Assembly (NCBI RefSeq): GCF_024256385.1
Contig: NZ_JAMLFW010000002.1
Span: 558,001 to 622,000, forward strand
DNA: 64,000 nucleotides
Direction of reading: 5' to 3'
Source of the DNA: Anatilimnocola floriformis
GTDB lineage: Bacteria > Planctomycetota > Planctomycetia > Pirellulales > Pirellulaceae
Notes under the pieces: model-generated
The model's database searches: none
What the model was told of the DNA's origin: nothing
What the model saw: only the letters and a program-made list of their open reading frames with translations
Shown here: positions 1 to 64,000 of the stretch, piece after piece
How positions within the stretch are numbered: position 1 is the stretch's first letter
Layout of the letters: each line of letters begins with the position of its first letter
Position numbers and translations under genes: made by a program

Positions 1-2
1 AG

Positions 3-1019
3 CTTTATCTGCGCGGCGGCCGGCTCGTGGCGCGGCGAAATCCGGTCCATTCGCGGGGTGAATATGCCAATTCCAAGTCTTGCAGTTTCGATCGACTTGA
101 TTTGTCGATCGAAGCCGTCATCGAACTACAACGAAGAATCTCAGCAGGTGCAATGCCGCCACTGCCGCCACGTGGGCACACCATTGGGATCGGCGATGGC
201 ACGCCGGCGGATCTAGAAGGTTTGGCCGACTGCGAAGTCATCACGGTCAGCGATCACAAAGCGCCGGACCTCAGTTGTCTGGCAGCGGCAGTTCGCGCCA
301 CCAAAGTCTGCTTCTTGCGCGGCGAACTCAAGGGGAGCCAGATCGATGCACTCCGTTCGATGCCGCAGCTCGAAGAGTTGATCATGTACGAGCCCAGCTT
401 GAATGAAGCGGCCCTGCAGCGAATGCAGTGGCTATCGCCACGGACGGCAATAACTCTTTCGCTCTGGTCAGCCAGCGACGATCAAGTCCAACTTTTGGCG
501 CGCATTCCTGGGCTCACCAACATTAGCTTCCGCGCGCCGCATGTGAGTAGTTTGAGTTTGCGAAAATTAACTCGCCGCGTTTCCTTACGCTCGCTCGATT
601 TCAAGTATGGCCGAGTCACAAGTTTTGGCGCGGCGTTGCTGCCGCGGTTGCCCAAGCTACAGCGGTTGAGCCTGGCAGGCTGCCGTGTCTCGCGCGGCGC
701 CATGTTGCTCGTCGGTCAGTGTTCCGAACTGGAGTCGCTCGACTTGAGTTGCCCGCGCATGAGCGACCGCTATTGCCAAATGCTGGCGGAATTGACGCGG
801 CTAAAAAAGTTGCTGATCGACGGAACGGCTGTTTCCGATCGCGGCTTATCGCTGCTCGCCGGTTGCTCGACGCTGACAGAGATTTCGATCCGGCGCACGG
901 TGCGAATTTCGCGGGCTGCTATCGAGCGTTTTCAAAAGAGACGGCCTGACGTTCAACTGAAGACAGGAACGTCGTTGCCGTTGCTTCCCGACTATTTTAA
1001 TGAGCTGTTTGGTGGATGA
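3..1019 (+). CDS. Leucine-rich repeat protein (5' end outside window)
   Basis: The frame is open to the window edge, so the start probably lies upstream; a GTG at 27 is the first visible alternative. From about residue 80 onward the protein has irregular Leu-rich repeats of roughly 24 residues (for example LPKLQRLSLAGCRVS, CSELESLDLSCPRMS, LTRLKKLLIDGTAVSDRGL). This fits a ribonuclease-inhibitor-like LRR solenoid of the kind abundant in planctomycetes. There is no visible signal peptide, membrane segment or enzymatic motif, so it is probably cytoplasmic and protein-binding. It converges with the DHS-like gene 6 bases downstream. The partner is unknown. Confidence 0.75.
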   Translation, partial: LYLRGGRLVARRNPVHSRGEYANSKSCSFDRLDLSIEAVIELQRRISAGAMPPLPPRGHTIGIGDGTPADLEGLADCEVITVSDHKAPDLSCLAAAVRATKVCFLRGELKGSQIDALRSMPQLEELIMYEPSLNEAALQRMQWLSPRTAITLSLWSASDDQVQLLARIPGLTNISFRAPHVSSLSLRKLTRRVSLRSLDFKYGRVTSFGAALLPRLPKLQRLSLAGCRVSRGAMLLVGQCSELESLDLSCPRMSDRYCQMLAELTRLKKLLIDGTAVSDRGLSLLAGCSTLTEISIRRTVRISRAAIERFQKRRPDVQLKTGTSLPLLPDYFNELFGG

Positions 1020-1025
1020 GGCGAC

Positions 1026-2525
1026 TCACAGGTTCCCCGCATCCTGCAAGTCCATAATGAACTTCACCAGAAATGGTTCCACCTGTGTCGCATCGGCCTG
1101 AATTTGCGCCTGTTTCATGTTGAAGTGAAACTTCCGCCACGACATTCCTTCCTCATACGTGCACCCCGACAGGTGCCCGAAATGCGGGCGGTCGGGGCAG
1201 CAGCGAATGCCGAAGCCGTATTTCCGCATCGGAAACTTATTACCTTTCCCCGCGGCTTCCTTCATTCGATTGTTGTAGATCTCAATCAGCGGCGACACAT
1301 TCTGCGTCCAGTTGCGCGGCACGCCGCCGCCGAAGGTCCAGATGCCCGCGGCATCGGCGTTGGTCATCAGCTCGAGCAGCTTCGCCGTGTCCTTCTCCAT
1401 ATCCATCACGATCCGCTTCTTACCGGTTAGCTCCCGCAGCTTGTTGGTGCAATAGACATCATTCCCCAGCTCGGAATCGGTAAACGCCGGCACAAAGACC
1501 GGCACCTTTTTGCGATAAGCCGACAGCAGAATCGCCGGATGATCGGGGTAGTGATCTTCCAGATATTTTCCGAGCGCGCCGTGCAGCACACTGGGGCTGA
1601 TCGTCTCCTCGCCGGAGAACGTCGCCAGCGCAGCGCTCATGATCTCGTCGATGTGATCGAAATTCGTCTCCGGCTCGAGCACGTCGGTAACGCGGTTCAA
1701 CCCGAGCTTCGCCAGCTTTTCGTCGTCATCCTGAGGGTTGTACTTGTAATGCTTCAGCCCCAGCCCCGGCACCAACCCGTGCGCCATCAGCGCCCCTGTG
1801 CTCGTCACGCTGTGGATCATGCCGCGATCGATCATTTCGCAGATTACCAGCGACATCTGCGCAATGGTCATCGCCCCCGAGAGGGTCAGAAACCGGATGA
1901 TCCCCTTCTTCTTCATCATCTGCTGCAGCACTTCCGCCGCCTGCCGCACCTGCATGCCGATACCCGGCATCGTCCCCAGCGACTCCACCAGTTCTCCTAC
2001 CGTGTGCTTCGTCTCGTTCAGGCGCTCATCCAGCACCAGCGTCAGGATGGGCATGATGAAATTCGGATCCGCGAACACAGCATCCGGGAAAAAACCATCC
2101 TTCACCTGCCCCGGCGCGCACAGGTCATACGGGTTGATATAAATCGTCGTCCCCGGCTCGCGAGCAAAGAGCGTTGCTGCGTGACGTTCCGAAAAACTCC
2201 CCACCACCACCGCCCGCGTCATCCGCCCCCGGGCCTTCGCTGGCGTCTTTTCATACTCCTCGGGCGTCAGCACCGCGGAAAAGAATTCCGCTTCTTTGAC
2301 CAGTTGGTGGTTCAACAGCTTCCCCAGCGGCGTGGAAGCGAGCCCGTCGTAAATAATCACCGGCTTTACGCGTTCACCGCACCACGCGGTCAGCGTTGCC
2401 GCCACCTCTCCCAGCATCCGTGCACCGAACGCGCAGCGGCTCATCCCATCCACGATGTCGCTTACCGTCTGACACTTCCCCAGATTCAACAATTCCAGCG
2501 GCTGCAATTTCAATTTCGTGGCCAT
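1026..2525 (-). CDS. Deoxyhypusine synthase family protein
   Basis: 499 residues, somewhat longer than eukaryotic or archaeal DHS. The family is recognised from TSTGALMAHGLVPG (about residues 242-255), VPVFVPAFTDSELGND (about 342-357) and GGGVPRNW (399-406), which form the NAD/spermidine-binding core. Classical DHS transfers an aminobutyl group from spermidine to an eIF5A lysine through an enzyme-lysine imine. That lysine normally sits in the GGGxxK motif, but here the position is arginine 404. Bacteria lack eIF5A, and bacterial members are thought to act on polyamines. With the lysine changed, the reaction is uncertain. ATG start; no operon partner is evident. Confidence 0.85.
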   Translation of the reverse strand: MATKLKLQPLELLNLGKCQTVSDIVDGMSRCAFGARMLGEVAATLTAWCGERVKPVIIYDGLASTPLGKLLNHQLVKEAEFFSAVLTPEEYEKTPAKARGRMTRAVVVGSFSERHAATLFAREPGTTIYINPYDLCAPGQVKDGFFPDAVFADPNFIMPILTLVLDERLNETKHTVGELVESLGTMPGIGMQVRQAAEVLQQMMKKKGIIRFLTLSGAMTIAQMSLVICEMIDRGMIHSVTSTGALMAHGLVPGLGLKHYKYNPQDDDEKLAKLGLNRVTDVLEPETNFDHIDEIMSAALATFSGEETISPSVLHGALGKYLEDHYPDHPAILLSAYRKKVPVFVPAFTDSELGNDVYCTNKLRELTGKKRIVMDMEKDTAKLLELMTNADAAGIWTFGGGVPRNWTQNVSPLIEIYNNRMKEAAGKGNKFPMRKYGFGIRCCPDRPHFGHLSGCTYEEGMSWRKFHFNMKQAQIQADATQVEPFLVKFIMDLQDAGNL

Positions 2526-2619
2526 CGTTTTCCTGCTACCTCAACTGATAGAACTTCTACCAGCAGAGTGTAACGCCTGCCCGCACTTTCGTGCTCGCCG
2601 CTGTGCAAATACGCGCTGC

Positions 2620-3057
2620 TCACACGCCGATGTCTTCATTCCACAACTGCGGCTTCTCGGCGATGAAATCGCGCAGCAGTTGGATGCATTCGGCGTTGTT
2701 GACCACTTCCACCTGCACGCCTTGGCTGCGGAGATAATCGACGCAGCCGGGATAGTTCACGTTTTCGCCGACGATGACTTTCGGAATTTTGTAGAGCAGC
2801 GTGGTGCCGGTGCACATCTCGCAGGGGGCGAGGGTGGTGTAGAGCGTAGCCCTCGCATAATCCTTGGCGGGGAGCCGCCCGGCGTTTTCAAAAGCGTCCA
2901 TTTCGCCGTGCAGAATGGCGCTTCCTTTTTGCACGCGGCGGTTGTGCCCGCGGCCTACGATCTGGCCGTCGATCACGATGACCGAGCCGATCGGAATGCC
3001 ACCCTCGCGGCGGCCGATGCGGGCTTCTTCGATGGCGGCTTCCAGAAATTCGTCCAT
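2620..3057 (-). CDS. Cytosine deaminase, yeast FCY1-like (CDA fold)
   Basis: 145 residues from an ATG preceded by a GGGAGG ribosome site; a longer frame reaches 3090 without such a site. This is a zinc-dependent cytidine-deaminase-fold enzyme with LHGE (zinc His and proton-shuttle Glu) and PCEMC (two zinc Cys). Several details are those of fungal cytosine deaminase rather than tRNA adenosine deaminase TadA: EGGIPIG, RGHNRRVQKGSAILHGE, VGENVNYPG and the C-terminal WNEDIG. The predicted role is cytosine to uracil deamination in cytoplasmic pyrimidine salvage. A guanine or other nucleobase deaminase is a less likely alternative. It is transcribed alone, with DHS 94 bases downstream. Confidence 0.85.
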   Translation of the reverse strand: MDEFLEAAIEEARIGRREGGIPIGSVIVIDGQIVGRGHNRRVQKGSAILHGEMDAFENAGRLPAKDYARATLYTTLAPCEMCTGTTLLYKIPKVIVGENVNYPGCVDYLRSQGVQVEVVNNAECIQLLRDFIAEKPQLWNEDIGV

Positions 3058-3186
3058 GCGGTGTTTCCTCCCTTTCTCGGAGCTTACCAACAGCGGTTCG
3101 GCGCGGCGAGGCGGGCGCGAAAGGCGACTTTAGCCGCTGACGTTCGCGGGCAATTTTTGTTACCTTCTGGGTAACTACTTTTTTCG

Positions 3187-4062
3187 TTGAGATTTCGCGT
3201 GACCAAGCCGCAGGTCAAATACCTGGTGTTCGATATCGAGTCTGCCGCCGACGGCGCGCTCGTATCGCGAATTCGTTATCCGGGCGAGGATCTCTCGCCG
3301 CAGGAAGCCGTTCAAAAGTACCGCGCCCACCTGATGGCAAAGTACGAGAGCGACTTCATTCCGTACACGTTTCAAATTCCCGTGTCGGTCGTCGTCGCCA
3401 AGGTTGCCGCCGATTATCGGCTGCTCGATCTCGTCGCGATCGACGAACCGCACTATCGGCCGCACGTGCTCACCGCCCATTTTTGGAAAGGGTGGGAAGC
3501 CTACCGCCGGCCGACGCTGGTTAGTTTCAACGGCCGCACGTTTGATGTGCCGCTGCTCGAACTCGCCTCGTTTCGCTACGGAGTGAACTTGGCCGGCTGG
3601 TTCAATATGAACGGTAAGACGTTCGAGCAGCCCCGCAATCGCTACAACACCGAAGCCCATCTCGATCTGCATGATGTGCTGACGAACTTCGGCGCCGCCC
3701 GCTTCCAAGGCGGCTTGAATCTCGCCGCGTCGATCCTCGGCAAGCCGGGAAAAATGGACGTCCAAGGGCACATGGTGCAGGACCTGTACGACGCCGGCAA
3801 GCTCAACGAGATCACCGATTATTGCCGTTGCGACGTGCTCGATACCTACTTCATTTTTCTCCGCACAGCCGTGATGCTCGGACAGCTGACGCTCGAAGAT
3901 GAGCAGCAGCGAGTGCACGAAGCCCAGGAATGGCTCGAAGGGCACGCGGTGACGATTCCGATTTTCCGCCGCTATCTCGACTCCTGGGGTCAGTGGCACA
4001 ACCCGTGGGCGGAACCAGCCGCTGCGACGCCAATTCCAACACCAGCCGAGGTCGCGCAGTGA
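3187..4062 (+). CDS. Predicted 3'-5' exonuclease, PolB exonuclease-like (PF10108 type)
   Basis: 291 residues from TTG 3187; GTG 3199 (287 residues) is equally possible, and neither has a strong ribosome site. The DEDDy exonuclease motifs are all present: DIES near the N-terminus (ExoI, D-x-E), FNGRTFDVP near residue 116 (ExoII, N-x3-F-D) and YCRCDVLDTY near residue 205 (ExoIII, Y-x3-D). The family is related to the proofreading domain of family-B DNA polymerases but has no polymerase domain. It probably degrades single-stranded DNA or RNA ends. Its stop overlaps the GTG start of rsmD (GTGA), implying translational coupling. The C-terminal about 35 residues are Pro/Ala-rich. Confidence 0.82.
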   Translation: MRFRVTKPQVKYLVFDIESAADGALVSRIRYPGEDLSPQEAVQKYRAHLMAKYESDFIPYTFQIPVSVVVAKVAADYRLLDLVAIDEPHYRPHVLTAHFWKGWEAYRRPTLVSFNGRTFDVPLLELASFRYGVNLAGWFNMNGKTFEQPRNRYNTEAHLDLHDVLTNFGAARFQGGLNLAASILGKPGKMDVQGHMVQDLYDAGKLNEITDYCRCDVLDTYFIFLRTAVMLGQLTLEDEQQRVHEAQEWLEGHAVTIPIFRRYLDSWGQWHNPWAEPAAATPIPTPAEVAQ

Positions 4063-4727
4063 CAAAGGGTCCCGACAAAACGCCCGCCAAGAAGCGTGGT
4101 CATCAAAAGCCCGGCGCGGCGCGTCCCGCCGCTGAAGGGGCCGACGACGAACTGCCGATCGCCGGCGTGCGAATCATCGGCGGCAAGTTTCGCGGCCGGC
4201 AGTTGCAATACAGCGGCGATCTCCGCACGCGGCCGATGAAGGACCGCACTCGCGAAGCCATTTTCAATCTCATCGGCGTCGATGTCGAAGGGCGACATGC
4301 GTTCGACCTCTTTGCCGGCACCGGCGCGCTCGGTTTGGAAGCGCTCAGTCGCGGTGCAGCCCGCGCGACGTTCGTCGAACGCCACCTGCCGACGCGCAAC
4401 TTGATCGAAGACAACATTCGCTCGCTCGATTTGAGCGATCGCGCGACGGCGGTCTTCAGCGACAGCTTTATGTTCGTCCGCAAACTGCAGCCCGATGAAC
4501 AAGGGACGCCCTGGGTTGCGTTCTGCTCGCCACCGTACGATTTTTTCGTCGATCGCCAAGCCGACATGCTGGCCATGATCGAGGGGATCCTCACCAAGAT
4601 GCCCGTGCGCAGCACGCTCATCATCGAAGCCGATGAACGCTTCGATACGCAACTGCTGCCGCAAAACTTTGAATGGCGACAACGGACTTACTTCCCCGCC
4701 GTCGTCTGCATCGCCGAAAAAACTTAA
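4059..4727 (+). CDS. rsmD: 16S rRNA (guanine966-N2)-methyltransferase RsmD
   Basis: 222 residues from the GTG overlapping the upstream stop. The first about 33 residues are a basic, Pro/Ala-rich extension. They are followed by RIIGGKFRGRQL, TRPMKDRTREAIFN and the SAM-binding FDLFAGTGALGLEALSRGA (about residues 85-103), all hallmarks of RsmD. The catalytic tetrapeptide reads SPPY, where D/N-PP-F/Y is usual; serine is tolerated in related N-methyltransferases. It uses SAM to methylate G966 in the 30S head. It is the second gene of a two-gene coupled unit with the exonuclease and is followed by a palindromic repeat, then pyrF. Confidence 0.9.
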   Translation: MTKGPDKTPAKKRGHQKPGAARPAAEGADDELPIAGVRIIGGKFRGRQLQYSGDLRTRPMKDRTREAIFNLIGVDVEGRHAFDLFAGTGALGLEALSRGAARATFVERHLPTRNLIEDNIRSLDLSDRATAVFSDSFMFVRKLQPDEQGTPWVAFCSPPYDFFVDRQADMLAMIEGILTKMPVRSTLIIEADERFDTQLLPQNFEWRQRTYFPAVVCIAEKT

Positions 4728-4740
4728 CCGCCTTCACGCA

Positions 4741-4817
4741 ATCAGCCGCCAGGCGCTAGCCTCCGGCTTCCGCGGGGCTGCGAGCGACCGAGCCGTGGCT
4801 AGCGCCCGGCGGCTGAT
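4741..4817. repeat. Inverted repeat between rsmD and pyrF
   Basis: The 21-base arms 4741-4761 and 4797-4817 are complementary with one mismatch, enclosing a 35-base GC-rich loop. A TTTT run follows on the plus strand, so the structure could end rsmD transcription. The arm core GCTAGCGCC-GGCGGC resembles dispersed palindromes of planctomycete chromosomes. Confidence 0.75.
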
Positions 4818-4848
4818 TTTGCGAACCGAGTGTTAACCAGGAATAGAA

Positions 4849-5766
4849 ATGAACTTTGCCGATCGCCTCATCGCCGCCATTCGTCAGAAGCAAAACCCCG
4901 TGCTCGTCGGTCTCGATCCGCGGGCCGAAAGCCTGCCGCCGGGAATGCTCACGGCGAAAGATGTTGAGTCCACGGCCCGCGCTTACGTTACGTTTTGCCG
5001 TGGCGTGATCGATGTCGTCGCGCCGCTCGTCCCTGCGGTCAAACCGCAAGCTGCGTTCTTCGAGCAACTCGGCCCCGCCGGTTGCGTCGCGCTCGGTGAA
5101 GTTGTCCGTTACGCCGCGAGCAAGGGCTTGCTGGTAATCATGGACGGCAAACGCAATGACATCGGCACCACCGCGCAGGCTTATGCCGAAGCGTATCTCG
5201 GGCCCGGCGATCAAAGTCCGTGGGGCGCCGATGCTTTGACGGTCAGTCCTTATCTGGGCGACGACAGCCTCACGCCCTTCTTGCAATCGTCGAAGGATCA
5301 CGGCGCGGGAATCTTCGTGCTGGTGAAGACTTCGAATCCCGGCGGTGGCCGCTTTCAAGATCTCGTCGCCAACGGCCTGCCGCTGTATCGCCACGTTGCC
5401 GCGTATGTCGAACAGCTTTCGGCCGCGACCGTCGGGGACAACGGCTTTGGCATTGTCGGCGCGGTGGCGGGCGCGACCTATCCGCAGCAGCTCGCCGAGC
5501 TCCGCACCGCCATGCCGCACACGTTCCTGCTCATTCCTGGCTTTGGCGCTCAGGGTGGCACGGCTGCCGATTGTGCAGCCGCCTTCGACGAGCGCGGTCT
5601 CGGCGGCATTGTGAACAACAGCCGCGGCATCATCTTCGCGTACCAGCGCGACGGCTATCGCGAAAAGTTCGGCGCTGCCCGCTGGCAAGATGCGGTCGCT
5701 GCCGCCACGCAGGAAATGATCGAACAACTGGCCGCTGCGACCACGGCGGGCAAGTTGCGTTCGTAA
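4849..5766 (+). CDS. pyrF: Orotidine 5'-phosphate decarboxylase, type 2
   Basis: 305 residues, the longer (type 2) form. It decarboxylates OMP to UMP in the last step of de novo pyrimidine synthesis. Visible motifs are VGLDPR near the N-terminus, VKPQAAFFE, and the active-site DGKRNDIGTTA (about residues 98-108) bearing the Lys/Asp catalytic network. LIPGFGAQGGT and NNSRGIIFAY form the phosphate-binding end of the TIM barrel. ATG start after AGGAATAGAA. The gene converges with the OmpH-like gene 7 bases away. pyrD lies on the other side of the window (52.1 kb), so the pathway genes are scattered. Confidence 0.95.
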   Translation: MNFADRLIAAIRQKQNPVLVGLDPRAESLPPGMLTAKDVESTARAYVTFCRGVIDVVAPLVPAVKPQAAFFEQLGPAGCVALGEVVRYAASKGLLVIMDGKRNDIGTTAQAYAEAYLGPGDQSPWGADALTVSPYLGDDSLTPFLQSSKDHGAGIFVLVKTSNPGGGRFQDLVANGLPLYRHVAAYVEQLSAATVGDNGFGIVGAVAGATYPQQLAELRTAMPHTFLLIPGFGAQGGTAADCAAAFDERGLGGIVNNSRGIIFAYQRDGYREKFGAARWQDAVAAATQEMIEQLAAATTAGKLRS

Positions 5767-5773
5767 GTGCGCG

Positions 5774-6316
5774 CTACTTTCCCTTCGCGTCGTTCTCGTT
5801 GAACTTCTTGATCACCGCGGACGTAATGTCGACCCGCTCGCGGTAATAGTTGATCTCGGTCCGCCCTGCGCCGTCGGTGCGAAAGATCACATCAATCCCA
5901 TGCTCTTCGGCGACGGCCATCACCGCGCTGCGAATCGCTTCGTAAGAGTCCCGCTCGAGCACGCGTTCCTTATCCATCAGCGGCTTGATGACGTCGGTCA
6001 GTTTCGTCCGGGCCGCACTCACCTCGGCCAATTCGCGCGTGAGCTGCGCAAACTCGTCGCTGTTTCGCGCCGCCTTCTCTAGCCGAGCACTCAGCGTGCG
6101 GCGATCGGCTTCGCGCTTGCTCAATTCCGTGCGCGAGGTTTGCAACTCTTGAAAAATCGGCTGGTACTTTTCGACTCCCTTCAGCACCCTGCCGTAATCC
6201 ACCACCGCCACCGGCCCAAACTTCTGCGTCTCAGAATCCGCAGCAAAAGCTGAACAAGGCCAGGCCGACACAAGCAGCAACACCAACCAGCAACGGAGGG
6301 CAGGCATGATTCTCAC
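5774..6316 (-). CDS. OmpH/Skp-family periplasmic chaperone
   Basis: 180 residues. The N-terminal signal peptide (Met-1 to about Ala-25, with a hydrophobic LVLLLVSAW core and AFAA cleavage) is followed by VAVVDYGRVLKG and a long charged coiled coil (about residues 50-125) rich in Glu, Arg and Ala. The pattern ends in VIFRTDGAG and ITSAVIKKFNE. This is the Skp/OmpH architecture: a trimeric jellyfish-like chaperone escorting outer-membrane proteins through the periplasm. Planctomycete members are divergent, so the function is family-level. No BamA or lpx neighbours are present, unlike proteobacterial skp. It is transcribed alone toward pyrF. Confidence 0.8.
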   Translation of the reverse strand: MRIMPALRCWLVLLLVSAWPCSAFAADSETQKFGPVAVVDYGRVLKGVEKYQPIFQELQTSRTELSKREADRRTLSARLEKAARNSDEFAQLTRELAEVSAARTKLTDVIKPLMDKERVLERDSYEAIRSAVMAVAEEHGIDVIFRTDGAGRTEINYYRERVDITSAVIKKFNENDAKGK

Positions 6317-6406
6317 TCCACAGATAAAGACGGGAGATCGGATTGCACTCCTTCAATTTTACCTGCGAGGTCAACTCACTGCCGCAGAATTTTCGGCTTA
6401 CGCAAA

Positions 6407-6480
6407 GTAGCTGAATTCGCCAGAATTCAGAAAAACGGGCAACGAAAGGTCACCATCTGAATTCTGGCGAATTCAGCTAC
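6407..6480. repeat. Perfect 24-bp inverted repeat, GAATTCGCCAGAATTC family
   Basis: Arms 6407-6430 and 6457-6480 are exact reverse complements separated by 26 bases. Each arm contains two GAATTC hexamers around GCCA. An imperfect copy of the whole unit lies at 52037-52107. This marks a dispersed REP-like family, and the copy here separates two minus-strand genes. Confidence 0.9.
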
Positions 6481-6487
6481 TCAGGAA

Positions 6488-6736
6488 TCAGCCGCCCCAC
6501 AGTTGCACCCACCATACGTAAATTGCCCGGCACACGCTGTTGTGATTCGACAGCCAATGGATGGGAAAATAAACAACTCGAATCCAGCCCGACTTCGCAG
6601 GAATCCAGTCGTGATAAATCAGCCAGATCACAGGCCCGTACGAAAAGAAATAAGCAAACGGCAACAGCACGATTCCCACTGTCATGCCGAGCGCACAGCC
6701 TGGACTTTTCGACTGCTTGCGCTCTTCGTCGGTCAT
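6488..6736 (-). CDS. Small membrane protein of unknown function
   Basis: 82 residues. ATG start preceded by a GGAAGG ribosome site. A charged Lys/Glu N-terminus (DEERKQSKSPG) leads into a hydrophobic segment of about 25 residues (TVGIVLLPFAYFFSYGPVIW). A second, shorter Trp/Tyr-rich hydrophobic stretch lies near the C-terminus (IYVWWVQLWGG). The likely topology is one or two inner-membrane passes. I recognise no family. It lies 16 bases downstream of the DUF1080 gene on the same strand and is probably co-transcribed with it. Confidence 0.65.
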   Translation of the reverse strand: MTDEERKQSKSPGCALGMTVGIVLLPFAYFFSYGPVIWLIYHDWIPAKSGWIRVVYFPIHWLSNHNSVCRAIYVWWVQLWGG

Positions 6737-6752
6737 GATCGCCTTCCGCTAG

Positions 6753-7565
6753 TTACTTCGCCTCAGTCGGTTTCTCTTCGGCCTTCACTTCCGGCTTTTC
6801 CTCTTTCTTCTCTTCCTTCTTCTCAGGCGGCGTGCCGACGAGAGGCGAGATGTTCTCGCGGATCCAGATGTTGCGATAGCGAACCGGGTTGCCGTGGAAT
6901 TGCAGGTTGAGGTGATCCTTCTCGGGGTGCTTCGAATACTTCGGCGCTTCGACGTACGACGTGCCGCCCATCAGCTCGAAATGGTTGTGCATCAGCACGC
7001 CGTTGTGCAGCACCGTAACGTATGCCTTCTCGGTCACGCTGCCGTCCTTATCGAACTTCGGCGCGGTGAAGATGATGTCGAGCGTCTGCCATTCGCCCGG
7101 CTTGCGCGAGGCGTTGACCATCGGCGGTTGTTGCTTGTAGACCGACGCACATTGGCCGTCGAAATAGGTGTCGTTGTCGTACGAGTCGAGCACCTGCACT
7201 TCGTAGCGACCCATGATGTAAACGCCGCTGTTGCCGCGACCTTGCCCCTTCCCCTTCACCTCGCTGGGCGTGGCAAACTCGACGTGAATCTGGCAGCTGC
7301 CGAACTTCTGCTTGGTGTAGATGCTGGTGTTCTTCGCCGTGGCCACACCATCGGCGATTTCCCACTTGTCGCCATTCTGAAAAGCGTCGAGGTTCGTGCC
7401 ATCGAACAGCACCACCGCATCGCTGGGCGCCTTGTCCGGCTCGGCAGTCACAATCGCCGGCTTCGGCCACACGATGCCGCTCTTGTACTCTTCAATCCAC
7501 ATGGCGCCGGCCGCAATCGTGCTGGTAACAACAAGCAGGCCGAAGATCAGAAGTGTTCGTTTCAT
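6753..7565 (-). CDS. Secreted DUF1080 (3-keto-disaccharide hydrolase-like) protein
   Basis: 270 residues. An N-terminal hydrophobic signal or anchor (about residues 4-22) is followed by a concanavalin-like beta-sandwich of the DUF1080 type. Evidence for the fold is VVLFDGTNLDAFQNG, NSGVYIMGRYEVQVLDSYDND, PGEWQTLDIIFTAP and HLNLQFHGNPVRYRNIWIRE. DUF1080 proteins are greatly expanded in planctomycetes and act on sugars or glycans in the periplasm or outside the cell. The last about 25 residues are a Lys/Glu/Pro-rich tail, probably disordered. It is divergent from the DUF1501 gene and appears to lead the 82-residue membrane-protein gene. Confidence 0.85.
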   Translation of the reverse strand: MKRTLLIFGLLVVTSTIAAGAMWIEEYKSGIVWPKPAIVTAEPDKAPSDAVVLFDGTNLDAFQNGDKWEIADGVATAKNTSIYTKQKFGSCQIHVEFATPSEVKGKGQGRGNSGVYIMGRYEVQVLDSYDNDTYFDGQCASVYKQQPPMVNASRKPGEWQTLDIIFTAPKFDKDGSVTEKAYVTVLHNGVLMHNHFELMGGTSYVEAPKYSKHPEKDHLNLQFHGNPVRYRNIWIRENISPLVGTPPEKKEEKKEEKPEVKAEEKPTEAK

Positions 7566-7603
7566 AAGATTCTCGTGGGAAAGGATGGATTCTGATTTGA
7601 TTT

Positions 7604-7647
7604 ACTCCCTCTCTTCGGTATTCCGGGGAGAGGGTTGGGGTGAGTGG
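7604..7647. repeat. Dispersed repeat, CTCCCTCTC/GGGGAGAGGGTTGGGGTGAG family
   Basis: A hairpin-forming element (CTCCCTCTCTTCGG ... CCGGGGAGAGGG, then TTGGGGTGAG). Near-identical copies in the same orientation lie at 10513-10555 and, more diverged, at 46600-46643. All three are between genes. I see no coding potential. Confidence 0.85.
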
Positions 7648-7756
7648 CCAGCGGCGGTATCGACCTCAGCGACAGCCATTCTATTCCGAGCCCATCGCGA
7701 AAACAGTCCATGACGAAATGGCTGAAGCTGTCGTAACTTTGGAGTACGATAATCCC

Positions 7757-9220
7757 ATGCTCGATCCATCCCGCCAGCCGCGCATCATCGACCGCCGTCG
7801 CTTTCTCCAGCAAGGTTCGCTGGGCTCACTCGCGCTGTCGTTGCTCCTCGCCGGTCAACAGCCAGGCCGAGCTGCCGATCCGATCAAGCCGCAATACTCG
7901 CCCGAAAAACCCCACGCGCCGCGCAAGCCGCATTTCAAACCCGCAGCAGAACAAGTGCTGGTGATCTTCTGCTCGGGCGCGCTGAGTCACATCGATTCGT
8001 GGGACTACAAGCCGGAACTCATCAAGCGTCACGATCAGCCGCTGCCGGGCGGCGATGGCCTGGTGACGTTTCAGGGCGCGCAGGGAAACCTGGTGCAACC
8101 GCTCTGGCCGTTCAAGCCGCGCGGCGACAGTGGCAAAATGATTTCCGACCTGCTGCCGAATCTCGCCGAGCTCGCCGATGACCTCAGCTTCATTCACTCG
8201 ATGACGGCCAAGTCGAACACGCACGGTCCTGCCGAAAATCAGCTCAGCACTGGTTTTGTGCTTGATGGTTTTCCCAGCATGGGCGCCTGGGTCAGCTACG
8301 CTCTCGGCAGCGAAGCCGAAGACCTGCCGTCGTTCGTCGCCATTCCCGATCCGCGCGGCGTGCCGCAAGTCGGACCGAATCATTGGAACAGCGCGTTCCT
8401 GCCGGCCATGTTTCAAGGCACGCCCTTCAACGCCGACAAGCCGATACCGAATCTCGCTACGCCGTCGCAGATCACGCCCAGCATGGAACGCGCCACGCGC
8501 GACCTGCTGAAAACGCTCAACGAAAAGCATCTCGAAAAACATCCGCGCGATGTAGAACTCAGTAGCCGCATTGCCAGCTACGAACTCGCCGCGCGCATGC
8601 AGCTCGGCGCTGCCGAAGCGGGCGATCTGTCGAAAGAAACAGCCGCAACCCATCGCGACTACGGCTTGGAAGATTCGAACCAACTCAAGGCCCGCTTCGG
8701 CAAGAACTGTTTGCTCGCGCGGCGACTCATCGAGCGCGGCGTGCGTTTCGTGCAGCTCTTCAACGGCAGCTACGCGATGGGCGAGGGCGTGGGCAACTGG
8801 GATGGCCACAAGACGCTGAAGACGCAGTACGACATCCATCGGCAGATTCTCGATCAACCCGCCGCGGCCCTCATCAAAGATCTGCGGCAGCGTGGTCTGC
8901 TCGAAAAAACCGTCGTCGCCTTCGTCACCGAGTTCGGCCGCATGCCCACGTTTCAAAAAGGCGCTAGCGGCCGCGATCACAACCCGCAGGGCTTCACCGT
9001 GTGGCTGACCGGCGCCGGCGTGAAACGTGGCACGACTTACGGCAGCACCGACGAATTCGGCTACAAAGCCGTGGAAAACGTCGCAACCATCTACGACCTG
9101 CATGCCACCCTCTTGCACTTGCTTGGCATCGACCACGAACGCCTGAGCTTCTATCACAACGGCATCGATCGGAGGCTAACCGACGTGCATGGTCATGTGA
9201 TCAAAGGAATCCTGGCGTAG
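7757..9220 (+). CDS. DUF1501 domain-containing secreted protein (Tat signal)
   Basis: 487 residues from ATG 7757, chosen because it places the twin-arginine signal [12 protein letters not shown] near the N-terminus; the open frame extends further upstream without such support. DUF1501 is an alkaline-phosphatase/sulfatase-superfamily domain. Visible blocks are [82 protein letters not shown] and [21 protein letters not shown]. These proteins are a planctomycete expansion usually paired with a cytochrome-domain DUF1549/DUF1553 gene. No such partner is adjacent here. The substrate is unknown. Confidence 0.9.
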
Positions 9221-9225
9221 ACCTT

Positions 9226-9390
9226 TGTCGCCGTTTTCTCCGAAAACGGTGGGTTGAGGCTGACCTGACGCGTGCCAAGGAACGAGCTCCGCGAAGTTCC
9301 GGCTTTGGCGGGTGGAGATGGAAGCTGAGTCGTCCGAAGCGTGACTCAACCGCTGCAAGCTCCACTCGCCGAACTTGCTGAAATATCGCT
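9226..9390 (+). repeat. Dispersed ~165-bp repeat, copy 1 (SSGFGG-type)
   Basis: Similar, in opposite orientation, to 59641-59805. The best-conserved stretch is GCTCCGCGAAGTTCCGGCTTTGGCGG split around 9286-9311. A hairpin CCGTTTTC-TCC-GAAAACGG at 9231-9249 may serve as the DUF1501 terminator. Conceptual translation of both copies gives a related peptide (APRSSGFGG), but no start, ribosome site or full frame is shared, so I treat it as a DNA repeat rather than a gene. Confidence 0.75.
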
Positions 9391-9470
9391 AACGCTTATT
9401 CCAGCGGTTCTTGACCTGTCACCGCCACCACCGAATATGGAATATTCGGCGACAATGGCTCGGCGACTCT

Positions 9471-10442
9471 CTATGAATGGCGCTCGCCTTTGAAGAATTT
9501 GCGGGCCAGTGGGGCGTTGTAGCTGGTCCAGTGGCTGTCGCTGCCGGTGTCTTCTTGCAGCAACAGTTTTACGTTGTGCATCTTGGCGTCGAGATTGTCG
9601 AGATAGTGCAGCGCCATGGCTTCCATGGTCATCGGCAGCTTGGGACTGCCGAAGGCGTATTCGCCGTGATGGCTGACGATCATGTGCTGGATGCGGAGGA
9701 GCAGCTCACGCGGGAAGGCGTCGCCGGAGAGCTTTTCGGCGTCGCGAGCTTTGTGCTCGACCATGCTGACGGCCATCACCACGTGGCCGATGAGTTGGCC
9801 TTCGTCGCTGTAGCCGAGTTCCTTTTCGTACGTTAGTTCATCGATTTTGCCGGCGTCGTGCAGGAACGCGCCGATGCGGAGAAGTTCGGGATCAATATCG
9901 GGATAATGCGGCGCGACCGACGAGCAGAGCTCCATCAGGCTGACGACGTGCTCGAGCAAACCGCCGCGGAAGGCATGATGATTTTTCACGCCAGCCGGAG
10001 CCGCGGTGAACTTCGCCATGAAGGCTTCGTCGACGAGAAAGGCCTCGGCCAGGCTGCGAAGGTGAACGTTACGAATCTCACGCAGCAACTCAGCCAGGCG
10101 GCGGGCGAGGCGATCGACATCGGCGGACTGCAGCGTTTGAAAATCGGTTTCATCGACCTGCGACGGATCGACGCGTTCGACCTTCGTCACAATCATCTGC
10201 AGCTGCTGATTGTGCATGTGCATCGTGCCAGTCACGCGGGCGTACTGACCACTCTCGATCTGCTTCGAGATGTTCTCGGTCGCGTTCCAGAGCATGCCCG
10301 TCAGCTGGCCGCTCTTATCACCAAGCCGCAACTGCAAATACAAATTCCCCTGCCGATTGGCCCGCAACTGTTTGTCGGCGATCAAATAGACTTCGCTGAC
10401 TTGTTCGCGTTCGGCCAGCTGATTGATGTAACGTCGGGGCAT
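9471..10442 (-). CDS. yhaM: YhaM-like 3'-5' exoribonuclease (OB fold + HD domain)
   Basis: 323 residues. The N-terminal OB-fold (about 15-90: VYLIADKQLRANRQGNLYLQLRLGDKSG, ARVTGTMHMHNQQLQMIV) binds nucleic acid. The HD hydrolase domain follows, with KNHHAFRGGLLEHVVSL, the metal motif LHDAGK, GQLIGHVVMA and IQHMIVSHHGEYAFGSP. This arrangement and length match Bacillus YhaM, a metal-dependent exonuclease that trims RNA (and DNA) 3' ends. MPRRYINQL at the start is typical. It is a stand-alone gene convergent with DUF1501. The symbol rests on domain architecture and motifs. Confidence 0.85.
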   Translation of the reverse strand: MPRRYINQLAEREQVSEVYLIADKQLRANRQGNLYLQLRLGDKSGQLTGMLWNATENISKQIESGQYARVTGTMHMHNQQLQMIVTKVERVDPSQVDETDFQTLQSADVDRLARRLAELLREIRNVHLRSLAEAFLVDEAFMAKFTAAPAGVKNHHAFRGGLLEHVVSLMELCSSVAPHYPDIDPELLRIGAFLHDAGKIDELTYEKELGYSDEGQLIGHVVMAVSMVEHKARDAEKLSGDAFPRELLLRIQHMIVSHHGEYAFGSPKLPMTMEAMALHYLDNLDAKMHNVKLLLQEDTGSDSHWTSYNAPLARKFFKGERHS

Positions 10443-10512
10443 TGGTGGGGGCAGGGTTGAAGGGTGGAAGAGACGAAGAGATGAAGAGGAATAGGAAAGG
10501 AAAGAAATGAGT

Positions 10513-10555
10513 ACTCCCTCTCCTCGGTACTCCGGGGAGAGGGTTGGGGTGAGGG
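10513..10555. repeat. Dispersed repeat, second copy of the 7604 family
   Basis: Differs from 7604-7647 by only a few bases and lies between the YhaM-like and PmoA-like genes. The palindromic core CCCTCTCC ... GGGGAGAGGG could form a hairpin in transcripts of either strand. Confidence 0.85.
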
Positions 10556-10585
10556 GGCGAAGCTGTGTGGACGCAGCGTCGAGAG

Positions 10586-11833
10586 TTACTTCACCGAAAC
10601 CGCAGCCGGTGTCACAAACGCCTCATCCAATCGCGTTACTTGTTCGCCGGTCATTTCGCCGGCTTGCACCCAGACGCGATAGTTCAGCTCGAGCGGCTTG
10701 TTGGCGTCGACTTCGAATTCAAAGTACGAACCGAACCGGCCGTAGTCGCGCTCGCTGAAGCGGGCTTCCTTGGGATTCTCCGGGCGATCGAGCATGGCAA
10801 CCGTGTAGCGCTGATCGTCGAGGACGATGCTGAGGGCATTCCACGGCAAGTTGATGTGCTGCTTGTCGTTCGGCCAGTTGCGAAACTTGCCCGGCTCGGC
10901 TTTGCCGTCGGGCCGCAGATAATAGGTCTGCTTCGCGGTCTTGTCGGGCACATCTTGCGTCGCGCGAAACTGAAAACCGGCGTGCTGCGGATCGCCATCG
11001 AGCTTGATCGGCCCGGCCAGCGAATCGAGGCGCGAGGCAAACTCGATGAGCGTGCCGCCGGGAGTGTTGTAAGCCGTCATCTCGCGAGTTTCTTGAGCAA
11101 AGGCTTTGCCATCCTGGCCGTGCCAGTCGATCTGCAACGTGTGTCGACCGAGGACCGGACCGGTCTCGCTGGCCAGAACCTTTTCGTGTGATTGATATTC
11201 ACCCTTGTTGCAGTGCCAGGTGTCGGCCTTCTGCTTGAACCCTTCGCCGTAGCTGATCCGGTTGAAGCCGAAGTACAAACCGCGATGATGCGGAAAGAGG
11301 CCGCCGGGGCCCTTCGTCATCAACCGCTTGCCGGCAGGGTCGAACACGTGATGGTATGGCTTGAACGTCGCCGATCGCTTGTCGCCGCTGCTCTCATCGA
11401 GCTTGGCATACATGTAGCGCAGCACCGGCCGGCCATCGAACACCAGATCCATGTGCTCGCCGGGAGTGTCTTTCCATTCGGTCGTCGGCTTTTCGCCGCT
11501 GGCTTTTTCTTTGATCGTGGCTTTGCCGCGGAGAGTCGCCCCCGCTTTGAAGGCTGGCGCGAGGAACACCAACTCTGCATTCTGACCACCGGCGGCGGGC
11601 TGCTCGGGCTTGGCGAGCAGCGAAGGCTTCGTAACTTGAGCCGGGAGCGATTGACCATCGATCGTCACGGTTGATTCGGCTGCTTTAAATTCGGCAGGCA
11701 ACACAACCGGCACGCGAATCGGCTGACCGGTGCGATCGACTTTGCCCGCGACAACTTCAAACTCTGGGCTGAAATCGGCAGCGGCCACCACCGCGGAAAA
11801 TAATGCCGTCAGAAGTATCGCCAAGGTACGCAT
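10586..11833 (-). CDS. Secreted PmoA-like (DUF6807) protein
   Basis: 415 residues from ATG 11833, which gives a clean signal peptide (RTLAILLTALFSAVVAAA, cleavage near residue 20); the open frame reaches 11878. Family signatures are the phrases MDLVFDGRPVLRYMYAKLD, PYHHVFDPAGKRLMTKGPGG, LFPHHRGLYFGFN, TWHCNKGEYQSHE and NLPWNALSIVLDD. The family is labelled 'methane oxygenase PmoA' in databases but is not particulate methane monooxygenase. It is an uncharacterised secreted family in planctomycetes and Bacteroidetes often associated with sugar-acting genes. Single gene with no clear operon. Confidence 0.82.
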   Translation of the reverse strand: MRTLAILLTALFSAVVAAADFSPEFEVVAGKVDRTGQPIRVPVVLPAEFKAAESTVTIDGQSLPAQVTKPSLLAKPEQPAAGGQNAELVFLAPAFKAGATLRGKATIKEKASGEKPTTEWKDTPGEHMDLVFDGRPVLRYMYAKLDESSGDKRSATFKPYHHVFDPAGKRLMTKGPGGLFPHHRGLYFGFNRISYGEGFKQKADTWHCNKGEYQSHEKVLASETGPVLGRHTLQIDWHGQDGKAFAQETREMTAYNTPGGTLIEFASRLDSLAGPIKLDGDPQHAGFQFRATQDVPDKTAKQTYYLRPDGKAEPGKFRNWPNDKQHINLPWNALSIVLDDQRYTVAMLDRPENPKEARFSERDYGRFGSYFEFEVDANKPLELNYRVWVQAGEMTGEQVTRLDEAFVTPAAVSVK

Positions 11834-11930
11834 CGCTGTCTCGCTTATGTCTGCTGAGGTCGATTTTGGAAAATGCACGCCCCAACGGTCAGCATATAGT
11901 TGTCGCCATTTGGGCGAAAGGCGACGGCAG

Positions 11931-12027
11931 CTGTAGGACGGACCATTGGTCCGTCCAAGAAGCTCGCTGCGACAAATTTGGCTTGGTACCCGCTGCAGGA
12001 GCGGACCAATGGTCCGTCCTACTTACA
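11931..12027. repeat. Inverted repeat of GGACCA(A/T)TGGTCC elements
   Basis: Two inverted arms (11931-11957 and 12002-12027), each itself containing the near-palindrome GGACGGACCATTGGTCCGTCC. A single related copy lies at 26451-26473. The nested symmetry lies in the divergent region between the PmoA-like and SDR genes. Confidence 0.85.
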
Positions 12028-12089
12028 GAGGTTCAGCCAGTTCGGTAGATTCGTACCAAAACCTCCCTCCGCGAAATCAGGACACTCTT

Positions 12090-12860
12090 GTGACCACATC
12101 CTCTCCTAAATTTTCTCTGGCGGGGCGCGTCGCGCTCGTCACGGGCAACAGCACCGGCCTCGGCAAATCGATGGGCCTTGCGCTCGGCTTGGCCGGGGCC
12201 AAAGTGCCGGTGAATTATGCCAACAATGAAAAGCGGGCCCAGCAAGCGCTCGCCGAATACAAAGCCGCCGGCATCGAGACCGTGCTCGTGCAAGCCGATG
12301 TGACGACCGAAGAAGGGGTCGACAAGCTGTTCAACGAAATCGAAGCTAAGCTCGGCAAGGTCGACATCGTGGTGCCGAATGCGACCTGCGAGCAGCCGCT
12401 CAAGCCGATCGAAGAATACGACTGGGCTTTCTATCAGCGGATGATCGACTTCTTCATCAAGAGCCCCGTGCTTCTCACCAAGCGGGCTCTGCCGCACTTG
12501 AAGCAGCAGAAGTGGGGCCGCATCATCAACATCACCAGCGAAGTGTTTCAGCGCTCGGTCGCACCGTTCACCGCCTATGTCGCAGCCAAGGGCGGCCAAA
12601 TTGGTTTCTCGCGGAGCTTGAGTCGCGAGCTCGCGCCTTTCGGCATCACGGTCAACATGGTCGCGCCGGGTTGGATTCCCGTCGAACGCCACGAGAACGA
12701 TCCGCAAGCCGACAAAGATGCTTACGTCGCGCTCGTGCCGGCTGGGCGCTGGGGCGTGCCGCAAGATGTCGCCGATGCGGTGATCTATCTGGCCAGCAAC
12801 GAGGCTTCGTTCATCACCGGTCAAACGCTGTGTGTGAACGGCGGCATGACTCCCTGGTAA
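12090..12860 (+). CDS. Short-chain dehydrogenase/reductase (SDR)
   Basis: 256 residues from GTG 12090, about 8 bases after an AGGA site; the frame is open upstream through the repeat. Classical SDR Rossmann fold with TGNSTGLG (NAD(P)-binding, residues 15-22 region), a PNAT replacing the usual NNAG, serine in INITSEVFQRS, and catalytic YVAAK. APGW and the C-terminal FITGQTLCVNGGMTPW are typical of FabG-like members. The substrate cannot be told from the sequence; broad keto-reductase activity is likely. The region between it and the divergent PmoA-like gene holds the nested palindrome. Confidence 0.88.
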   Translation: MTTSSPKFSLAGRVALVTGNSTGLGKSMGLALGLAGAKVPVNYANNEKRAQQALAEYKAAGIETVLVQADVTTEEGVDKLFNEIEAKLGKVDIVVPNATCEQPLKPIEEYDWAFYQRMIDFFIKSPVLLTKRALPHLKQQKWGRIINITSEVFQRSVAPFTAYVAAKGGQIGFSRSLSRELAPFGITVNMVAPGWIPVERHENDPQADKDAYVALVPAGRWGVPQDVADAVIYLASNEASFITGQTLCVNGGMTPW

Positions 12861-12878
12861 GTCGCGCCGCAGCAGCGG

Positions 12879-14171
12879 TTAAAACCGCCGATTGATCTGC
12901 ACCTGCACTTCGCTATCGAAGAAGCGGTCGTCATCGGCGGCGCCCATCGGCACGACGCAGGCCACGCGGATCGACGTGAGAATGTTGTACTGGGCCTGCA
13001 GGCCTACGGTCATGTTGAGCACGTCGAAGCGATTGAACCCGTTGCGATAAGTGAAGGCCCGGCCCGCGGCATCGCCGGCCACTTCGTCGGTATCTTGCAG
13101 CGACGTGGTGTAGTGCAACTCGAGAATGGCGGCCAGGCTCGTAAAGCCGTCGTTCATTTCGTCGCGATACAGCCAGTAGCCGGTTCCCAAGTCGACGAAC
13201 AGCAGGTTCTGTTCGTTGTAGAGCCCCAGCGTATCGACGGGGCCGCCAGCCGCAGGGCCCGACTGAATGCGATTGCCAGCCGTGGCTAGATCGCACTGCA
13301 CAAAAGCATTGATGAAGTACGGCCCATCGTTGCTAAGCAGAACTCCCAAGAAGGGAAGCAGATGCAGCGCATCGTTCTGGAAGGTGATCTGGTTCGTCGG
13401 AAACGAAACGTTGTCGGTCAACACAAAATTGCTGCCGGTCGGTGTATCGATGCCCATGCCCGCGACGATGGCCATTTCGTCATCCATGTAAAGCAAGTGC
13501 TTCAGGATGAGAGCCAGGTTGCCGATCTGTCCGCCGTCACCGGCGACGGTCGCTCCTTGAAAGTTGAAGTCACCCTGAAAGGGCATGCGCACTTCGACCG
13601 ACCACATGCCGTTTCCAAACGTTTTCTCGACGCCGAATGTATAGCGATCGATGGGGAACTGCTGCGTGACCGGAGTTCCGCCGCCGCCGAAAAAGTCGGT
13701 CTCGGTGTATTGCAGCGCGTTGTGAAAATGACTGTAGGAGAAGATGAACCGATCGGCAGGCAAGGCTTTGTTGTTTTCGCCGACCTTCACATGCCGGCTG
13801 CCGCCCGCCGAAGGGATGCTGAACGAACCGAACGCGCCATCTGCGGAGCCTGCTAGTTCATTGGGGCTGTACGTGACGTTGCCCCCCGACTGAAAGTAAT
13901 CGCCAAACATTTCGGGCGCACTCGCCAGTCGGTTGTACGCCGGCGCAGGCGCCGCACGACTCGTCGCTGCGGGCGTGCGCGGAGTGGAGAGAGATGGCAT
14001 TCGCGCAGCGGGTGGCTGCGCTGCGATCGAAGCCGAAACCAATTGGGCTTCGATCTTCTCTTCCTCTGTCAGTTCACGAGCGGGAACTTGTGCCGACGTC
14101 GGCGCAATCGTTACGACCGCGCAGGTCAACGCGTAGAGGGCTGCAATGAGCTTGTTGTGTCTTCCTGACAT
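12879..14171 (-). CDS. Predicted outer-membrane beta-barrel protein
   Basis: 430 residues. The N-terminal signal (about 1-27, hydrophobic ALYALTCAVVTIAP, cleavage after SAQ) is followed by an Ala/Pro-rich linker (about 45-85). A long region of alternating hydrophobic/aromatic residues then fits amphipathic strands: FIFSYSHFHNAL, YTFGVEKTFG, WSVEVRMPFQG, LALILKHLLY, LLFVDLGTGYWLY. The C-terminus ends VQVQINRRF; a terminal Phe is the usual barrel-assembly signal. It resembles the transporter or MetA-pathway type of OMP, but no substrate can be assigned. It is convergent with the SDR gene. Confidence 0.7.
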   Translation of the reverse strand: MSGRHNKLIAALYALTCAVVTIAPTSAQVPARELTEEEKIEAQLVSASIAAQPPAARMPSLSTPRTPAATSRAAPAPAYNRLASAPEMFGDYFQSGGNVTYSPNELAGSADGAFGSFSIPSAGGSRHVKVGENNKALPADRFIFSYSHFHNALQYTETDFFGGGGTPVTQQFPIDRYTFGVEKTFGNGMWSVEVRMPFQGDFNFQGATVAGDGGQIGNLALILKHLLYMDDEMAIVAGMGIDTPTGSNFVLTDNVSFPTNQITFQNDALHLLPFLGVLLSNDGPYFINAFVQCDLATAGNRIQSGPAAGGPVDTLGLYNEQNLLFVDLGTGYWLYRDEMNDGFTSLAAILELHYTTSLQDTDEVAGDAAGRAFTYRNGFNRFDVLNMTVGLQAQYNILTSIRVACVVPMGAADDDRFFDSEVQVQINRRF

Positions 14172-14312
14172 GCCTTGACTCGATCACTCCGTTCGTGGTC
14201 AACGCATCGTTCATCGTCATCGCGCCAGCTGAAAATTGCCTTGAGACGTTGATTCTCAAAGATGGTAGGAAATGACGCTGCTATCACGACCTGCGGCAGT
14301 ACAAGCCGACGT

Positions 14313-15251
14313 TCAAACGCTCAGCGGCGGGCTCGTCTGCAGAATCGCGTTCACTTTTTCTATGGCCTGCTGCCGATCGTGAATGCCCTGCCAATGTGTC
14401 GCGCGCGGGATTCTCTCAAGCACCCGCCCGCCGAATAAATTGTCGTGCTGAAGACGCGGCAGATTTACGTAACCGATGTAGCAATCGCAGCTGAGATTGG
14501 GACAAGCTCGCCGGCTGAGCGCGGCTTGCCAGTCGCTGCCGTAGATATTTCCGAGCACTCCACTCACAAAATGGCAACGGCGGAGATTGCCATCGCCATC
14601 GATCGACACCGATGATTCGCCGGCGACACACTCTGCTCCGAGCGAGGGGTGGTTGGTCAGATTCAGGCGAAATAGGGGATCGACCTGCTCCAGCCGCGCC
14701 ACCTGCTCGTCGGTGTAGTAGTCGGGCAGATCTTTAAAAGCGTTGACCCACAAATAAGCGTGTGATGGTAACTCGGCACGCAGGGCTTCGATCTCTTCAA
14801 AATTCTCCTGCAATCCGACCACACCCGCGCTGAACGACACGCCGCGATCGGCAACCATCTGGCATTGCTGCAAAAACTCGCGCCGTGAGATCTGCGTCGG
14901 ATGAAAGGTGCACCACAGCGCAAGCCGCTGAGCGTTGGCCTCGCCAAGCCAATCGAGCGAACACGACAGATTTGTCTGAATCGCGACCCGGCGCACGTGA
15001 GCGAACTGACTGATACGCACCAGCGCCTGCTGATACCAGCGACGCGTCAGTCCTTCGCCCCAGGGCGTGAATAGGATCGAGAGCTCGCAATCCGTTTGCG
15101 CCGCAACCCAATCGACGAAACGTTCGAGGCATTGCCGATCGTGTTTGAGTTCAGCTGCCGATTCGTGCCGCTTAGCGAAGGGGCAATAGTTGCATTCGTA
15201 ATTGCAACTCGAGAGAGGGCCGCGATAGAGGATCTGCAGCTTTAGCGCCAT
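14313..15251 (-). CDS. STM4011-family radical SAM protein
   Basis: 312 residues from ATG 15251, which overlaps the stop of the upstream STM4012-like gene by 10 bases. LQILYRGPLSSCNYECNYC carries the Cx3Cx2C cluster for the 4Fe-4S/SAM centre (Cys about residues 14, 18, 21). PFAKRHES, LFTPWGEGLTRRWYQQAL and HFVSGVLGNIYG follow, with several further Cys near the C-terminus (CPNLSCDCY) that could hold an auxiliary cluster. The family is named after an uncharacterised Salmonella protein and occurs with STM4012-STM4015 homologues, as here. The reaction is unknown; peptide or protein modification is my inference. Confidence 0.88.
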   Translation of the reverse strand: MALKLQILYRGPLSSCNYECNYCPFAKRHESAAELKHDRQCLERFVDWVAAQTDCELSILFTPWGEGLTRRWYQQALVRISQFAHVRRVAIQTNLSCSLDWLGEANAQRLALWCTFHPTQISRREFLQQCQMVADRGVSFSAGVVGLQENFEEIEALRAELPSHAYLWVNAFKDLPDYYTDEQVARLEQVDPLFRLNLTNHPSLGAECVAGESSVSIDGDGNLRRCHFVSGVLGNIYGSDWQAALSRRACPNLSCDCYIGYVNLPRLQHDNLFGGRVLERIPRATHWQGIHDRQQAIEKVNAILQTSPPLSV

Positions 15252-16570
15252 GCATACTCCTCCATCTGCTGCGCGATGGTTGCCGAGTACAGCCAGGGGC
15301 CGATGGCATCGGAGCGTTCCAAACCGGCCGGCGTGAGTCGCAGGCAATCGCCGTCCACCTCGGCCAGTTTGTGACTTAGCAGTTCGTAAAGTTCTGGAAA
15401 ATCAGCCAGCGCCTCACTGCCAAAGCGTTTCGCATAATCCGCGCAGCGCAAACCTTCGGCTTGCAGGAGCGACAGAATCAGCACGCGACGGCGCTGCTCG
15501 TGCTCATCGAGCGTTGCGCCGAACTCGACTGCGCCGAAATCGCCCATCGATTTGCCGATGTAATCGGCGAGGATGCCCGCCACGTTGGCCGATTTCACAG
15601 CGTACTCGCGCGAGTAATGGAGCGAGTGTGTATACGAGCGCGCGCCACAACCGAGACCGACCATGCCATCGCTCTGGCAACAGTACGTCGGTCCTGCTGT
15701 TTCATCAGCGGCCCGCGTGAACATCCGCATCGAAGTCTGCTGGTAACCGGCTTCCAGCAACTTGTCGCGCCCGGCGCGATAGAGAAGCAAACGCCAGTCG
15801 TCCCACTCCTCCAGTCGCGCGAGGCCAGTCAACGGCCGCACGTAGAGCGGATAGAGATAGATTTCTTCAGGCGCGAATGCAACGGCGCGTTCGATTGTCG
15901 CCAGCCAGCTGGCCAGCGTCTGCGAACTCGAGCCATAAATCAAATCGAGGTTGGTCACTGGAAAGCGATGCGCCGCGAGGAGCGCTAGGGCTTGTTCCAC
16001 TTCGGCCCGTTTCTGCGGACGGCCAAGTGTTTGCAAGTCGCGCTCTTCGAAACTTTGAATCCCCAAACTGAAACGCGTGGTGCCGCGTTCGCGCAGCAGC
16101 GCGAGTTTTTCCGCCGTGAGGGTGGCGGGCGAACCTTCGCAGCTCAGCGGAACTGCGATCCGCCGCTCGGGCGTGAAGCGCTCGATGATCTGGAACAACC
16201 GATCGAGTTCTGCGATCGTCAAAAACGTCGGCGTGCCGCCGCCGATGGCCAGGCGCGAGAACTGCGGCTCGGCGAGCGTTTCTTGATAAGCATCGGCTTC
16301 GCGCTCGAGTGCAGCTAGATAACGCGTGGTCAGCGAATCCGCAGGTTGCGACAGCGTGAAGAGATTGCAAAAGCCGCAGCGATATTCGCAAAACGGAATA
16401 TGCACATACAGGAACAGCGAATCGCTCGGCTCGGCTTGCCACACGCGCTGCAGCGGCAGTGGCTCCGCCAACCGACGATAGGCCGTCTTGTGCGGATAGG
16501 CGTACGAGTATCCCACGTACGGTGAGCCCGTCAGCACGTCGGCCAGCTTCGTCGCTCCTGCCATGCTCAT
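15242..16570 (-). CDS. STM4012-family radical SAM protein (HemN-like)
   Basis: 442 residues from ATG 16570, 11 bases after the STM4013-like stop. GSPYVGYSYAYPHKTAYR marks the family N-terminus. LYVHIPFCEYRCGFCNLF supplies Cx3Cx2C, with a fourth Cys-like HemN position nearby, and LAIGGGTPTFL is the SAM-contacting GGGTP. LGIQSFEERDLQTLGRPQ is also HemN-like, and the winged C-terminal domain (about 360-440) resembles coproporphyrinogen III dehydrogenase. The tetrapyrrole enzyme's own function need not hold; many HemN homologues are methyl or heme transferases. It is the middle gene of a three-gene minus-strand operon. Confidence 0.9.
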   Translation of the reverse strand: MSMAGATKLADVLTGSPYVGYSYAYPHKTAYRRLAEPLPLQRVWQAEPSDSLFLYVHIPFCEYRCGFCNLFTLSQPADSLTTRYLAALEREADAYQETLAEPQFSRLAIGGGTPTFLTIAELDRLFQIIERFTPERRIAVPLSCEGSPATLTAEKLALLRERGTTRFSLGIQSFEERDLQTLGRPQKRAEVEQALALLAAHRFPVTNLDLIYGSSSQTLASWLATIERAVAFAPEEIYLYPLYVRPLTGLARLEEWDDWRLLLYRAGRDKLLEAGYQQTSMRMFTRAADETAGPTYCCQSDGMVGLGCGARSYTHSLHYSREYAVKSANVAGILADYIGKSMGDFGAVEFGATLDEHEQRRRVLILSLLQAEGLRCADYAKRFGSEALADFPELYELLSHKLAEVDGDCLRLTPAGLERSDAIGPWLYSATIAQQMEEYAWR

Positions 16571-16581
16571 CGCTGTTGATC

Positions 16582-17391
16582 TCACAGGTCGCGGGCCGAG
16601 TGGACAAACTCGGCGTACGGAACATTCCACACGCACTCATGGGCCAGGCGATGTCCCCAATAACCAGCCTCGCCATAAGCCGTGCCGTGGTCGCTCGTCA
16701 GGATACACAACGACGGTCCGCGCTGCGCGAGTAAATCAAACAGCGGCGGCAGCTGTCTGTCGACATAGGCGAGCGCTGCCGCTTGCGTCGCCGGCGAATC
16801 TTCCTGCGCCGGCGGCGCGAAGATGCAGTTCGGCTGATGCAGCGCCGAGATATTAATAAACAAAAAAGCTCGCTGCGAGTTATCGAGCGCTCGCAAACGT
16901 TCGCAAGCGAGCGCTACTTGGCGCTCGGTCGAGTGCCGGCTGGTTACTCCTAGTTCTTCGCTCCAATGACTCTCCTGAAATAAATCGGGCAGCACACAAC
17001 CGAGCGGACTAAGTCGATTAAAGAAACCAACGCCGCCGATGCAAATGGTGTGATAGCCCCGCGCGGCCAAGCCATGCACCAGATTCGCCTCTTCAAAAAC
17101 AAACGTTTGCTCGCTCGTTGTTTCGCTTCCCGGAAACCGCGCGGCAAAGAGTCGTGCATGCTTGCCAGGTGTTGCTGGCGTCGGCAAAAAACCAGCAAAA
17201 AATCCTTGGTGCGCAGCGAAGGTAAAGTTCCCTGGCGAATGCCGTTGTTCCCAATGGCCGCCAGGAAGCAAGCTGGTCAAAAATGGCGTTTTTCCCGCGT
17301 TATTTGCCTGTTCGGCAACATCGTAGCGCAGCGTATCGAGCGTGATCAGCACGACATCGTGCGAGGGAATTAATTGACGGACATTGATCAT
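16582..17391 (-). CDS. STM4013/SEN3800-family hydrolase (sulfatase fold)
   Basis: 269 residues. I use ATG 17391 because the family begins close to the VxxLIxSHD block; ATG 17412 adds 7 residues. It has alkaline-phosphatase/sulfatase superfamily signatures: VLITLDTLRYDVA (metal Asp), SPGNFTFAAHQGFFAGFLPTPA and, near the C-terminus, LTSDHGTAYGEAGYWGHRLAHE. The Cys-x-Pro-x-Arg formylglycine motif of true sulfatases is absent, and a Thr/Ser (GNFTFAAH) occupies the nucleophile region. Phosphoester transfer or hydrolysis is therefore likelier than sulfate removal. First gene of the STM4013-4012-4011 operon, divergent from the plus-strand half. Confidence 0.88.
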   Translation of the reverse strand: MINVRQLIPSHDVVLITLDTLRYDVAEQANNAGKTPFLTSLLPGGHWEQRHSPGNFTFAAHQGFFAGFLPTPATPGKHARLFAARFPGSETTSEQTFVFEEANLVHGLAARGYHTICIGGVGFFNRLSPLGCVLPDLFQESHWSEELGVTSRHSTERQVALACERLRALDNSQRAFLFINISALHQPNCIFAPPAQEDSPATQAAALAYVDRQLPPLFDLLAQRGPSLCILTSDHGTAYGEAGYWGHRLAHECVWNVPYAEFVHSARDL

Positions 17392-17466
17392 GAAATTTCT
17401 CGGCAGCGACATTCTGCCAGCGCGCGATGTACCGAAGCAAGTTCGCCAAAAGTTTTCGCGAAGGAA

Positions 17467-17496
17467 GTTGAAATGCTAAAAATAGAAGCGATATAA
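17467..17496 (+). promoter_or_regulatory. Sigma-70 promoter of the plus-strand cassette arm
   Basis: TTGAAA at 17467-17472, an 18-base spacer and a perfect TATAAT at 17491-17496. Transcription would start near 17503. The ribosome site AGGAG and ATG 17534 follow. This is one of the closest matches to the sigma-70 consensus noticed in the window and drives the small-protein/LRR/WGR/ATP-grasp genes. Confidence 0.75.
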
Positions 17497-17533
17497 TCTC
17501 GAACTCTTATCCCTCCTCGCAGGAGTCGTCGCG

Positions 17534-17830
17534 ATGCTTTTTCGGCACGGTGATGTACTGATTCAAAAGGTCAAGGACCTTCCCGAAGAGAAGGAGCGGC
17601 TGAAACATCGCACGCTCGCCCACGGCGAACTCACGGGGCACAGCCATCAGATTCGCGAGAAGCACGCGACGATGTGGCAATCAGGCGAGCTCCTCTTTCT
17701 GGAGGTCGAAGGACAGCCGGCGACCGTCGTGCATCAGGAACACGGCCCAATCGAACTTCCTCCGGGCTATTACCGAGTCTGGCGGCAGCGCGAATACACG
17801 CCCGAACGCATCGTGGTCGTCCGCGATTAA
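17534..17830 (+). CDS. Small conserved protein accompanying DUF6745 ('HEHGPI' family)
   Basis: 98 residues, ATG preceded by AGGAG. Visible blocks are RHGDVLIQKVKDLP, AHGELTGHSHQI, VVHQEHGPIELPPGYYRVWRQREYTPE. The two His-rich segments (HGELTGHSH and HQEH) could bind metal or a ligand in a small beta-barrel or cupin-like fold; this is inference. I know similar small ORFs beside DUF6745 genes in other bacteria, where they are also unannotated. It is followed 15 bases later by the LRR-DUF6745 gene, so the two are almost certainly co-expressed. Function unknown. Confidence 0.75.
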   Translation: MLFRHGDVLIQKVKDLPEEKERLKHRTLAHGELTGHSHQIREKHATMWQSGELLFLEVEGQPATVVHQEHGPIELPPGYYRVWRQREYTPERIVVVRD

Positions 17831-17845
17831 AGAGGAGCAACCTGC

Positions 17846-18802
17846 GTGGCGACGATGATCGATATCTCACCGGCCGAGGCGGCCAAGTTGATTTTGGCGG
17901 GCGAGTCAAAATCGGGGTGGACGCTCGACGGAAAATTGTCGCTGGCTGGCAGCGGCAAAAAACTGAAAAAATTGCCGGCCAAGCTCACTTGCTATGAGCT
18001 TGACGCCTCGAACTCCGACCTGGAAACCGTTCCCGCCGATCTGGCCGTCGATTGCGCACTCAATCTGCAAGGCTGTCGCAAACTGAAATCGCTCCCCGCT
18101 GACTTGCGCGTCGGCACGTTGAATGTCGCGGAGTGCACCGCGCTCGAGGAATTGCCCGAGGGACTCGACGTTTGGTTTTTGAATATCTCTGGCTGTCCCC
18201 AGCTCACTAGCTTTCCGCGCCGCGCGACGATCGCGCGCGGCAACTTGAATATGAACGGCTGCACGGGAATTGCTGAGATTCCGAACTACGTGCAGGATCT
18301 GGGCACGCTCGATATCGGTAATTGTCCGCAGATCACCGAGGTGCCTGCCGGGCTGAGCGTTTCGTCGTGGATCGAACTCGCCGGTAGCGGCGTGACGAGT
18401 TTGCCAGAGAGACTAAACGGCATCGGTCTTCGTTGGCGCGGCGTGCTCATTGACGAAGTAATTGCCTTTCATCCCGAAAAGCTCACTTCGAAGATCGTTC
18501 TCAAAGAACGAAACGCCGAACGACGCCGCGTGATGATCGAGCGGATGGGCTTTGATCGTTTCATTCGCGATGCCGGCGCCGAAAAACTTGATGCCGATCG
18601 AGATCCCGGTGGTCCGCGCGAGTTGCTCCGCGTGCCGATGGAGCGCGACGAAGCCATTGTCTGCTTGTCGTGCAATTGTCCTTCCACGGCTCGTCATTAT
18701 TTGTTGCGAGTTCCGCCAACGATGACGACCTGTCATCAAGCCGCGGCTTGGATGGCCGGTTTTGATGACCCGAAGTTGTATAACCCGCTCCAAGAAACGT
18801 AA
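17846..18802 (+). CDS. LRR protein with C-terminal DUF6745-like domain
   Basis: 318 residues from a GTG placed 8 bases after an AGAGGAG ribosome site. Residues about 40-190 hold short repeats of about 20 residues ending in LPxxL or VPxxL (ETVPADL, KSLPADL, EELPEGL, TEVPAGL, TSLPERL), as in IpaH/YopM-type LRRs. The C-terminal third (about 205-318: RRRVMIERMGFDRFIRDAG, HYLLRVPPTMTTCHQAAAW, LYNPLQET) matches the DUF6745 pattern known from cyanobacteria and actinobacteria. It is probably cytoplasmic. It sits between its small partner and the WGR-STM4015 gene. Role unknown; protein recognition is likely. Confidence 0.78.
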   Translation: MATMIDISPAEAAKLILAGESKSGWTLDGKLSLAGSGKKLKKLPAKLTCYELDASNSDLETVPADLAVDCALNLQGCRKLKSLPADLRVGTLNVAECTALEELPEGLDVWFLNISGCPQLTSFPRRATIARGNLNMNGCTGIAEIPNYVQDLGTLDIGNCPQITEVPAGLSVSSWIELAGSGVTSLPERLNGIGLRWRGVLIDEVIAFHPEKLTSKIVLKERNAERRRVMIERMGFDRFIRDAGAEKLDADRDPGGPRELLRVPMERDEAIVCLSCNCPSTARHYLLRVPPTMTTCHQAAAWMAGFDDPKLYNPLQET

Positions 18803-18843
18803 CCAAGACGAAGAGTCAGACTTGAACACTGGGGAGTCCCTGC

Positions 18844-20115
18844 ATGAGCTTTCGTGAGTTTGAGTACGCCGACGGCAAGTCGTTCAAATTTTGGAAGATC
18901 GAGCAGCAAGGGAGCGACGTCGTCACTCGCTACGGCCGCATCGGCTCCGACGGCCAGGAAACGAAAAAAGACTTCGGCACGCCTGAGGCCGCCAAGAAGG
19001 CGTACGACAAACTCGTCGCCGAAAAGACCGGCAAGGGATATGTCGAGAAGACCGGCGGTGGCGTGGCCAGCAGCGAAGCCGCGCCGGCGGCCAAACCTGC
19101 GAAAGGTGCAAAGGGAGCAGCTGCTGCGACCGCTCCAGCAGCCAGCACGCCGATTTCGTCCATGCTGTTTGCGACGACGCGCGATGGCAACTTCGGACAT
19201 CTGAACAACTTCATCGGCCAGCGTGTAACCGATTACAAGGAAGGAACGCCGCCGAAGGGAAAGACGGTGTTTCGCATCCGTTGCCATTGCGAAGAGGATG
19301 AAGAAACCGCCGCGCAATTCAAGGAACGCTTTCACAATTTTTTGAAGAGCGATGCCGCGCTGGAAACGATCGGCTTGGTGACGGGGCTCGAAGAGATGTA
19401 CCCCGATGAGGACAAGAACATTTCTGTCGCTCTGCTGGCGGAGCACGCTGACCGCTTGCCGAAATTGCAGGCCTTGTTTTTGGGCGACATTTTGCAAGAG
19501 GAACAGGAAGTCTCCTGGATCAAACAGACCGATATCTCGCCGGTGCTGGCCGCTTTTCCCCATCTCGAAATGCTGCGCGTGCGCGGCGCCGACGGCCTCG
19601 CGATCAGCAAGCCTCAGCATGCGAAACTGCGAGCCCTCGCCATCGAATCGGGCGGCTTGTCGCCCGAGGTGGTCGCGTCGATCTGCCGGGGCAAGTTTCC
19701 CGAGCTTGAATACTTGGAACTCTGGTTGGGCACACCCAACTACGGCGGCGAATGCCGGGTCAACGATCTGCAGCCGATTCTCAAAGGCAAGCTCTTTCCG
19801 AAATTGAAGTACCTGGGCTTTCGCAATGCCGAAATCGCCGACGACATTGCAGCCGTGATCGTTAAGTCGCCGGTTATCGAGCAGCTGGAGACGCTCGATC
19901 TGTCGCTCGGCAATCTCAGCGACGAAGGGGCCAATGCGTTGCTGCAGTTGAAGGATAATACGAGTCTCAAGCGGCTCGACCTGCATCACCACTACATCGG
20001 CAAGCCGGTGCAAAAGTCGCTCAAGCAATTGCCTTTCCCGGTGGACCTGGCCGATGCCAAAACGGTTGACGAAAACGACGAATGGGCCGGCCGTTTCATC
20101 TCGGTCAGTGAGTAA
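18844..20115 (+). CDS. WGR domain fused to STM4015-family LRR protein
   Basis: 423 residues, ATG after GGGGAG. Residues about 1-78 form a WGR domain (KFWKIEQQGSDVVTRYGRIG is the core, with Y-G-R-I-G for W-G-R). An Ala/Lys/Gly-rich linker (about 75-105) follows. The STM4015-type domain runs from about 108 to the end: SWIKQTDISPVLAAFPHLE, LRALAIESGGLSPEVV, LEYLELWLGTPNYGG, LETLDLSLGNLSDEGA and LKRLDLHHHYIGK, a regular LRR array. The C-terminus is WAGRFISVSE. WGR domains are found in PARPs and in MolR-type bacterial proteins. The stop overlaps the next gene by 8 bases. It could be either a scaffold or the substrate of the linked enzymes. Confidence 0.85.
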   Translation: MSFREFEYADGKSFKFWKIEQQGSDVVTRYGRIGSDGQETKKDFGTPEAAKKAYDKLVAEKTGKGYVEKTGGGVASSEAAPAAKPAKGAKGAAAATAPAASTPISSMLFATTRDGNFGHLNNFIGQRVTDYKEGTPPKGKTVFRIRCHCEEDEETAAQFKERFHNFLKSDAALETIGLVTGLEEMYPDEDKNISVALLAEHADRLPKLQALFLGDILQEEQEVSWIKQTDISPVLAAFPHLEMLRVRGADGLAISKPQHAKLRALAIESGGLSPEVVASICRGKFPELEYLELWLGTPNYGGECRVNDLQPILKGKLFPKLKYLGFRNAEIADDIAAVIVKSPVIEQLETLDLSLGNLSDEGANALLQLKDNTSLKRLDLHHHYIGKPVQKSLKQLPFPVDLADAKTVDENDEWAGRFISVSE

Positions 20116-21280
20116 GCCGGCACGTCGCTGGCTCGTCATCGGCAATCCAGAAAATCGTCGCGTGGGGCTCTTTCAACAAGCGCTCCTCGAACTCGGGCAA
20201 AGGCCCGCGGACGTTCTTTCTTATATCGATTTGCTGCAAGATCCCGCGCTGCTGCCGGCAGCGCTCGAGCGTAACGAGTCGAACTTACTGCGCATCGAGT
20301 CGCCGGGCGAAAATCCGCTCGTCGAAAAGCTGATAATTGCTCGAGGAGCACGAGCAACCGAGGCCACCGAACTTGTCTCCAAAATCGCTCGGCTGCGCGC
20401 GGATCCGGGACGCATTCGCTGGCCGCAACTTTGGTTTGCGGGCTTTTCGGACTTGCTGCAAGATCTCGCTACTGAGCTCGATCGTCATGCTGAATTGCGA
20501 GTACAGAATCACCCAACTGCCATTCGCACGCTGTTCGACAAACCGGCCTGCCATCGACTGTTGCAGTCGTGTGGTGTTGCCGTGCCCCGCGTGCTTCCTG
20601 CCGTGAAGAACTACGACGAACTGCGCACGGCCATGCAGGATGCAGGGATGACGCGAGTCTTCGTCAAGCTCGCCTGCGGTTCGTCGTCTTCGGGCGTAGT
20701 CGCTCTGTCGACCGCGAATACTCGGCCACTGGCGATCACTTCACTCGAACTCGTGCGTCATCGTGGTGAAGCTCGCTTTTACAATAACTTGCAACTGTCG
20801 CGCTACAACCGCGAGCAGGACATTCGCACCATCTGCGATTTTCTCTGCGGCGAGGGAGCGCACGTAGAAGAGTGGTTGCCCAAGGCTAGGCAAGATGAAC
20901 GCGAACTCGACCTGCGCGTTGTCACCATCGGCGGGCGAGCTCGTCACGCGGTTGTGCGGACCAGTCGGTCGCCGATTACGAATCTGCATTTGGGAAACCG
21001 CCGCGGCGATTTGTCGAGTTTGAAAACGGCGATGGGTGCACGCTGGAAAATTGTTACCGAGATTTGCGAGCAAGCGGCGGCTGCATTTCCACAAGCCCTC
21101 AGCATCGGCTGGGATCTGCTCGTCACTCCCGGATTTCGCCGAGCGTACATTCTCGAAGGGAATGCCTTCGGCGATCTGCTGCCGAACGTGCTGTTTCGTG
21201 GCGACTCGACCTACGCCGCCACCATCCGCGTTGCGGCAAGTCAAGGTCAGGCGCGAACTCGCTCTAACGAGACTGGGTGA
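20108..21280 (+). CDS. STM4014-family ATP-grasp protein
   Basis: 390 residues from GTG 20108, inside the last codons of the STM4015 gene (8-base overlap, translational coupling). The N-terminal pre-ATP-grasp segment is WLVIGNPENRRVGLFQQALL. The ATP-grasp core has VFVKLACGSSSSGVVAL (Lys and glycine-rich loop), HVEEWLPKA (adenine-binding Glu), DLRVVTIGG and the metal-binding LEGNAFGDLLPNVL near the end. These enzymes activate a carboxylate as acyl-phosphate and join it to an amine, often on a peptide. In this setting a peptide or protein carboxylate of its overlapping neighbour is a plausible target (inference). Confidence 0.85.
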   Translation: MSKPARRWLVIGNPENRRVGLFQQALLELGQRPADVLSYIDLLQDPALLPAALERNESNLLRIESPGENPLVEKLIIARGARATEATELVSKIARLRADPGRIRWPQLWFAGFSDLLQDLATELDRHAELRVQNHPTAIRTLFDKPACHRLLQSCGVAVPRVLPAVKNYDELRTAMQDAGMTRVFVKLACGSSSSGVVALSTANTRPLAITSLELVRHRGEARFYNNLQLSRYNREQDIRTICDFLCGEGAHVEEWLPKARQDERELDLRVVTIGGRARHAVVRTSRSPITNLHLGNRRGDLSSLKTAMGARWKIVTEICEQAAAAFPQALSIGWDLLVTPGFRRAYILEGNAFGDLLPNVLFRGDSTYAATIRVAASQGQARTRSNETG

Positions 21281-21369
21281 GGCGAGGGTGCGCGGTGACA
21301 AACGTCAATCCGGGCAGTTACACTGGGTGGCGATTCAGGTTCGTTCACCCTTCCGACAGCGAGTTGTCC

Positions 21370-22365
21370 ATGCCTCTCTCTCGACGCGCATTGCTAATCG
21401 GCGGCACGGCGGCTGCTGCCGCTCATTTCTTAAATCGCAATGCCTCCGCCAGCGCGGCCAAAATTGAGGACAAAAAGATGCTTCCGCTGATCGACACGCA
21501 CCAGCACCTGTGGGACGTCACCAAGTTCAAGCTCCCCTGGCTGCCGAAAGAGGGCGTGCTGTCGCGGAGCTACGTGATGGACGACTACCGCGCTGCCATT
21601 GCTGGCACCGGCATCGAACGCTCGGTGTACATGGAGGTCGACGTCGCGCCGGAGCAGCAAGTGGCCGAAGCGGAACACCTGATTGCCATTTGCAAGTCAG
21701 GCACGGCGCCGACGATTGGCGCGGTCATCAGCGGCCGGCCTGCCGAAGAGGCGGCGTTCAAGGAATACATCAGCAAGTGGAAAGACTCGCCGCAGATCAA
21801 AGGTGTGCGCCAGGTGCTGCATGCCGATATGACGCCAGCGGGAACTTGCCTGGGCGAAGCTTATGTTCGCAGTGTGCAGTTGCTTGGAGAAAAGGGGCTC
21901 AGCTTTGATCTGTGCCTCCGTCCCACCGATCTGGCCGATGCTTCGAAGCTCGCCGACAAATGCCCGGGGACTCGGTTGATCGTCGATCACTGCGGCAATG
22001 CTGATCCCAAGGCTTGGCTGACGGCGTCCCGCCGTGGCGATCAAAAGCCCGATCACGAAGTGGCCGCCTGGAAAAAAGAGATGGAGGAAATCGGCAAGCG
22101 GAAGAACACGCTGTGCAAAATCAGCGGCATCATCGCTCGCGTGACGAAAGAATGGGGCGTCGACGACCTGGCCCCGATCGTTAACCACTGCCTCGATAGC
22201 TTCGGCCCGGACCGCGTCATCTTTGGCAGCGACTGGCCTGTCTGCCTCCTCGGTGCCCCGCTCAAGGCCTGGACCGACGCCCTCCGCCAAATTGTGGCTA
22301 GCCGCCCGGCAGCGGAGCAGGAAAAGCTCTTCAGCGGCAACGCGACGCGGTATTATCGCCTGTAG
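21370..22365 (+). CDS. Tat-exported amidohydrolase (amidohydrolase_2 family)
   Basis: 331 residues from ATG 21370, the start that puts the twin-arginine-like signal (SRRALLIGGTAAAAAHF) at the N-terminus. The mature enzyme is a TIM-barrel amidohydrolase: LIDTHQHLWDV (metal-binding HxH), RLIVDHCGNAD, and VIFGSDWPVCLL containing the catalytic Asp. GIERSVYMEVDVAP and IKGVRQVLHAD are typical of the L-fuconolactonase/dicarboxylate-lactonase branch. Probable action: hydrolysis of a sugar lactone or related compound in the periplasm. It begins 89 bases after the ATP-grasp stop and need not belong to that cassette. Confidence 0.85.
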   Translation: MPLSRRALLIGGTAAAAAHFLNRNASASAAKIEDKKMLPLIDTHQHLWDVTKFKLPWLPKEGVLSRSYVMDDYRAAIAGTGIERSVYMEVDVAPEQQVAEAEHLIAICKSGTAPTIGAVISGRPAEEAAFKEYISKWKDSPQIKGVRQVLHADMTPAGTCLGEAYVRSVQLLGEKGLSFDLCLRPTDLADASKLADKCPGTRLIVDHCGNADPKAWLTASRRGDQKPDHEVAAWKKEMEEIGKRKNTLCKISGIIARVTKEWGVDDLAPIVNHCLDSFGPDRVIFGSDWPVCLLGAPLKAWTDALRQIVASRPAAEQEKLFSGNATRYYRL

Positions 22366-22866
22366 TCGCGCCGCGGATAGCGCCGCTCGTTGACGTAAGT
22401 CCCCAAAACCTTAGCCCTGCCGGAAGTGAAGAAGCGGGTACAACCGTGCCAGCGTGAATGGTTACCTTGGCGCGATTGCGACTGACCGGAGTTGTCCACG
22501 CGGGCGTGTCTAGCGGATTCTGGAGGTTGGGTGACGACGTGACGCGCGAGGAGGGGAGTGCCATGGGCCAGAGTAAATTGGAGCGACCTGCTCAAGCGAA
22601 TTTCGAACCACCCGTTTTAGCTAGAATAAATCGCGATATTGGACCCTCGATATTGCCCTGTATTTTCGGCGTAAGTCGTTTTGATGTAATTCTTTACAAG
22701 GAATACAAAAAGTTGCATCACCTGTTATATTCTGGGAGTATGAAAGGGGGGTGTTCAAGTCGCTCCAGAATGGCTGGCCATTCCACCGCACGGCTTGGCG
22801 GGAGCCTCGCCCTCCCGTCGCTCGCTGCGACAGCGTCGCTGGCGTGAATGGCTACGAGGTTTGGAT
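22366..22866. other. Gene-free stretch before the ECF sigma operon
   Basis: About 500 bases without a supported gene. 22600-22740 is AT-richer than the surroundings and contains candidate promoter hexamers (TTGATG ... TACAAA, 17-base spacing, 22678-22706), not strong enough to call. A cluster-D repeat (GGCTTGGCGGGAGCCTCGCCCTCCC) lies at 22789-22817. Confidence 0.5.
22789..22817. repeat. Dispersed repeat, GGCTCGGCGGGAGCCTCGCCCTCCCG family
   Basis: A self-complementary GC-rich element whose close relatives form both arms of an inverted repeat at 54247-54345. It lies just upstream of the ECF sigma gene. Confidence 0.75.
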
Positions 22867-23496
22867 ATGGCGAAAAACTTCTCGGCCAACCGCAATTTGA
22901 GGCCCGCTGCGACGTTAGTGAATGCAGCGATGGACACCCCCAGCCCAAACCTCTCCCCGGACGAACTCCTGGCGAGCTGGGTGCGCGAGCACTCTGCAGC
23001 CATCCGTGGTTACGCGCTGGCCCTGGTACGGCGGCCCGACGTCGCCGACGACGTGCTGCAGGAAGTCTTTCGCCGGGCCTGGCAGGTGCGCGATAGTTTT
23101 CGTCAGCAAGGTCAGGACCGGGCTTTTTTGATCCGCATTGCCGATCACCTGGTTTGCGACCGGGCTCGGCGATTGGGTCGCGAGTTGAACCTGGACGATG
23201 CCGGCTGGCAGGCTCGTGAGCCGGCCGCGGGCTCAGCGGCTGGTTTGCCGGGAATCGCCGGCGAAGAGACAGATCCCGCCGCCCTCGCCCAATGGCGCGA
23301 AGCCGAGCAGGATCTGGCCGTCGCGCTCGATCAGCTTAGTCCCGGACAGCGCCGGGTGTTGCTGATGCGATATTTCGGCAACCTGGAATTTGCCGAAATT
23401 GCCGAACAGCTCGGATGCCCTTTGAATACTGCCCTCAGTCATTGCCGCCGCGGTTTGCAAACGCTCCGCCGCTTGATGGTGAGTCACCAACCATGA
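22867..23496 (+). CDS. ECF-type RNA polymerase sigma factor
   Basis: 209 residues from ATG 22867, which has a GAGG ribosome site; ATG 22930 (188 residues) lacks one but is closer to usual ECF length. Sigma-2: RGYALALVRRPDVADDVLQEVFRRAWQ. Sigma-4: LDQLSPGQRRVLLMRYFGNLEFAEIAEQLGCPLNTALSHCRRGLQTLRR, a helix-turn-helix for -35 recognition. The long linker (about 105-140) is Gly/Ala-rich. The stop overlaps the next start (ATGA), and the neighbour looks like its membrane regulator. Predicted to respond to an envelope signal and to drive the secreted low-complexity genes downstream. Confidence 0.9.
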   Translation: MAKNFSANRNLRPAATLVNAAMDTPSPNLSPDELLASWVREHSAAIRGYALALVRRPDVADDVLQEVFRRAWQVRDSFRQQGQDRAFLIRIADHLVCDRARRLGRELNLDDAGWQAREPAAGSAAGLPGIAGEETDPAALAQWREAEQDLAVALDQLSPGQRRVLLMRYFGNLEFAEIAEQLGCPLNTALSHCRRGLQTLRRLMVSHQP

Positions 23497-24086
23497 ACGA
23501 ACATTTGCCCGATCAACGAGAACTCGAAGGCGCCACTTCGAAGAAGCCCCGCTCCAGCACCGGCAGCAGCATGCACGACGTTGCCACGCGGCAGGCCTGG
23601 CTGAAGCTCGGCGCCGCCGTCGAAGCGAACGGCCGCGATGGTCTCGATCAAGACGCGCTGCTCGCGTCGCTGCAAGCCGAACTGATCACGCAGCCGGCCA
23701 CGCCCGTCGAAGAAAAGCCGCAAGTCGATTGGTCGTGGGCCGCGGTGGTGATTGCAGCGACGGTGCTGATTGTCGCCACGGCAATCGGCGTCATCAGTCA
23801 GCAGGCGGAAAAAATTCCGAACGTCGCGCCCGCGCCGCAAATCGCGCAGCCGAGTCCGCAGCCTGCTCGGATCGAACAACCAGCCGCTCCCGCGGTTGTT
23901 GTGTCTCCACCAGAAACGTCTTCGCCAGATATTAATCCGTGGACCGATTTGGATGAGGCGATCAACACCACTTACACTGCGATTCAACAGATGAGCTCGC
24001 AGCCGAGTAGCTTCGATCGCTCGCTGACCGACTTCGATTCGCAACTCAAACAACTGTCGGCTGACATCGCTGGCGAATCACTTTAA
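23493..24086 (+). CDS. Single-pass membrane protein, candidate anti-sigma factor
   Basis: 197 residues from the ATG overlapping the sigma-factor stop by 4 bases. A polar N-terminal region of about 80 residues (the presumed cytoplasmic side) leads to one hydrophobic segment (WSWAAVVIAATVLIVATAIGV, about 80-100). A Pro/Gln/Ala-rich linker and a short C-terminal domain follow (WTDLDEAINTTYTAIQQM). The layout is that of an anti-sigma factor with no recognisable zinc HxxxCxxC motif. Role assigned by position and topology only. Confidence 0.7.
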   Translation: MNEHLPDQRELEGATSKKPRSSTGSSMHDVATRQAWLKLGAAVEANGRDGLDQDALLASLQAELITQPATPVEEKPQVDWSWAAVVIAATVLIVATAIGVISQQAEKIPNVAPAPQIAQPSPQPARIEQPAAPAVVVSPPETSSPDINPWTDLDEAINTTYTAIQQMSSQPSSFDRSLTDFDSQLKQLSADIAGESL

Positions 24087-24131
24087 GAAACTGAGCTAAA
24101 AACCTGGCCTGCCACCACGGGAGATTTCATC

Positions 24132-24908
24132 ATGCCCAATACACTTCGTTACTTGCTCGCCGCTGCCGTTGTTTGTGGTGGCCTGTCCTGGGTCACGGCT
24201 CAAGAGAAAGGCGACAATCCGCCTCCACCGCCGCGCGGCGAACCTCGCAGTGGCGATGCCCCGCCACCGCGCCGGCCAAACGACAATCCGCCGCCGCGCC
24301 GTGATGACGATCGTGGTCCTGGTGGCCCGAATGCAAATGGTCCGGGTCCAGGTGGGCCCGGTGGACCTGGTCCTGGTGGTCCGCGATTCAATCCGCCGCC
24401 GCGTGGTGATGGTCCTGGTGATCGTGGTCCTGGCCCAGGTGGCCCAGGTGATCGTCCGCCGCCGCCTCCTGGTGGACCGGGCGGTCCTGGAGGCCCAGGT
24501 GGTTATGGCGAGCGACCGGGCATGGGGCCGCATCGTGGTCCCGGTGGACCTGGTGGTCCAGGCATGATGGGTCCTCCGCTCGATTGGCAACGTCTGGAGC
24601 AAGACGATCCCGAGATGTATGCGCTGCTGAAGTCGGATCACGAGCTCGAGCGAAAATCTCTGGAAATCTCGAATCAGCTACGACAACTTCCGCGCGATCA
24701 GCGGGTTAAATTGAAAGATGAGTTGACGACAACTCTCAATGAACACTTCGATGTTCGTCAGAAACGTCGTGAGCTACAAATCAAACGGATGGAAGAAGAT
24801 CTAAAGAAACTTCGCGAAGGTATTACCAAACGCAACGAGTCCCGCAAGGAAATCGTGGGCAAGCGTTTGAATGAATTGACTGGCGACGAGAACGACAAGG
24901 ACTTTTAG
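24132..24908 (+). CDS. Secreted Gly/Pro-rich protein with C-terminal coiled coil
   Basis: 258 residues. Signal peptide about 1-23 (LLAAAVVCGGLSWVTAQ). Residues about 30-150 are irregular GPGGP/PPPR repeats of Gly, Pro, Arg and Asp, almost certainly disordered. Residues about 155-250 form a charged helix (SLEISNQLRQLPRDQRVKL, KRMEEDLKKLREGITKRNE), somewhat like periplasmic Spy/CpxP-type stress proteins. Downstream of the ECF sigma and its partner in the same direction, so it is probably a target of that sigma. The Gly/Pro tract has unusually simple codon usage (GGT/CCT/CGT). Confidence 0.75.
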   Translation: MPNTLRYLLAAAVVCGGLSWVTAQEKGDNPPPPPRGEPRSGDAPPPRRPNDNPPPRRDDDRGPGGPNANGPGPGGPGGPGPGGPRFNPPPRGDGPGDRGPGPGGPGDRPPPPPGGPGGPGGPGGYGERPGMGPHRGPGGPGGPGMMGPPLDWQRLEQDDPEMYALLKSDHELERKSLEISNQLRQLPRDQRVKLKDELTTTLNEHFDVRQKRRELQIKRMEEDLKKLREGITKRNESRKEIVGKRLNELTGDENDKDF

Positions 24909-25091
24909 GCGAACGGAATCGACTGCTGACGCGGCGCTGCCTGTTTGCAGCGCTGCCACATCACGAACAATCCGGCGGCGATTGATTTTTGCAATCGCTA
25001 TGTCGGCTGGGATCGAGCTGCGCCCACACATAACGCAGCAGTAGACAAGCAACGGGCACCTTTTATTGTCGGACTGGTAAGGAGTGAGAAC

Positions 25092-26423
25092 ATGCAACGT
25101 TTTTGGCGGACTGCAGCGCTGCTGGCGTGCTTCGGCGGGGCGATGATCGTCTCAGCAAGCCTGCGGGCGGAAGATGAAGTTACTGTGGAATCAACGGCCA
25201 CGGAACAAACCGTTTCGGAAGAATCCGCTACGGACGATGTTGCCGAAGTGGAAGCCTTTACCAATTTCCAAGGCCCCGGCCGTGGCCCTGGTCCAGGACG
25301 CCCCGGCCCCGGTCGGCCTGCTGATCGCGGCCCAGAGCACCGCGGCCCAGAACACCGCGGCCCAGAGCATCGCGCTCCAGAACATCGTGGCCCGGGTGGA
25401 TTTGATCATCGCGGTCCAGAACACCGCGCTCCCGAACATCACAGTGCTGATCGTCGTGGCCCCGGCGGCTTCGATCATCGTGGTCCTGAGCATCGTGGCC
25501 CAGAGCACCGCGCTCCAGAACATCACAGCGCCGATCGTCGTGGTCCTGCTGGTCCGCCGTCGCGTGGTGGTGAAGATCGGCGGATTGCCGAGCTCGAACG
25601 GAAAGTTGCCGAACTCACTCGTGAGTTGCACGCGTTGAAGTCGCACGGTTCGCATGGCGACGCTCATCGTGGCCCAGCCCCGCGTGATGATCACCGCAGC
25701 CAAGCCAACCGTGGACCCGATCGTCGCGGCCCGAGTGGTCCTTCGTTCCGCGGCCCACCGTCGCGTGGTCCGGCACCGCAGTTCGGTCGTGGTCCTTCCA
25801 CCAATCGTGGCCCGCAATTTGGCCGTGGCCCCGCGCCGCAATTCGGTCGGCCGGGCGGCTTTGGTGGATTCGCTCGCCGCGCCCCCGAAGGCAATCGCCC
25901 TGGCTCGGAAGGTTTCCGTCCCCCGGCCCGCCGTGAAGACGATCGTCGTCCCGAAGGTGACCGCCGCCCCGAAGGCCGCGGTGACGATCGCCGACCCGAA
26001 GCTCGTGGCCCTGGTGGTCCGCCGCCGCGCCGCGAAGATGACCGTCGCCCTGAAGGTCGCGCTCCAGAAGCTCGTCGTCCGGAAGGACGTCCCGCAGCTG
26101 GCCCGCCGCCGCGTGGCCCCGAAGGCCGCGGTGAAGATCGTCGGCCTGAAGGTCGTGGTCCGGAAGCCCGTCGCCCTGAAGGACGCCCTGAAGCTGGTCC
26201 GCCGCGTGGACCGGAAGGTCGTGGCCCAGAAGCACGTGGACCTGAAGGCCGCGGTGGTGATCGCCGACCAGAAGGTCGGCCCGAGGGTCGCGGTCCAGAA
26301 GCAGGCCGAGGCCCCGAAGGTCGTGGCCCTGGCGCCGGTGGCCCGCCGCCGCGTGGTGAAGGTTCCGGCCGCGAAGGTGGCCGTCGTCCTCCGCCACCCC
26401 GCGATGAAGACGTGACGTTCTAA
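25092..26423 (+). CDS. Secreted repeat protein rich in Arg, Gly, Pro, Glu and His
   Basis: 443 residues from ATG 25092 with an AGGAG ribosome site. Signal peptide about 1-25 (TAALLACFGGAMIVSASLRA). Then an acidic stretch of about 30 residues, a GPEHRGPEHRAPEHH repeat zone (about 75-155), a short Leu-zipper-like helix (ELERKVAELTRELHALK, about 170-186) and FGRGPA repeats. The rest is a long RREDDRRPEGR/PEARRPEGRP zone to the end. No enzymatic motif is visible. The composition suggests a disordered, polyelectrolyte extracellular or periplasmic protein, perhaps binding anions or metal through His. DNA repeats here are prone to length variation. Confidence 0.75.
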   Translation: MQRFWRTAALLACFGGAMIVSASLRAEDEVTVESTATEQTVSEESATDDVAEVEAFTNFQGPGRGPGPGRPGPGRPADRGPEHRGPEHRGPEHRAPEHRGPGGFDHRGPEHRAPEHHSADRRGPGGFDHRGPEHRGPEHRAPEHHSADRRGPAGPPSRGGEDRRIAELERKVAELTRELHALKSHGSHGDAHRGPAPRDDHRSQANRGPDRRGPSGPSFRGPPSRGPAPQFGRGPSTNRGPQFGRGPAPQFGRPGGFGGFARRAPEGNRPGSEGFRPPARREDDRRPEGDRRPEGRGDDRRPEARGPGGPPPRREDDRRPEGRAPEARRPEGRPAAGPPPRGPEGRGEDRRPEGRGPEARRPEGRPEAGPPRGPEGRGPEARGPEGRGGDRRPEGRPEGRGPEAGRGPEGRGPGAGGPPPRGEGSGREGGRRPPPPRDEDVTF

Positions 26424-26450
26424 GGTTCAGCCTCGCGTACCCACTTCGTG

Positions 26451-26473
26451 ATGGACCAATGGTCCGTCGTACG
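26451..26473. repeat. GGACCAATGGTCC palindrome, single copy
   Basis: The same 13-base palindrome (with CCGTCGTACG flank) as in the nested repeat at 11931-12027. It lies between two convergent genes. Confidence 0.7.
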
Positions 26474-26480
26474 AATCTCT

Positions 26481-27686
26481 CTAAGGCTTCGCTGATTTGA
26501 TGATCAACGAAGCCTCATTTATTTCGTAGGCGAGCCCGAGCGGCGTGAGAACTTTATTGAGAAGCTCCTCGAGCTTCGCATCCTTCACTTGAAAGCTGAC
26601 GTTGGTCTTCAGTTTGTCGACGAGCGACGGATCGTAGACCATCTCTTTGCCGAGTTCTTTGGCAACCGTTTTCACCACCGCGCCAGCCGACTGATTGTCG
26701 ACGCGCAGCGTGTAGACCTTCTCACCCGGAACGACCTTCGTCGTGCGCACCGTCTCGCCATTTAGGATTCGTTCGATCAACTCGTGCGATTCATACTTGC
26801 CGACGGCGACGACCTTGTCGTCGGCGACGCTGATCTTGAGTTCGGGAAATTTCTTCTGCAACTGACTGGCCAGCGTCTGCGCTTTGCCTTTTCCCCACGA
26901 ATACGTCTGTTCGTATTCGACGCTGTCCGGAATCTTGACGATGGTGAGCGTCGAACCATCGGCGCTCAAATCAAAGGTGAGATCGAAACCGGCGAGCACC
27001 AGCGTCAAGCGATCGGCGAGCGTGAGTTGCGGCATCGAGAGCGCGGGCCAGAGATCGTGCGGCACGGCATCGGGATTTTGTAGCGTCGCGCCGGATTCGC
27101 GCGCTAGTTCGCGCACGAGTTCTCGCGGCTCGGTGAGTTGCGGCACATTCAAGACGGCTGGTCGCAACCAGCGAGCGCGCTGTTCCGGTGAATGCGAGCC
27201 CGCTTGTTGTCGCTTCACGGCAGCGAGTGTCGCCAGCTTTTCTGTCATGGCTGGAGGGCCGATGTAGACAACCGGCCCAACGACGGCACGACCTAATTTG
27301 CTCTTTGCGCACAATTGATCGAGCATCAGCCCGAGCGGAACATCGTCAAGTTCGAACTGCAACTTGGTGCTCGGATCGACGCGTCGATCGAGCCAGATGG
27401 CGACCTGTTGATTGTTCGAAAGATTACGGAGTGCGTCGCGAATCGGATTCTCGGCCCACTTCAAGCCCAAGGGCTGATCGAGCGCTTTGCGAAACTCAGC
27501 GCCGGTCTTCCAAGCCGTTTCGGCGGCGCCGGCGTGATGCGCGCGACCGTCAAAATCGTTGCCAAACCAACTGACGATCACGAGCGTAGGGAAAGCGACC
27601 CACACCGATTTGCGGGCGAACCACGCCGCCCGTCGCACTGATGGCGCTGGCAATGCTGGCAAAAAACGTTGCGGTGTTGGCGACAA
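26481..27686 (-). CDS. STN-domain (secretin N-terminal-like) protein
   Basis: 401 residues from a TTG start with an AGGAG site 7 bases upstream; no better ATG is present. A hydrophobic N-terminal segment (VWVAFPTLVIVSWF, about 28-42) is a signal or anchor. Two STN/secretin-like units are visible: LDQPLGLKWAENPIRDALRNLSNNQQVAIWLDRR and, at the end, ELLNKVLTPLGLAYEINEASLIIKS, with YTLRVDNQSAGAVVKTVA between them. Such modules occur in secretin and TonB-dependent systems and in stand-alone planctomycete proteins. No secretin barrel is adjacent. It is convergent with the repeat protein. Confidence 0.75.
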   Translation of the reverse strand: MSPTPQRFLPALPAPSVRRAAWFARKSVWVAFPTLVIVSWFGNDFDGRAHHAGAAETAWKTGAEFRKALDQPLGLKWAENPIRDALRNLSNNQQVAIWLDRRVDPSTKLQFELDDVPLGLMLDQLCAKSKLGRAVVGPVVYIGPPAMTEKLATLAAVKRQQAGSHSPEQRARWLRPAVLNVPQLTEPRELVRELARESGATLQNPDAVPHDLWPALSMPQLTLADRLTLVLAGFDLTFDLSADGSTLTIVKIPDSVEYEQTYSWGKGKAQTLASQLQKKFPELKISVADDKVVAVGKYESHELIERILNGETVRTTKVVPGEKVYTLRVDNQSAGAVVKTVAKELGKEMVYDPSLVDKLKTNVSFQVKDAKLEELLNKVLTPLGLAYEINEASLIIKSAKP

Positions 27687-27844
27687 AGCTTGTCTCCTCT
27701 TCCTATCTCAACACATCCAGACAGAAATCGCTGCAGAAAACGGACGCCCGCACAGGCATTCGGTTGTTGATTGCGGAAGCTCTAATTAGACTCAAAGCTC
27801 AGCTTGATCGCGACACCTTTCCGCAGTGGTCGCGGTTGAGCTCC

Positions 27845-28519
27845 ATGCACGGCACCACGATGAAGAAACCCGTATCCACTCCCCGGCTCGATCAGCTGTA
27901 CCATCGGTATCTCGATACCGAAGAGTCGGCTGCGTATATCCGCGGCGTGTCTGAACATTATCTGCTCACCACGCTCGAACGGCTCGCTGGTGCGGGACAA
28001 CACGTTTCGCGGCGGGCAGCCGTACTGGCCATTGGTTTTCTCGGCGATTACTCGCACACGCCGATTCTCGGCCGAGCGCTGCACGATCGCGATCGCGCGG
28101 TCCGCTTGATCGCCGACAACGGCATTCGCAATTTGTGGCGGCGCGATGGCAATCAGCGGCAGCAAGAAAAGCTGAACGTCATCGTGCGACTCAACGATTC
28201 GCAGCATCACAACGAAGCCATTGCGGCTGCGAACGAACTGCTGGAAGAAGCGGCCTGGTTTGCCGAAGTGTGGAATCAACGGGCCATCGGCCACTTCGCC
28301 ACGAATCGCTGGGAAGATGCGGCCAACGATTGCCATCAAACGCTCGAGCTCAATGCCTATCACTTCGGCGCTGCCGTCGGCATGGGGCACTGCTATCTCG
28401 AAATGGATGATCCTTTTGCCGCGCTCGAATGTTTTCGCCGCGCGGTGAAGCTCAATCCGGATCTGGAAGATGTGCGGGCGCAGATCGACTATCTGCAGCG
28501 CACACTCGAAGGTAAGTAA
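27845..28519 (+). CDS. HEAT/TPR repeat protein
   Basis: 224 residues from ATG 27845 (a second ATG lies at 27860). The N-terminal half has HEAT-like helices (HVSRRAAVLAIGFLGDYSHTPILGRALHDRDRAVRLIA). The C-terminal half has two or three TPRs (AAWFAEVWNQRAIGHFATNRWEDAANDCHQTLELN, HFGAAVGMGHCYLEMDDPFAALECFRRAVKLNPD). The combination suggests a scaffold for protein contacts. No signal peptide, so cytoplasmic. Divergent from the STN-domain gene. No specific function can be assigned. Confidence 0.75.
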   Translation: MHGTTMKKPVSTPRLDQLYHRYLDTEESAAYIRGVSEHYLLTTLERLAGAGQHVSRRAAVLAIGFLGDYSHTPILGRALHDRDRAVRLIADNGIRNLWRRDGNQRQQEKLNVIVRLNDSQHHNEAIAAANELLEEAAWFAEVWNQRAIGHFATNRWEDAANDCHQTLELNAYHFGAAVGMGHCYLEMDDPFAALECFRRAVKLNPDLEDVRAQIDYLQRTLEGK

Positions 28520-28550
28520 TCGCCGCCGCAAGAGCAGTGGCGTTTGACTC

Positions 28551-29600
28551 TTACTTTACCTGTTGCAGCCAGGTGTACATCACGTAGCCCACCTTGGCCA
28601 TGGAATCGCCGGAGCAGTTGGCGGGAATGTCTTGCGTGGTGTGCCAGTAGTTCGGGCCGTGCGAGGTGGGATACTCAAAGTCGATGAGGTCGCACGTCGG
28701 GATCTTGCCGATGTTGCGCAGGGCCAGATGGTCGTCGCGGATCTCGTGCCGCGTGACGTTGACAAACTCTTTCACGCCGAGCGAGCCGGCCGTCTTCCAG
28801 ATATCGAGCACGAGCGGCCGCGTATCGGGCCATTCCATGCTGTTGACCTCGCGATACATGTTCAGCTGTTTGTCGCCGATCATATCGAACAGCACGCCCC
28901 ATTTGTATTTGTGGCCCGGCGGTTGCGAAACATACGTGCGCGCAAAGTACTCGCTGCCGAGGAAGTACGGATCGGATCGCGCGTCGTCGTAGACGAGCTC
29001 TTCGCCATCGAAGAAGACAAAATCCACGCCGTATTTGCAGCGCAAACCGGCCATGTGATTGCCCAGTTCCATCAGCATGGCCACGCCGCTGCCACCGTCG
29101 TTGGCGCCGATGAAGGGATCTTTCCGCTTGTTGGGATTGGGCTCGCGATCAGGAAAGGGTCGCGTGTCGTGGTGGCAACAGAGCAGGATTCGCTCTTTCT
29201 TTTCCGGATGCCACTCGACGATTTGATTGGCCATCTTCACCATCATGCCGGTCTGCGGGTGACGGCCTGTGAACTCCTGCAACGAAACTTTGGCGCCGAG
29301 TTTTTCGAAGTGCTTGGTAATCAGCTCTTGCTGTTTCGCCATGCCGGGCGTGCCGGCGACGCGCGGGCCGATGTCGCAGATCGCCTGTAAATATTCAAAG
29401 GTCCGTTTGGCATCGAGCGGATTGCCGGCGGCTTTGAAGGGTCCCACTTGACGTTGCGACCAGGCCAGTTGGATGGCGTCACCCTTGAAGAGAGCGACGA
29501 TCGCGATAACGAGCAACAGGCCGCCAGCGATCCGCATCCACGGAATAGACAACGGCGGCGAATGATCGGCGAGACGAGTGGTAGTAGTAGTTTTGCTCAT
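28551..29600 (-). CDS. M28-family zinc peptidase, membrane anchored
   Basis: 349 residues from ATG 29600; the upstream frame to 29750 is unsupported. One membrane segment (about 22-40, IAGGLLLVIAIVALF) tethers a periplasmic M28 domain: LLCCHHDTRPFPD (first zinc His/Asp), GANDGGSGVAMLMEL (bridging Asp), FVFFDGEEL (catalytic Glu-Glu) and YWHTTQDIPAN (last zinc His). The overall spacing resembles glutaminyl-peptide cyclotransferases as much as aminopeptidases, so either activity is possible. It is convergent with the TPR gene and lies downstream of, but not overlapping, the thioredoxin gene. Confidence 0.85.
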   Translation of the reverse strand: MSKTTTTTRLADHSPPLSIPWMRIAGGLLLVIAIVALFKGDAIQLAWSQRQVGPFKAAGNPLDAKRTFEYLQAICDIGPRVAGTPGMAKQQELITKHFEKLGAKVSLQEFTGRHPQTGMMVKMANQIVEWHPEKKERILLCCHHDTRPFPDREPNPNKRKDPFIGANDGGSGVAMLMELGNHMAGLRCKYGVDFVFFDGEELVYDDARSDPYFLGSEYFARTYVSQPPGHKYKWGVLFDMIGDKQLNMYREVNSMEWPDTRPLVLDIWKTAGSLGVKEFVNVTRHEIRDDHLALRNIGKIPTCDLIDFEYPTSHGPNYWHTTQDIPANCSGDSMAKVGYVMYTWLQQVK

Positions 29601-29677
29601 CCCGGCATTGTATCCGCGCCGCCCCGAACGCTGCCAGCGACGTTTCCGTGGCCAGCGACGAGCCGTGGACCCGCTAG

Positions 29678-30310
29678 CTACTTCGCCTTCAGCAGTTCCG
29701 ATGCTTGTTCGCGCATTTCCTTCACCACTCCGTTGCGGTAACCGATCCACAAGCTGCGGATCACACCATCGCGATCGAGCAGCACTGTCGTGGGAAAGCC
29801 GAAGTTCGGGTCGCTATTTAATTCGCCTAACGCCTGCGCACTGACGAATTGCGGATCGCGATAAATGGGCAAATCGTAGCCGCGCATTTTCAGAAAGGCT
29901 GCGGTGCGCGTATCGTGCTGTGGGTCGTTCGGCGCCTGCGGGCAGGAGACCGAAACAAAACGAAAGTCTGCGTTGGTTTTAAGGCTCTTCTGCAATTCGA
30001 CCAACTCCGGAAACTCTTGGACACATGGTCCACACCAGGGCCCCCAGAAGTTGATCAGCACGACCTGGCCCTGCAGATCGGCAAGTTGCAACGACGTGGC
30101 ATCGTCAGTCAGCGGTTCGAAGTGGAGCTTTTCAAAACGCTTTCCTACTGCGACCGCAACGGTCGGATTGGGCGGCACCGAGACTGCTTTGAGGACGTAG
30201 GCGACTCCCACGATGGCTGCCAGAATCACGAACAGCCCGATCAATCTTCCCCGTCGGCGCGGCGGCCCAATCGCTTGCTGTTCGGCGTCATCACTCCAGT
30301 TCGATTCCAC
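29678..30310 (-). CDS. TlpA-like membrane-anchored thioredoxin
   Basis: 210 residues from a GTG only 3 bases after the stop of the lipoprotein gene, so the two form an operon. Membrane segment about 24-40. TlpA/ResA-type thioredoxin fold: VVLINFWGPWCGPC (redox WCGPC) and FGFPTTVLLDRDGVIRSLWIG, with the cis-Pro in GFPTT. Two-cysteine reductase facing the periplasm, probably for cytochrome c maturation or disulfide balance. Planctomycetes carry many paralogues, so the substrate cannot be specified. A second TlpA-like gene lies at 54421. Confidence 0.88.
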   Translation of the reverse strand: MESNWSDDAEQQAIGPPRRRGRLIGLFVILAAIVGVAYVLKAVSVPPNPTVAVAVGKRFEKLHFEPLTDDATSLQLADLQGQVVLINFWGPWCGPCVQEFPELVELQKSLKTNADFRFVSVSCPQAPNDPQHDTRTAAFLKMRGYDLPIYRDPQFVSAQALGELNSDPNFGFPTTVLLDRDGVIRSLWIGYRNGVVKEMREQASELLKAK

Positions 30311-30313
30311 GAT

Positions 30314-31006
30314 TTACTTCTTCTCTTTCGCGGCGGCTGGCTTGTCTTTGGGAAACTTCATGTGGGCGGCCAGCGAATAGGCAATGTCGCGGTGCGCGAG
30401 CAGCTCTTTTTCATAGTTGATCGGCTTTTGGGCGTCGCCCGGATTGTCTTGCGCGGGTACCGAAAGCTCGATCGAAATGATTCGGCCACCTTTGATGGTC
30501 TGCAAGGACTGCACCGCCGTGGGACCGTCGAGCAGACCGACCTTCCGCACGTGGCGGATCCAGACGTTCTCGCCAAGGATGATCGGCTTGCAACTTTCAA
30601 TCGGCTTTTTGTTGGCGTTGATCAACGAAGTTTGCAGCTTGCCGGCCAACGTTTGGGCGTACTTGGCCGTGGTGCTCGCCTTGGAATCGGCGGGGGTGTC
30701 GCTAGCCGAGATGGTGATCCGCGGCAGGTTCGTCATGTTGTCTTTGGGGCCGCAGGCAAACAGATATTTCTGGCTCGGTCGCAGCGGCTCCCAACCAGTG
30801 GGCATGGCGAACTGAATCCGTCCCTCGTCGAGCGCCGGATAGGGCCGATCGTCGACGGCGGGCAAGTCTTCGATTGCATAGGTCTTGATTTCGGCCGGCG
30901 GAGGTGGCGCCGTGGCCCCTTCACCCGAACTGGCAGCCGGCGATGCCCCGCCGCAACCCAAGCCGCCGCTCAGCACGAGCAGTGCTCCGAACATCATCCA
31001 GCGCAT
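30314..31006 (-). CDS. Lipoprotein of unknown function
   Basis: 230 residues. Lipoprotein signal with lipobox LGCG (Cys near residue 18) and a small Ser/Gly/Pro-rich spacer. The mature part contains RIQFAMPTGWEPLRPSQKYLFACGPKDN, ITISASDTPADS and WIRHVRKVGLLDG, compatible with a single alpha/beta domain. A Lys/Ala/Pro-rich tail ends the protein. I recognise no family. It is followed by tlpA-like 29678 after 3 bases, so it probably shares the thioredoxin's envelope function. Confidence 0.7.
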   Translation of the reverse strand: MRWMMFGALLVLSGGLGCGGASPAASSGEGATAPPPPAEIKTYAIEDLPAVDDRPYPALDEGRIQFAMPTGWEPLRPSQKYLFACGPKDNMTNLPRITISASDTPADSKASTTAKYAQTLAGKLQTSLINANKKPIESCKPIILGENVWIRHVRKVGLLDGPTAVQSLQTIKGGRIISIELSVPAQDNPGDAQKPINYEKELLAHRDIAYSLAAHMKFPKDKPAAAKEKK

Positions 31007-31186
31007 GAAAAGCCACTCCGCGAGAAAATCATGGCCGGTGAACGAGATCGGCCTGTGTCTATCTTACTAGCAAGCCGCGCGGTGGAAGCAAGCGAATCCC
31101 GCACCTTGCCCAATTTCTCTACCGCCCGCAGCCCGGTTCGTCGTAGAATCCTCGGCCCGTCGTTCATCACAGGAGGGACCCAAACG

Positions 31187-31855
31187 ATGAAAACTGCGTT
31201 GAAATTTGCCAGCTGGTTGCTGATGGTCGGCATGCTGGTGATTACTAGCCAAGCCGAAGAAAAGGGATTGGAAGAAAAGATTCAGGAAGAAGAACGGGTT
31301 GAGATCGTTACCGATTCTCGCCTGCCGCTGCCATTGCCGCTCGATGGCTCGCGCTGGCTGCGCTATGCGCGCTTGACGCCGGCGATCAAACAATTCTTTG
31401 CTCCGGCAGCGCAGCCCCAGCAGCCTGAAGAATCTGTGGAAGTGCGCGAGTTGACCGAAGCTCAGCGCCGCATTGGCAGTGTAGTGAAAGGAACGATCTT
31501 CGACGGCATAGGTGGCAGCACCGACGCCGAACGACGGCAAATTTGGCAGCGAATGGCTCAGGATGCGAAAGCCGCCGATGCAGCGTTGGAGAAGCAAATT
31601 GTCAGCCAAATCCAGCAGCAACCTGTGCAGCGCGTCGCCAGCGAATCGGGCCCGTTCAATTTGCTGCAAAGCTACAGCCAGCCAGTGAATCCCACGCATG
31701 TAGCCATCGCTCAACTCCGCTTGAGCGCTCGCAACCTCGATCAGGCCGCTGCCGATCTCGAGGATGCCGGCAAGTATGACGAAGCCGATCGCATTCGCGC
31801 CTCGGCCAATCGTTTGCGGCGTGAAGCCCGTGATTTTGCTAGCGAACCAGAGTAG
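31187..31855 (+). CDS. Secreted helical protein of unknown function
   Basis: 222 residues from ATG 31187, 8 bases after a strong AGGAGGGA ribosome site. A long open frame continues upstream to 29849 but is only antisense to other genes. Signal peptide about 1-23 (FASWLLMVGMLVITSQA). The remainder is Glu/Gln/Arg-rich with predicted helices (ELTEAQRRIGSVVKGTIFDG, DQAAADLEDAGKYDEADRIRASANRLRREARDF). The closing segment resembles the helical hairpins of planctomycete secreted repeat proteins. Function unknown. The 1350-residue secreted protein starts 140 bases downstream in the same direction. Confidence 0.7.
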   Translation: MKTALKFASWLLMVGMLVITSQAEEKGLEEKIQEEERVEIVTDSRLPLPLPLDGSRWLRYARLTPAIKQFFAPAAQPQQPEESVEVRELTEAQRRIGSVVKGTIFDGIGGSTDAERRQIWQRMAQDAKAADAALEKQIVSQIQQQPVQRVASESGPFNLLQSYSQPVNPTHVAIAQLRLSARNLDQAAADLEDAGKYDEADRIRASANRLRREARDFASEPE

Positions 31856-31995
31856 CTAGCACCAGCATTTCGCTGTAGTTGGTTTCGGGCCTGCTGGCCT
31901 ATACTGGCGACTTGTGCGCACGGAAGCGCGCAAACAGAATCTCAATTTTTCAGGAGACATTCCGCCGCGCGATCCTTCGCGCGCGGAAGCGAACG

Positions 31996-34900
31996 ATGTT
32001 CGGACAAGGAAGTCCGCATTTCGAATCGTCTCAACTGCTGCGCAGCGCGCAGCGGTGGTTCTGGCCCTGCGCCCTTTTGTTCGCCCTCATTATCGGCAAC
32101 GCTTCGCAGATTCTTGCGAATGAATTGGACCTGCGACTCAGAATTGCTTGGGGCGGCGGCGAAGCCTGCTCCTGGCAAGGCTCGATCGAGTTGAGCGAAG
32201 GAACGCTCAGCGATGTTCAGCCGCTGGGGCTCGAAGCCGATTCGCCTGGTGCGCTGCAAATGGTCAGTGCGCAGTCGCTGCGAGTTTTTCCGCGCATGCC
32301 GCGGACTTACGACGGTTGCGATCTGCACGTCGTCGCGCCGGGTACGGCGGTTCTGCGCGTGAACCTGTTTCCCGCCGGCGGCGCTGCTGGCGAAGTGATC
32401 GAGCTGCCGCTGGATAAACTGAAGCAAGGTTTTCACAGTTTGAATCTCGATGAGCATCGCAATCGCCTGCTCGTGCAACGCTCGCCGGGCGATACCTTGC
32501 GGGTAAACATCGAGCGCGAGCATTTGATCTATTCGCCCGGCGAAAAGTTCAGCTGCGAAGTGCTGCCGAATGCTTTTCCGCTGACACCGAACACGGCTTA
32601 CATCCTGAGTGCCGCACTGGTTGAAGCTCGCGGTGGTCGCGAACGCAATCGCCTCGATCTCGAAATCAAGTCCGACGATCAAGGCGCGGCCTCGGCTGTC
32701 GCCGCCACGGAGTTTGCATTGCCGCTCGACGAAGGCGTGTACGACGTGGTCTTCTCGCTCTACGTCAAGCGTCTCACGACGCCACTCCTGCGTGGCAAGC
32801 CCGTACTCGAACGCCGCGTGCAACTCGTCGTTGTCGATCCTGTTCTCCGTCCACCGCTGGGAACCAGCGAATGGAAGACGACCTGGGAAATCGATCCCGC
32901 CAATCCGAAGTGGTGGGAGCGCATGACGCGCATTCCCACGCTGCCGAAGTTGCCGGGCCTGACCACGCAAGCGCTGACCAACGGCGAATCGCAAACGCAC
33001 TCGCACCTCGGCCGCACGTGGGTGCAACTGCCGGCGAATGTGTGGCAAGCGTATCCGCTGAGCGTCGAAGAGATCGGTCGGCCGCACGTGCTGCAGGTGG
33101 AATATCCCAGCGATCTGCCGCAAAGCCTGGGCATCAGCATTGTTGAACCAAACGCCGCCGGCCAGGTCGTGCCGATCGGTCTCGATACCGGCGTCGATGT
33201 TTCGCCCCCAGCGGCCGGCGTCGAAGCCAAGGTCACGCGGCATCGCGTCATCTTCTGGCCGCAAACGAAGGCGCCAGTCGTGCTCCTCACCAATCGTCGC
33301 CCAGGACAGGCGGCGTGGTTTGGCAAGATTAGTCTGCAAGCCGGGCCGATTACCTTGCCGCCGATTCGCTTGCCGGCGACGAAAGTCGCGCAGCGGATGC
33401 TGGCCACTTGCCTCGAACGGCCACTCATTGCCGAAAACTTTTCCGCCGGCGAAGCGCTCGATCCTACGACGGGCCGCACGCTCGACGATTGGGTGACGTT
33501 CTATCTCGCGACCACGCGGCTCGTCGAATATCTACAGCACACCGGCAGCGGCGTGATCATGCTGCCCGTCGTCTGTGAAGGAAGCTCGCTCTATCCGAGT
33601 CAATTGCTTGAACCTACGCCGCGGTATGACACCGGCTTGTTCTTCGAGAGTGGTCAGGATCCGCTTCGCAAGGATGTGCTCGAACTGCTGCTGCGACTCT
33701 GCGATCGCTCGGGCGTGCAATGCGTGCCGACGTTGCAATTCAACACGCCGATCCCGGAACTCGAACGTCAACGCTTGCTCGATCCCGCCAACGCAACCGG
33801 CATCGAACCCCTCGGTATCGACGGCAGGCCGATCCTCGCGCGACGGCCACCGCGCCGCGGCTTGGCTCCGTATTACAATCCGCTCGATGCCCGCGTGCAG
33901 CAAGCGATGCAGCGCGTCGTGCATGAGCTCACCGCTCGCTACGCCGAGCACCCGTCCCTCACCGGCATTGGTTTGCAACTCGGTCCCGAGTCGTTCGCGC
34001 TGCTGCCCGATGATCAAAGCGGCTGCGATATGCGGACGCTCCTTGCTTTCCAAAAACAAACGGGCGTCTCTCTGAGCGACCTGCAACCGCAGCAACCCAA
34101 CTGGCGCATCGAAGCCCTGCAGTCGATCCGCACCAACGCGCGCACGGCCTGGCTCAACTGGCGGTCGCAACAGATTGCCGGTTTCTATCGCAACTTGCAA
34201 CGAACCGTCGAACAAAATCATCCCGGCGGTAAGCTATTCGTTCTCCCCGGCGAACTCCTCGCCGCGCGGCCGATTCAGTTCGCGCTACGACCAACACTTC
34301 CCGCCCAAGATCAGGCCGCCGCTGCATTCGCCGCGTTCGGCTTTGACCCGCGGCAGTTCGCTGCCGATCAGTCAATCATCCTGCCGTTTCCGCAGCGGAT
34401 CGCGCCGGAGTTTATCGGTCTGTCGACGGCCTATCATGCTTGGGGAAATGGAACCGATCTGCCGGCGCTCTTCACCGGCGCGGCCTACTCGACGCAAGTC
34501 TCCTTCGAGCCAGCGCCGCTCGCGCTGCCGTCGTTCGATCAAGTCAGCCCTTTCGGCGCCGAGCAGACTCGCCTCTGGCTAGTGCCGCAGTTCGCTCGTT
34601 CCGAAGCTCTGCATCGCGAACGCTTCGTCCATTCGATTTCGACGAGCGACACGCGGCTGCTGATCGAAGGTGGTTGGATGACGCCGCTCGGCCAGGAAGA
34701 TGCGCTCACCTCGCTCTTGAAGGTCTACCGCCGTTTGCCCGATGAACCATTCCAAACGGCCCAGCCGAAGAACGGCATTGGCTCGCAGCAGCCTGTGGTC
34801 CTGCGGACGCTCGTTCGCCGCGGCAAAACGTACTTCTACTGCACGAACGATTCGCCGTGGCCCGTGACCGTCGAAATCGATTGGCAAGCCGCTGGCAAAG

Positions 34901-36048
34901 TCACCATCGAGCCCTATAGCTCGCTCCGCGATGCGAGCTCGACGACCAACGGCACGCGCACGACTTGGACCGTCAAACTTGAACCATACGACCTGATGGG
35001 TGGTGAGATCGCCAACGCCAACACGACGGTCGAAACCTGGCGCACCACGCTGCCGACCGCAGCCGCCGATGATTTGCGCGAGCAAGTTCGCCAGCTCCGC
35101 TTCCGCGCCAATGCGCTTCGCTCGCCACGGGCCAAGGAAGTCCTCAGCAATCCTTCGTTCGAAAAAATGACCGACGCCGGCGCGCCGACCGGTTGGGTGC
35201 ATGCTCAAGGTCCGCATGTGAACGCCGAGATCGACATTGATCAACCGCATGACGGCAAGCAATCGCTCCATTTAGAAAGCACGCGCGATCCGCTCGGTCG
35301 GCCGGCGCCGGCCTGGGTTCGCAGCGATCCCATTCCCGTGCCGACCACGGGCCGCTTGTCGGTGGTCGCTCATTTGCGCATCGCCGATCCCGCGCGACAG
35401 CCACGGCTGCGACTGGCGATCGAAGGCAAGCTCGACGGCCAACCGTACTACCGCTGGTCCAATGTCGGCATCGGCGAAGACGGCAAGCCGCTGAAAGTGC
35501 AGCTGCAAAACCAGTGGAACTCCTACCGCTTTCCCCTCACTGATTTGCCTCTCAGCGGACTCACCGATCTCCGCATCGGCTTCGATTTGATGGATGAAGG
35601 AGAAGTCTGGATCGACGACATTCAGGTCTACGATCTCTGGTTCGACGATCACGAACGCGACGAACTCCTCAAGGGCATTGCCTCGGCTGACTTTGAATTG
35701 ACGTCGGGTCAACTCGTCCCCTGTCAGCGGTTCCTCGAGAGCTACTGGCCCTTGTACCTGCGCAACCATGTTGCCGGGCAGGCGACCACGGTCAGCGCGG
35801 CAGCGCCGCCGAAGGTGATCGCTGCCAATCCCGTCATGAAGCCCGCGAGCGTAGCCGCCGAAGCAATCAATCACGCCGTGAAACAAGTCACGCCGCCCGC
35901 CGTTGGACCTGCTGCCAAAGTCGACCGCAGCAAGCGAGCCGAACGGGTCGAACGCGATCCCGAAGAAGAACCAAAGCCCGGCATGTTCGAACGAATGCGC
36001 AACAACTGGTGGCCGAGCCGAGCAGAAAAAGAAAAGACGACGCGTTGA
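31996..36048 (+). CDS. Large secreted protein with glycoside-hydrolase-like and carbohydrate-binding-like domains
   Basis: 1350 residues from ATG 31996. Signal or anchor about 18-40 (WFWPCALLFALIIGNASQI). Residues about 45-520 are beta-rich. Residues about 530-800 resemble a family-10/GHL10 TIM barrel (VLELLLRLCDRSGVQCVPTLQFNTP, YYNPLDARVQQAMQRVVHELTARY, SLTGIGLQLGPE), but catalytic residues cannot be assigned with confidence. Residues about 1040-1220 form a galactose-binding-like sandwich (NPSFEKMTDAGAPTGWV, DGKQSLHLEST, EVWIDDIQVYDLWFDD). The C-terminal tail is Lys/Pro-rich. Likely surface glycan processing. Planctomycetes have several such giants. Confidence 0.75.
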   Translation: MFGQGSPHFESSQLLRSAQRWFWPCALLFALIIGNASQILANELDLRLRIAWGGGEACSWQGSIELSEGTLSDVQPLGLEADSPGALQMVSAQSLRVFPRMPRTYDGCDLHVVAPGTAVLRVNLFPAGGAAGEVIELPLDKLKQGFHSLNLDEHRNRLLVQRSPGDTLRVNIEREHLIYSPGEKFSCEVLPNAFPLTPNTAYILSAALVEARGGRERNRLDLEIKSDDQGAASAVAATEFALPLDEGVYDVVFSLYVKRLTTPLLRGKPVLERRVQLVVVDPVLRPPLGTSEWKTTWEIDPANPKWWERMTRIPTLPKLPGLTTQALTNGESQTHSHLGRTWVQLPANVWQAYPLSVEEIGRPHVLQVEYPSDLPQSLGISIVEPNAAGQVVPIGLDTGVDVSPPAAGVEAKVTRHRVIFWPQTKAPVVLLTNRRPGQAAWFGKISLQAGPITLPPIRLPATKVAQRMLATCLERPLIAENFSAGEALDPTTGRTLDDWVTFYLATTRLVEYLQHTGSGVIMLPVVCEGSSLYPSQLLEPTPRYDTGLFFESGQDPLRKDVLELLLRLCDRSGVQCVPTLQFNTPIPELERQRLLDPANATGIEPLGIDGRPILARRPPRRGLAPYYNPLDARVQQAMQRVVHELTARYAEHPSLTGIGLQLGPESFALLPDDQSGCDMRTLLAFQKQTGVSLSDLQPQQPNWRIEALQSIRTNARTAWLNWRSQQIAGFYRNLQRTVEQNHPGGKLFVLPGELLAARPIQFALRPTLPAQDQAAAAFAAFGFDPRQFAADQSIILPFPQRIAPEFIGLSTAYHAWGNGTDLPALFTGAAYSTQVSFEPAPLALPSFDQVSPFGAEQTRLWLVPQFARSEALHRERFVHSISTSDTRLLIEGGWMTPLGQEDALTSLLKVYRRLPDEPFQTAQPKNGIGSQQPVVLRTLVRRGKTYFYCTNDSPWPVTVEIDWQAAGKVTIEPYSSLRDASSTTNGTRTTWTVKLEPYDLMGGEIANANTTVETWRTTLPTAAADDLREQVRQLRFRANALRSPRAKEVLSNPSFEKMTDAGAPTGWVHAQGPHVNAEIDIDQPHDGKQSLHLESTRDPLGRPAPAWVRSDPIPVPTTGRLSVVAHLRIADPARQPRLRLAIEGKLDGQPYYRWSNVGIGEDGKPLKVQLQNQWNSYRFPLTDLPLSGLTDLRIGFDLMDEGEVWIDDIQVYDLWFDDHERDELLKGIASADFELTSGQLVPCQRFLESYWPLYLRNHVAGQATTVSAAAPPKVIAANPVMKPASVAAEAINHAVKQVTPPAVGPAAKVDRSKRAERVERDPEEEPKPGMFERMRNNWWPSRAEKEKTTR

Positions 36049-36081
36049 TCGCTCAGGTTTCTGCGTAGGACGGATTTGCGC

Positions 36082-39060
36082 TCACGCTTCCTCGCCAGCT
36101 TCGCTGCCATCCGCTTTCGTGCCTACGATCTTGCCGAGGTCGCCCATCGTTTCCGAAAAGACAATCGGTGGGACATCGCCGAAGGCGATTAGTCGTTCGT
36201 CCTGTTCGTTGTGCGGCTCGTCGTAGGTGTAGCTGCCGACTTCTACGCTGCCGCTTCTTACGAAGTAGAACTTGCCGAGCTTGATCGAGTCTTCCAGGCC
36301 CATGCTGATGCCCATGCCGTCGAGTTCGAGAATGGCATCGGCCCGCGCGCCGGGAAAGCTTTTGCGATAGGACGAAATGCAACCGCCATCGATCACGCTG
36401 CCGCGCTGCCAGCCGAGTCGTTCGGCGCGGCTGCGGAAGGTCATGGCGCTCAGCGGAGTGTTTTCGTACTTGCGCGAAATCTTCGTCGCGTGATCCTCTT
36501 CGGCGGGAGAAATCACGGGGCGCGCGATCTGCAAGATCGGCGTAGCGATGTTGTAATCGGCCAAGTGCGTCGCCCACGCTTGTCGTGCCGCGGGCGTTAG
36601 TTCCAGCGGATGGACGAGTCCGATTTGTCCTTGCTGCGGCAGCGCGACGGCGGTATCGGTCTCATCCGTCAGCGTCCGATCTTCGAGAGCGCGAAAAGGT
36701 TTGACGAGCTTATTGCCCTCATCGTAGATCGCCCAAATCATCTGCGTGGCAAACGGGAAGAGGAGCGGATGCTGCAGATAAAGTTCCTGCCAGCGCGCGA
36801 TGGGCCAGCGGAACTGGCGAACCATCAAGTTCTCGATGCGCGCGAGTTGGCCTTTGATCACTTCGCGAATCGTGGCGTTGAGGTCCTTGAACTCGGCTTT
36901 GGTTTCGGCGGGGACGCCGGATGGCAACGAGGCAACCTTTTTGCCTTTGACCAAATCGCGGAACTCAAGCTTGTGATCGAGGCCGACGCGAACTTCGATT
37001 TTCTTATCGCCGGCTTCGATCAGCCGCGGCTGACCAGGTTCGAAACCAAGCCAGGGCACAACGCGATCGCCTAGTTCATCGGGCGTCATGCCGAGGCGCT
37101 CGGCGGTATCGGCAAAGGCTTCGCTGGCAGCCTTGCCGATGTTTTTCTGTTTGCTGCGATAACGAATCGAGAGGGCATCGACCGCGCACAGCGCTACATC
37201 GCCTGCCTGCAGGGCGAGAGCCTGCGCGGCGTATTCGGCGAGCTTGCCCCGATTAGCATCGACCCATTTGCGAATCTGCTGCATCAACGGCGCGACGATT
37301 CGATCGTCGCCAAGCAAAGCGGCAGCCGCGAGCAGCCAACGATCTTCGGCGTCCATCTTCGAGCCGAAAAAATGCGCCAGCAGCGACACCGCAAAATCGC
37401 CGCTGCTGCTGCGGTCGATCAAAGCATATAGTGGCTTGGCTTCGACATCGGGCCGCATTTCTTTCGCCCGCGATTGGCGATAGAGCAGATAGCGAACCTG
37501 CTGCGCGGTCAGCTGCTGTTGATCCTGAGCGAACCGCAGTGGAGGCAGCTTCGTGTCATCAAGCCATTCCAATACCTGCTCCGTCAGCTTGCTCTCGGCG
37601 CGCTCGATGCGTTCATTCACATCATCGCGAGTCAGCTTTTTGCCTTGCTTCTCCCACACCGTATCGAGCGCGAGCAGGATTTGATCGCGTACTTCTTCGT
37701 CCGTCTCGACATCGACGCGGGCCTCGAGCGCGGCGATGGCGGCTGGCGATTCGATGGTTTGCAACAGCGTGACGGCAGCAGAGCGTACGGCAGACTTTTT
37801 CGCCGCCGCGAGCGGAATCGCTCGTTCCACCGCTGGTTCGCCGAGTCGCGCCAGGGCGCGAGCCGCAGCCGAGCGAACTGGCTTCGACTTATGCGCGAGC
37901 GTTTCCCAAACGAATTCTTGCATTCCGCTGAAATCGTAGTCAGAAACAACCTTCAAAATCTTTAGTACGTCGGTGCCTTCTTTCTCCGAGAGTCCTTTGT
38001 TCACCGCCAGCGCAATGGCTTCACGATCCTCGGGCTGATTCCAGACAACGAGCAGCTTGAGCGCAGCCAGGCGAGTTTCGAAACCTTTGCCTTCCAGTGC
38101 CGCGAGCGCAGCGGGCCGCGCCTGTTCTTGCAAAGCGTCGACGGTCAGTTGAAGGATGGGTGCCGTGAAGTGGATGGTGATGCAGTCGCGCAAGTAAGCG
38201 CAAATCTCCGGCAAGCCATCGACACCATACTGGGCGAGCAACCAACGGGCGGCTTTGTCGGCATGCTCGATGCGATTTTGGTAGGCGAGGATATGGCCGG
38301 CCTCTTGACGAGTGCGCGGCAGGTATTGCGGAAATGTTTCGGCCAGAATCGTGAGCGTTTCGAACACATCGCCACGGTTACCTGATGTCTCGGCGATGGC
38401 ATCGAGAATGATTGGCTTGTACTTCTCAGCATCCACCTCGAGCAGAATGCGGACCGCGGCAGGATCGAGAATCGGACTGTTGGTCCATTTTCGCATCAAG
38501 AAATGCGGCGCGAGCTCGACGCCTCGCGCGGGATCGGAGCGAATGATAAAGGCCAGCGCGTCGGCAACTCGACTGCGCGGTGGGATGTTCGCCACGACTT
38601 CGCCCAGATTCGGCGCTGCGAGCACAAACCGTCCCGCCGAGTTCGTCGAGCCACCGTCGCGCGCCAGAGAATCACCGCTGCCAGCGATGAGTGCCGAAAC
38701 CAACTGCTGCCGCTCGGCTTGATCATCGCCGATGATCGTCAGCAGCGGCGCGAGAAAATCCTGCTCCGGGGCTTCGCCTTCGCGATAAGGCTGCCGTAGC
38801 CAACTAAGAACGATCTCGGACCAGGCCTGCATCTTGGCAGCCGCCTGTACCAATCGCAGCACGTCGGCGTCGGCCTCACGTGGCGACGGCGAGAGTCGCA
38901 ATACATGCCCGATCCAATTGACGAGCCACGGATTGGGTGGCGGCTTGAGCAGCTGCAACGTTTTGAGGTCAGCTTGCTCGACGTACTTCAATGTCTCGGC
39001 CGCGCCGTAACTCTGTTGGTTCGTCGCTTGATCCTTCAATCTAGCCAACCAATCCGCCAT
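36082..39060 (-). CDS. DUF4132 protein (MolR/YehI-like)
   Basis: 992 residues. Residues about 130-700 are HEAT-like helical repeats (PVRSAAARALARLGEPAVERAIPLA, AVRSAAVTLLQTIESPAAIAALEARV). The C-terminal about 300 residues carry the DUF4132 pattern (VIKGQLARIENLMVRQFRWPIARWQELYLQHPLLFPFATQMIWAIYD; RSRAERLGWQRGSVIDGGCI; YVRSGSVEVGSYTYDE-like end). E. coli MolR and YehI are the named relatives and usually carry an N-terminal WGR domain, which is absent here. Divergent from the MoxR-DUF5682-VWA-SWIM operon with a 159-base intergenic region. Biochemical role unknown; a large scaffold is likely. Confidence 0.82.
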   Translation of the reverse strand: MADWLARLKDQATNQQSYGAAETLKYVEQADLKTLQLLKPPPNPWLVNWIGHVLRLSPSPREADADVLRLVQAAAKMQAWSEIVLSWLRQPYREGEAPEQDFLAPLLTIIGDDQAERQQLVSALIAGSGDSLARDGGSTNSAGRFVLAAPNLGEVVANIPPRSRVADALAFIIRSDPARGVELAPHFLMRKWTNSPILDPAAVRILLEVDAEKYKPIILDAIAETSGNRGDVFETLTILAETFPQYLPRTRQEAGHILAYQNRIEHADKAARWLLAQYGVDGLPEICAYLRDCITIHFTAPILQLTVDALQEQARPAALAALEGKGFETRLAALKLLVVWNQPEDREAIALAVNKGLSEKEGTDVLKILKVVSDYDFSGMQEFVWETLAHKSKPVRSAAARALARLGEPAVERAIPLAAAKKSAVRSAAVTLLQTIESPAAIAALEARVDVETDEEVRDQILLALDTVWEKQGKKLTRDDVNERIERAESKLTEQVLEWLDDTKLPPLRFAQDQQQLTAQQVRYLLYRQSRAKEMRPDVEAKPLYALIDRSSSGDFAVSLLAHFFGSKMDAEDRWLLAAAALLGDDRIVAPLMQQIRKWVDANRGKLAEYAAQALALQAGDVALCAVDALSIRYRSKQKNIGKAASEAFADTAERLGMTPDELGDRVVPWLGFEPGQPRLIEAGDKKIEVRVGLDHKLEFRDLVKGKKVASLPSGVPAETKAEFKDLNATIREVIKGQLARIENLMVRQFRWPIARWQELYLQHPLLFPFATQMIWAIYDEGNKLVKPFRALEDRTLTDETDTAVALPQQGQIGLVHPLELTPAARQAWATHLADYNIATPILQIARPVISPAEEDHATKISRKYENTPLSAMTFRSRAERLGWQRGSVIDGGCISSYRKSFPGARADAILELDGMGISMGLEDSIKLGKFYFVRSGSVEVGSYTYDEPHNEQDERLIAFGDVPPIVFSETMGDLGKIVGTKADGSEAGEEA

Positions 39061-39219
39061 GAGTTTGCCTTCCGACGAGAGATCAAAGAACAGACCGTCG
39101 CCACATTCTCACCGCTGCTGCTGGCGAATTCCACACGCCCGCGCAACTTGCTAAATTCGTGACACTCCTCCGTAGTTTTCTCGCGGCGAATACGCACACT
39201 CCTCAGCATGTGAGAACAG

Positions 39220-40317
39220 ATGGCCAGCACCGAAAAGGTCTTAAGACCGCCCGCCGAAATCTTATATGCGGACGAGCTGGCGGCACTCGCCAAAGCAGAT
39301 AAATCGCCCAAGCCACCGGGTTGGAAGCTCTCGCCGAAGGCGGTGCGCTCGTTCATCTGCGGCAGCAAGACGCCCGCGGTCACTCGTAAATTTTTTGGCG
39401 ACGACATTCTCGTTGAGCGTGCGATCATTGGCCTCGCCGGCAATCGCGGGCTCCTGATGGTCGGCGAACCAGGCACCGCCAAGTCGATGCTGTCGGAGTT
39501 GCTTTCCGCGGCGATCAGTGGCTGTTCGACGAACACCATTCAAGGCAGCTCCGGCACGACTGAAGATCAGATCAAGTATTCGTGGAACTACGCGCTGCTC
39601 CTCGCCGAAGGGCCTTCGCCGCGGGCGCTGGTCGCGGGGCCTTTGCATCAAGGAATGTCGACGGGTCAGATCGTGCGGTTCGAAGAAGTCACTCGTTGCC
39701 CGCCCGAAATTCAGGACGTGCTGATCAGCATCCTTTCCGAAAAACTGATGATGGTGCCGGAACTGAGCGGTGACGGTCGCGTGCTGCTCGGCAAACCGGG
39801 CTTCAACATCATTGCCACGGCGAATATTCGCGATCGCGGCGTGCATGAAATGTCGAGCGCGCTCAAACGGCGATTCAATTTCGAAACGGTCCATCCGATC
39901 GGCGAGCTCGCGCAGGAAGTCACGCTCGTTACCGATCAGTGCGAACACCTGCTGAAAGATGCTGCCGCCAAAGTGACCGTCAACCGCGATGTAATCGAAG
40001 TGCTTGTCACGACGTTTCATGATCTGCGCGAAGGCGTCACTGCCGATGGCGTGCAGGTCGAAAAACCGGCAACGGTCATGTCGACGGCCGAAGCCGTTTC
40101 GGTCGCGTTGCAAGCCTCGCTTGATGCTTATTACTACGGCGATGCGGTGCTCACCTCCGAGCACATCGGCCGGCACTTGGTCGGCGCGGTGATTAAGGAC
40201 AATCCCGATGATCTGAAAAAACTGAAGCATTATTTCGACGTGGTGGTGCGCGAGCGGAGCAAAAACCAAGGTGGACCATGGGCCGATCTCGGCAAAGCTC
40301 GCAAGTGGCTGCGGTAA
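39220..40317 (+). CDS. MoxR-family AAA+ ATPase (YehL-like)
   Basis: 365 residues, ATG start. AAA+ motifs: Walker A GEPGTAKS (82-89), a FEEV Walker-B-like acidic pair (Glu 155-156), sensor-1 ATANIRDRG and arginine-finger region SSALKRRFNFE. MoxR ATPases remodel or activate partner proteins and nearly always pair with a von Willebrand A protein, here three genes downstream. In E. coli the corresponding gene is yehL beside yehM, yehP, yehQ and yehI. Its stop overlaps the next gene's start by 40 bases, so the four genes form one coupled operon. Confidence 0.9.
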   Translation: MASTEKVLRPPAEILYADELAALAKADKSPKPPGWKLSPKAVRSFICGSKTPAVTRKFFGDDILVERAIIGLAGNRGLLMVGEPGTAKSMLSELLSAAISGCSTNTIQGSSGTTEDQIKYSWNYALLLAEGPSPRALVAGPLHQGMSTGQIVRFEEVTRCPPEIQDVLISILSEKLMMVPELSGDGRVLLGKPGFNIIATANIRDRGVHEMSSALKRRFNFETVHPIGELAQEVTLVTDQCEHLLKDAAAKVTVNRDVIEVLVTTFHDLREGVTADGVQVEKPATVMSTAEAVSVALQASLDAYYYGDAVLTSEHIGRHLVGAVIKDNPDDLKKLKHYFDVVVRERSKNQGGPWADLGKARKWLR

Positions 40318-42761
40318 GCGAACCGGCAGAGGAACGGGCCGAGCTAACCGCGCTGGCGAAACAAGCGGCCCATTTCACGCCGCCGGAAATCGACCTCGCC
40401 GCTCGCGTGGTTTATTTCCCCGTGCGCCACCACAGCCCGGCCTGCGCCTGGCACGTCGACCGTCTGATTCGCGAGCTCAAACCAGCCGCAGTGCTGATCG
40501 AAGCCCCGCGCGATGCCACGCCGTTGATCCCGTTGCTCGTGAGCGAGCAAACGCAAATGCCGGTCGCGGTCTACGCGACGTATGTGAAACGCGAAAAAGA
40601 TCTGCCGCCTGAACGGCACGCGGCGTACTATCCACTGTGTGATTTTTCGCCCGAACTCGCGGCGATCAAAGCGGGGCTCGCGGTCGCAGCCACCGTTTCA
40701 TTCGTTGATCTGACCTTCCCGGAAAAAATCGCTGCCCGCGCGCTCGGCGGTGATGATCTAGAGCCCGACGATGAGCCAAAAAAATCAGGCCCCACCAGTT
40801 TGCAGGACGAAGGCTGGCTCAGTCACAGTCGATTGCTCAAAGCTGCCTGCATTCGCACCGGCGCGCGAGATCCCGATGATCTGTGGGATCATCTCTACGA
40901 AGTCGATTACCACACGCTCGATACTGCGACGTTCATGCGAAATGTGCTCACGTATTGTGCTCTGGCTCGCCACGATCATTCTCAGCAAGCGCTGATCGCT
41001 GACGGAACCATCGCCCGCGAACAAGCCATGGCGGCCGGTGTCGCGGCTCATCCGCAAGGGCGAGTTGTTGTCGTCACCGGCGGCTTTCACACCGTCGCGC
41101 TCGCGAAGACAACAGCGGCTCTTCCCAAGCCGATGAAAATCGCGCCCGATGATCACCAAGTCGTGCTGATGCGCTACACCTTCGAGCAACTCGATCGACT
41201 CAACGGTTACGCCAGCGGCATGCCGAGCCCGGAGTTCTATCAACGTTCGTGGGCCGATCAAGGGAACAACGCGGCAGAGCGATCCGCGTCGCAGTTGCTG
41301 GTCGAAATCGCCCGGCAATGCCGCAAAAAGAACCTGGGAACCTCGACGGCCGATGCCATCGCCGCCGTTGCCCATGCTCATCGATTAGCTGATCTCCGAG
41401 GTCATGTGATTCCCTCACGCGAAGATGTGCTCGATGGCGTGCGGAGCCTGTTCATCAAAGGAACCGATGATGCCGAAGGAGTTGCCGTGCTCGCCATCGC
41501 GCGAAAGTTGCTCGCCGGCGATCGCATCGGCAATGTGCCGCCGGATGCGGGTCAGCCGCCGATCGTGCATGACTTTCGCAATCAGGCCGCGGCGCTGAAA
41601 CTGAAAATCGACAAGCTCGAAGAAACCACGGCGACACTCGACATCTACCGTAAGGTTGCCCATCGCGAAACGAGTCGCTTGTTTTATCGCCTGGCCTTTC
41701 TCGAAGTGCCGTTCGCGACGTTTGTTCGTGGACCCGATTTCGTCGCTGGCGCCAATCTCGAACGGATTCAGGAAGTCTGGAAATATCACTGGGCGCCGCA
41801 GACGGAGTCGACGCTCATCGAGCGTTCGCTCTACGGATCGACCGTCGAAGAAGCGGCTTCGAGCGTGCTCCTCGAACGATTTTCGGCTGCCACTGCAACG
41901 GGGCAGGCGAGTCCTGCCGCTGTCGCCACGAGTTTGATTCTGCACGCCTGCCGGATGGGCTTGCACGAGCACACACAAGATCTACTTGGCAAAGTAAATG
42001 AATTACTGGCGCACGACAGCTCGTTTCCCTCGCTCGCGCAGGCTCTCGAAAATCTTCTCGTGTTACAAGTTTCGCGCGAGCCACTCGAAGCCCATCATTT
42101 GCACGGCCTGACGGAACTCGCAACGGCTGCCTATCGCCGCGGCTGTTTTTTGCTTCCTTCACTCGTCAGCACGGCGAGCGAAGAAGAAGCGACGATGCTT
42201 GACGCGCTCAATTCGTTCCTGCAAGGCGTACGCACGCTCGGCGACAATCCTGATCCGCTGCAACTACGCTGCGAGGGCCTACGCGGGCTGCTCAACTCCA
42301 CTGGCGGCAGTTCGGCGTTGCGCGGCGGTGCAGCTGGCTTGCTCTATGCCGACGGGCAACTTCCTGCAGAGGATTTGGTTCAACACTTGCGCGGTCATTT
42401 GCTCAGCTCGCGCGACGAAGGTGTTGATGGCCCAAACTTTTTACGCGGGCTGCTAAAAACGGCGCGGAATGTGATCTGGCAAACGCCCGAGTGCCTCGCT
42501 TGTTTGCAAACGGTAGTACACGACTGGGACGAATCGCGGTTCGTGAAAATGTTGCCGCTCTTGCGGCTCGCTCTCGCCGATCTCACGCCGCGTGAAACCG
42601 ATCAGGTCGGCAAACAAGTTGCGGTGATGCCCGGCGCCGATAATCTGCAAGCCGCGTATCTCCCCGACGTCGACGCCGGCGAAATGCTCCGCGCCGTGGA
42701 AGTAAATCGGCTGATCAAAGAATCGCTCGCCCGCGATGGATTGGAGGCTTGGCTTGAGTAA
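40278..42761 (+). CDS. DUF5682 protein (YehM-like)
   Basis: 827 residues. The signature N-terminus VYFPVRHHSPACAWHVDRLI with AVLIEAPRDATPLIP recalls the ChaN/TraB-type DUF5682 core, suggesting a metal-linked catalytic fold, but no catalytic residues are proven. The middle and C-terminal parts (about 330-827) are helical (LLVEIARQCRKKNLGTSTA, AYRKVAHRETSRLFYRLAF-like blocks). ATG 40278 overlaps the MoxR stop; GTG 40305 is an alternative. The E. coli counterpart is yehM. Function unknown; it is likely a client or partner of the MoxR ATPase. Confidence 0.82.
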   Translation: MGRSRQSSQVAAVSEPAEERAELTALAKQAAHFTPPEIDLAARVVYFPVRHHSPACAWHVDRLIRELKPAAVLIEAPRDATPLIPLLVSEQTQMPVAVYATYVKREKDLPPERHAAYYPLCDFSPELAAIKAGLAVAATVSFVDLTFPEKIAARALGGDDLEPDDEPKKSGPTSLQDEGWLSHSRLLKAACIRTGARDPDDLWDHLYEVDYHTLDTATFMRNVLTYCALARHDHSQQALIADGTIAREQAMAAGVAAHPQGRVVVVTGGFHTVALAKTTAALPKPMKIAPDDHQVVLMRYTFEQLDRLNGYASGMPSPEFYQRSWADQGNNAAERSASQLLVEIARQCRKKNLGTSTADAIAAVAHAHRLADLRGHVIPSREDVLDGVRSLFIKGTDDAEGVAVLAIARKLLAGDRIGNVPPDAGQPPIVHDFRNQAAALKLKIDKLEETTATLDIYRKVAHRETSRLFYRLAFLEVPFATFVRGPDFVAGANLERIQEVWKYHWAPQTESTLIERSLYGSTVEEAASSVLLERFSAATATGQASPAAVATSLILHACRMGLHEHTQDLLGKVNELLAHDSSFPSLAQALENLLVLQVSREPLEAHHLHGLTELATAAYRRGCFLLPSLVSTASEEEATMLDALNSFLQGVRTLGDNPDPLQLRCEGLRGLLNSTGGSSALRGGAAGLLYADGQLPAEDLVQHLRGHLLSSRDEGVDGPNFLRGLLKTARNVIWQTPECLACLQTVVHDWDESRFVKMLPLLRLALADLTPRETDQVGKQVAVMPGADNLQAAYLPDVDAGEMLRAVEVNRLIKESLARDGLEAWLE

Positions 42762-43968
42762 CACGCCCAACAGCGATAACGAAAATGATCTGCTCCGCTG
42801 GCGACTCATCCTCGGCCGCTTCGCCGAAAACACGCTCGGTGGTTGTGGTGGCGGCGGACAGCAGAATAAACAGGGTGGCGGCGGGAGTCGTTCGCGCTAC
42901 GGCAAGATGGACCGTGTGCTCGACTACCTTTATGGCCGCGAGTACAGCGGCCGCGGCGTGCGCGGCCAAGGCAACGGCAAAGACGGCCAGGGAAATCGCG
43001 GCGATGGCCGCGGTGGCGGTCAGGAAGAAAGCGTGCTGACGGTTCCCGAGTGGCTACAGGAAGTACGCGAGCTATTTCCGAACGACACCGTCGACATCAT
43101 TCAGCGTCACGCGCTCGATCGCTACGGCATGACCGAGCTCGTGACCGATCCCGAGGTCCTCGGCAAAATGGAGCCGAGCTATGAGCTGCTCAAAGCAATC
43201 CTCACGTTCAAAGGGATGATGAAAGGGGAAGTGCTCGAGATCGCTCGCAAAATCGTACGCCAAGTTGTCGAAGATCTCCGCCGCAAACTGGCCAAGGAAG
43301 TAAGGCAAGCGTTGTGGGGCCGTTTGAATAAGCAGCGCCGCAGCCGCTTGAAAGTGCTGCGCAATCTCGATTGGCAGCGAACGATCAAATCGAACCTGAA
43401 GAATTACAGTCCCGAGCGAAAACAGCTCGTCCTCGGCGCGCTCCACTTTTTTTCGCGAGTCGATCACCACATGCCCTGGCACATCATCATGGCCGTTGAT
43501 TGCAGCGGCTCGATGATGGATAGCGTCATCTATAGCGCGGTGATGGCAGGTATCTTCAAAGGCTTGCCGACCGTGCGCGTCAGCCTGACGGCGTTCGACA
43601 CCGCCATCGTCGACCTTTCGGATCAGATCGACGATCCCACGGAACTGCTGATGTCGGTGCAACTCGGCGGCGGCACGAACATCGGCGGCGCGCTCGAATA
43701 TTGCGAAACGCTGGTTCGCACACCGACAAGGACGATCGTCGTCCTCGTGACCGATTTTTTTGAAGGCTACGATCCGCGCAACATGCTCGCATCGATCAAA
43801 CGCTTGTGCGAAGCAGGCGTACGCGTGATCGGTCTGGCCGCCCTCGATGCAGTGGCACAACCTAGTTACGATCGCGGCATGGCCGAGCAGTGCGTCGCGG
43901 CGGGCGCACACGTGGCAGCACTCACTCCTCAACGATTGGCACAATGGCTGGGCACCATCCTTTCCTGA
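42754..43968 (+). CDS. VWA-domain protein, MoxR partner (YehP-like)
   Basis: 404 residues from TTG 42754, 6 bases after a GGAGG site and inside the DUF5682 stop region; ATG 42736 has no ribosome site. Residues about 27-90 are a Gly/Arg-rich flexible zone (GGCGGGGQQN, GRGVRGQGNGKDGQGNRGD). The helical linker (about 95-235) includes KGEVLEIARKIVRQVVEDL. The VWA domain begins with the MIDAS motif DCSGS (249-253), with Thr in FDTAIVDLSD and TDFFEGYDP. A MIDAS metal would coordinate an acidic client residue. It overlaps the SWIM gene by 25 bases. Confidence 0.9.
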   Translation: MSNTPNSDNENDLLRWRLILGRFAENTLGGCGGGGQQNKQGGGGSRSRYGKMDRVLDYLYGREYSGRGVRGQGNGKDGQGNRGDGRGGGQEESVLTVPEWLQEVRELFPNDTVDIIQRHALDRYGMTELVTDPEVLGKMEPSYELLKAILTFKGMMKGEVLEIARKIVRQVVEDLRRKLAKEVRQALWGRLNKQRRSRLKVLRNLDWQRTIKSNLKNYSPERKQLVLGALHFFSRVDHHMPWHIIMAVDCSGSMMDSVIYSAVMAGIFKGLPTVRVSLTAFDTAIVDLSDQIDDPTELLMSVQLGGGTNIGGALEYCETLVRTPTRTIVVLVTDFFEGYDPRNMLASIKRLCEAGVRVIGLAALDAVAQPSYDRGMAEQCVAAGAHVAALTPQRLAQWLGTILS

Positions 43969-46070
43969 CTCGCGTGCGCGCGATCGTTCGCACGCTCGAT
44001 GACGACGCGCTAGCCGCGCTCGCCAACAAGGGGCTGCTGCGCCGCGCTCAAAAGGATTTGGAGACGAGCAAGCCGGAGATCAGCGGCTGCGATGATACGT
44101 GCGTGCGATTGAAATTCGCCGATGCTGCGGTCGAAGTGCCGGAGTTGCCGAGCAAAAGCAGATGCAATTGCCCGGCGACAGGCGTTTGCCGGCATATTCT
44201 CTCTGCGCTCCTCTATTTGCGCGATGATCCGCAGTTGGCGGCGCTCGATGCTCCCGTGCAAGGAGAGTTGTTTGCCGATGACGTGGCGGCAACCGCAACT
44301 GCCGCAACCCTTCTTTCCCCTGCCGAAGTGATCGGCGTCGCCACGGACGAAGAGATCCAGAAATGGGCAGGCAAGCCGACACTGAAGAAGGCTCAGAAGT
44401 TTCTTGCCGGGAGTCCGCCCTTCGAAATTGAAACCGAAGCCGCGCTCGTCATCCGCTTTCCCACACGCAATCTCACCTGCCGTTGGCTGGCGAGCGGCGG
44501 ATTGCTCGGCATGGTCTGTTCCTGCCAGGCCGAGACGGTTTGCGAGCACGTCGTCGCGGCGGTCCTGGTGTATCAGGCGTCGCTCGGCAAACGAACGATT
44601 GTGGTTGAGCAGACTTTGCTTGAAGAATCTTCCGGCGCGCCGCGCACGCGGGCCGAAGTGCTCGCCAGCGTCGGCGCGGTGCTGCACGAGACGGTGGCGA
44701 ATGGCATCGCGCGATTATCGGCGGCGACAGCGCAACGACTGGTGACTCTCGCCGTTTCTGCACATGGTGTCGATTTGCCGAGGCTCGAACGAATGCTGGC
44801 TGGACTTGCGCAAGAGATGCAACTGGTCGTGCGTCGCGATGCGCAGGCCAGCACCGCGCAGGTGTTGCTCGGGCTGTGCCGGCTAGAAGCGCTGCGAGCG
44901 GGACTCGAGAAGAATCCACTCCCCGTGCTCGTGGGCCAACATCGCTCGACATATTACGAAGTGGGCCAGCTCAACTTGACCGGCGTCGGTGCGCAGTGGT
45001 GGCGATCAAAGGGTGGCTATCACGGCGTGACGGTTTATTTTTGGGACGAGTCGGCCAAGGATTGGGCAAGTTGGAGTGAATCGCGCCCGATCGGCCAGAC
45101 CGGCTTCGATCCCATCGGTCGTTTTCGCGCCGATGGCCCCTGGGCGGGTTGCGGCGCGCCGAGCGAAGCAGCGCGGAGCACAGTGAGATTGACGAACGCT
45201 TACCGAAATCTGACTGGCCGACTATCCGGCCGATCGGCGACTCAGGCCATTGTGACCGGACCGACACCGCTCAAAACACTCGCCGAAAAACTGCCGGTGA
45301 TGAAGAATTGGAATGAGCTGTCGCCGCGCGTACACAAGATTTATGGCGGCGGCCTGACTGGCGCCACTGCCAATCAGGAACTCGTGCTGATTCAACCGAC
45401 GAACTGGGGGCCGGCGAATTTCGATTCGCTGCGGCAGGAACTTTATCGACCGTTACTCGATGAACGAGGCCATCCGCTTTCGCTTTGGTTGCCGTTCACG
45501 CCAGAGTTGCGGGGCGCTGTCGAACTGCTGGAGAAGTTCACCGAGACTGACGGCTGCAGTATCTTCGGCGCGATTCGAATGGTCGCCGGAACGATCGTCG
45601 TGCAGCCGATTTCGCTGCTCACGCCCGACAAAATCATTCATTTAAATCTGGCACAGGCAAATGCAGTTCCCGCCGCAAAAACCAAGGCGGATCCAGCCGC
45701 GGCGGAAGAAGGTGTGCTGGATGTCGAAGAAGACGAATCGCCTGGGCTTGAACGGCAAGGAGTTGGCTCGGCCCTTTCGCGGCTGATCGTCACCGCTCAG
45801 GCGGAGCTCGAAGGACTTGTCGAGAACGGCCTCGTCGCGCGGCGAGGTCATGAAACGCTAGAGCGAATAGCGCAACGGTTCACGGCCCTCGGTTTGGGAT
45901 CTTGCGCCGGCACATTGAAACTCCTGCATGGGCAACTAACTTCGACTTCGCGATTGGCCGAGCCGGAGTTTCAACATGCGGCCGCGGCGACGCTGTTGCG
46001 GGCGTACTTTATTTTGCAACTCGCGGCCGAGCAGGAATCGGTGGCGCTGGCAGCGGGGCAAGTAGCGTGA
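43944..46070 (+). CDS. SWIM zinc-finger protein with two SWIM motifs (YehQ-like)
   Basis: 708 residues from ATG 43944, chosen over a longer frame reaching 43890. The first SWIM motif is CNCPATGVCRH (Cys 74, 76, 82, His 84) and the second is CSCQAETVCEH (Cys 192, 194, 200, His 202), both CxCx5CxH. SWIM domains bind DNA or proteins via zinc. Residues about 210-600 lack clear motifs (WRSKGGYHGVTVYFWDESAK is aromatic-rich), and the C-terminal about 80 residues are helical. The E. coli counterpart is yehQ. Last gene of the four-gene MoxR operon. Confidence 0.88.
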   Translation: MAGHHPFLTRVRAIVRTLDDDALAALANKGLLRRAQKDLETSKPEISGCDDTCVRLKFADAAVEVPELPSKSRCNCPATGVCRHILSALLYLRDDPQLAALDAPVQGELFADDVAATATAATLLSPAEVIGVATDEEIQKWAGKPTLKKAQKFLAGSPPFEIETEAALVIRFPTRNLTCRWLASGGLLGMVCSCQAETVCEHVVAAVLVYQASLGKRTIVVEQTLLEESSGAPRTRAEVLASVGAVLHETVANGIARLSAATAQRLVTLAVSAHGVDLPRLERMLAGLAQEMQLVVRRDAQASTAQVLLGLCRLEALRAGLEKNPLPVLVGQHRSTYYEVGQLNLTGVGAQWWRSKGGYHGVTVYFWDESAKDWASWSESRPIGQTGFDPIGRFRADGPWAGCGAPSEAARSTVRLTNAYRNLTGRLSGRSATQAIVTGPTPLKTLAEKLPVMKNWNELSPRVHKIYGGGLTGATANQELVLIQPTNWGPANFDSLRQELYRPLLDERGHPLSLWLPFTPELRGAVELLEKFTETDGCSIFGAIRMVAGTIVVQPISLLTPDKIIHLNLAQANAVPAAKTKADPAAAEEGVLDVEEDESPGLERQGVGSALSRLIVTAQAELEGLVENGLVARRGHETLERIAQRFTALGLGSCAGTLKLLHGQLTSTSRLAEPEFQHAAAATLLRAYFILQLAAEQESVALAAGQVA

Positions 46071-46297
46071 CCGCCTACAAGCTAGCAGCACCTTCCGTCC
46101 CGAAATTGTGAAGAACCCGACAAGTTGTCGCCGATACATGAGCTAGGTGTCCCCGAGGGCGCACGGATTGCGCAAGATGGGCTCGCATGCCAGCATGACA
46201 TGACGTCATGACCGTAGTGTCAACTACGAGCAAGCACAGCCGTCGCGGTGGCCACCAACTCCCCCTGAACGGATTCACGACAAGGAAGGACTTTCGC

Positions 46298-46549
46298 ATG
46301 GCACGGAACCGCCTGCGCATCTATTACGGGCCCGAAGAAGCGGAAACGATCTCGATCGCGACCGAAACACTTCCCGCCGCCCGGCATTCCGTCACGGTCC
46401 CCCTCGAGGAAGTGCTGCCACTCCTCGTCGACGCCGTCCGGACCAATCGCACGTGGCTGAATGATTTCTCCGACGAAGAAATCACGCTCAGCAGCGATCT
46501 GTATGAAGTGCTGATGGCTTATCAACATTTCCGCCGCCCCTCGGCATAA
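46298..46549 (+). CDS. Small conserved hypothetical protein
   Basis: 83 residues from ATG 46298, after an AGGAAGGA ribosome site; the longer frame has no support. Features: RIYYGPEEAETISIATETL, VPLEEVLPLLVDAVRTNRTWL, DFSDEEITLSSDLYEVLMAY. The compact alpha/beta pattern with no signal or membrane segment suggests a small cytoplasmic protein. I do not recognise the family, though very similar short ORFs are familiar from planctomycete genomes. It stands alone, flanked by two intergenic spaces with palindromes. Confidence 0.6.
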   Translation: MARNRLRIYYGPEEAETISIATETLPAARHSVTVPLEEVLPLLVDAVRTNRTWLNDFSDEEITLSSDLYEVLMAYQHFRRPSA

Positions 46550-46599
46550 CTGGTGCTCGATCGCCGGCTGTTCTCACGCAGCTGAGCGTCAGCGACGTT

Positions 46600-46643
46600 C
46601 ACTCCTTCGCCCCGAACCTTCGGGGAGAGGGCCGGGGTGATGG
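46600..46643. repeat. Dispersed repeat, diverged third copy of the 7604 family
   Basis: CACTCCTTCGCCCCGAACC ... CGGGGAGAGGGCCGGGGTGATGG. The palindromic core and GGGGTGA end match 7604-7647 and 10513-10555. It lies between the two hypothetical genes at 46298 and 46808. Confidence 0.7.
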
Positions 46644-46807
46644 CCCGATGGGGCACCCGTATCACCACCGTTCTGGAAGCTTCTCTTCCAACCTCGAGCG
46701 ATCATTTTCTCTGATCGGAATCTTAGGATCATCTCCTCCTCACGCCGATAAAGGGCGTGTAACGCGCCACGCTGTAGCGTGCTGACGAAACTCATCGGGA
46801 GGCTCAC

Positions 46808-47392
46808 ATGATCGACACGGATGTAAATGAATCGTTGACCCTCGCCGATGTGGTCGATGCCTGGCGGTATGAGTCGCGTGTCTCCGCGCTCGTCACTTGG
46901 CCCGAAGTGCGCGAAGCTGTTGCGCTGGCCGAGCGACAAGCTACGAAGCCGGTGAGCGCCGAAAAGATTCTCTCCATCGCCGATAAGTTGCTGCCGCAAG
47001 TCGTCTCGATGGAAGGTGTCGCCCAACTCGCGCAGCTGATTTGGACGCGGGCCGGTGTGAAAACCGATCGCCGCCGCGAAGGCTTTGTCGCCGCGCCGAT
47101 TGGCGAAACCATCTTGCGAACGATTTGTTCGCTGGCCCGCCGCAGCCAGGTCGTTCAAGGTGTATCGCAAGCGAGCGACGGCTGTGTGCTCGAAGCGACT
47201 CAGCCTTCCGACATGTGGTCGCTCGCCGGCACGCTGGTCATCACCATTCGCCAGCACACGGCAAACATCTCCGAAGTGACCGCTGTCGCCACCGTCACTG
47301 GCCAGATGTTCGACTGGGGGAAAAACGGCCGCTGCCTGCAAGCGCTCTTCGACGATCTGACCGCCGTGAGTCCGCAATCGCGCGCGGCGTAG
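46808..47392 (+). CDS. Conserved hypothetical protein
   Basis: 194 residues, ATG preceded by GGGAGG at about 9 bases. No signal peptide. The N-terminal half is helical (LADVVDAWRYESRVSALVTWPEVREAVALAERQ, ILSIADKLLPQVVSMEGVAQLAQLI). The C-terminal half is more beta-like (LVITIRQHTANISEVTAVATVTGQMFDWG). I do not recognise a family or catalytic motif. It is followed 86 bases later by the TPR-like gene on the same strand, which may form a loose unit with it. Confidence 0.65.
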   Translation: MIDTDVNESLTLADVVDAWRYESRVSALVTWPEVREAVALAERQATKPVSAEKILSIADKLLPQVVSMEGVAQLAQLIWTRAGVKTDRRREGFVAAPIGETILRTICSLARRSQVVQGVSQASDGCVLEATQPSDMWSLAGTLVITIRQHTANISEVTAVATVTGQMFDWGKNGRCLQALFDDLTAVSPQSRAA

Positions 47393-47478
47393 TCCGCTGC
47401 CGAGGGCCCTGTGTTAAAATCGCGGAGAGCCGATTCGCGAGGGATCGGCACATCTCTAAGTTTAGCGCAGAATCGCCC

Positions 47479-47802
47479 ATGCCCACCCGCCGCGAACGCA
47501 TCGAATCGATGCTGGCCAACGAACCCGAAGATCAGTTCCTGCGCTACGGCCTGGCGATTGAGTTTGAAAACGAAGGGCTGTTCGAAGAATCGGCCAAGGT
47601 CTTCAAATCGCTGATGAACGACCCCCGCCCGCACGTGCCATCGTTCCTCCGCGGCGCGCAGCTCTTTGTGCGGATGGATGAAATCGAAGAAGCCCGCACC
47701 GCCCTCCGCACCGGCATCGAAATCGCTCGCTCCCGCGGCGAAATGCACCCCGCCGGAGAAATGGCCGAGCTGCTGATGACGTTGGGCTCGATGGGGGAGT
47801 GA
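47479..47802 (+). CDS. Small TPR-like protein
   Basis: 107 residues from ATG 47479; the frame is open upstream over the previous gene's other reading frame. RRERIESMLANEPEDQFLRYGLAIEFENEGLFEESAKVFKSLM and PSFLRGAQLFVRMDEIEEARTALRTGIEIAR are two or three TPR helices. The C-terminal helix ends GEMAELLMTLGSMG. An extended -10 (TGTTAAAAT, 47412-47420) lies upstream. Probable adaptor function. Short TPR proteins of this type are common in planctomycetes. Confidence 0.7.
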   Translation: MPTRRERIESMLANEPEDQFLRYGLAIEFENEGLFEESAKVFKSLMNDPRPHVPSFLRGAQLFVRMDEIEEARTALRTGIEIARSRGEMHPAGEMAELLMTLGSMGE

Positions 47803-47942
47803 ATTCCTAAGCAAGATCTTTAGCTTGCGGCTGGCGTCTTGTGCAGGGCGGGACAGCGCGGGGTACCGTTTGTTCCAGCCTACATGCTACATGCACTAAG
47901 ATGAGGCTTCATCAAAAGCCGCGTACCTCGCGAGGTCTCTCT

Positions 47943-49490
47943 ATGTATCTGCGCATCCTCTTGGTCGTCCTTTGCCTCGGCTGCTATTCGCCGGCCTTCG
48001 CGGGCCGCTCCACCGTACTGCTCGAAGACGTGCGAACCGCCAACGCGACCGTCGTTGCCGCCACGCTGCACGCGCCGCAAGAAGTCGAGTTGCCGAACGA
48101 ACAAGATCCAAAGCAACCGGAGCGGGGCTTCAAGTTCAAGCTGAAGATCACCGACGTCGTGCGCCGCGGCAAACTAGCCGATGACGTACGCGAAATCGAC
48201 GTCCCTTTTTCCTCGCGCAGCTACGGTGGCAACTGGGAGTTTGAAGCTTCACCGAAGGACGGCATGGAGGTACTGGCCTACTTCGCGCCCGACAAGGAGG
48301 GCAAGCTGTAGCTGTTTCAAAATGCGGGAGGGATCACGCGTTTGCCTTCGCGCGCATCCGTCGAAGCGATCCAGCTGGTCGACAAGATCTGGGAGATCAA
48401 AGACCCCAAGGCTCGCCTGCAAGCCACGCTCCTCGGCACGGAAAGTGAGAACGCAGTCTTCCGCAGCATTTGCCTGTCAGCCATCGCCTGGCCAGACTGG
48501 AATCCGGTCGGCATCGATTTGAAGGGAGTCCTCACCCCTGCCGAAGCGCGGCTGCGGATGTGGGAATATTACCTGCATCCAACAGCCAACTGGCAAGCCG
48601 TTAGCGAGGCAAACAATCTTTTTTGGAATTCCTATCGAGGCATCGGCTGGGATACTCACGAGCCGCGCTACGCGGTGTTGGTACGACTCACGCGACAAGC
48701 CGCCCGCGATCAAGAGCCGATTCAATACAACGCCTTCGATGCGATGGCGATCGCCTTCTGCAAATATCCCAACCACGCCCGAGAATCGCACGACCATCTG
48801 CTTGAGATCTTGGCCGGACCACCCGCGCTCTATAAAGCCGGAATCGCCTCCCGCTTTTCTCTCCTCTATCAACCCTTTGCCACGAGCGCCGAAACGCAAG
48901 AGACCAATCGCCTGATCGTGGGAAGCCTGACCAAACTTCTCACCGACAAAGACGAAAGCACTGCACAGGGAGCCGCCTGGGCCCTCGGCAACATCGCGCG
49001 GAGTTGTGCACAACTGGGACCCATTCCCACAGACATCGAGCGGTTGCTCGCGAACAAAGACGACTTGAACTTGATCACGTACGTTTCGGATTCACTGCGT
49101 ATGGCCCGCCGTGACTGCGAAAAAGTCCCGCCGCGCGAACTGCCCAAAAACGCAAAAGCGCTCGCCTATCCCTGGTCGGAATTCATTGATCAGCAAGTGG
49201 TGCTGGTCGCACATTCCGACTTCAAAGACAGCAAGCTAGGTCCCAGCGTCACGGTGGGCGGCAGCACTCGACTGTGGGTGCCCGATCTACCTGAGTCGCT
49301 CAGGAATGGCAGAGACTTGCGACTGACAGGCAAGCTGGTGCGGAAGTTCGATTTGCCCCGCTTCGTCTACCAGCGCGGCGGCGCTTGGGGCGATGGCTTG
49401 CCCGTGATGCAGGAAGCCGATCTCGAAAAATCTCGCGAACGATTCCTGCTGCTGGATGCCAAGATCGAAGAAATCCAGGCGGCGCGATGA
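47943..49490 (+). pseudogene. Secreted HEAT-like protein gene interrupted by an in-frame TAG
   Basis: Reads as one frame of 516 codons, but codon 123 (48309-48311) is TAG. The first part (122 residues) has a signal peptide (about 1-19, ILLVVLCLGCYSPAFA) and FKLKITDVVRRGKLADDVRE. After the stop the same frame continues without break (LFQNAGGITRLPSRASVEAIQ) for 392 residues with HEAT-like helices (LTKLLTDKDESTAQGAAWALGNIARS) and a final IDQQVVLVAHSDFKDS. The interruption is consistent with one base change (TGG to TAG) in an otherwise intact gene. It may be a true pseudogene, a readthrough site or a sequencing error. The downstream part could also start at TTG 48342. Confidence 0.75.
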
Positions 49491-49558
49491 TCGTCGCGGC
49501 CCTATTGTCGCCGATCACTCAACGCTCTCGGTGAATCGAGGTAAGAAAACGACGACAA

Positions 49559-50428
49559 TTAAACAGGCCGTTGGCCCCAGGGGATTGGCATCGTCGGGGG
49601 CGTGCGATGGCGGTCGCGGCGGACGTCCTTCGGGCGGTCTTTGAACCAGCTGACGAAGCGGACGAGTTGTTTGACGGCTTCTTCGTAGGCCTGACGGCCT
49701 TTCTCGGGAGTGGCGAGTTCGGCTTCGCCGAGGACGCCGGTTTCGCTGTAGCTGCTGGTCCAGGAAACGACCGTGGCGGGGCCGGCGCCGAAGAGATCGA
49801 CCCAAGTGAACGGGCTGTTGTCGGTATTGAAGCTGATCTCGCCGTTCTTGATCAGGTCGCGGCGCACGTTGTCGCCATCGAGGTACATGTAGAGAGACGT
49901 TTCGAGCTCGCAGGCATGGGCACAGCCGCCGGGGAATTTGCTCTGTCGCCAGCGGGGCAGAAATTCCTTGTCGACGGTCAGCAGGTTCCACCAAGCCGTG
50001 CAAACGCATTCGGCGTCGGTTTCGAGATTGGTGCGGCGGGCGACCAAGTCGAGGTTCGGCATGTTCGAACCATGGCCGTTCAGCAGGATGATCTTTTTGA
50101 AGCCGTGATAGGCAAGGCTCTTCGTGATATCGAGCACGTGATGCATGAAGTGCTCGAAGTCGTTATTGATGGTCCCCGGAAAATCCATCACATGGCCGGT
50201 GTAGCCATAGGCCACAATTGGCAGCACCTTCAGCTTGCTGGGGATCTCGAGGCCGGCTCCTTTTGCAATCCCGCCGGGGCAAACCAAGTCGACATCGAGC
50301 GGCAAGTGCGGGCCGTGTTGCTCGACCGCGCCGCAAGGGAGGATGCAAACCTGCCCTTCGTCGACGGCATCGTTGATCTCTGGCCAAGTGAGCTTTTCGT
50401 AACGATATTCGGTGAGGGCACGGGACAT
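49559..50428 (-). CDS. Creatininase-family protein
   Basis: 289 residues from ATG 50428; the frame continues upstream without a ribosome site. Family motifs are LPCGAVEQHGPHLPLDVD (metal His and Asp, about 29-46), YGYTGHVMDFPGTIN, ILLNGHGSNMPNL (NGHGSN, second metal region) and HACELETSLYMYLDG (Glu ligand). The creatininase family hydrolyses cyclic amides such as creatinine or acts on related substrates (for example MftE, FAPy deformylase), so the substrate is open. It lies opposite repeat-rich DNA and has no operon partner. Confidence 0.88.
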   Translation of the reverse strand: MSRALTEYRYEKLTWPEINDAVDEGQVCILPCGAVEQHGPHLPLDVDLVCPGGIAKGAGLEIPSKLKVLPIVAYGYTGHVMDFPGTINNDFEHFMHHVLDITKSLAYHGFKKIILLNGHGSNMPNLDLVARRTNLETDAECVCTAWWNLLTVDKEFLPRWRQSKFPGGCAHACELETSLYMYLDGDNVRRDLIKNGEISFNTDNSPFTWVDLFGAGPATVVSWTSSYSETGVLGEAELATPEKGRQAYEEAVKQLVRFVSWFKDRPKDVRRDRHRTPPTMPIPWGQRPV

Positions 50429-50818
50429 TGGGGGCTCGGGGGAGAGAGACGGGGGACGAGAGGCGAGAGGGATGCGGGATGCGGGATGCGAGGAAAAAGA
50501 CTGCTGGGAGTGTATCAGTGCTGCTATCGCCAGCAAACAAATTCGGAATTGGATTGCTGCTGTACTTCTCTCGCATCTCGCATCCCGCCTCCCGCACCTC
50601 ACCTCCCTCTCTGGATTGCGGTAACCCGAAATCGGCCCTCGCGAACCTTAGGGGGTTTTGCAGCGTCGGAATAATATCGCGAGGGTTGGTACGAATAACC
50701 GGTAGAGTTCGGTCTCGTTATTCGGCCTGACTCCGTTTTTGCCGCAGGGAGGTTTGCTCGAGAACAGCGAGCAAAGCGGCCCCGTTTGTTTCGCAAATTG
50801 AGGCAAAGGTTTCCGCCC
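50429..50818. other. Gene-free stretch with GGGATGC tandem and inverted repeats
   Basis: About 390 bases. Three tandem GGGATGC units (50469-50489) lie in an AG-rich run (50450-50492), and an imperfect reverse complement (CTCGCATCTCGCATCCCGCC..., 50570-50616) forms the other arm. Nothing else is supported. Confidence 0.6.
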
Positions 50819-51022
50819 ATGAAAACTGGCCCAGAGCCGGAACTGCACTTGGTGTTGTGCCACAATTCGGCCCGCGGCCGAATTGCCGTGGATCTGAACG
50901 CGTTCGTCGAATTCGACCTCGCGCTCACCCGCTCGCTCCGCGAGCTCGTCGCCAAATCGCCCTACACCCGCCCCATCCAGCCCGCCCTCGGCCGCATCTC
51001 GAGCAAGCCGAAGCCGAAGTAG
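50819..51022 (+). CDS. Small hypothetical protein
   Basis: 67 residues from ATG 50819. Sequence highlights are PELHLVLCHNSARGRIAVDL, NAFVEFDLALTRSLRELVAK and a basic Pro/Lys tail (ALGRISSKPKPK). No signal or membrane segment. It lies between repeat DNA and trpS and is convergent with trpS. I recognise no family. The conserved-looking helix and codon use support a real gene, but modestly. Confidence 0.5.
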   Translation: MKTGPEPELHLVLCHNSARGRIAVDLNAFVEFDLALTRSLRELVAKSPYTRPIQPALGRISSKPKPK

Positions 51023-51059
51023 TCTGCCCAGCTTAAGCTATCGTAGCGGCCAGCTGCCG

Positions 51060-52025
51060 CTACGAAATTCCGCAAGCCTTCTTGGCCCGATCGAGAACCT
51101 CTCGGGCCTTCTTCCGAGCACGAGCCGCGCCCTCGCGGAGAATCTCCGCAACCTGAGCCGGATTGGCCGCCAGCGCTTCGCGCTTGGCGCGAGCCTCGGC
51201 AAAGAACTTCTCGGCGGCATCGGCGAGGGCTTTTTTCACCGTGCCATAGCCGAAGTTGCCGCGGAGATAGAGGGCGGCCATCTCTTGCCGCTCGGCTTCC
51301 GTCGCAAAGAGCGAAAAGAGCTGGTAGAGGTGGTCGTTTTCGTAGTCCGGCTTGGGATCTTCCATCGGCCGGCTGTCGGTGGTGATCCGCATGATCTTTT
51401 TGCGAGCGGGGCCGACCGGTTCGAAGAGCTCGATCGTATTGCTGTAGCTCTTCGACATCTTTTCGCCGTCGAGGCCGGGGACCTTGGCCGACGACTCGAG
51501 GACTTTGTACTTCGGCAGAACGAAGGTTTCGCCGAAGAGATGATTGAAGCTTCCGGCGATATCACGAGCCACTTCGATGTGCTGGATCTGATCGGCGCCG
51601 ACCGGCACGACTTCGGAGTCGTAGATCAAAATGTCGGCCGACATCAGCACGGGATACGTAAACAGGCCGGCATCGGCAGCGATGCCGCGGGCGGCCTTGT
51701 CTTTGTAGGAATGGCAGCGCTCGAGCAAGCCCATCGGCGTGATCGACATGAGGAGCCAGGTGAGCTCGGTCACTTCCGGCACGTCCGACTGCACGAAGAG
51801 CGCGGCTTTCGCTGGATCGAGACCGAGCGCCAGAAGATCGAGCGCAGCATCGAGCGTGTTTTGCTGCAGGACCTTCGGATCGCGGACCGTCGTGAGCGCG
51901 TGGAGGTTGGCGATGAAGTAATAGGCTTCGTTGCCGTGCTGGAGGTCGATGTACTGGCGGATGGCGCCGAAGTAATTACCCCAGTGAAAGCGACCAGTCG
52001 GTTGGATTCCGGAGAGAACGCGCAT
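51060..52025 (-). CDS. trpS: Tryptophanyl-tRNA synthetase
   Basis: 321 residues. Class I aminoacyl-tRNA synthetase charging tRNA-Trp. The HIGH-like motif appears as [12 protein letters not shown] (about residues 10-21) and the KMSKS motif as [11 protein letters not shown] (about 195-205), with [24 protein letters not shown] between. The length is typical of bacterial TrpRS. The C-terminal helical region (from about 260) is Lys/Ala-rich. ATG start. The downstream gene is the small 67-residue protein in opposite orientation; the upstream inverted repeat separates it from pyrD. Confidence 0.95.
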
Positions 52026-52036
52026 GGGAATTTACT

Positions 52037-52107
52037 GTAGCTGAATTCGCCAGAATTCAGACGCGGTTTGAAGTGGCCGAGATCGGAATTCTGGCGAATC
52101 CCGCTAC
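52037..52107. repeat. Inverted repeat of the GAATTCGCCAGAATTC family, second copy
   Basis: Arm 52037-52060 is identical to the arm at 6407-6430. The second arm (52084-52107) is a diverged reverse complement with several changes. The repeat lies between trpS and pyrD, as the first copy lies between two genes. Low sequence constraint on one arm indicates an old insertion. Confidence 0.85.
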
Positions 52108-52114
52108 GGTTTTG

Positions 52115-53032
52115 TTACTTGGTTTGCAAAGTGCCGACGATTTCGCGAACGCTACTGGCTCCGAGTTCCGCCAGGGCGGCAGGGAGCGCGGCGGCCAGTT
52201 TTTGCGAAACGGTCGGATCGTAATAGTTCGCCGTGCCGATTTGGACCGCAGTCGCGCCGGTAACAAGGAACTCCATCACGTCATCGATGGTCGCGATGCC
52301 GCCGATGCCGATGATCGGCGTCTTCACGGCACTGGCGACTTGGTAGACGCAGCGGAGGGCGATCGGTTTGATCGCCGGGCCGCTGAGACCACCGACGATG
52401 TTGCCGAGCATCGGCCGGCGTTTCTTCCAATTGACAGCCATCCCCAGCACCGTGTTCACGAGGCACAGGGCATCGGCGCCGCCGTCGCTGGCTGCTTTGG
52501 CAATGTCGACGATCCGCGTCACGTTCGGAGTGAGCTTGGCGAGGATCGGCAGCGAGCAGCGTTCGCGCACGGCAGAGACCAGCTTGTAACAGGTCTCGCC
52601 ATTGGCGGCGAAGTCGGTGCCGTGGGCGACGTTCGGGCAGCTGATGTTGAGCTCAACGGCGGCGACGTTGGGTTGCTGAGCAAGGCGCTCGGCCATCTCG
52701 ACGAACTCATCCTGCGAAGCGCCGGCGATGCTCACCACCACGGCGGTCGGCAGCGTTTGCAGGTACGGCCAGTGATTGGCAAGGAACGCATCGAAGCCAT
52801 CATTATCGAGGCCGATGGAATTGAGCAGGCCGGCGGCGGTTTCGACGGTGCGCCAGGGTTTGTTTCCCTCGCGAGCAGCCATCGTGATGGTCTTGGGCAG
52901 AATGCCGCCGAGCTGATTGAAGTCGACGAGCGATGCCATTTCGCGGGCGTAGCCGAACGTGCCCGAGGCAGTCAGGATGGGGTTGCGGAGCGAAAGTCGC
53001 CCCAGCGAAACGGTCAAATCAGGTAAAGACAC
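52115..53032 (-). CDS. pyrD: Dihydroorotate dehydrogenase, class 1B type
   Basis: 305 residues. FMN-dependent oxidation of dihydroorotate to orotate. Key motifs are [26 protein letters not shown], the active-site [10 protein letters not shown] (catalytic Cys rather than the Ser of class 2), [16 protein letters not shown] and [12 protein letters not shown] Cys base marks class 1, and the sequence resembles class 1B, which needs a PyrK electron-transfer subunit. No pyrK is adjacent, so the partner lies elsewhere or is different. ATG start. Cytoplasmic or membrane-peripheral. Confidence 0.93.
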
Positions 53033-53063
53033 GGCGGCGCTAACAAATCAAGAAACGACGTCA

Positions 53064-53094
53064 CCCCGCGAACAAAACGCGGGGACTACTTTTT
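53064..53094 (+). terminator. Hairpin followed by T-run
   Basis: CCCCGCG (53064-53070) and CGCGGGG (53078-53084) with a 7-base loop, followed by ACTAC and TTTTT. The T-run suits plus-strand transcription, yet the flanking genes are on the minus strand, so its use is uncertain. Confidence 0.35.
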
Positions 53095-53198
53095 GCTGCG
53101 AGTACGCAGATAGTTGCTGCGAAGCCGCAGACTGCGAGTCTATAGCTACCCGCCGCTCCGTGAAAGGGACCGGCGGTCTGCCGCTGACAGCAGAGGGC

Positions 53199-53417
53199 TT
53201 AGATCACGCCGCCGTGAACGCGGTGGGGCGTGAGGTGGCTCGGCTGATCGGTAAACCAGATCCGCTCCCATTCCTCAGTGATCTGTCGGAAGTTTTCCGA
53301 CGTGAAGATCAACTGGCGGGTACGGACGGCCGGGTCACCCGAATAGATCGGCAGAAAGCAGCCGACGTTGCCGGCCAGGCTCACTGTGATGATCGCTCCC
53401 AGAATCCATTTCCGCAT
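53199..53417 (-). CDS. Small secreted or lipoprotein-like hypothetical protein
   Basis: 72 residues, ATG with GGAGG in place. N-terminal hydrophobic signal (ILGAIITVSLAGNVGC) ends in a Cys that could be lipidated, but the residue three before it is Asn, so the lipobox is imperfect. The remainder, PIYSGDPAVRTRQLIFTSENFRQITEEWERIWFTDQPSHLTPHRVHGGV, is helical and His-rich at the end. Very similar small proteins seem familiar from planctomycetes. Function unknown. Confidence 0.65.
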   Translation of the reverse strand: MRKWILGAIITVSLAGNVGCFLPIYSGDPAVRTRQLIFTSENFRQITEEWERIWFTDQPSHLTPHRVHGGVI

Positions 53418-53501
53418 GACAACTCCTCCGTGAGTGTGACCGCAATCCCTTGCGTGATTTGATTTTGCGTAACAAGTCGGGATTAGCGACCGCGCTCGTT
53501 C

Positions 53502-53885
53502 TTAGGATCCACCACCTGGGTCAGGACCAGCCGCACCCGGATTGGGCGGGGCCGGCGAGTCAGAAGTTGGCGTACCGTTGCTCCCTTCGCGGGCGGCTTC
53601 GCGTTCTTCCAGCAGCCTGACCTTTTCTTCCATCTCCTTACCGGGCTTGAAGGTTACGACGAACTTGGTGGGAACGTCGACCCGCGTACCGGTGCGAGGA
53701 TTACGTGCTTTGCGAGCGGCCCGCTTCTTGACCTCAAAGACCCCGAAGTTGCGGAGTTCAATCCGCCGTTCCTCGACCAGAGCTTCAACGATCGCGTCGA
53801 ACGTCTTTTGGACGATCTCTTTCGTCTTCAGCTGAGTCAGGCCAATCTCTTCGGAAATCGTCTTCACGATCTCTTTTTTGGTCAC
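53502..53885 (-). CDS. HU-family DNA-binding protein with Pro/Gly tail
   Basis: 128 residues from GTG 53885, 8 bases after GGAGGAG; the upstream frame has a poor start. [35 protein letters not shown] is the HU dimerisation half, and [46 protein letters not shown] the DNA-binding arms with the conserved RNPRTG. HU normally ends near here; the last about 28 residues are a Gly/Pro/Ser-rich tail ([19 protein letters not shown]). Nucleoid compaction and DNA bending. The gene has its own sigma-70 promoter. Confidence 0.92.
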
Positions 53886-53955
53886 GACAGGCACTCCTCC
53901 CACGTGGGGCAGCGAAACATCTTGCGGCAACCTGATGTTGCTTGAGAACGTTCCA

Positions 53956-53984
53956 AGTGTAGGTGGCGTAAGTACTAGAGTCAA
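53956..53984 (-). promoter_or_regulatory. Sigma-70 promoter of the HU gene
   Basis: On the minus strand: TTGACT (53984-53979), a 17-base spacer and TACACT (53961-53956). Transcription would start near 53949, giving a leader of about 64 bases before GTG 53885. A second TATAAT (54022-54017) lies further upstream but with a poor -35. Confidence 0.72.
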
Positions 53985-54246
53985 GCGTCCGGAATCTCGC
54001 AGCAGCCGTAACCTCTATTATAAGGTGTCGCTAAAACCGCTTGTTCCGTCCGTTTGGCCCTCGTTTTTACTGGTACGCTAGCCCGACACACACTTCCCAC
54101 ACGAAAGGCGCACGCAGCGCGTTTTCCTGTGCCACCAGTTATCGGAATCCAGGGGCGGCAAACTCCAATGCAATCGGAAAAAATCTCGCAAGCAGAATAG
54201 GCTCTGCAGGCGGAAAAGTCGTAAGTGGTTGCAGATACGGGTTTAA

Positions 54247-54345
54247 CGGGAGGGCGAGGCTCCCGCCGAGCCGTTGAGGTGACAAGCAATGGCAGATGGC
54301 GATCGCCTTCGACCGGCGCGGCTCGGCGAGAGCCTCGCCCACCCG
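54247..54345. repeat. Inverted repeat of the GGCGGGAGCCTCGCCCTCCCG family
   Basis: Arms 54247-54273 and 54319-54345 are imperfect reverse complements, related to the single element at 22789-22817. It lies upstream of the thioredoxin lipoprotein. Confidence 0.75.
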
Positions 54346-54420
54346 AGCACATCCGTCCTACGAAAGACTTGTCTTCCGCCGCTGATGCGTCATGATTACC
54401 ACTCCTCCAAGGAGCCCGCC

Positions 54421-55002
54421 GTGCGCAATTCCCTCTACTTTGTCACTCCGTGCCTGTTAGTCGTCGTTCTTCTCTTTACCGGCTGCGAAGCAGAGGTGGT
54501 GAAGGTGCCGCCGCGCGTGCGGAATGCTTCGCTGCCAGGAGCGCCAGCTAGCACCAGTTCGGCGGCCGCAACCTTTGAGCCAGCGACGATCGCGGTGAAA
54601 GTCGGCGACGAAACGGAACTGGCAGCCATGATTGCCGCGCACAAGGGAAAGGTGGTCTTCGTCGATTACTGGGCGACCTGGTGCGAGCCGTGCGTCGAGT
54701 TCTTTCCGCACACGGTCGAGACCCATGACAAATATCAGGGCCAGGGGCTGACGACGATCGCCGTGTCGTTCGATGCCGCGAGCGAAGAAGAGAAGGTCCG
54801 CCGCTTTCTCGCCAAGGAGCGGGTCGGCTTCGAGAATTTGATCTGCTCTTATGATCCCGGCACCGAAGCGTTTGAAAAGTTCGGCATCGACCTGGTTCCT
54901 CACTTCCGCCTCTACGACAAGCAGGGAAAACTGCGGGCGAAGTGGGATGCGGCGCCCAAAGATCTCGATGCCAAGGTGAAAGAGCTGCTGGCAGAGAAGT
55001 AG
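54421..55002 (+). CDS. TlpA-like thioredoxin lipoprotein
   Basis: 193 residues from GTG 54421, 8 bases after AAGGAG. Lipoprotein signal LLVVVLLFTGC (lipidated Cys near residue 19). Then VVFVDYWATWCEPCVEFFPHTVE, the redox CxxC within WCEPC, and FGIDLVPHFRLYDKQGKLRAKW, with the cis-Pro as VPH. This is a periplasmic-face thiol-disulfide protein. The Glu in the CEPC pair differs from the WCGPC of its paralogue at 29678, which may shift redox potential. Single gene. Confidence 0.85.
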   Translation: MRNSLYFVTPCLLVVVLLFTGCEAEVVKVPPRVRNASLPGAPASTSSAAATFEPATIAVKVGDETELAAMIAAHKGKVVFVDYWATWCEPCVEFFPHTVETHDKYQGQGLTTIAVSFDAASEEEKVRRFLAKERVGFENLICSYDPGTEAFEKFGIDLVPHFRLYDKQGKLRAKWDAAPKDLDAKVKELLAEK

Positions 55003-55444
55003 GCGGCACTGCGAAGTAGTGCAAAAGCCGGTGAACCCCGCCGCAGGGACGGTGGTGAGAGGTCAATGGCGATGCTAGCAGAATCGTCACACGCGCTCGA
55101 GTCGGTGGTTCTCGCGCGTTCCTGACTGGTTTGTAAGAGACCGCTGCTCGACTGATGTGAGACTGTAACGATCGTGCCGCCGGCATGCGCGGAACATGCG
55201 GCAAGGTTTCGCAGATTGCCGTTCAATTCGCGGTTTCTACCACGTTTATCGCGTGAATGTCTTGCACGTTACGGCGCGACGGTACCGATATCAACAGTGC
55301 TGGGATTAGGCGACGGTTTGCCCTTCCAATTCCTTGCCAAGGATTCTCAGCACCCGCCTGTTGGCCCTACCTGTTTGGCGTGATGGACTGCGCCGTTCAT
55401 CGCGCTCTTTGCAACCGTTTCCTCATGGACTGGGGAGTCTCAAA
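55003..55444. other. Gene-free stretch before the BBP2 porin
   Basis: About 440 bases without a supported gene or strong promoter. The porin ribosome site GGGGAG is at the end. Confidence 0.45.
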
Positions 55445-56809
55445 ATGAAATTGTCGAAGCTGGCTTTCGCGATGGCGATTGCTTGGGGCATTTACACTGG
55501 TAATGCCTCTGCCCAAACGTATGGGCAACAACCCGTTCGTCAAGTGTCGAACGATTACTTCTATCAACCCGAACAGTCGCCCAGCGACAAGCCGCCGCCG
55601 GCCCCCATGGTGGAAACACCCATGGCTCCGGCTGCTGCCGCTGTTGCTGAAGCGCCTGCCGAAGAAGAAGCCACCTGCGATCCTTGGCACTTGTTCTGCC
55701 AAAAGGAATGCGGTTGGAACCTGTATGGGTTCGTCAACGGTGGTATCACCGGCAACCCCGACAGCCCGCCGAGCCGCTACAACGGCCCAGTGACGTTCAA
55801 CGATCGCAACGAAGCGATGTTGAATCAGTTCTACGCGATCGGCGAAAAGAAAATCGATCGCGAGAGCTGCTGCTGGAACTGGGGTGGCCGCATCGACGTG
55901 CTGTACGGCACGGACTACATCTTCACGCAATCGAACGGTTGGGAAACCGACCTCGCCGGTGCGCCGAAGTGGAACGGCAGCCCGTTCTATGGTCTGGCCA
56001 TTCCGCAGTTGTATGCTGAAGTGGGCAACGTCAATAACTCGATCAAGATCGGCCACTTCTACACGCCGATCGGATACGAAGTGGTGCCTGCGAACGGCAA
56101 CTTCTTCTACTCGCACGCTTACACGATGCAGTACGGCGAACCCTTCACCCACTGGGGTGCTTTGGGCGCCTACAAGTGGAGCGACGAGATCACGCTGAAC
56201 TACGGTCTCGTGAACGGTTGGGATGCTTTCAACCGCGTTCGTGACGATGCGTCGGTGATCGCCGGCTTCGTCTGGACTGGCGAGCAAGACACGCTGGCCT
56301 TCAACATCATCTATGGCAACGAACCTGTTGCTGACGATGTGACGGTTTACACCAAGCGGTACATGCACAGCTTGGTTTATACCTACAACATCAACACTTG
56401 CTGGCAGTACATCTTCCAGCACGACTATGCCTCGCAACTCAACGCCAACCGGGGTCAAGCCCTGTCGGCCGAGTGGTACGGCATCAACCAGTACTTGTTC
56501 TACAAGATCAACGATTGCTGGAAGGCCGGTATCCGTGGCGAATGGTTCCGCGATGACGATGGCGTCCGCGTGACCGGTCTTCGTCCCGATGCGGGCAACC
56601 CGATCCTGGGCCAAGGCTTCGCTGGCAACTTCTACGATGTTGCTGTGGGCCTGAACTGGACCCCGTCGGCAAACCTGACGGTTCGTGGCGAAATTCGCTA
56701 CGACAAGTTCGATGGCGTGTCGCCGACGACCCCGGGTCTCGAACCCTACGGCGATGGCACTCGCTCGGATCAAACGTTGTTCGCTCTCGACTTCATCTAC
56801 CTGTGGTAG
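55445..56809 (+). CDS. BBP2-family (OmpL-like) outer-membrane porin
   Basis: 454 residues from ATG 55445, GGGGAG upstream. Signal peptide about 1-23 (LAFAMAIAWGIYTGNASAQ). A Pro/Ala linker (about 45-80) precedes a barrel with alternating aromatic strands: GWNLYGFVNGGITGN, WGGRIDVLYGTDYIFTQSNGWE, FYTPIGYEVVPANGNFFYSHAYTMQYGEPFTHWGALGAYKWSDEI, ending LFALDFIYLW. The C-terminal Trp is consistent with barrel assembly. The codons here are noticeably C/G-ending and uniform, as in a highly expressed gene. amtB follows after a 516-base gap. Confidence 0.85.
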   Translation: MKLSKLAFAMAIAWGIYTGNASAQTYGQQPVRQVSNDYFYQPEQSPSDKPPPAPMVETPMAPAAAAVAEAPAEEEATCDPWHLFCQKECGWNLYGFVNGGITGNPDSPPSRYNGPVTFNDRNEAMLNQFYAIGEKKIDRESCCWNWGGRIDVLYGTDYIFTQSNGWETDLAGAPKWNGSPFYGLAIPQLYAEVGNVNNSIKIGHFYTPIGYEVVPANGNFFYSHAYTMQYGEPFTHWGALGAYKWSDEITLNYGLVNGWDAFNRVRDDASVIAGFVWTGEQDTLAFNIIYGNEPVADDVTVYTKRYMHSLVYTYNINTCWQYIFQHDYASQLNANRGQALSAEWYGINQYLFYKINDCWKAGIRGEWFRDDDGVRVTGLRPDAGNPILGQGFAGNFYDVAVGLNWTPSANLTVRGEIRYDKFDGVSPTTPGLEPYGDGTRSDQTLFALDFIYLW

Positions 56810-57325
56810 TCGAAACGTTCGCTGCGGAAACGCAGGCTGAAGGCGGCCCGATTTAAAAATTGGGGGGCCGGCAGCTGAGCAGCCAACATCAGCTGCCGGA
56901 TACCTGGAAAACAACCGCCCGCCGTGGAACCCTTGGGTTCTGCGGCGAGCGGCGTTTCTTGGCAGCCTCAAGGGTCGAGAGTATTTTCCGGCCGCGGACA
57001 TCGTTTTGGTTCACTGCGGTCGACCGGGAAATTCTCCCGAGCCTCTGAAGCAAACCGCCGACAGATTCTGCCCAAGCGTCGGGCCGCGCTTGCCCAGGCT
57101 TTAGGCATCGCGAACTGGCAATTCCTAACCAGCCGCTGCTAATGCACTTCGCAGCAAATCGCTAACTGCTGCTGCGGCAATAGCTTAACGATCCCGTCAG
57201 CAATTGCCCGAAATGACTGCAGGGTGCTGGCACGGCCCTTGCTTTATGCCGTCCGGTCTTGTGGGCGGACAAGGGCGAAATCATATCGCCGGCGTTGTCG
57301 CTCGCATTCACACCAGGCGAGCGCG
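56810..57325. other. Porin-amt spacer with hairpin and sigma-54 promoter
   Basis: A 10-bp stem (CCGGCAGCTG 56868-56877 with CAGCTGCCGG 56890-56899) lies shortly after the porin stop and may end its transcript. The sigma-54 site is near the end. Confidence 0.55.
57227..57244 (+). promoter_or_regulatory. Sigma-54 (RpoN) promoter of amtB
   Basis: CTGGCACGGCCCTTGCTT: the -24 GG (57229-57230) and -12 GC (57241-57242) are spaced exactly as in the TGGCAC-N5-TTGC consensus. Transcription would start near 57253, about 73 bases before the amtB ATG. NtrC-type activation under nitrogen limitation is the expected control. Confidence 0.85.
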
Positions 57326-58837
57326 ATGAACTTCAGTCACTCTTTTTGGCCCGGCATGCTGCCAGCCCTAGCCCTGTGCGGAGCTTTGCTCTGCTGCACG
57401 GTTGCGGTTGGACAAGTCGCTGCCCCAGAGACAGTGAAACCAGAGGTCCTGAAGATTGAATCGCCGACGGCTGCCGAAGGCCGAGTGAGTCTGACGGAAG
57501 TTACCTACGCCGTCGACAACATCACGCTCTTCTTCTGTGCGGTCCTGGTGATCTTCATGCAGGCCGGTTTTGCCCTGGTCGAGACCGGGCTCAACGCCAG
57601 CAAGAACGCCACGAACATCATGTTCAAGAACTACATGGACTTTGTAGTGGGTGCGTTGCTGTTCTTCCTTGTCGGTTACGGCATTATGTATCCCGGGCCG
57701 GACGCGACGACGCACATCATTCCCAATGTCTTCGGCTTTGCTCAGGTCGGCATTGGTCCTCAAGATCCCAACCAGGCGCCCACGGCCGAAACGCCGCATC
57801 CGCTCGACTCCAACATCGACTTCCTGTTTCAGGTGGCCTTCGCTGCGACAGCTGCGACCATCGTGTCGGGCTCGGTCGCTGGCCGCATTCAGTTTCCCGC
57901 TTACCTGATCTACACCGCCGCCATCTCGGGTTTCATCTATCCGGTCTGCGGTATGTGGCATTGGGGCAAGGGCTGGCTGAATGATCTCGGCTTCATTGAT
58001 TTCGCTGGTTCGCTCGTCGTACACACGGTAGGTGGTTTTGCAGGCCTCGCGGGTGCGATTGCCTTGGGACCGCGCTTAGGCCGGTATGTCGATGGCAAGC
58101 CGGTCGCCATGCCGGGACACAATCTGCCTTACGTCGCCCTCGGCGTGTTCATCCTGATGATTGGCTGGTACGGATTTAATCCTGGCAGCCAGGTGGCCTT
58201 CACCGGCACCTCGAACACTCAGATGCTGGCCTTGATCGCCGTGAACACAACTCTCGCTGGCTGTGCGGGTGCACTGATCGCGATGCTGGTCGGCTGGTCG
58301 CTGTTCGGCAAATCCGATCTCACGTTTGCTTTGAATGGTGGCTTGGCCGGCTTGGTCGGCATAACGGCGAGCTGCAACATCGTAACTCATTTCGAATCGC
58401 TGGCCATCGGCGGCGTCGCTGGTGTAGTGGTGATTGCGGGTGTGTTGCTTCTCGACAAACTGCAAATCGATGATCCGGTCGGCGCCTTTCCGGTGCACGG
58501 CCTGTGTGGTGTGTGGGCCGGCATTGCCACGGGACTGTTTGGCGAAGGCGCCAACCTGACCACGCAATTGGCTGGCACAGCAGTCTTCGCCATTTGGGCG
58601 CTGACAACTTCGCTCGCACTCTTCTCAATCTTGAAAGCCGTCGGTCTTCTCCGTGTCGACGCGGACGAAGAACTGGCCGGTCTCGATATGTGTGAACACG
58701 GCATGTACGCCTACCCGGCGAATGTCGTGGCCCTCGATTCGGTGAACAGCAGTTTTGGCAGCAGCCAGGCTCGCTTGCCGCGCTACGGCGCGGTGACGGT
58801 CCGGCCGAGAACGGAGCCGATCACGGAATCAAGTTAG
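57326..58837 (+). CDS. amtB: Ammonium transporter
   Basis: 503 residues from ATG 57326. An N-terminal signal-like segment (about 1-28) is cleaved or forms an extra helix, as in E. coli AmtB. Eleven transmembrane helices follow. Conserved pieces are FFCAVLVIFMQAGFALVETGL, ASKNATNIMFKNYMDF, GSLVVHTVGGFAGLAGAIALGPR with the pore His region, NLPYVALGVFILMIGWYGFNPGS and VHGLCGVWAGIATGLFG with the second pore His. Conducts NH3/NH4+ across the inner membrane. Sigma-54 promoter upstream; the P-II gene 399 bases downstream would gate the channel. Confidence 0.95.
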   Translation: MNFSHSFWPGMLPALALCGALLCCTVAVGQVAAPETVKPEVLKIESPTAAEGRVSLTEVTYAVDNITLFFCAVLVIFMQAGFALVETGLNASKNATNIMFKNYMDFVVGALLFFLVGYGIMYPGPDATTHIIPNVFGFAQVGIGPQDPNQAPTAETPHPLDSNIDFLFQVAFAATAATIVSGSVAGRIQFPAYLIYTAAISGFIYPVCGMWHWGKGWLNDLGFIDFAGSLVVHTVGGFAGLAGAIALGPRLGRYVDGKPVAMPGHNLPYVALGVFILMIGWYGFNPGSQVAFTGTSNTQMLALIAVNTTLAGCAGALIAMLVGWSLFGKSDLTFALNGGLAGLVGITASCNIVTHFESLAIGGVAGVVVIAGVLLLDKLQIDDPVGAFPVHGLCGVWAGIATGLFGEGANLTTQLAGTAVFAIWALTTSLALFSILKAVGLLRVDADEELAGLDMCEHGMYAYPANVVALDSVNSSFGSSQARLPRYGAVTVRPRTEPITESS

Positions 58838-58849
58838 TACCCTACCCGG

Positions 58850-58895
58850 TTGTCCGAGGGCTGCCACGTCTCCGCGCAGGCAGGCCCTCGGACAA
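58850..58895 (+). terminator. Inverted repeat after amtB, candidate terminator
   Basis: TTGTCCGAGGGC (58850-58861) pairs perfectly with GCCCTCGGACAA (58884-58895). Flanking CCCGG/GGGT extends the stem imperfectly. No T-run follows, so termination is only suggested by position. Confidence 0.5.
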
Positions 58896-58929
58896 CGGTC
58901 GGGTCTAAATCAAACGATCAAGTTGAATG

Positions 58930-59047
58930 CACTTCGGCCTTGCCTGGGCCAGAAGGATACCCCGCATGGCTCGGGTAAGCGTCCGCCTCGCTTGCCCGAG
59001 CCGGGGTGTTTTTTCTGGCCCACTTTTCGTGAACAGCCCGAAGTGCG
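58930..59047. repeat. 118-bp nested inverted repeat
   Basis: Outer arms GCACTTCGG (58930-58938) and CCGAAGTGC (59039-59047). Middle arms TGGGCCAGAA (58946-58955) and TTCTGGCCCA (59014-59023). Inner arms ACCCCG...CTCGGGTAAGCG and CGCTTGCCCGAG-CCGGGGT. Together they would form one extended hairpin, perhaps a small mobile palindrome or a structured RNA. Confidence 0.8.
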
Positions 59048-59109
59048 CAGCGAATCAAGAGCGGAGTTCTGCAGCACTCTTGCTGCCCGGGCAACGCCAA
59101 ACTAGATTC

Positions 59110-59232
59110 CATTGTCGCCTTTCGCTCCGCGAAAGAACACGTCTTTGCCGGCAACCACTTGAAGGTATGTCAAAGGCGCTGTGTTACCATCCATTGAAGA
59201 CGCGCCCTTTCGCGGAGCGAAAGGCGACAATG
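59110..59232. repeat. Perfect 26-bp inverted repeat in the P-II leader
   Basis: Arms 59110-59135 and 59207-59232 are exact reverse complements (core CTTTCGCGGAGCGAAAGGCG). The right arm ends only 4 bases before ATG 59237. In RNA the arm could pair away the ribosome-binding region. Similar palindromes are familiar from planctomycete genomes, so it may be only a repeat. Confidence 0.88.
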
Positions 59233-59236
59233 AATC

Positions 59237-59584
59237 ATGAAACTCATCATCGCCATCATTCAGCCGAGCAAGCTCGAAGAAGTCAAAGCCGCCCTCACCG
59301 AGGTCGAAGTCTTTCGCCTCACCGTGCTCGACTGCCAAGGCTTCGGTCGCCAGAAGGGACAGACCGAACTCTACCGCGGCCATGAATACAAAGTGAACTT
59401 GCTCCGCAAAGTGCAACTGCAAATCGCCGTCAACGACGACTTCGTGCAGCCCACGATCGATGCCATCATCAAGGGTGGCCGCACCGGCGAAAAAGGAGAA
59501 ATCGGCGACGGTAAGATCTTCGTCGTGCCCATGGACGACTGCGTCCGCATCCGCACCGGCGAACGGGGCAAAGAAGCGATCTAG
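59237..59584 (+). CDS. glnK: P-II nitrogen regulatory protein
   Basis: 115 residues, close to the usual 112. Trimeric sensor of 2-oxoglutarate and ATP/ADP that binds AmtB and other targets. MKLIIAIIQPSKLEEVKAAL, the T-loop GRQKGQTELYRGHEY with the uridylylation Tyr 51 in place, VNLLRKVQLQIAVNDD, and the second P-II block GRTGEKGEIGDGKIFV are diagnostic. A nearby amtB supports the GlnK role, though GlnB cannot be excluded. ATG start lies just after the inverted repeat, with only a weak ribosome site. Confidence 0.95.
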   Translation: MKLIIAIIQPSKLEEVKAALTEVEVFRLTVLDCQGFGRQKGQTELYRGHEYKVNLLRKVQLQIAVNDDFVQPTIDAIIKGGRTGEKGEIGDGKIFVVPMDDCVRIRTGERGKEAI

Positions 59585-63590
<4,006 letters not shown>

Positions 63591-63596
63591 AAAGGT

Positions 63597-63772
63597 AGCC
63601 CGACGCGTTAGCGAGGGAGAGCTGCGAGTTAACTTGGCTATCAGCAACGTGCGGTAGCACCAAGAGAAGCTCGCGCGAGTTCGGTTGGCGAGTGACACCG
63701 CCGTTTTTGTGCTTCCGCACGTTGCCACGAAATAAGTCCGCGTGCCCAACTCCCTCGCTAACGCGTCGGGCT
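63597..63772. repeat. Nested inverted repeat after the lipid enzyme
   Basis: Outer arms AGCCCGACGCGTTAGCGAGG (from 63597) and its exact complement ending 63772 (23 bp). Inner arms GCAACGTGCGG (63644-63654) and CCGCACGTTGC (63715-63725). The outer sequence resembles a palindrome I know from planctomycete chromosomes. It lies between convergent genes and may terminate both. Confidence 0.85.
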
Positions 63773-63774
63773 TC

Positions 63775-64000
63775 CTATGAGCGCGACTTGCCTTCGAGGT
63801 AGGTGAGAACGAGGGCGAGATCCGCTGGGGTAATGCCGCTGATGCGGCCGGCCTGCGCGAGCGTGATCGGGCGGATCTTGAGGAGCTTTTCGCGGGCTTC
63901 GGTGCGAAGGTGCCGGACCATGCCGTAGTCGAAGTGCTCGGGAATTTTCTTGTCCGAGAGGCGCTTCTGCCGATCGACTTGCTGTTCCTGGCGCGTGACG
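63775..64000 (-). CDS. mnmG: MnmG (GidA), C-terminal part
   Basis: Only the last 74 residues are inside the window; the gene runs off the right edge, and the reading frame has no start here. On the minus strand the visible peptide contains IPEHFDYGMV, EAREKLLKIRPITLAQAGRI and SGITPADLALVLTYLEG before the TAG at 63775-63777. This is the characteristic MnmG C-terminal helical domain that binds tRNA and MnmE. MnmG with MnmE installs cmnm5 on U34 of certain tRNAs using FAD, and the N-terminal FAD domain lies outside. Confidence 0.85.
   Translation of the reverse strand, partial: VTRQEQQVDRQKRLSDKKIPEHFDYGMVRHLRTEAREKLLKIRPITLAQAGRISGITPADLALVLTYLEGKSRS

What the first reader, a model, noticed from the sequence alone, without database searches (positions are those of the whole stretch)
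14313..21280. Divergent STM4011-STM4015-type cassette with a DUF6745 pair inserted
Five uncharacterised families are together: two radical SAM enzymes and a sulfatase-fold hydrolase on the minus strand, and a WGR-LRR STM4015 protein and ATP-grasp enzyme on the plus strand. Here the cassette is split into two divergent arms, and a small HEHGPI protein plus an LRR-DUF6745 protein open the plus arm. The overlaps (10 and 8 bases) and the shared promoter region argue for one system. The enzyme mix (radical SAM, ATP-grasp, phosphatase-like) recalls peptide or protein maturation. I infer that an LRR protein is the scaffold or substrate.
Basis: partly seen in the sequence, partly recalled or inferred. 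Interest (0 to 1): 0.9.

Follow-up and report, generated by a model that had tools for sequence, protein, structure and literature searches.

The report
Enzyme cassette for a repeat-protein tail
A gene set found in many bacterial groups pairs two radical enzymes, an ATP-using ligase and a hydrolase with leucine-rich-repeat proteins that nearly always end in the same short tail, so the tail is probably what the enzymes act on, and that can be tested by weighing the protein.

Summary
The genes are real and rightly named: STM4011-4013 on the minus strand; a small HEHGPI protein, LRR-DUF6745, WGR-LRR STM4015 and STM4014 on the plus strand. The five STM families travel together: 51 of 54 STM4014 loci with 7 kb or more on both sides hold all five; in 101 Streptomyces-group genomes all 43 with STM4014 have STM4015. 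The DUF6745 pair is no one-off insertion: it is on 32 of those 54 loci, and 7 of 8 plasmid-collection records with HEHGPI have the cassette.
New here: STM4015 proteins end exactly at a tail, R-[YF]-x-[AS]-V-x-E-COOH, behind a variable acidic linker. 223 of 238 distinct complete copies end in Glu; at 60% identity 69 of 76 do, the 7 exceptions being separate losses. Three of three genomes with STM4015 but no STM4014 lack that Glu, probably two independent events.
Best reading (inferred): STM4015 is a protein substrate or carrier whose tail is extended by the distantly RimK/LysX-like STM4014 and processed by the radical SAM pair and STM4013. No chemistry is shown.

The parts
14313..15251 (-). STM4011-family radical SAM enzyme; CxxxCxxC motif (CNYECNYC) and a Cys-rich C-terminal region
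   Evidence: NF038073 402 bits, cut-off 200; family consensus
15242..16573 (-). STM4012-family radical SAM enzyme, HemN-like with HemN_C domain
   Evidence: NF006067 573 bits, cut-off 380; PF06969 34.9 bits, cut-off 24; sequence matches to HemN 1olt and NocN 9p2u
16582..17412 (-). STM4013-family hydrolase of the sulfatase/alkaline-phosphatase superfamily; FT[YFW]xxH segment, no C/S-x-P-x-R motif
   Evidence: NF038075 400 bits, cut-off 250; PF00884 38 bits, cut-off 25; 86 of 86 relatives have FT[YFW]xxH and 0 of 86 have [CS]xPxR in their first 110 aligned residues
17413..17533 (.). Divergent intergenic region with a sigma-70-like site at 17468-17497 on the plus strand
   Evidence: 11 of 12 matches; none on the minus strand
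17534..17830 (+). Small HEHGPI protein (98 aa), predicted all-beta, conserved GHxH...HxEHxxI...QREYxP...D-COOH
   Evidence: alignments A3 and A4, AlphaFold2 model pLDDT 85.8, phrog_27831
17846..18802 (+). LRR protein with C-terminal DUF6745 domain, ends ..YNPLQET
   Evidence: PF20530 71.5 bits, cut-off 27, profile 84-206; AlphaFold2 model pLDDT 93.1
18844..20115 (+). WGR-LRR protein of the STM4015 family (proposed substrate or carrier)
   Evidence: NF038076 316 bits, cut-off 275; PF05406 WGR 65.7 bits, cut-off 22
20062..20091 (+). Acidic linker before the STM4015 tail
   Evidence: read; in 69 representatives the D/E fraction is 0.30 in positions -27 to -8 against 0.15 in the body
20092..20112 (+). 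C-terminal tail RFISVSE of STM4015; family pattern R-[YF]-x-[AS]-V-x-E-COOH
20108..21280 (+). STM4014-family ATP-grasp enzyme, distantly RimK/LysX-like; likely start GTG 20108 (mechanical ATG at 20054)
   Evidence: NF038074 390 bits, cut-off 175; TIGR00768 rimK_fam E 2.4e-5, below its cut-off; start read

Best explanation
The cassette is a protein-tail modification system. STM4015, a leucine-rich-repeat protein, is the substrate or carrier: its LRR body recognises something, and its C-terminus carries an acidic linker and a tail R-[YF]-x-[AS]-V-x-E-COOH. STM4014, an ATP-grasp enzyme distantly like RimK and LysX, activates the terminal glutamate and ligates an amino acid or amine to it. The radical SAM enzymes STM4012 (HemN-like) and STM4011 then remodel the added group or the conserved Tyr/Phe, and STM4013, helped in some species by a HAD phosphatase, acts on a phosphate at some step. 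I recognised no recurrent protease or exporter next to the cassette, so the modified tail probably stays on the protein. The HEHGPI-DUF6745 pair is an accessory module. Shown: gene content, linkage, tail conservation, tail loss in some copies outside the cassette. Inferred: that the tail is the substrate, the order of steps and all chemistry.
For: Tail: 130 of 133 STM4015 with 60% or more HMM coverage in 102 loci end in Glu at the stop codon, Arg at -7 in 123, Tyr/Phe at -6 in 128; over all fetched DNA 223 of 238 distinct copies. In the 69 Glu-ending of 76 representatives, positions -7 and -6 carry 3.2 and 3.4 bits, linker positions -20 to -8 only 0.7-1.24; median end branch of the body tree 0.58 changes per column, and the 7 Glu-less representatives are 7 separate changes. 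Of 11,082 stop-terminated frames of 100 aa or more in fetched loci (overlapping loci not merged), 253 carry a slightly widened form of the motif: 252 are STM4015 hits and the last reads as an STM4015 fragment. Contrast: STM4014, 4013 and 4011 have ragged ends, commonest last residue 21 of 96, 26 of 85, 13 of 79. Dependence: 3 of 3 Streptomyces-group genomes with STM4015 but no STM4014 lack the Glu; copies outside the cassette in genomes that have STM4014 keep it in 6 of 9 read (one of the 6, in G328, lies only about 3.5 kb from the cassette STM4015) and 11 of 15 rows. One enzyme set often serves several STM4015: 22 of 44 STM4014-positive Actinomycetes genomes have 2-5 STM4015 matches and one STM4014. 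STM4014 resembles RimK/LysX models. LysX links its substrate to the gamma-carboxyl of the C-terminal Glu of LysW (PMC10433800, passages read), and RimK adds Glu to a protein C-terminus (PMC10092738, passages read).
Against: No modified product is known or can be seen in sequence. The RimK/LysX similarity is weak (23.8 bits, cut-off 143.4; LysX_arch 14.4, cut-off 275.6); a profile comparison with the own-genome RimK aligned only 38 columns (probability 22.5%, E 9e-4), and the STM4014 profile found no solved structure at E 0.1. Glu-less copies also occur in genomes that have STM4014: 3 of 9, 4 of 15 rows (one a fragment), the first copy of both Herpetosiphon arrays and one of Dulcicalothrix. Of the 7 losses in the tree only 2 fall in genomes without STM4014; G292 belongs with G362 in one cluster that also holds G298 and G345, which have STM4014. 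G335 holds an STM4013-like gene elsewhere. DUF6745 and HEHGPI also have fixed last residues (Thr 44 of 48, Asp 50 of 50), and STM4012 usually ends in K or R (67 of 81), so a fixed end alone does not prove a substrate.
Confidence: 0.5

Rival explanations
1. The tail is a docking tag, not a substrate: STM4015 uses it to assemble with STM4014 or the radical SAM enzymes, which make a small molecule or modify something that the LRR recognises.
For: The same conservation and loss pattern would result; LRR bodies are typical binding domains (recalled); DUF6745 and HEHGPI have conserved ends as well.
Against: The strictest position is the terminal residue itself, which suits a ligase that works at a C-terminus; one enzyme set with up to 5 STM4015 fits clients better than a fixed subunit. 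Neither point is decisive.
Confidence: 0.25
2. Carrier-protein biosynthesis: a metabolite is built on the tail and then released, as on LysW or on pearlin carrier peptides.
For: C-terminal Glu plus a distantly RimK/LysX-like ligase; the pearlin paper compares this logic with amino-group carrier proteins (PMC9303977, passages read).
Against: I recognised no protease or peptidase among recurrent neighbours, though several actinobacterial-only clusters were not identified; ABC-transporter and MFS clusters occur but at scattered distances, within 1.5 kb in 3 and 1 loci. The EDWGE motif and small zinc-ribbon form are absent.
Confidence: 0.15
3. The radical SAM enzymes are maturases of STM4013, as anSME is for sulfatases, and STM4015 is a sensor.
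For: STM4013 matches the sulfatase family; STM4011 has a weak match to the anaerobic sulfatase maturase model TIGR03942 (16.2 bits, cut-off 349).
Against: 0 of 86 STM4013 relatives have the C/S-x-P-x-R motif that such a maturase would modify in their first 110 aligned residues; 86 of 86 have FT[YFW]xxH.
Confidence: 0.04
4. The cassette is an anti-phage or conflict system with LRR sensors and a modified effector tail.
For: Patchy distribution (6 of 246 Planctomycetota above cut-off), plasmid carriage, multiplied LRR paralogues in cyanobacteria, WGR domain.
Against: PADLOC gives only weak, partial matches; in the Streptomyces group STM4014 is in 43 of 101 genomes, common for a defence system.
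Confidence: 0.06

Closest known systems
NCBIfam STM4011-STM4015 families (NF038073, NF006067, NF038075, NF038074, NF038076)
   Same: All five are present above cut-off and lie together, as in most loci examined.
   Different: The family records give names, no function. Here the set carries the HEHGPI-DUF6745 pair and a WGR domain on STM4015 and is split into divergent arms; the C-terminal tail is described here.
Amino-group carrier protein LysW with LysX/ArgX
   Same: Terminal Glu on a carrier, next to an ATP-grasp ligase with weak LysX similarity.
   Different: STM4015 is an LRR protein (423 aa here) with R[YF]x[AS]VxE, not a small zinc-ribbon protein with EDWGE; the partners are radical SAM enzymes and a hydrolase.
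RimK and ribosomal protein S6/RpsF
   Same: ATP-grasp enzyme proposed to act at a protein C-terminus.
   Different: STM4014 scores far below the RimK cut-off; the target would be a dedicated protein in the same cassette, with radical SAM enzymes.
Pearlins, and PqqA- or mycofactocin-type RiPPs (the last two recalled)
   Same: Radical chemistry on a genetically encoded C-terminal stretch (proposed here).
   Different: The precursor would be a large folded LRR protein; no PEARL-type gene or protease recognised.

Membership tests
NCBIfam STM4011-STM4015 cassette | Each protein above its curated cut-off | tested here: met
NCBIfam STM4011-STM4015 cassette | The five genes together | tested here: met
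   51 of 54 well-flanked loci elsewhere
DUF6745 (PF20530) | Score above gathering cut-off | tested here: met
   71.5 bits, cut-off 27, profile 84-206 only; the N-terminal part is LRR instead
LysW-type amino-group carrier protein | C-terminal Glu | tested here: met
   window RFISVSE; 223 of 238 distinct copies
LysW-type amino-group carrier protein | EDWGE motif on a small zinc-binding protein | tested here: not met
   tail and LRR body read directly
LysX/ArgX or RimK ligase | Score above family cut-off | tested here: not met
   LysX_arch 14.4 bits (cut-off 275.6), rimK_fam 23.8 (143.4)
LysX/ArgX or RimK ligase | Ligates an amino acid to a protein C-terminus | not testable with these tools
   needs the bench
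RiPP with radical SAM maturase | Precursor modified by the radical SAM enzyme | not testable with these tools
   needs mass spectrometry
SPASM-domain radical SAM | C-terminal auxiliary-cluster domain | tested here: inconclusive
   conserved C-terminal Cys in STM4011, weak matches to maturase models named as SPASM, no SPASM model in the Pfam scan at E 0.1
Known anti-phage systems (PADLOC) | Full-length match to a component | tested here: not met
   only partial weak matches: pVip, PDC-M51A, WGR_XIII

The most novel reading that the evidence does not exclude
A new kind of protein modification system: a family of folded LRR recognition proteins, multiplied into arrays in some genomes, that share one constant C-terminal heptapeptide which a dedicated set (ATP-grasp ligase, two radical SAM enzymes, hydrolase) turns into a protein-bound cofactor or reactive group, spread over about a dozen bacterial phyla and classes.
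Probability: 0.4. Interest if true: 0.92.

Novelty: new variant of a known kind. Interest (0 to 1): 0.77.

Why it matters
The STM4011-STM4015 families are annotated in public records with no function given. My searches of the paper library found one paper holding STM4015 and one holding STM4013, none for the other searched names (STM4011, STM4012, STM4014, SEN3800); in both the passage shown is a table entry. None holds DUF6745. The tail turns an unassigned cassette into one mass-spectrometry question on one peptide. If true, it extends carrier and RiPP-like chemistry from small peptides to large folded LRR proteins.

Tried and rejected
Rejected: the pair as a local insertion. Different origins of the two arms: in quick trees STM4014 and STM4015 pair with L040 (support 1.0 and 0.997), STM4012 falls in a clade of six loci with L040 (0.993), STM4013 with L040 and L042 (0.805), STM4011 is unresolved; by identity the closest STM4011 and STM4012 are not from L040 although the other five are. 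Distance matrices of the arms (STM4011-13 against STM4014) correlate at r = 0.97 over 74 loci, 0 of 1000 permutations as high, which shared ancestry alone could give. Sulfatase maturation of STM4013. G584, a further genome with STM4015 and no STM4014, was set aside because the gene ends within a few bases of the contig end; its frame does not end in Glu.

Led nowhere: HEHGPI model against the PDB (no Foldseek match at E 0.001, best VIA-align Z 3.5); DUF6745 model (no match at E 0.001, first two rows LRR proteins); STM4014, HEHGPI and STM4011 against solved-structure sequences. Neighbour clustering: outside groups confined to Actinobacteria or cyanobacteria, the only cluster within 1.5 kb of the cassette in 4 or more loci is a HAD hydrolase (5 loci), plus an Hsp70-like cluster (7 cyanobacterial, 1 other); many actinobacterial clusters, some of them wrong frames of one gene, were not identified. 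Literature terms joining radical SAM with ATP-grasp and leucine-rich repeat gave nothing on this system.

Selection effects: HMM seeds came from the window and plasmid records. Among the 26 loci with shorter flanks, L043 shows STM4014 with none of the other families in 14 kb. Dropped before counts: L066, L075 (duplicates) and L128-L136; L136, L251, L253 before the tree; G334, whose copies are broken, from the comparison. STM4014's relaxed first search also rang in 103 of 246 Planctomycetota at E 0.001, nearly all other ATP-grasp proteins below the cut-off.
Full report
What is there. The window lies in an 8.9 Mb genome that I place in Planctomycetota: a contig of G164, told as 'same phylum', has the length and gene hits of a record titled Planctomycetota (L066). 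Between a 430-aa reading frame without a family match (12879-14171) and an amidohydrolase (21277-22365) sit seven genes. Minus arm: STM4013, STM4012, STM4011. Plus arm: a 98-aa HEHGPI protein, an LRR protein ending in DUF6745, a WGR-LRR STM4015 and the ATP-grasp STM4014. Six exceed a curated cut-off.

Is it one system? STM4014 was the hook, so the presence of the others is not built in. Of 80 loci, 54 have at least 7 kb on both sides of STM4014; 51 of these hold all five STM families (33 of 33 actinobacterial, 18 of 21 others); the exceptions are three cyanobacterial loci, L051, L063 and L064. In 101 genomes of the Streptomyces group 46 have STM4015 and 43 STM4014, the 43 all within the 46. 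In 316 Actinomycetes genomes the numbers are 45 and 44, again nested. In 246 Planctomycetota STM4014 is above cut-off in 6; STM4015 at E 1e-10 is in 7, which include those 6. Complete or partial cassettes appear in records of Planctomycetota, Verrucomicrobiota, Cyanobacteriota, Melainabacteria, Chloroflexota, Armatimonadota, Bacteroidota, Actinomycetota, Deinococcota, Bacillota, Alpha- and Gammaproteobacteria and a deltaproteobacterial bin.

The accessory pair. HEHGPI and DUF6745 lie together on 32 of the 54 loci (30 of 33 actinobacterial, 2 of 21 others; one further locus, L088, has DUF6745 alone). Of 8 plasmid-collection records with HEHGPI, all 8 have DUF6745 next to it and 7 have the cassette; Deinococcus ficus has the pair alone. 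In the 101 Streptomyces-group genomes, cassette-type DUF6745 (365 bits or more, profile to its last position 206) is in 35, all STM4014-positive, and in none of the 58 without STM4014; a second, weaker type (91-110 bits, ending at 201-202) occurs in 6 genomes irrespective of it. In Planctomycetota DUF6745 is in 6 of 246 and only the window's genome also has STM4014; G110 carries the pair with neither STM4014 nor STM4013 found. So the pair is a separable module, joined or lost repeatedly. Its fold gives no lead: the HEHGPI model is all-beta at pLDDT 85.8 without a PDB match of weight; the DUF6745 model is an LRR and a C-terminal domain without a match of weight. In the alignment A5 the Streptomyces, Nocardia and Actinoplanes-type DUF6745 rows do not share the LRR part.

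The tail. Listing C-termini showed that STM4015 proteins from different phyla, and divergent paralogues in one locus, stop at the same motif: RYVAVGE, RYCSVAE, RYCALYE, RYYSVWE, RFVALGE, here RFISVSE; Paenibacillus RYPSLTE, Bacteroides YYPMITE, Salmonella NAMYTE, the loosest. Counts: 130 of 133 copies with 60% or more coverage in 102 loci end in Glu; 223 of 238 distinct copies over all fetched DNA. At 60% body identity there are 76 representatives, 69 ending in Glu; a tree of bodies without the last 25 residues makes the 7 exceptions 7 separate changes, forced by well-supported branches, so the tail is most simply ancestral and lost now and then. In the 69, linker positions -20 to -8 hold 0.7-1.24 bits each and the tail 3.2 (-7), 3.4 (-6), 1.4 (-5), 2.3 (-4), 2.8 (-3), 1.7 (-2); -1 is 4.3 because these rows were chosen for Glu. 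The median body column holds 2.0 bits and 70 of 274 body columns reach 3.0, so the tail is about as conserved as the core of the repeat but set off from it by an unconserved acidic linker. A slightly widened motif is specific: 253 of 11,082 stop-terminated frames of 100 aa or more carry it, 252 of them STM4015 hits (of 331 such frames, fragments and repeats included) and the other reads as a fragment of one.

Does the tail need the enzymes? Three Streptomyces-group genomes have STM4015 but no STM4014: G292 ends SVGPLTY, G362 CVEGLP, G335 RYVSIAV. None has the terminal Glu although the bodies match at E 7e-93 to 1e-110. STM4013 is also absent from G292 and G362; G335 has an STM4013-like gene elsewhere, about 1 kb from another radical SAM gene and without STM4011, 4012 or 4014 hits in the 18 kb read. 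Copies outside the cassette in Streptomyces-group genomes that do have STM4014 keep the Glu in 6 of 9 (G328's lies close to the cassette). In four genomes reached through cassette loci of cyanobacteria and Micromonosporaceae-type actinobacteria, and in Nostoc sp. 106C, 11 of 15 rows without neighbouring cassette genes keep it. This is a trend, not a proof: by the tree there are about two independent losses in genomes without STM4014 and five in genomes with it. One enzyme set often faces several STM4015: 22 of 44 STM4014-positive Actinomycetes genomes have 2-5 matches (one of G557's three is broken).

Mechanism. STM4014 has weak similarity to RimK and LysX models. LysX links its substrate to the gamma-carboxyl of the C-terminal Glu of LysW, whose motif is EDWGE (PMC10433800, passages); RimK adds Glu to the C-terminus of a ribosomal protein (PMC10092738, passages). 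A constant terminal Glu on the neighbour protein is what such a ligase would need. STM4012 is HemN-like, STM4011 has a conserved Cys-rich C-terminus; both have CxxxCxxC. A HAD hydrolase touches the cassette in L033, L040, L058, L062 and L072 (Pfam HAD_2 for the two scanned), a Cof-type HAD follows STM4011 in a Salmonella record, and in a Bacteroides record a HAD domain is fused to STM4011 (PF08282 76.5 bits, cut-off 20.9), so a phosphorylated intermediate is plausible. I recognised no protease or exporter that sits next to the cassette repeatedly, so I favour a modification that stays on the protein. Everything in this paragraph beyond the matches is inference.

Known or new. The five families are known by name. 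The neighbouring logic (amino-group carrier proteins, pearlins: PMC9303977, passages) is known. What I did not find described, within the paper searches, is the tail, its loss in some copies, or the seven-gene form. Those searches cover only open-licence papers, and of most listed papers I saw titles and abstract starts only.

Noticed in passing
L139:9670-11625 (Bacteroides finegoldii record): STM4012 and STM4013 are found only as short remnants, while STM4015 with its tail, STM4014 and an STM4011-HAD fusion remain open.
   Followed up: partly
L142:4968-5342 and 10 further phage records: A HEHGPI-like protein is encoded by Microcystis phages of the LMM01/MaMV type, another Caudoviricetes record and, weakly, a Mycobacterium prophage; function unknown.
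   Followed up: no
L271:8864-11838 (G335): An STM4013-like hydrolase without the cassette, near another radical SAM gene (PF04055 72 bits).
   Followed up: partly
L044, L045, L050, L056, L064 (cyanobacteria): Several STM4015-like copies with one enzyme set; WD40 and Hsp70-like genes (confirmed by Pfam for L044) recur beside such cyanobacterial loci.
   Followed up: partly
L038 (G048), L034 (G181), L032 (G164:C810): Decayed or shortened cassettes: fragments of STM4014, STM4015 and STM4011 in G048, a short STM4015 frame in G181, an in-frame stop in the G164 copy.
   Followed up: no
L124 (Deinococcus ficus plasmid pDFI2): HEHGPI-DUF6745 pair without the cassette, followed by a VWA-domain gene, with a DUF4132 gene about 9 kb on.
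   Followed up: no
window 24132-26423: Pro/Gly/Arg-rich repetitive reading frames, not examined.
   Followed up: no
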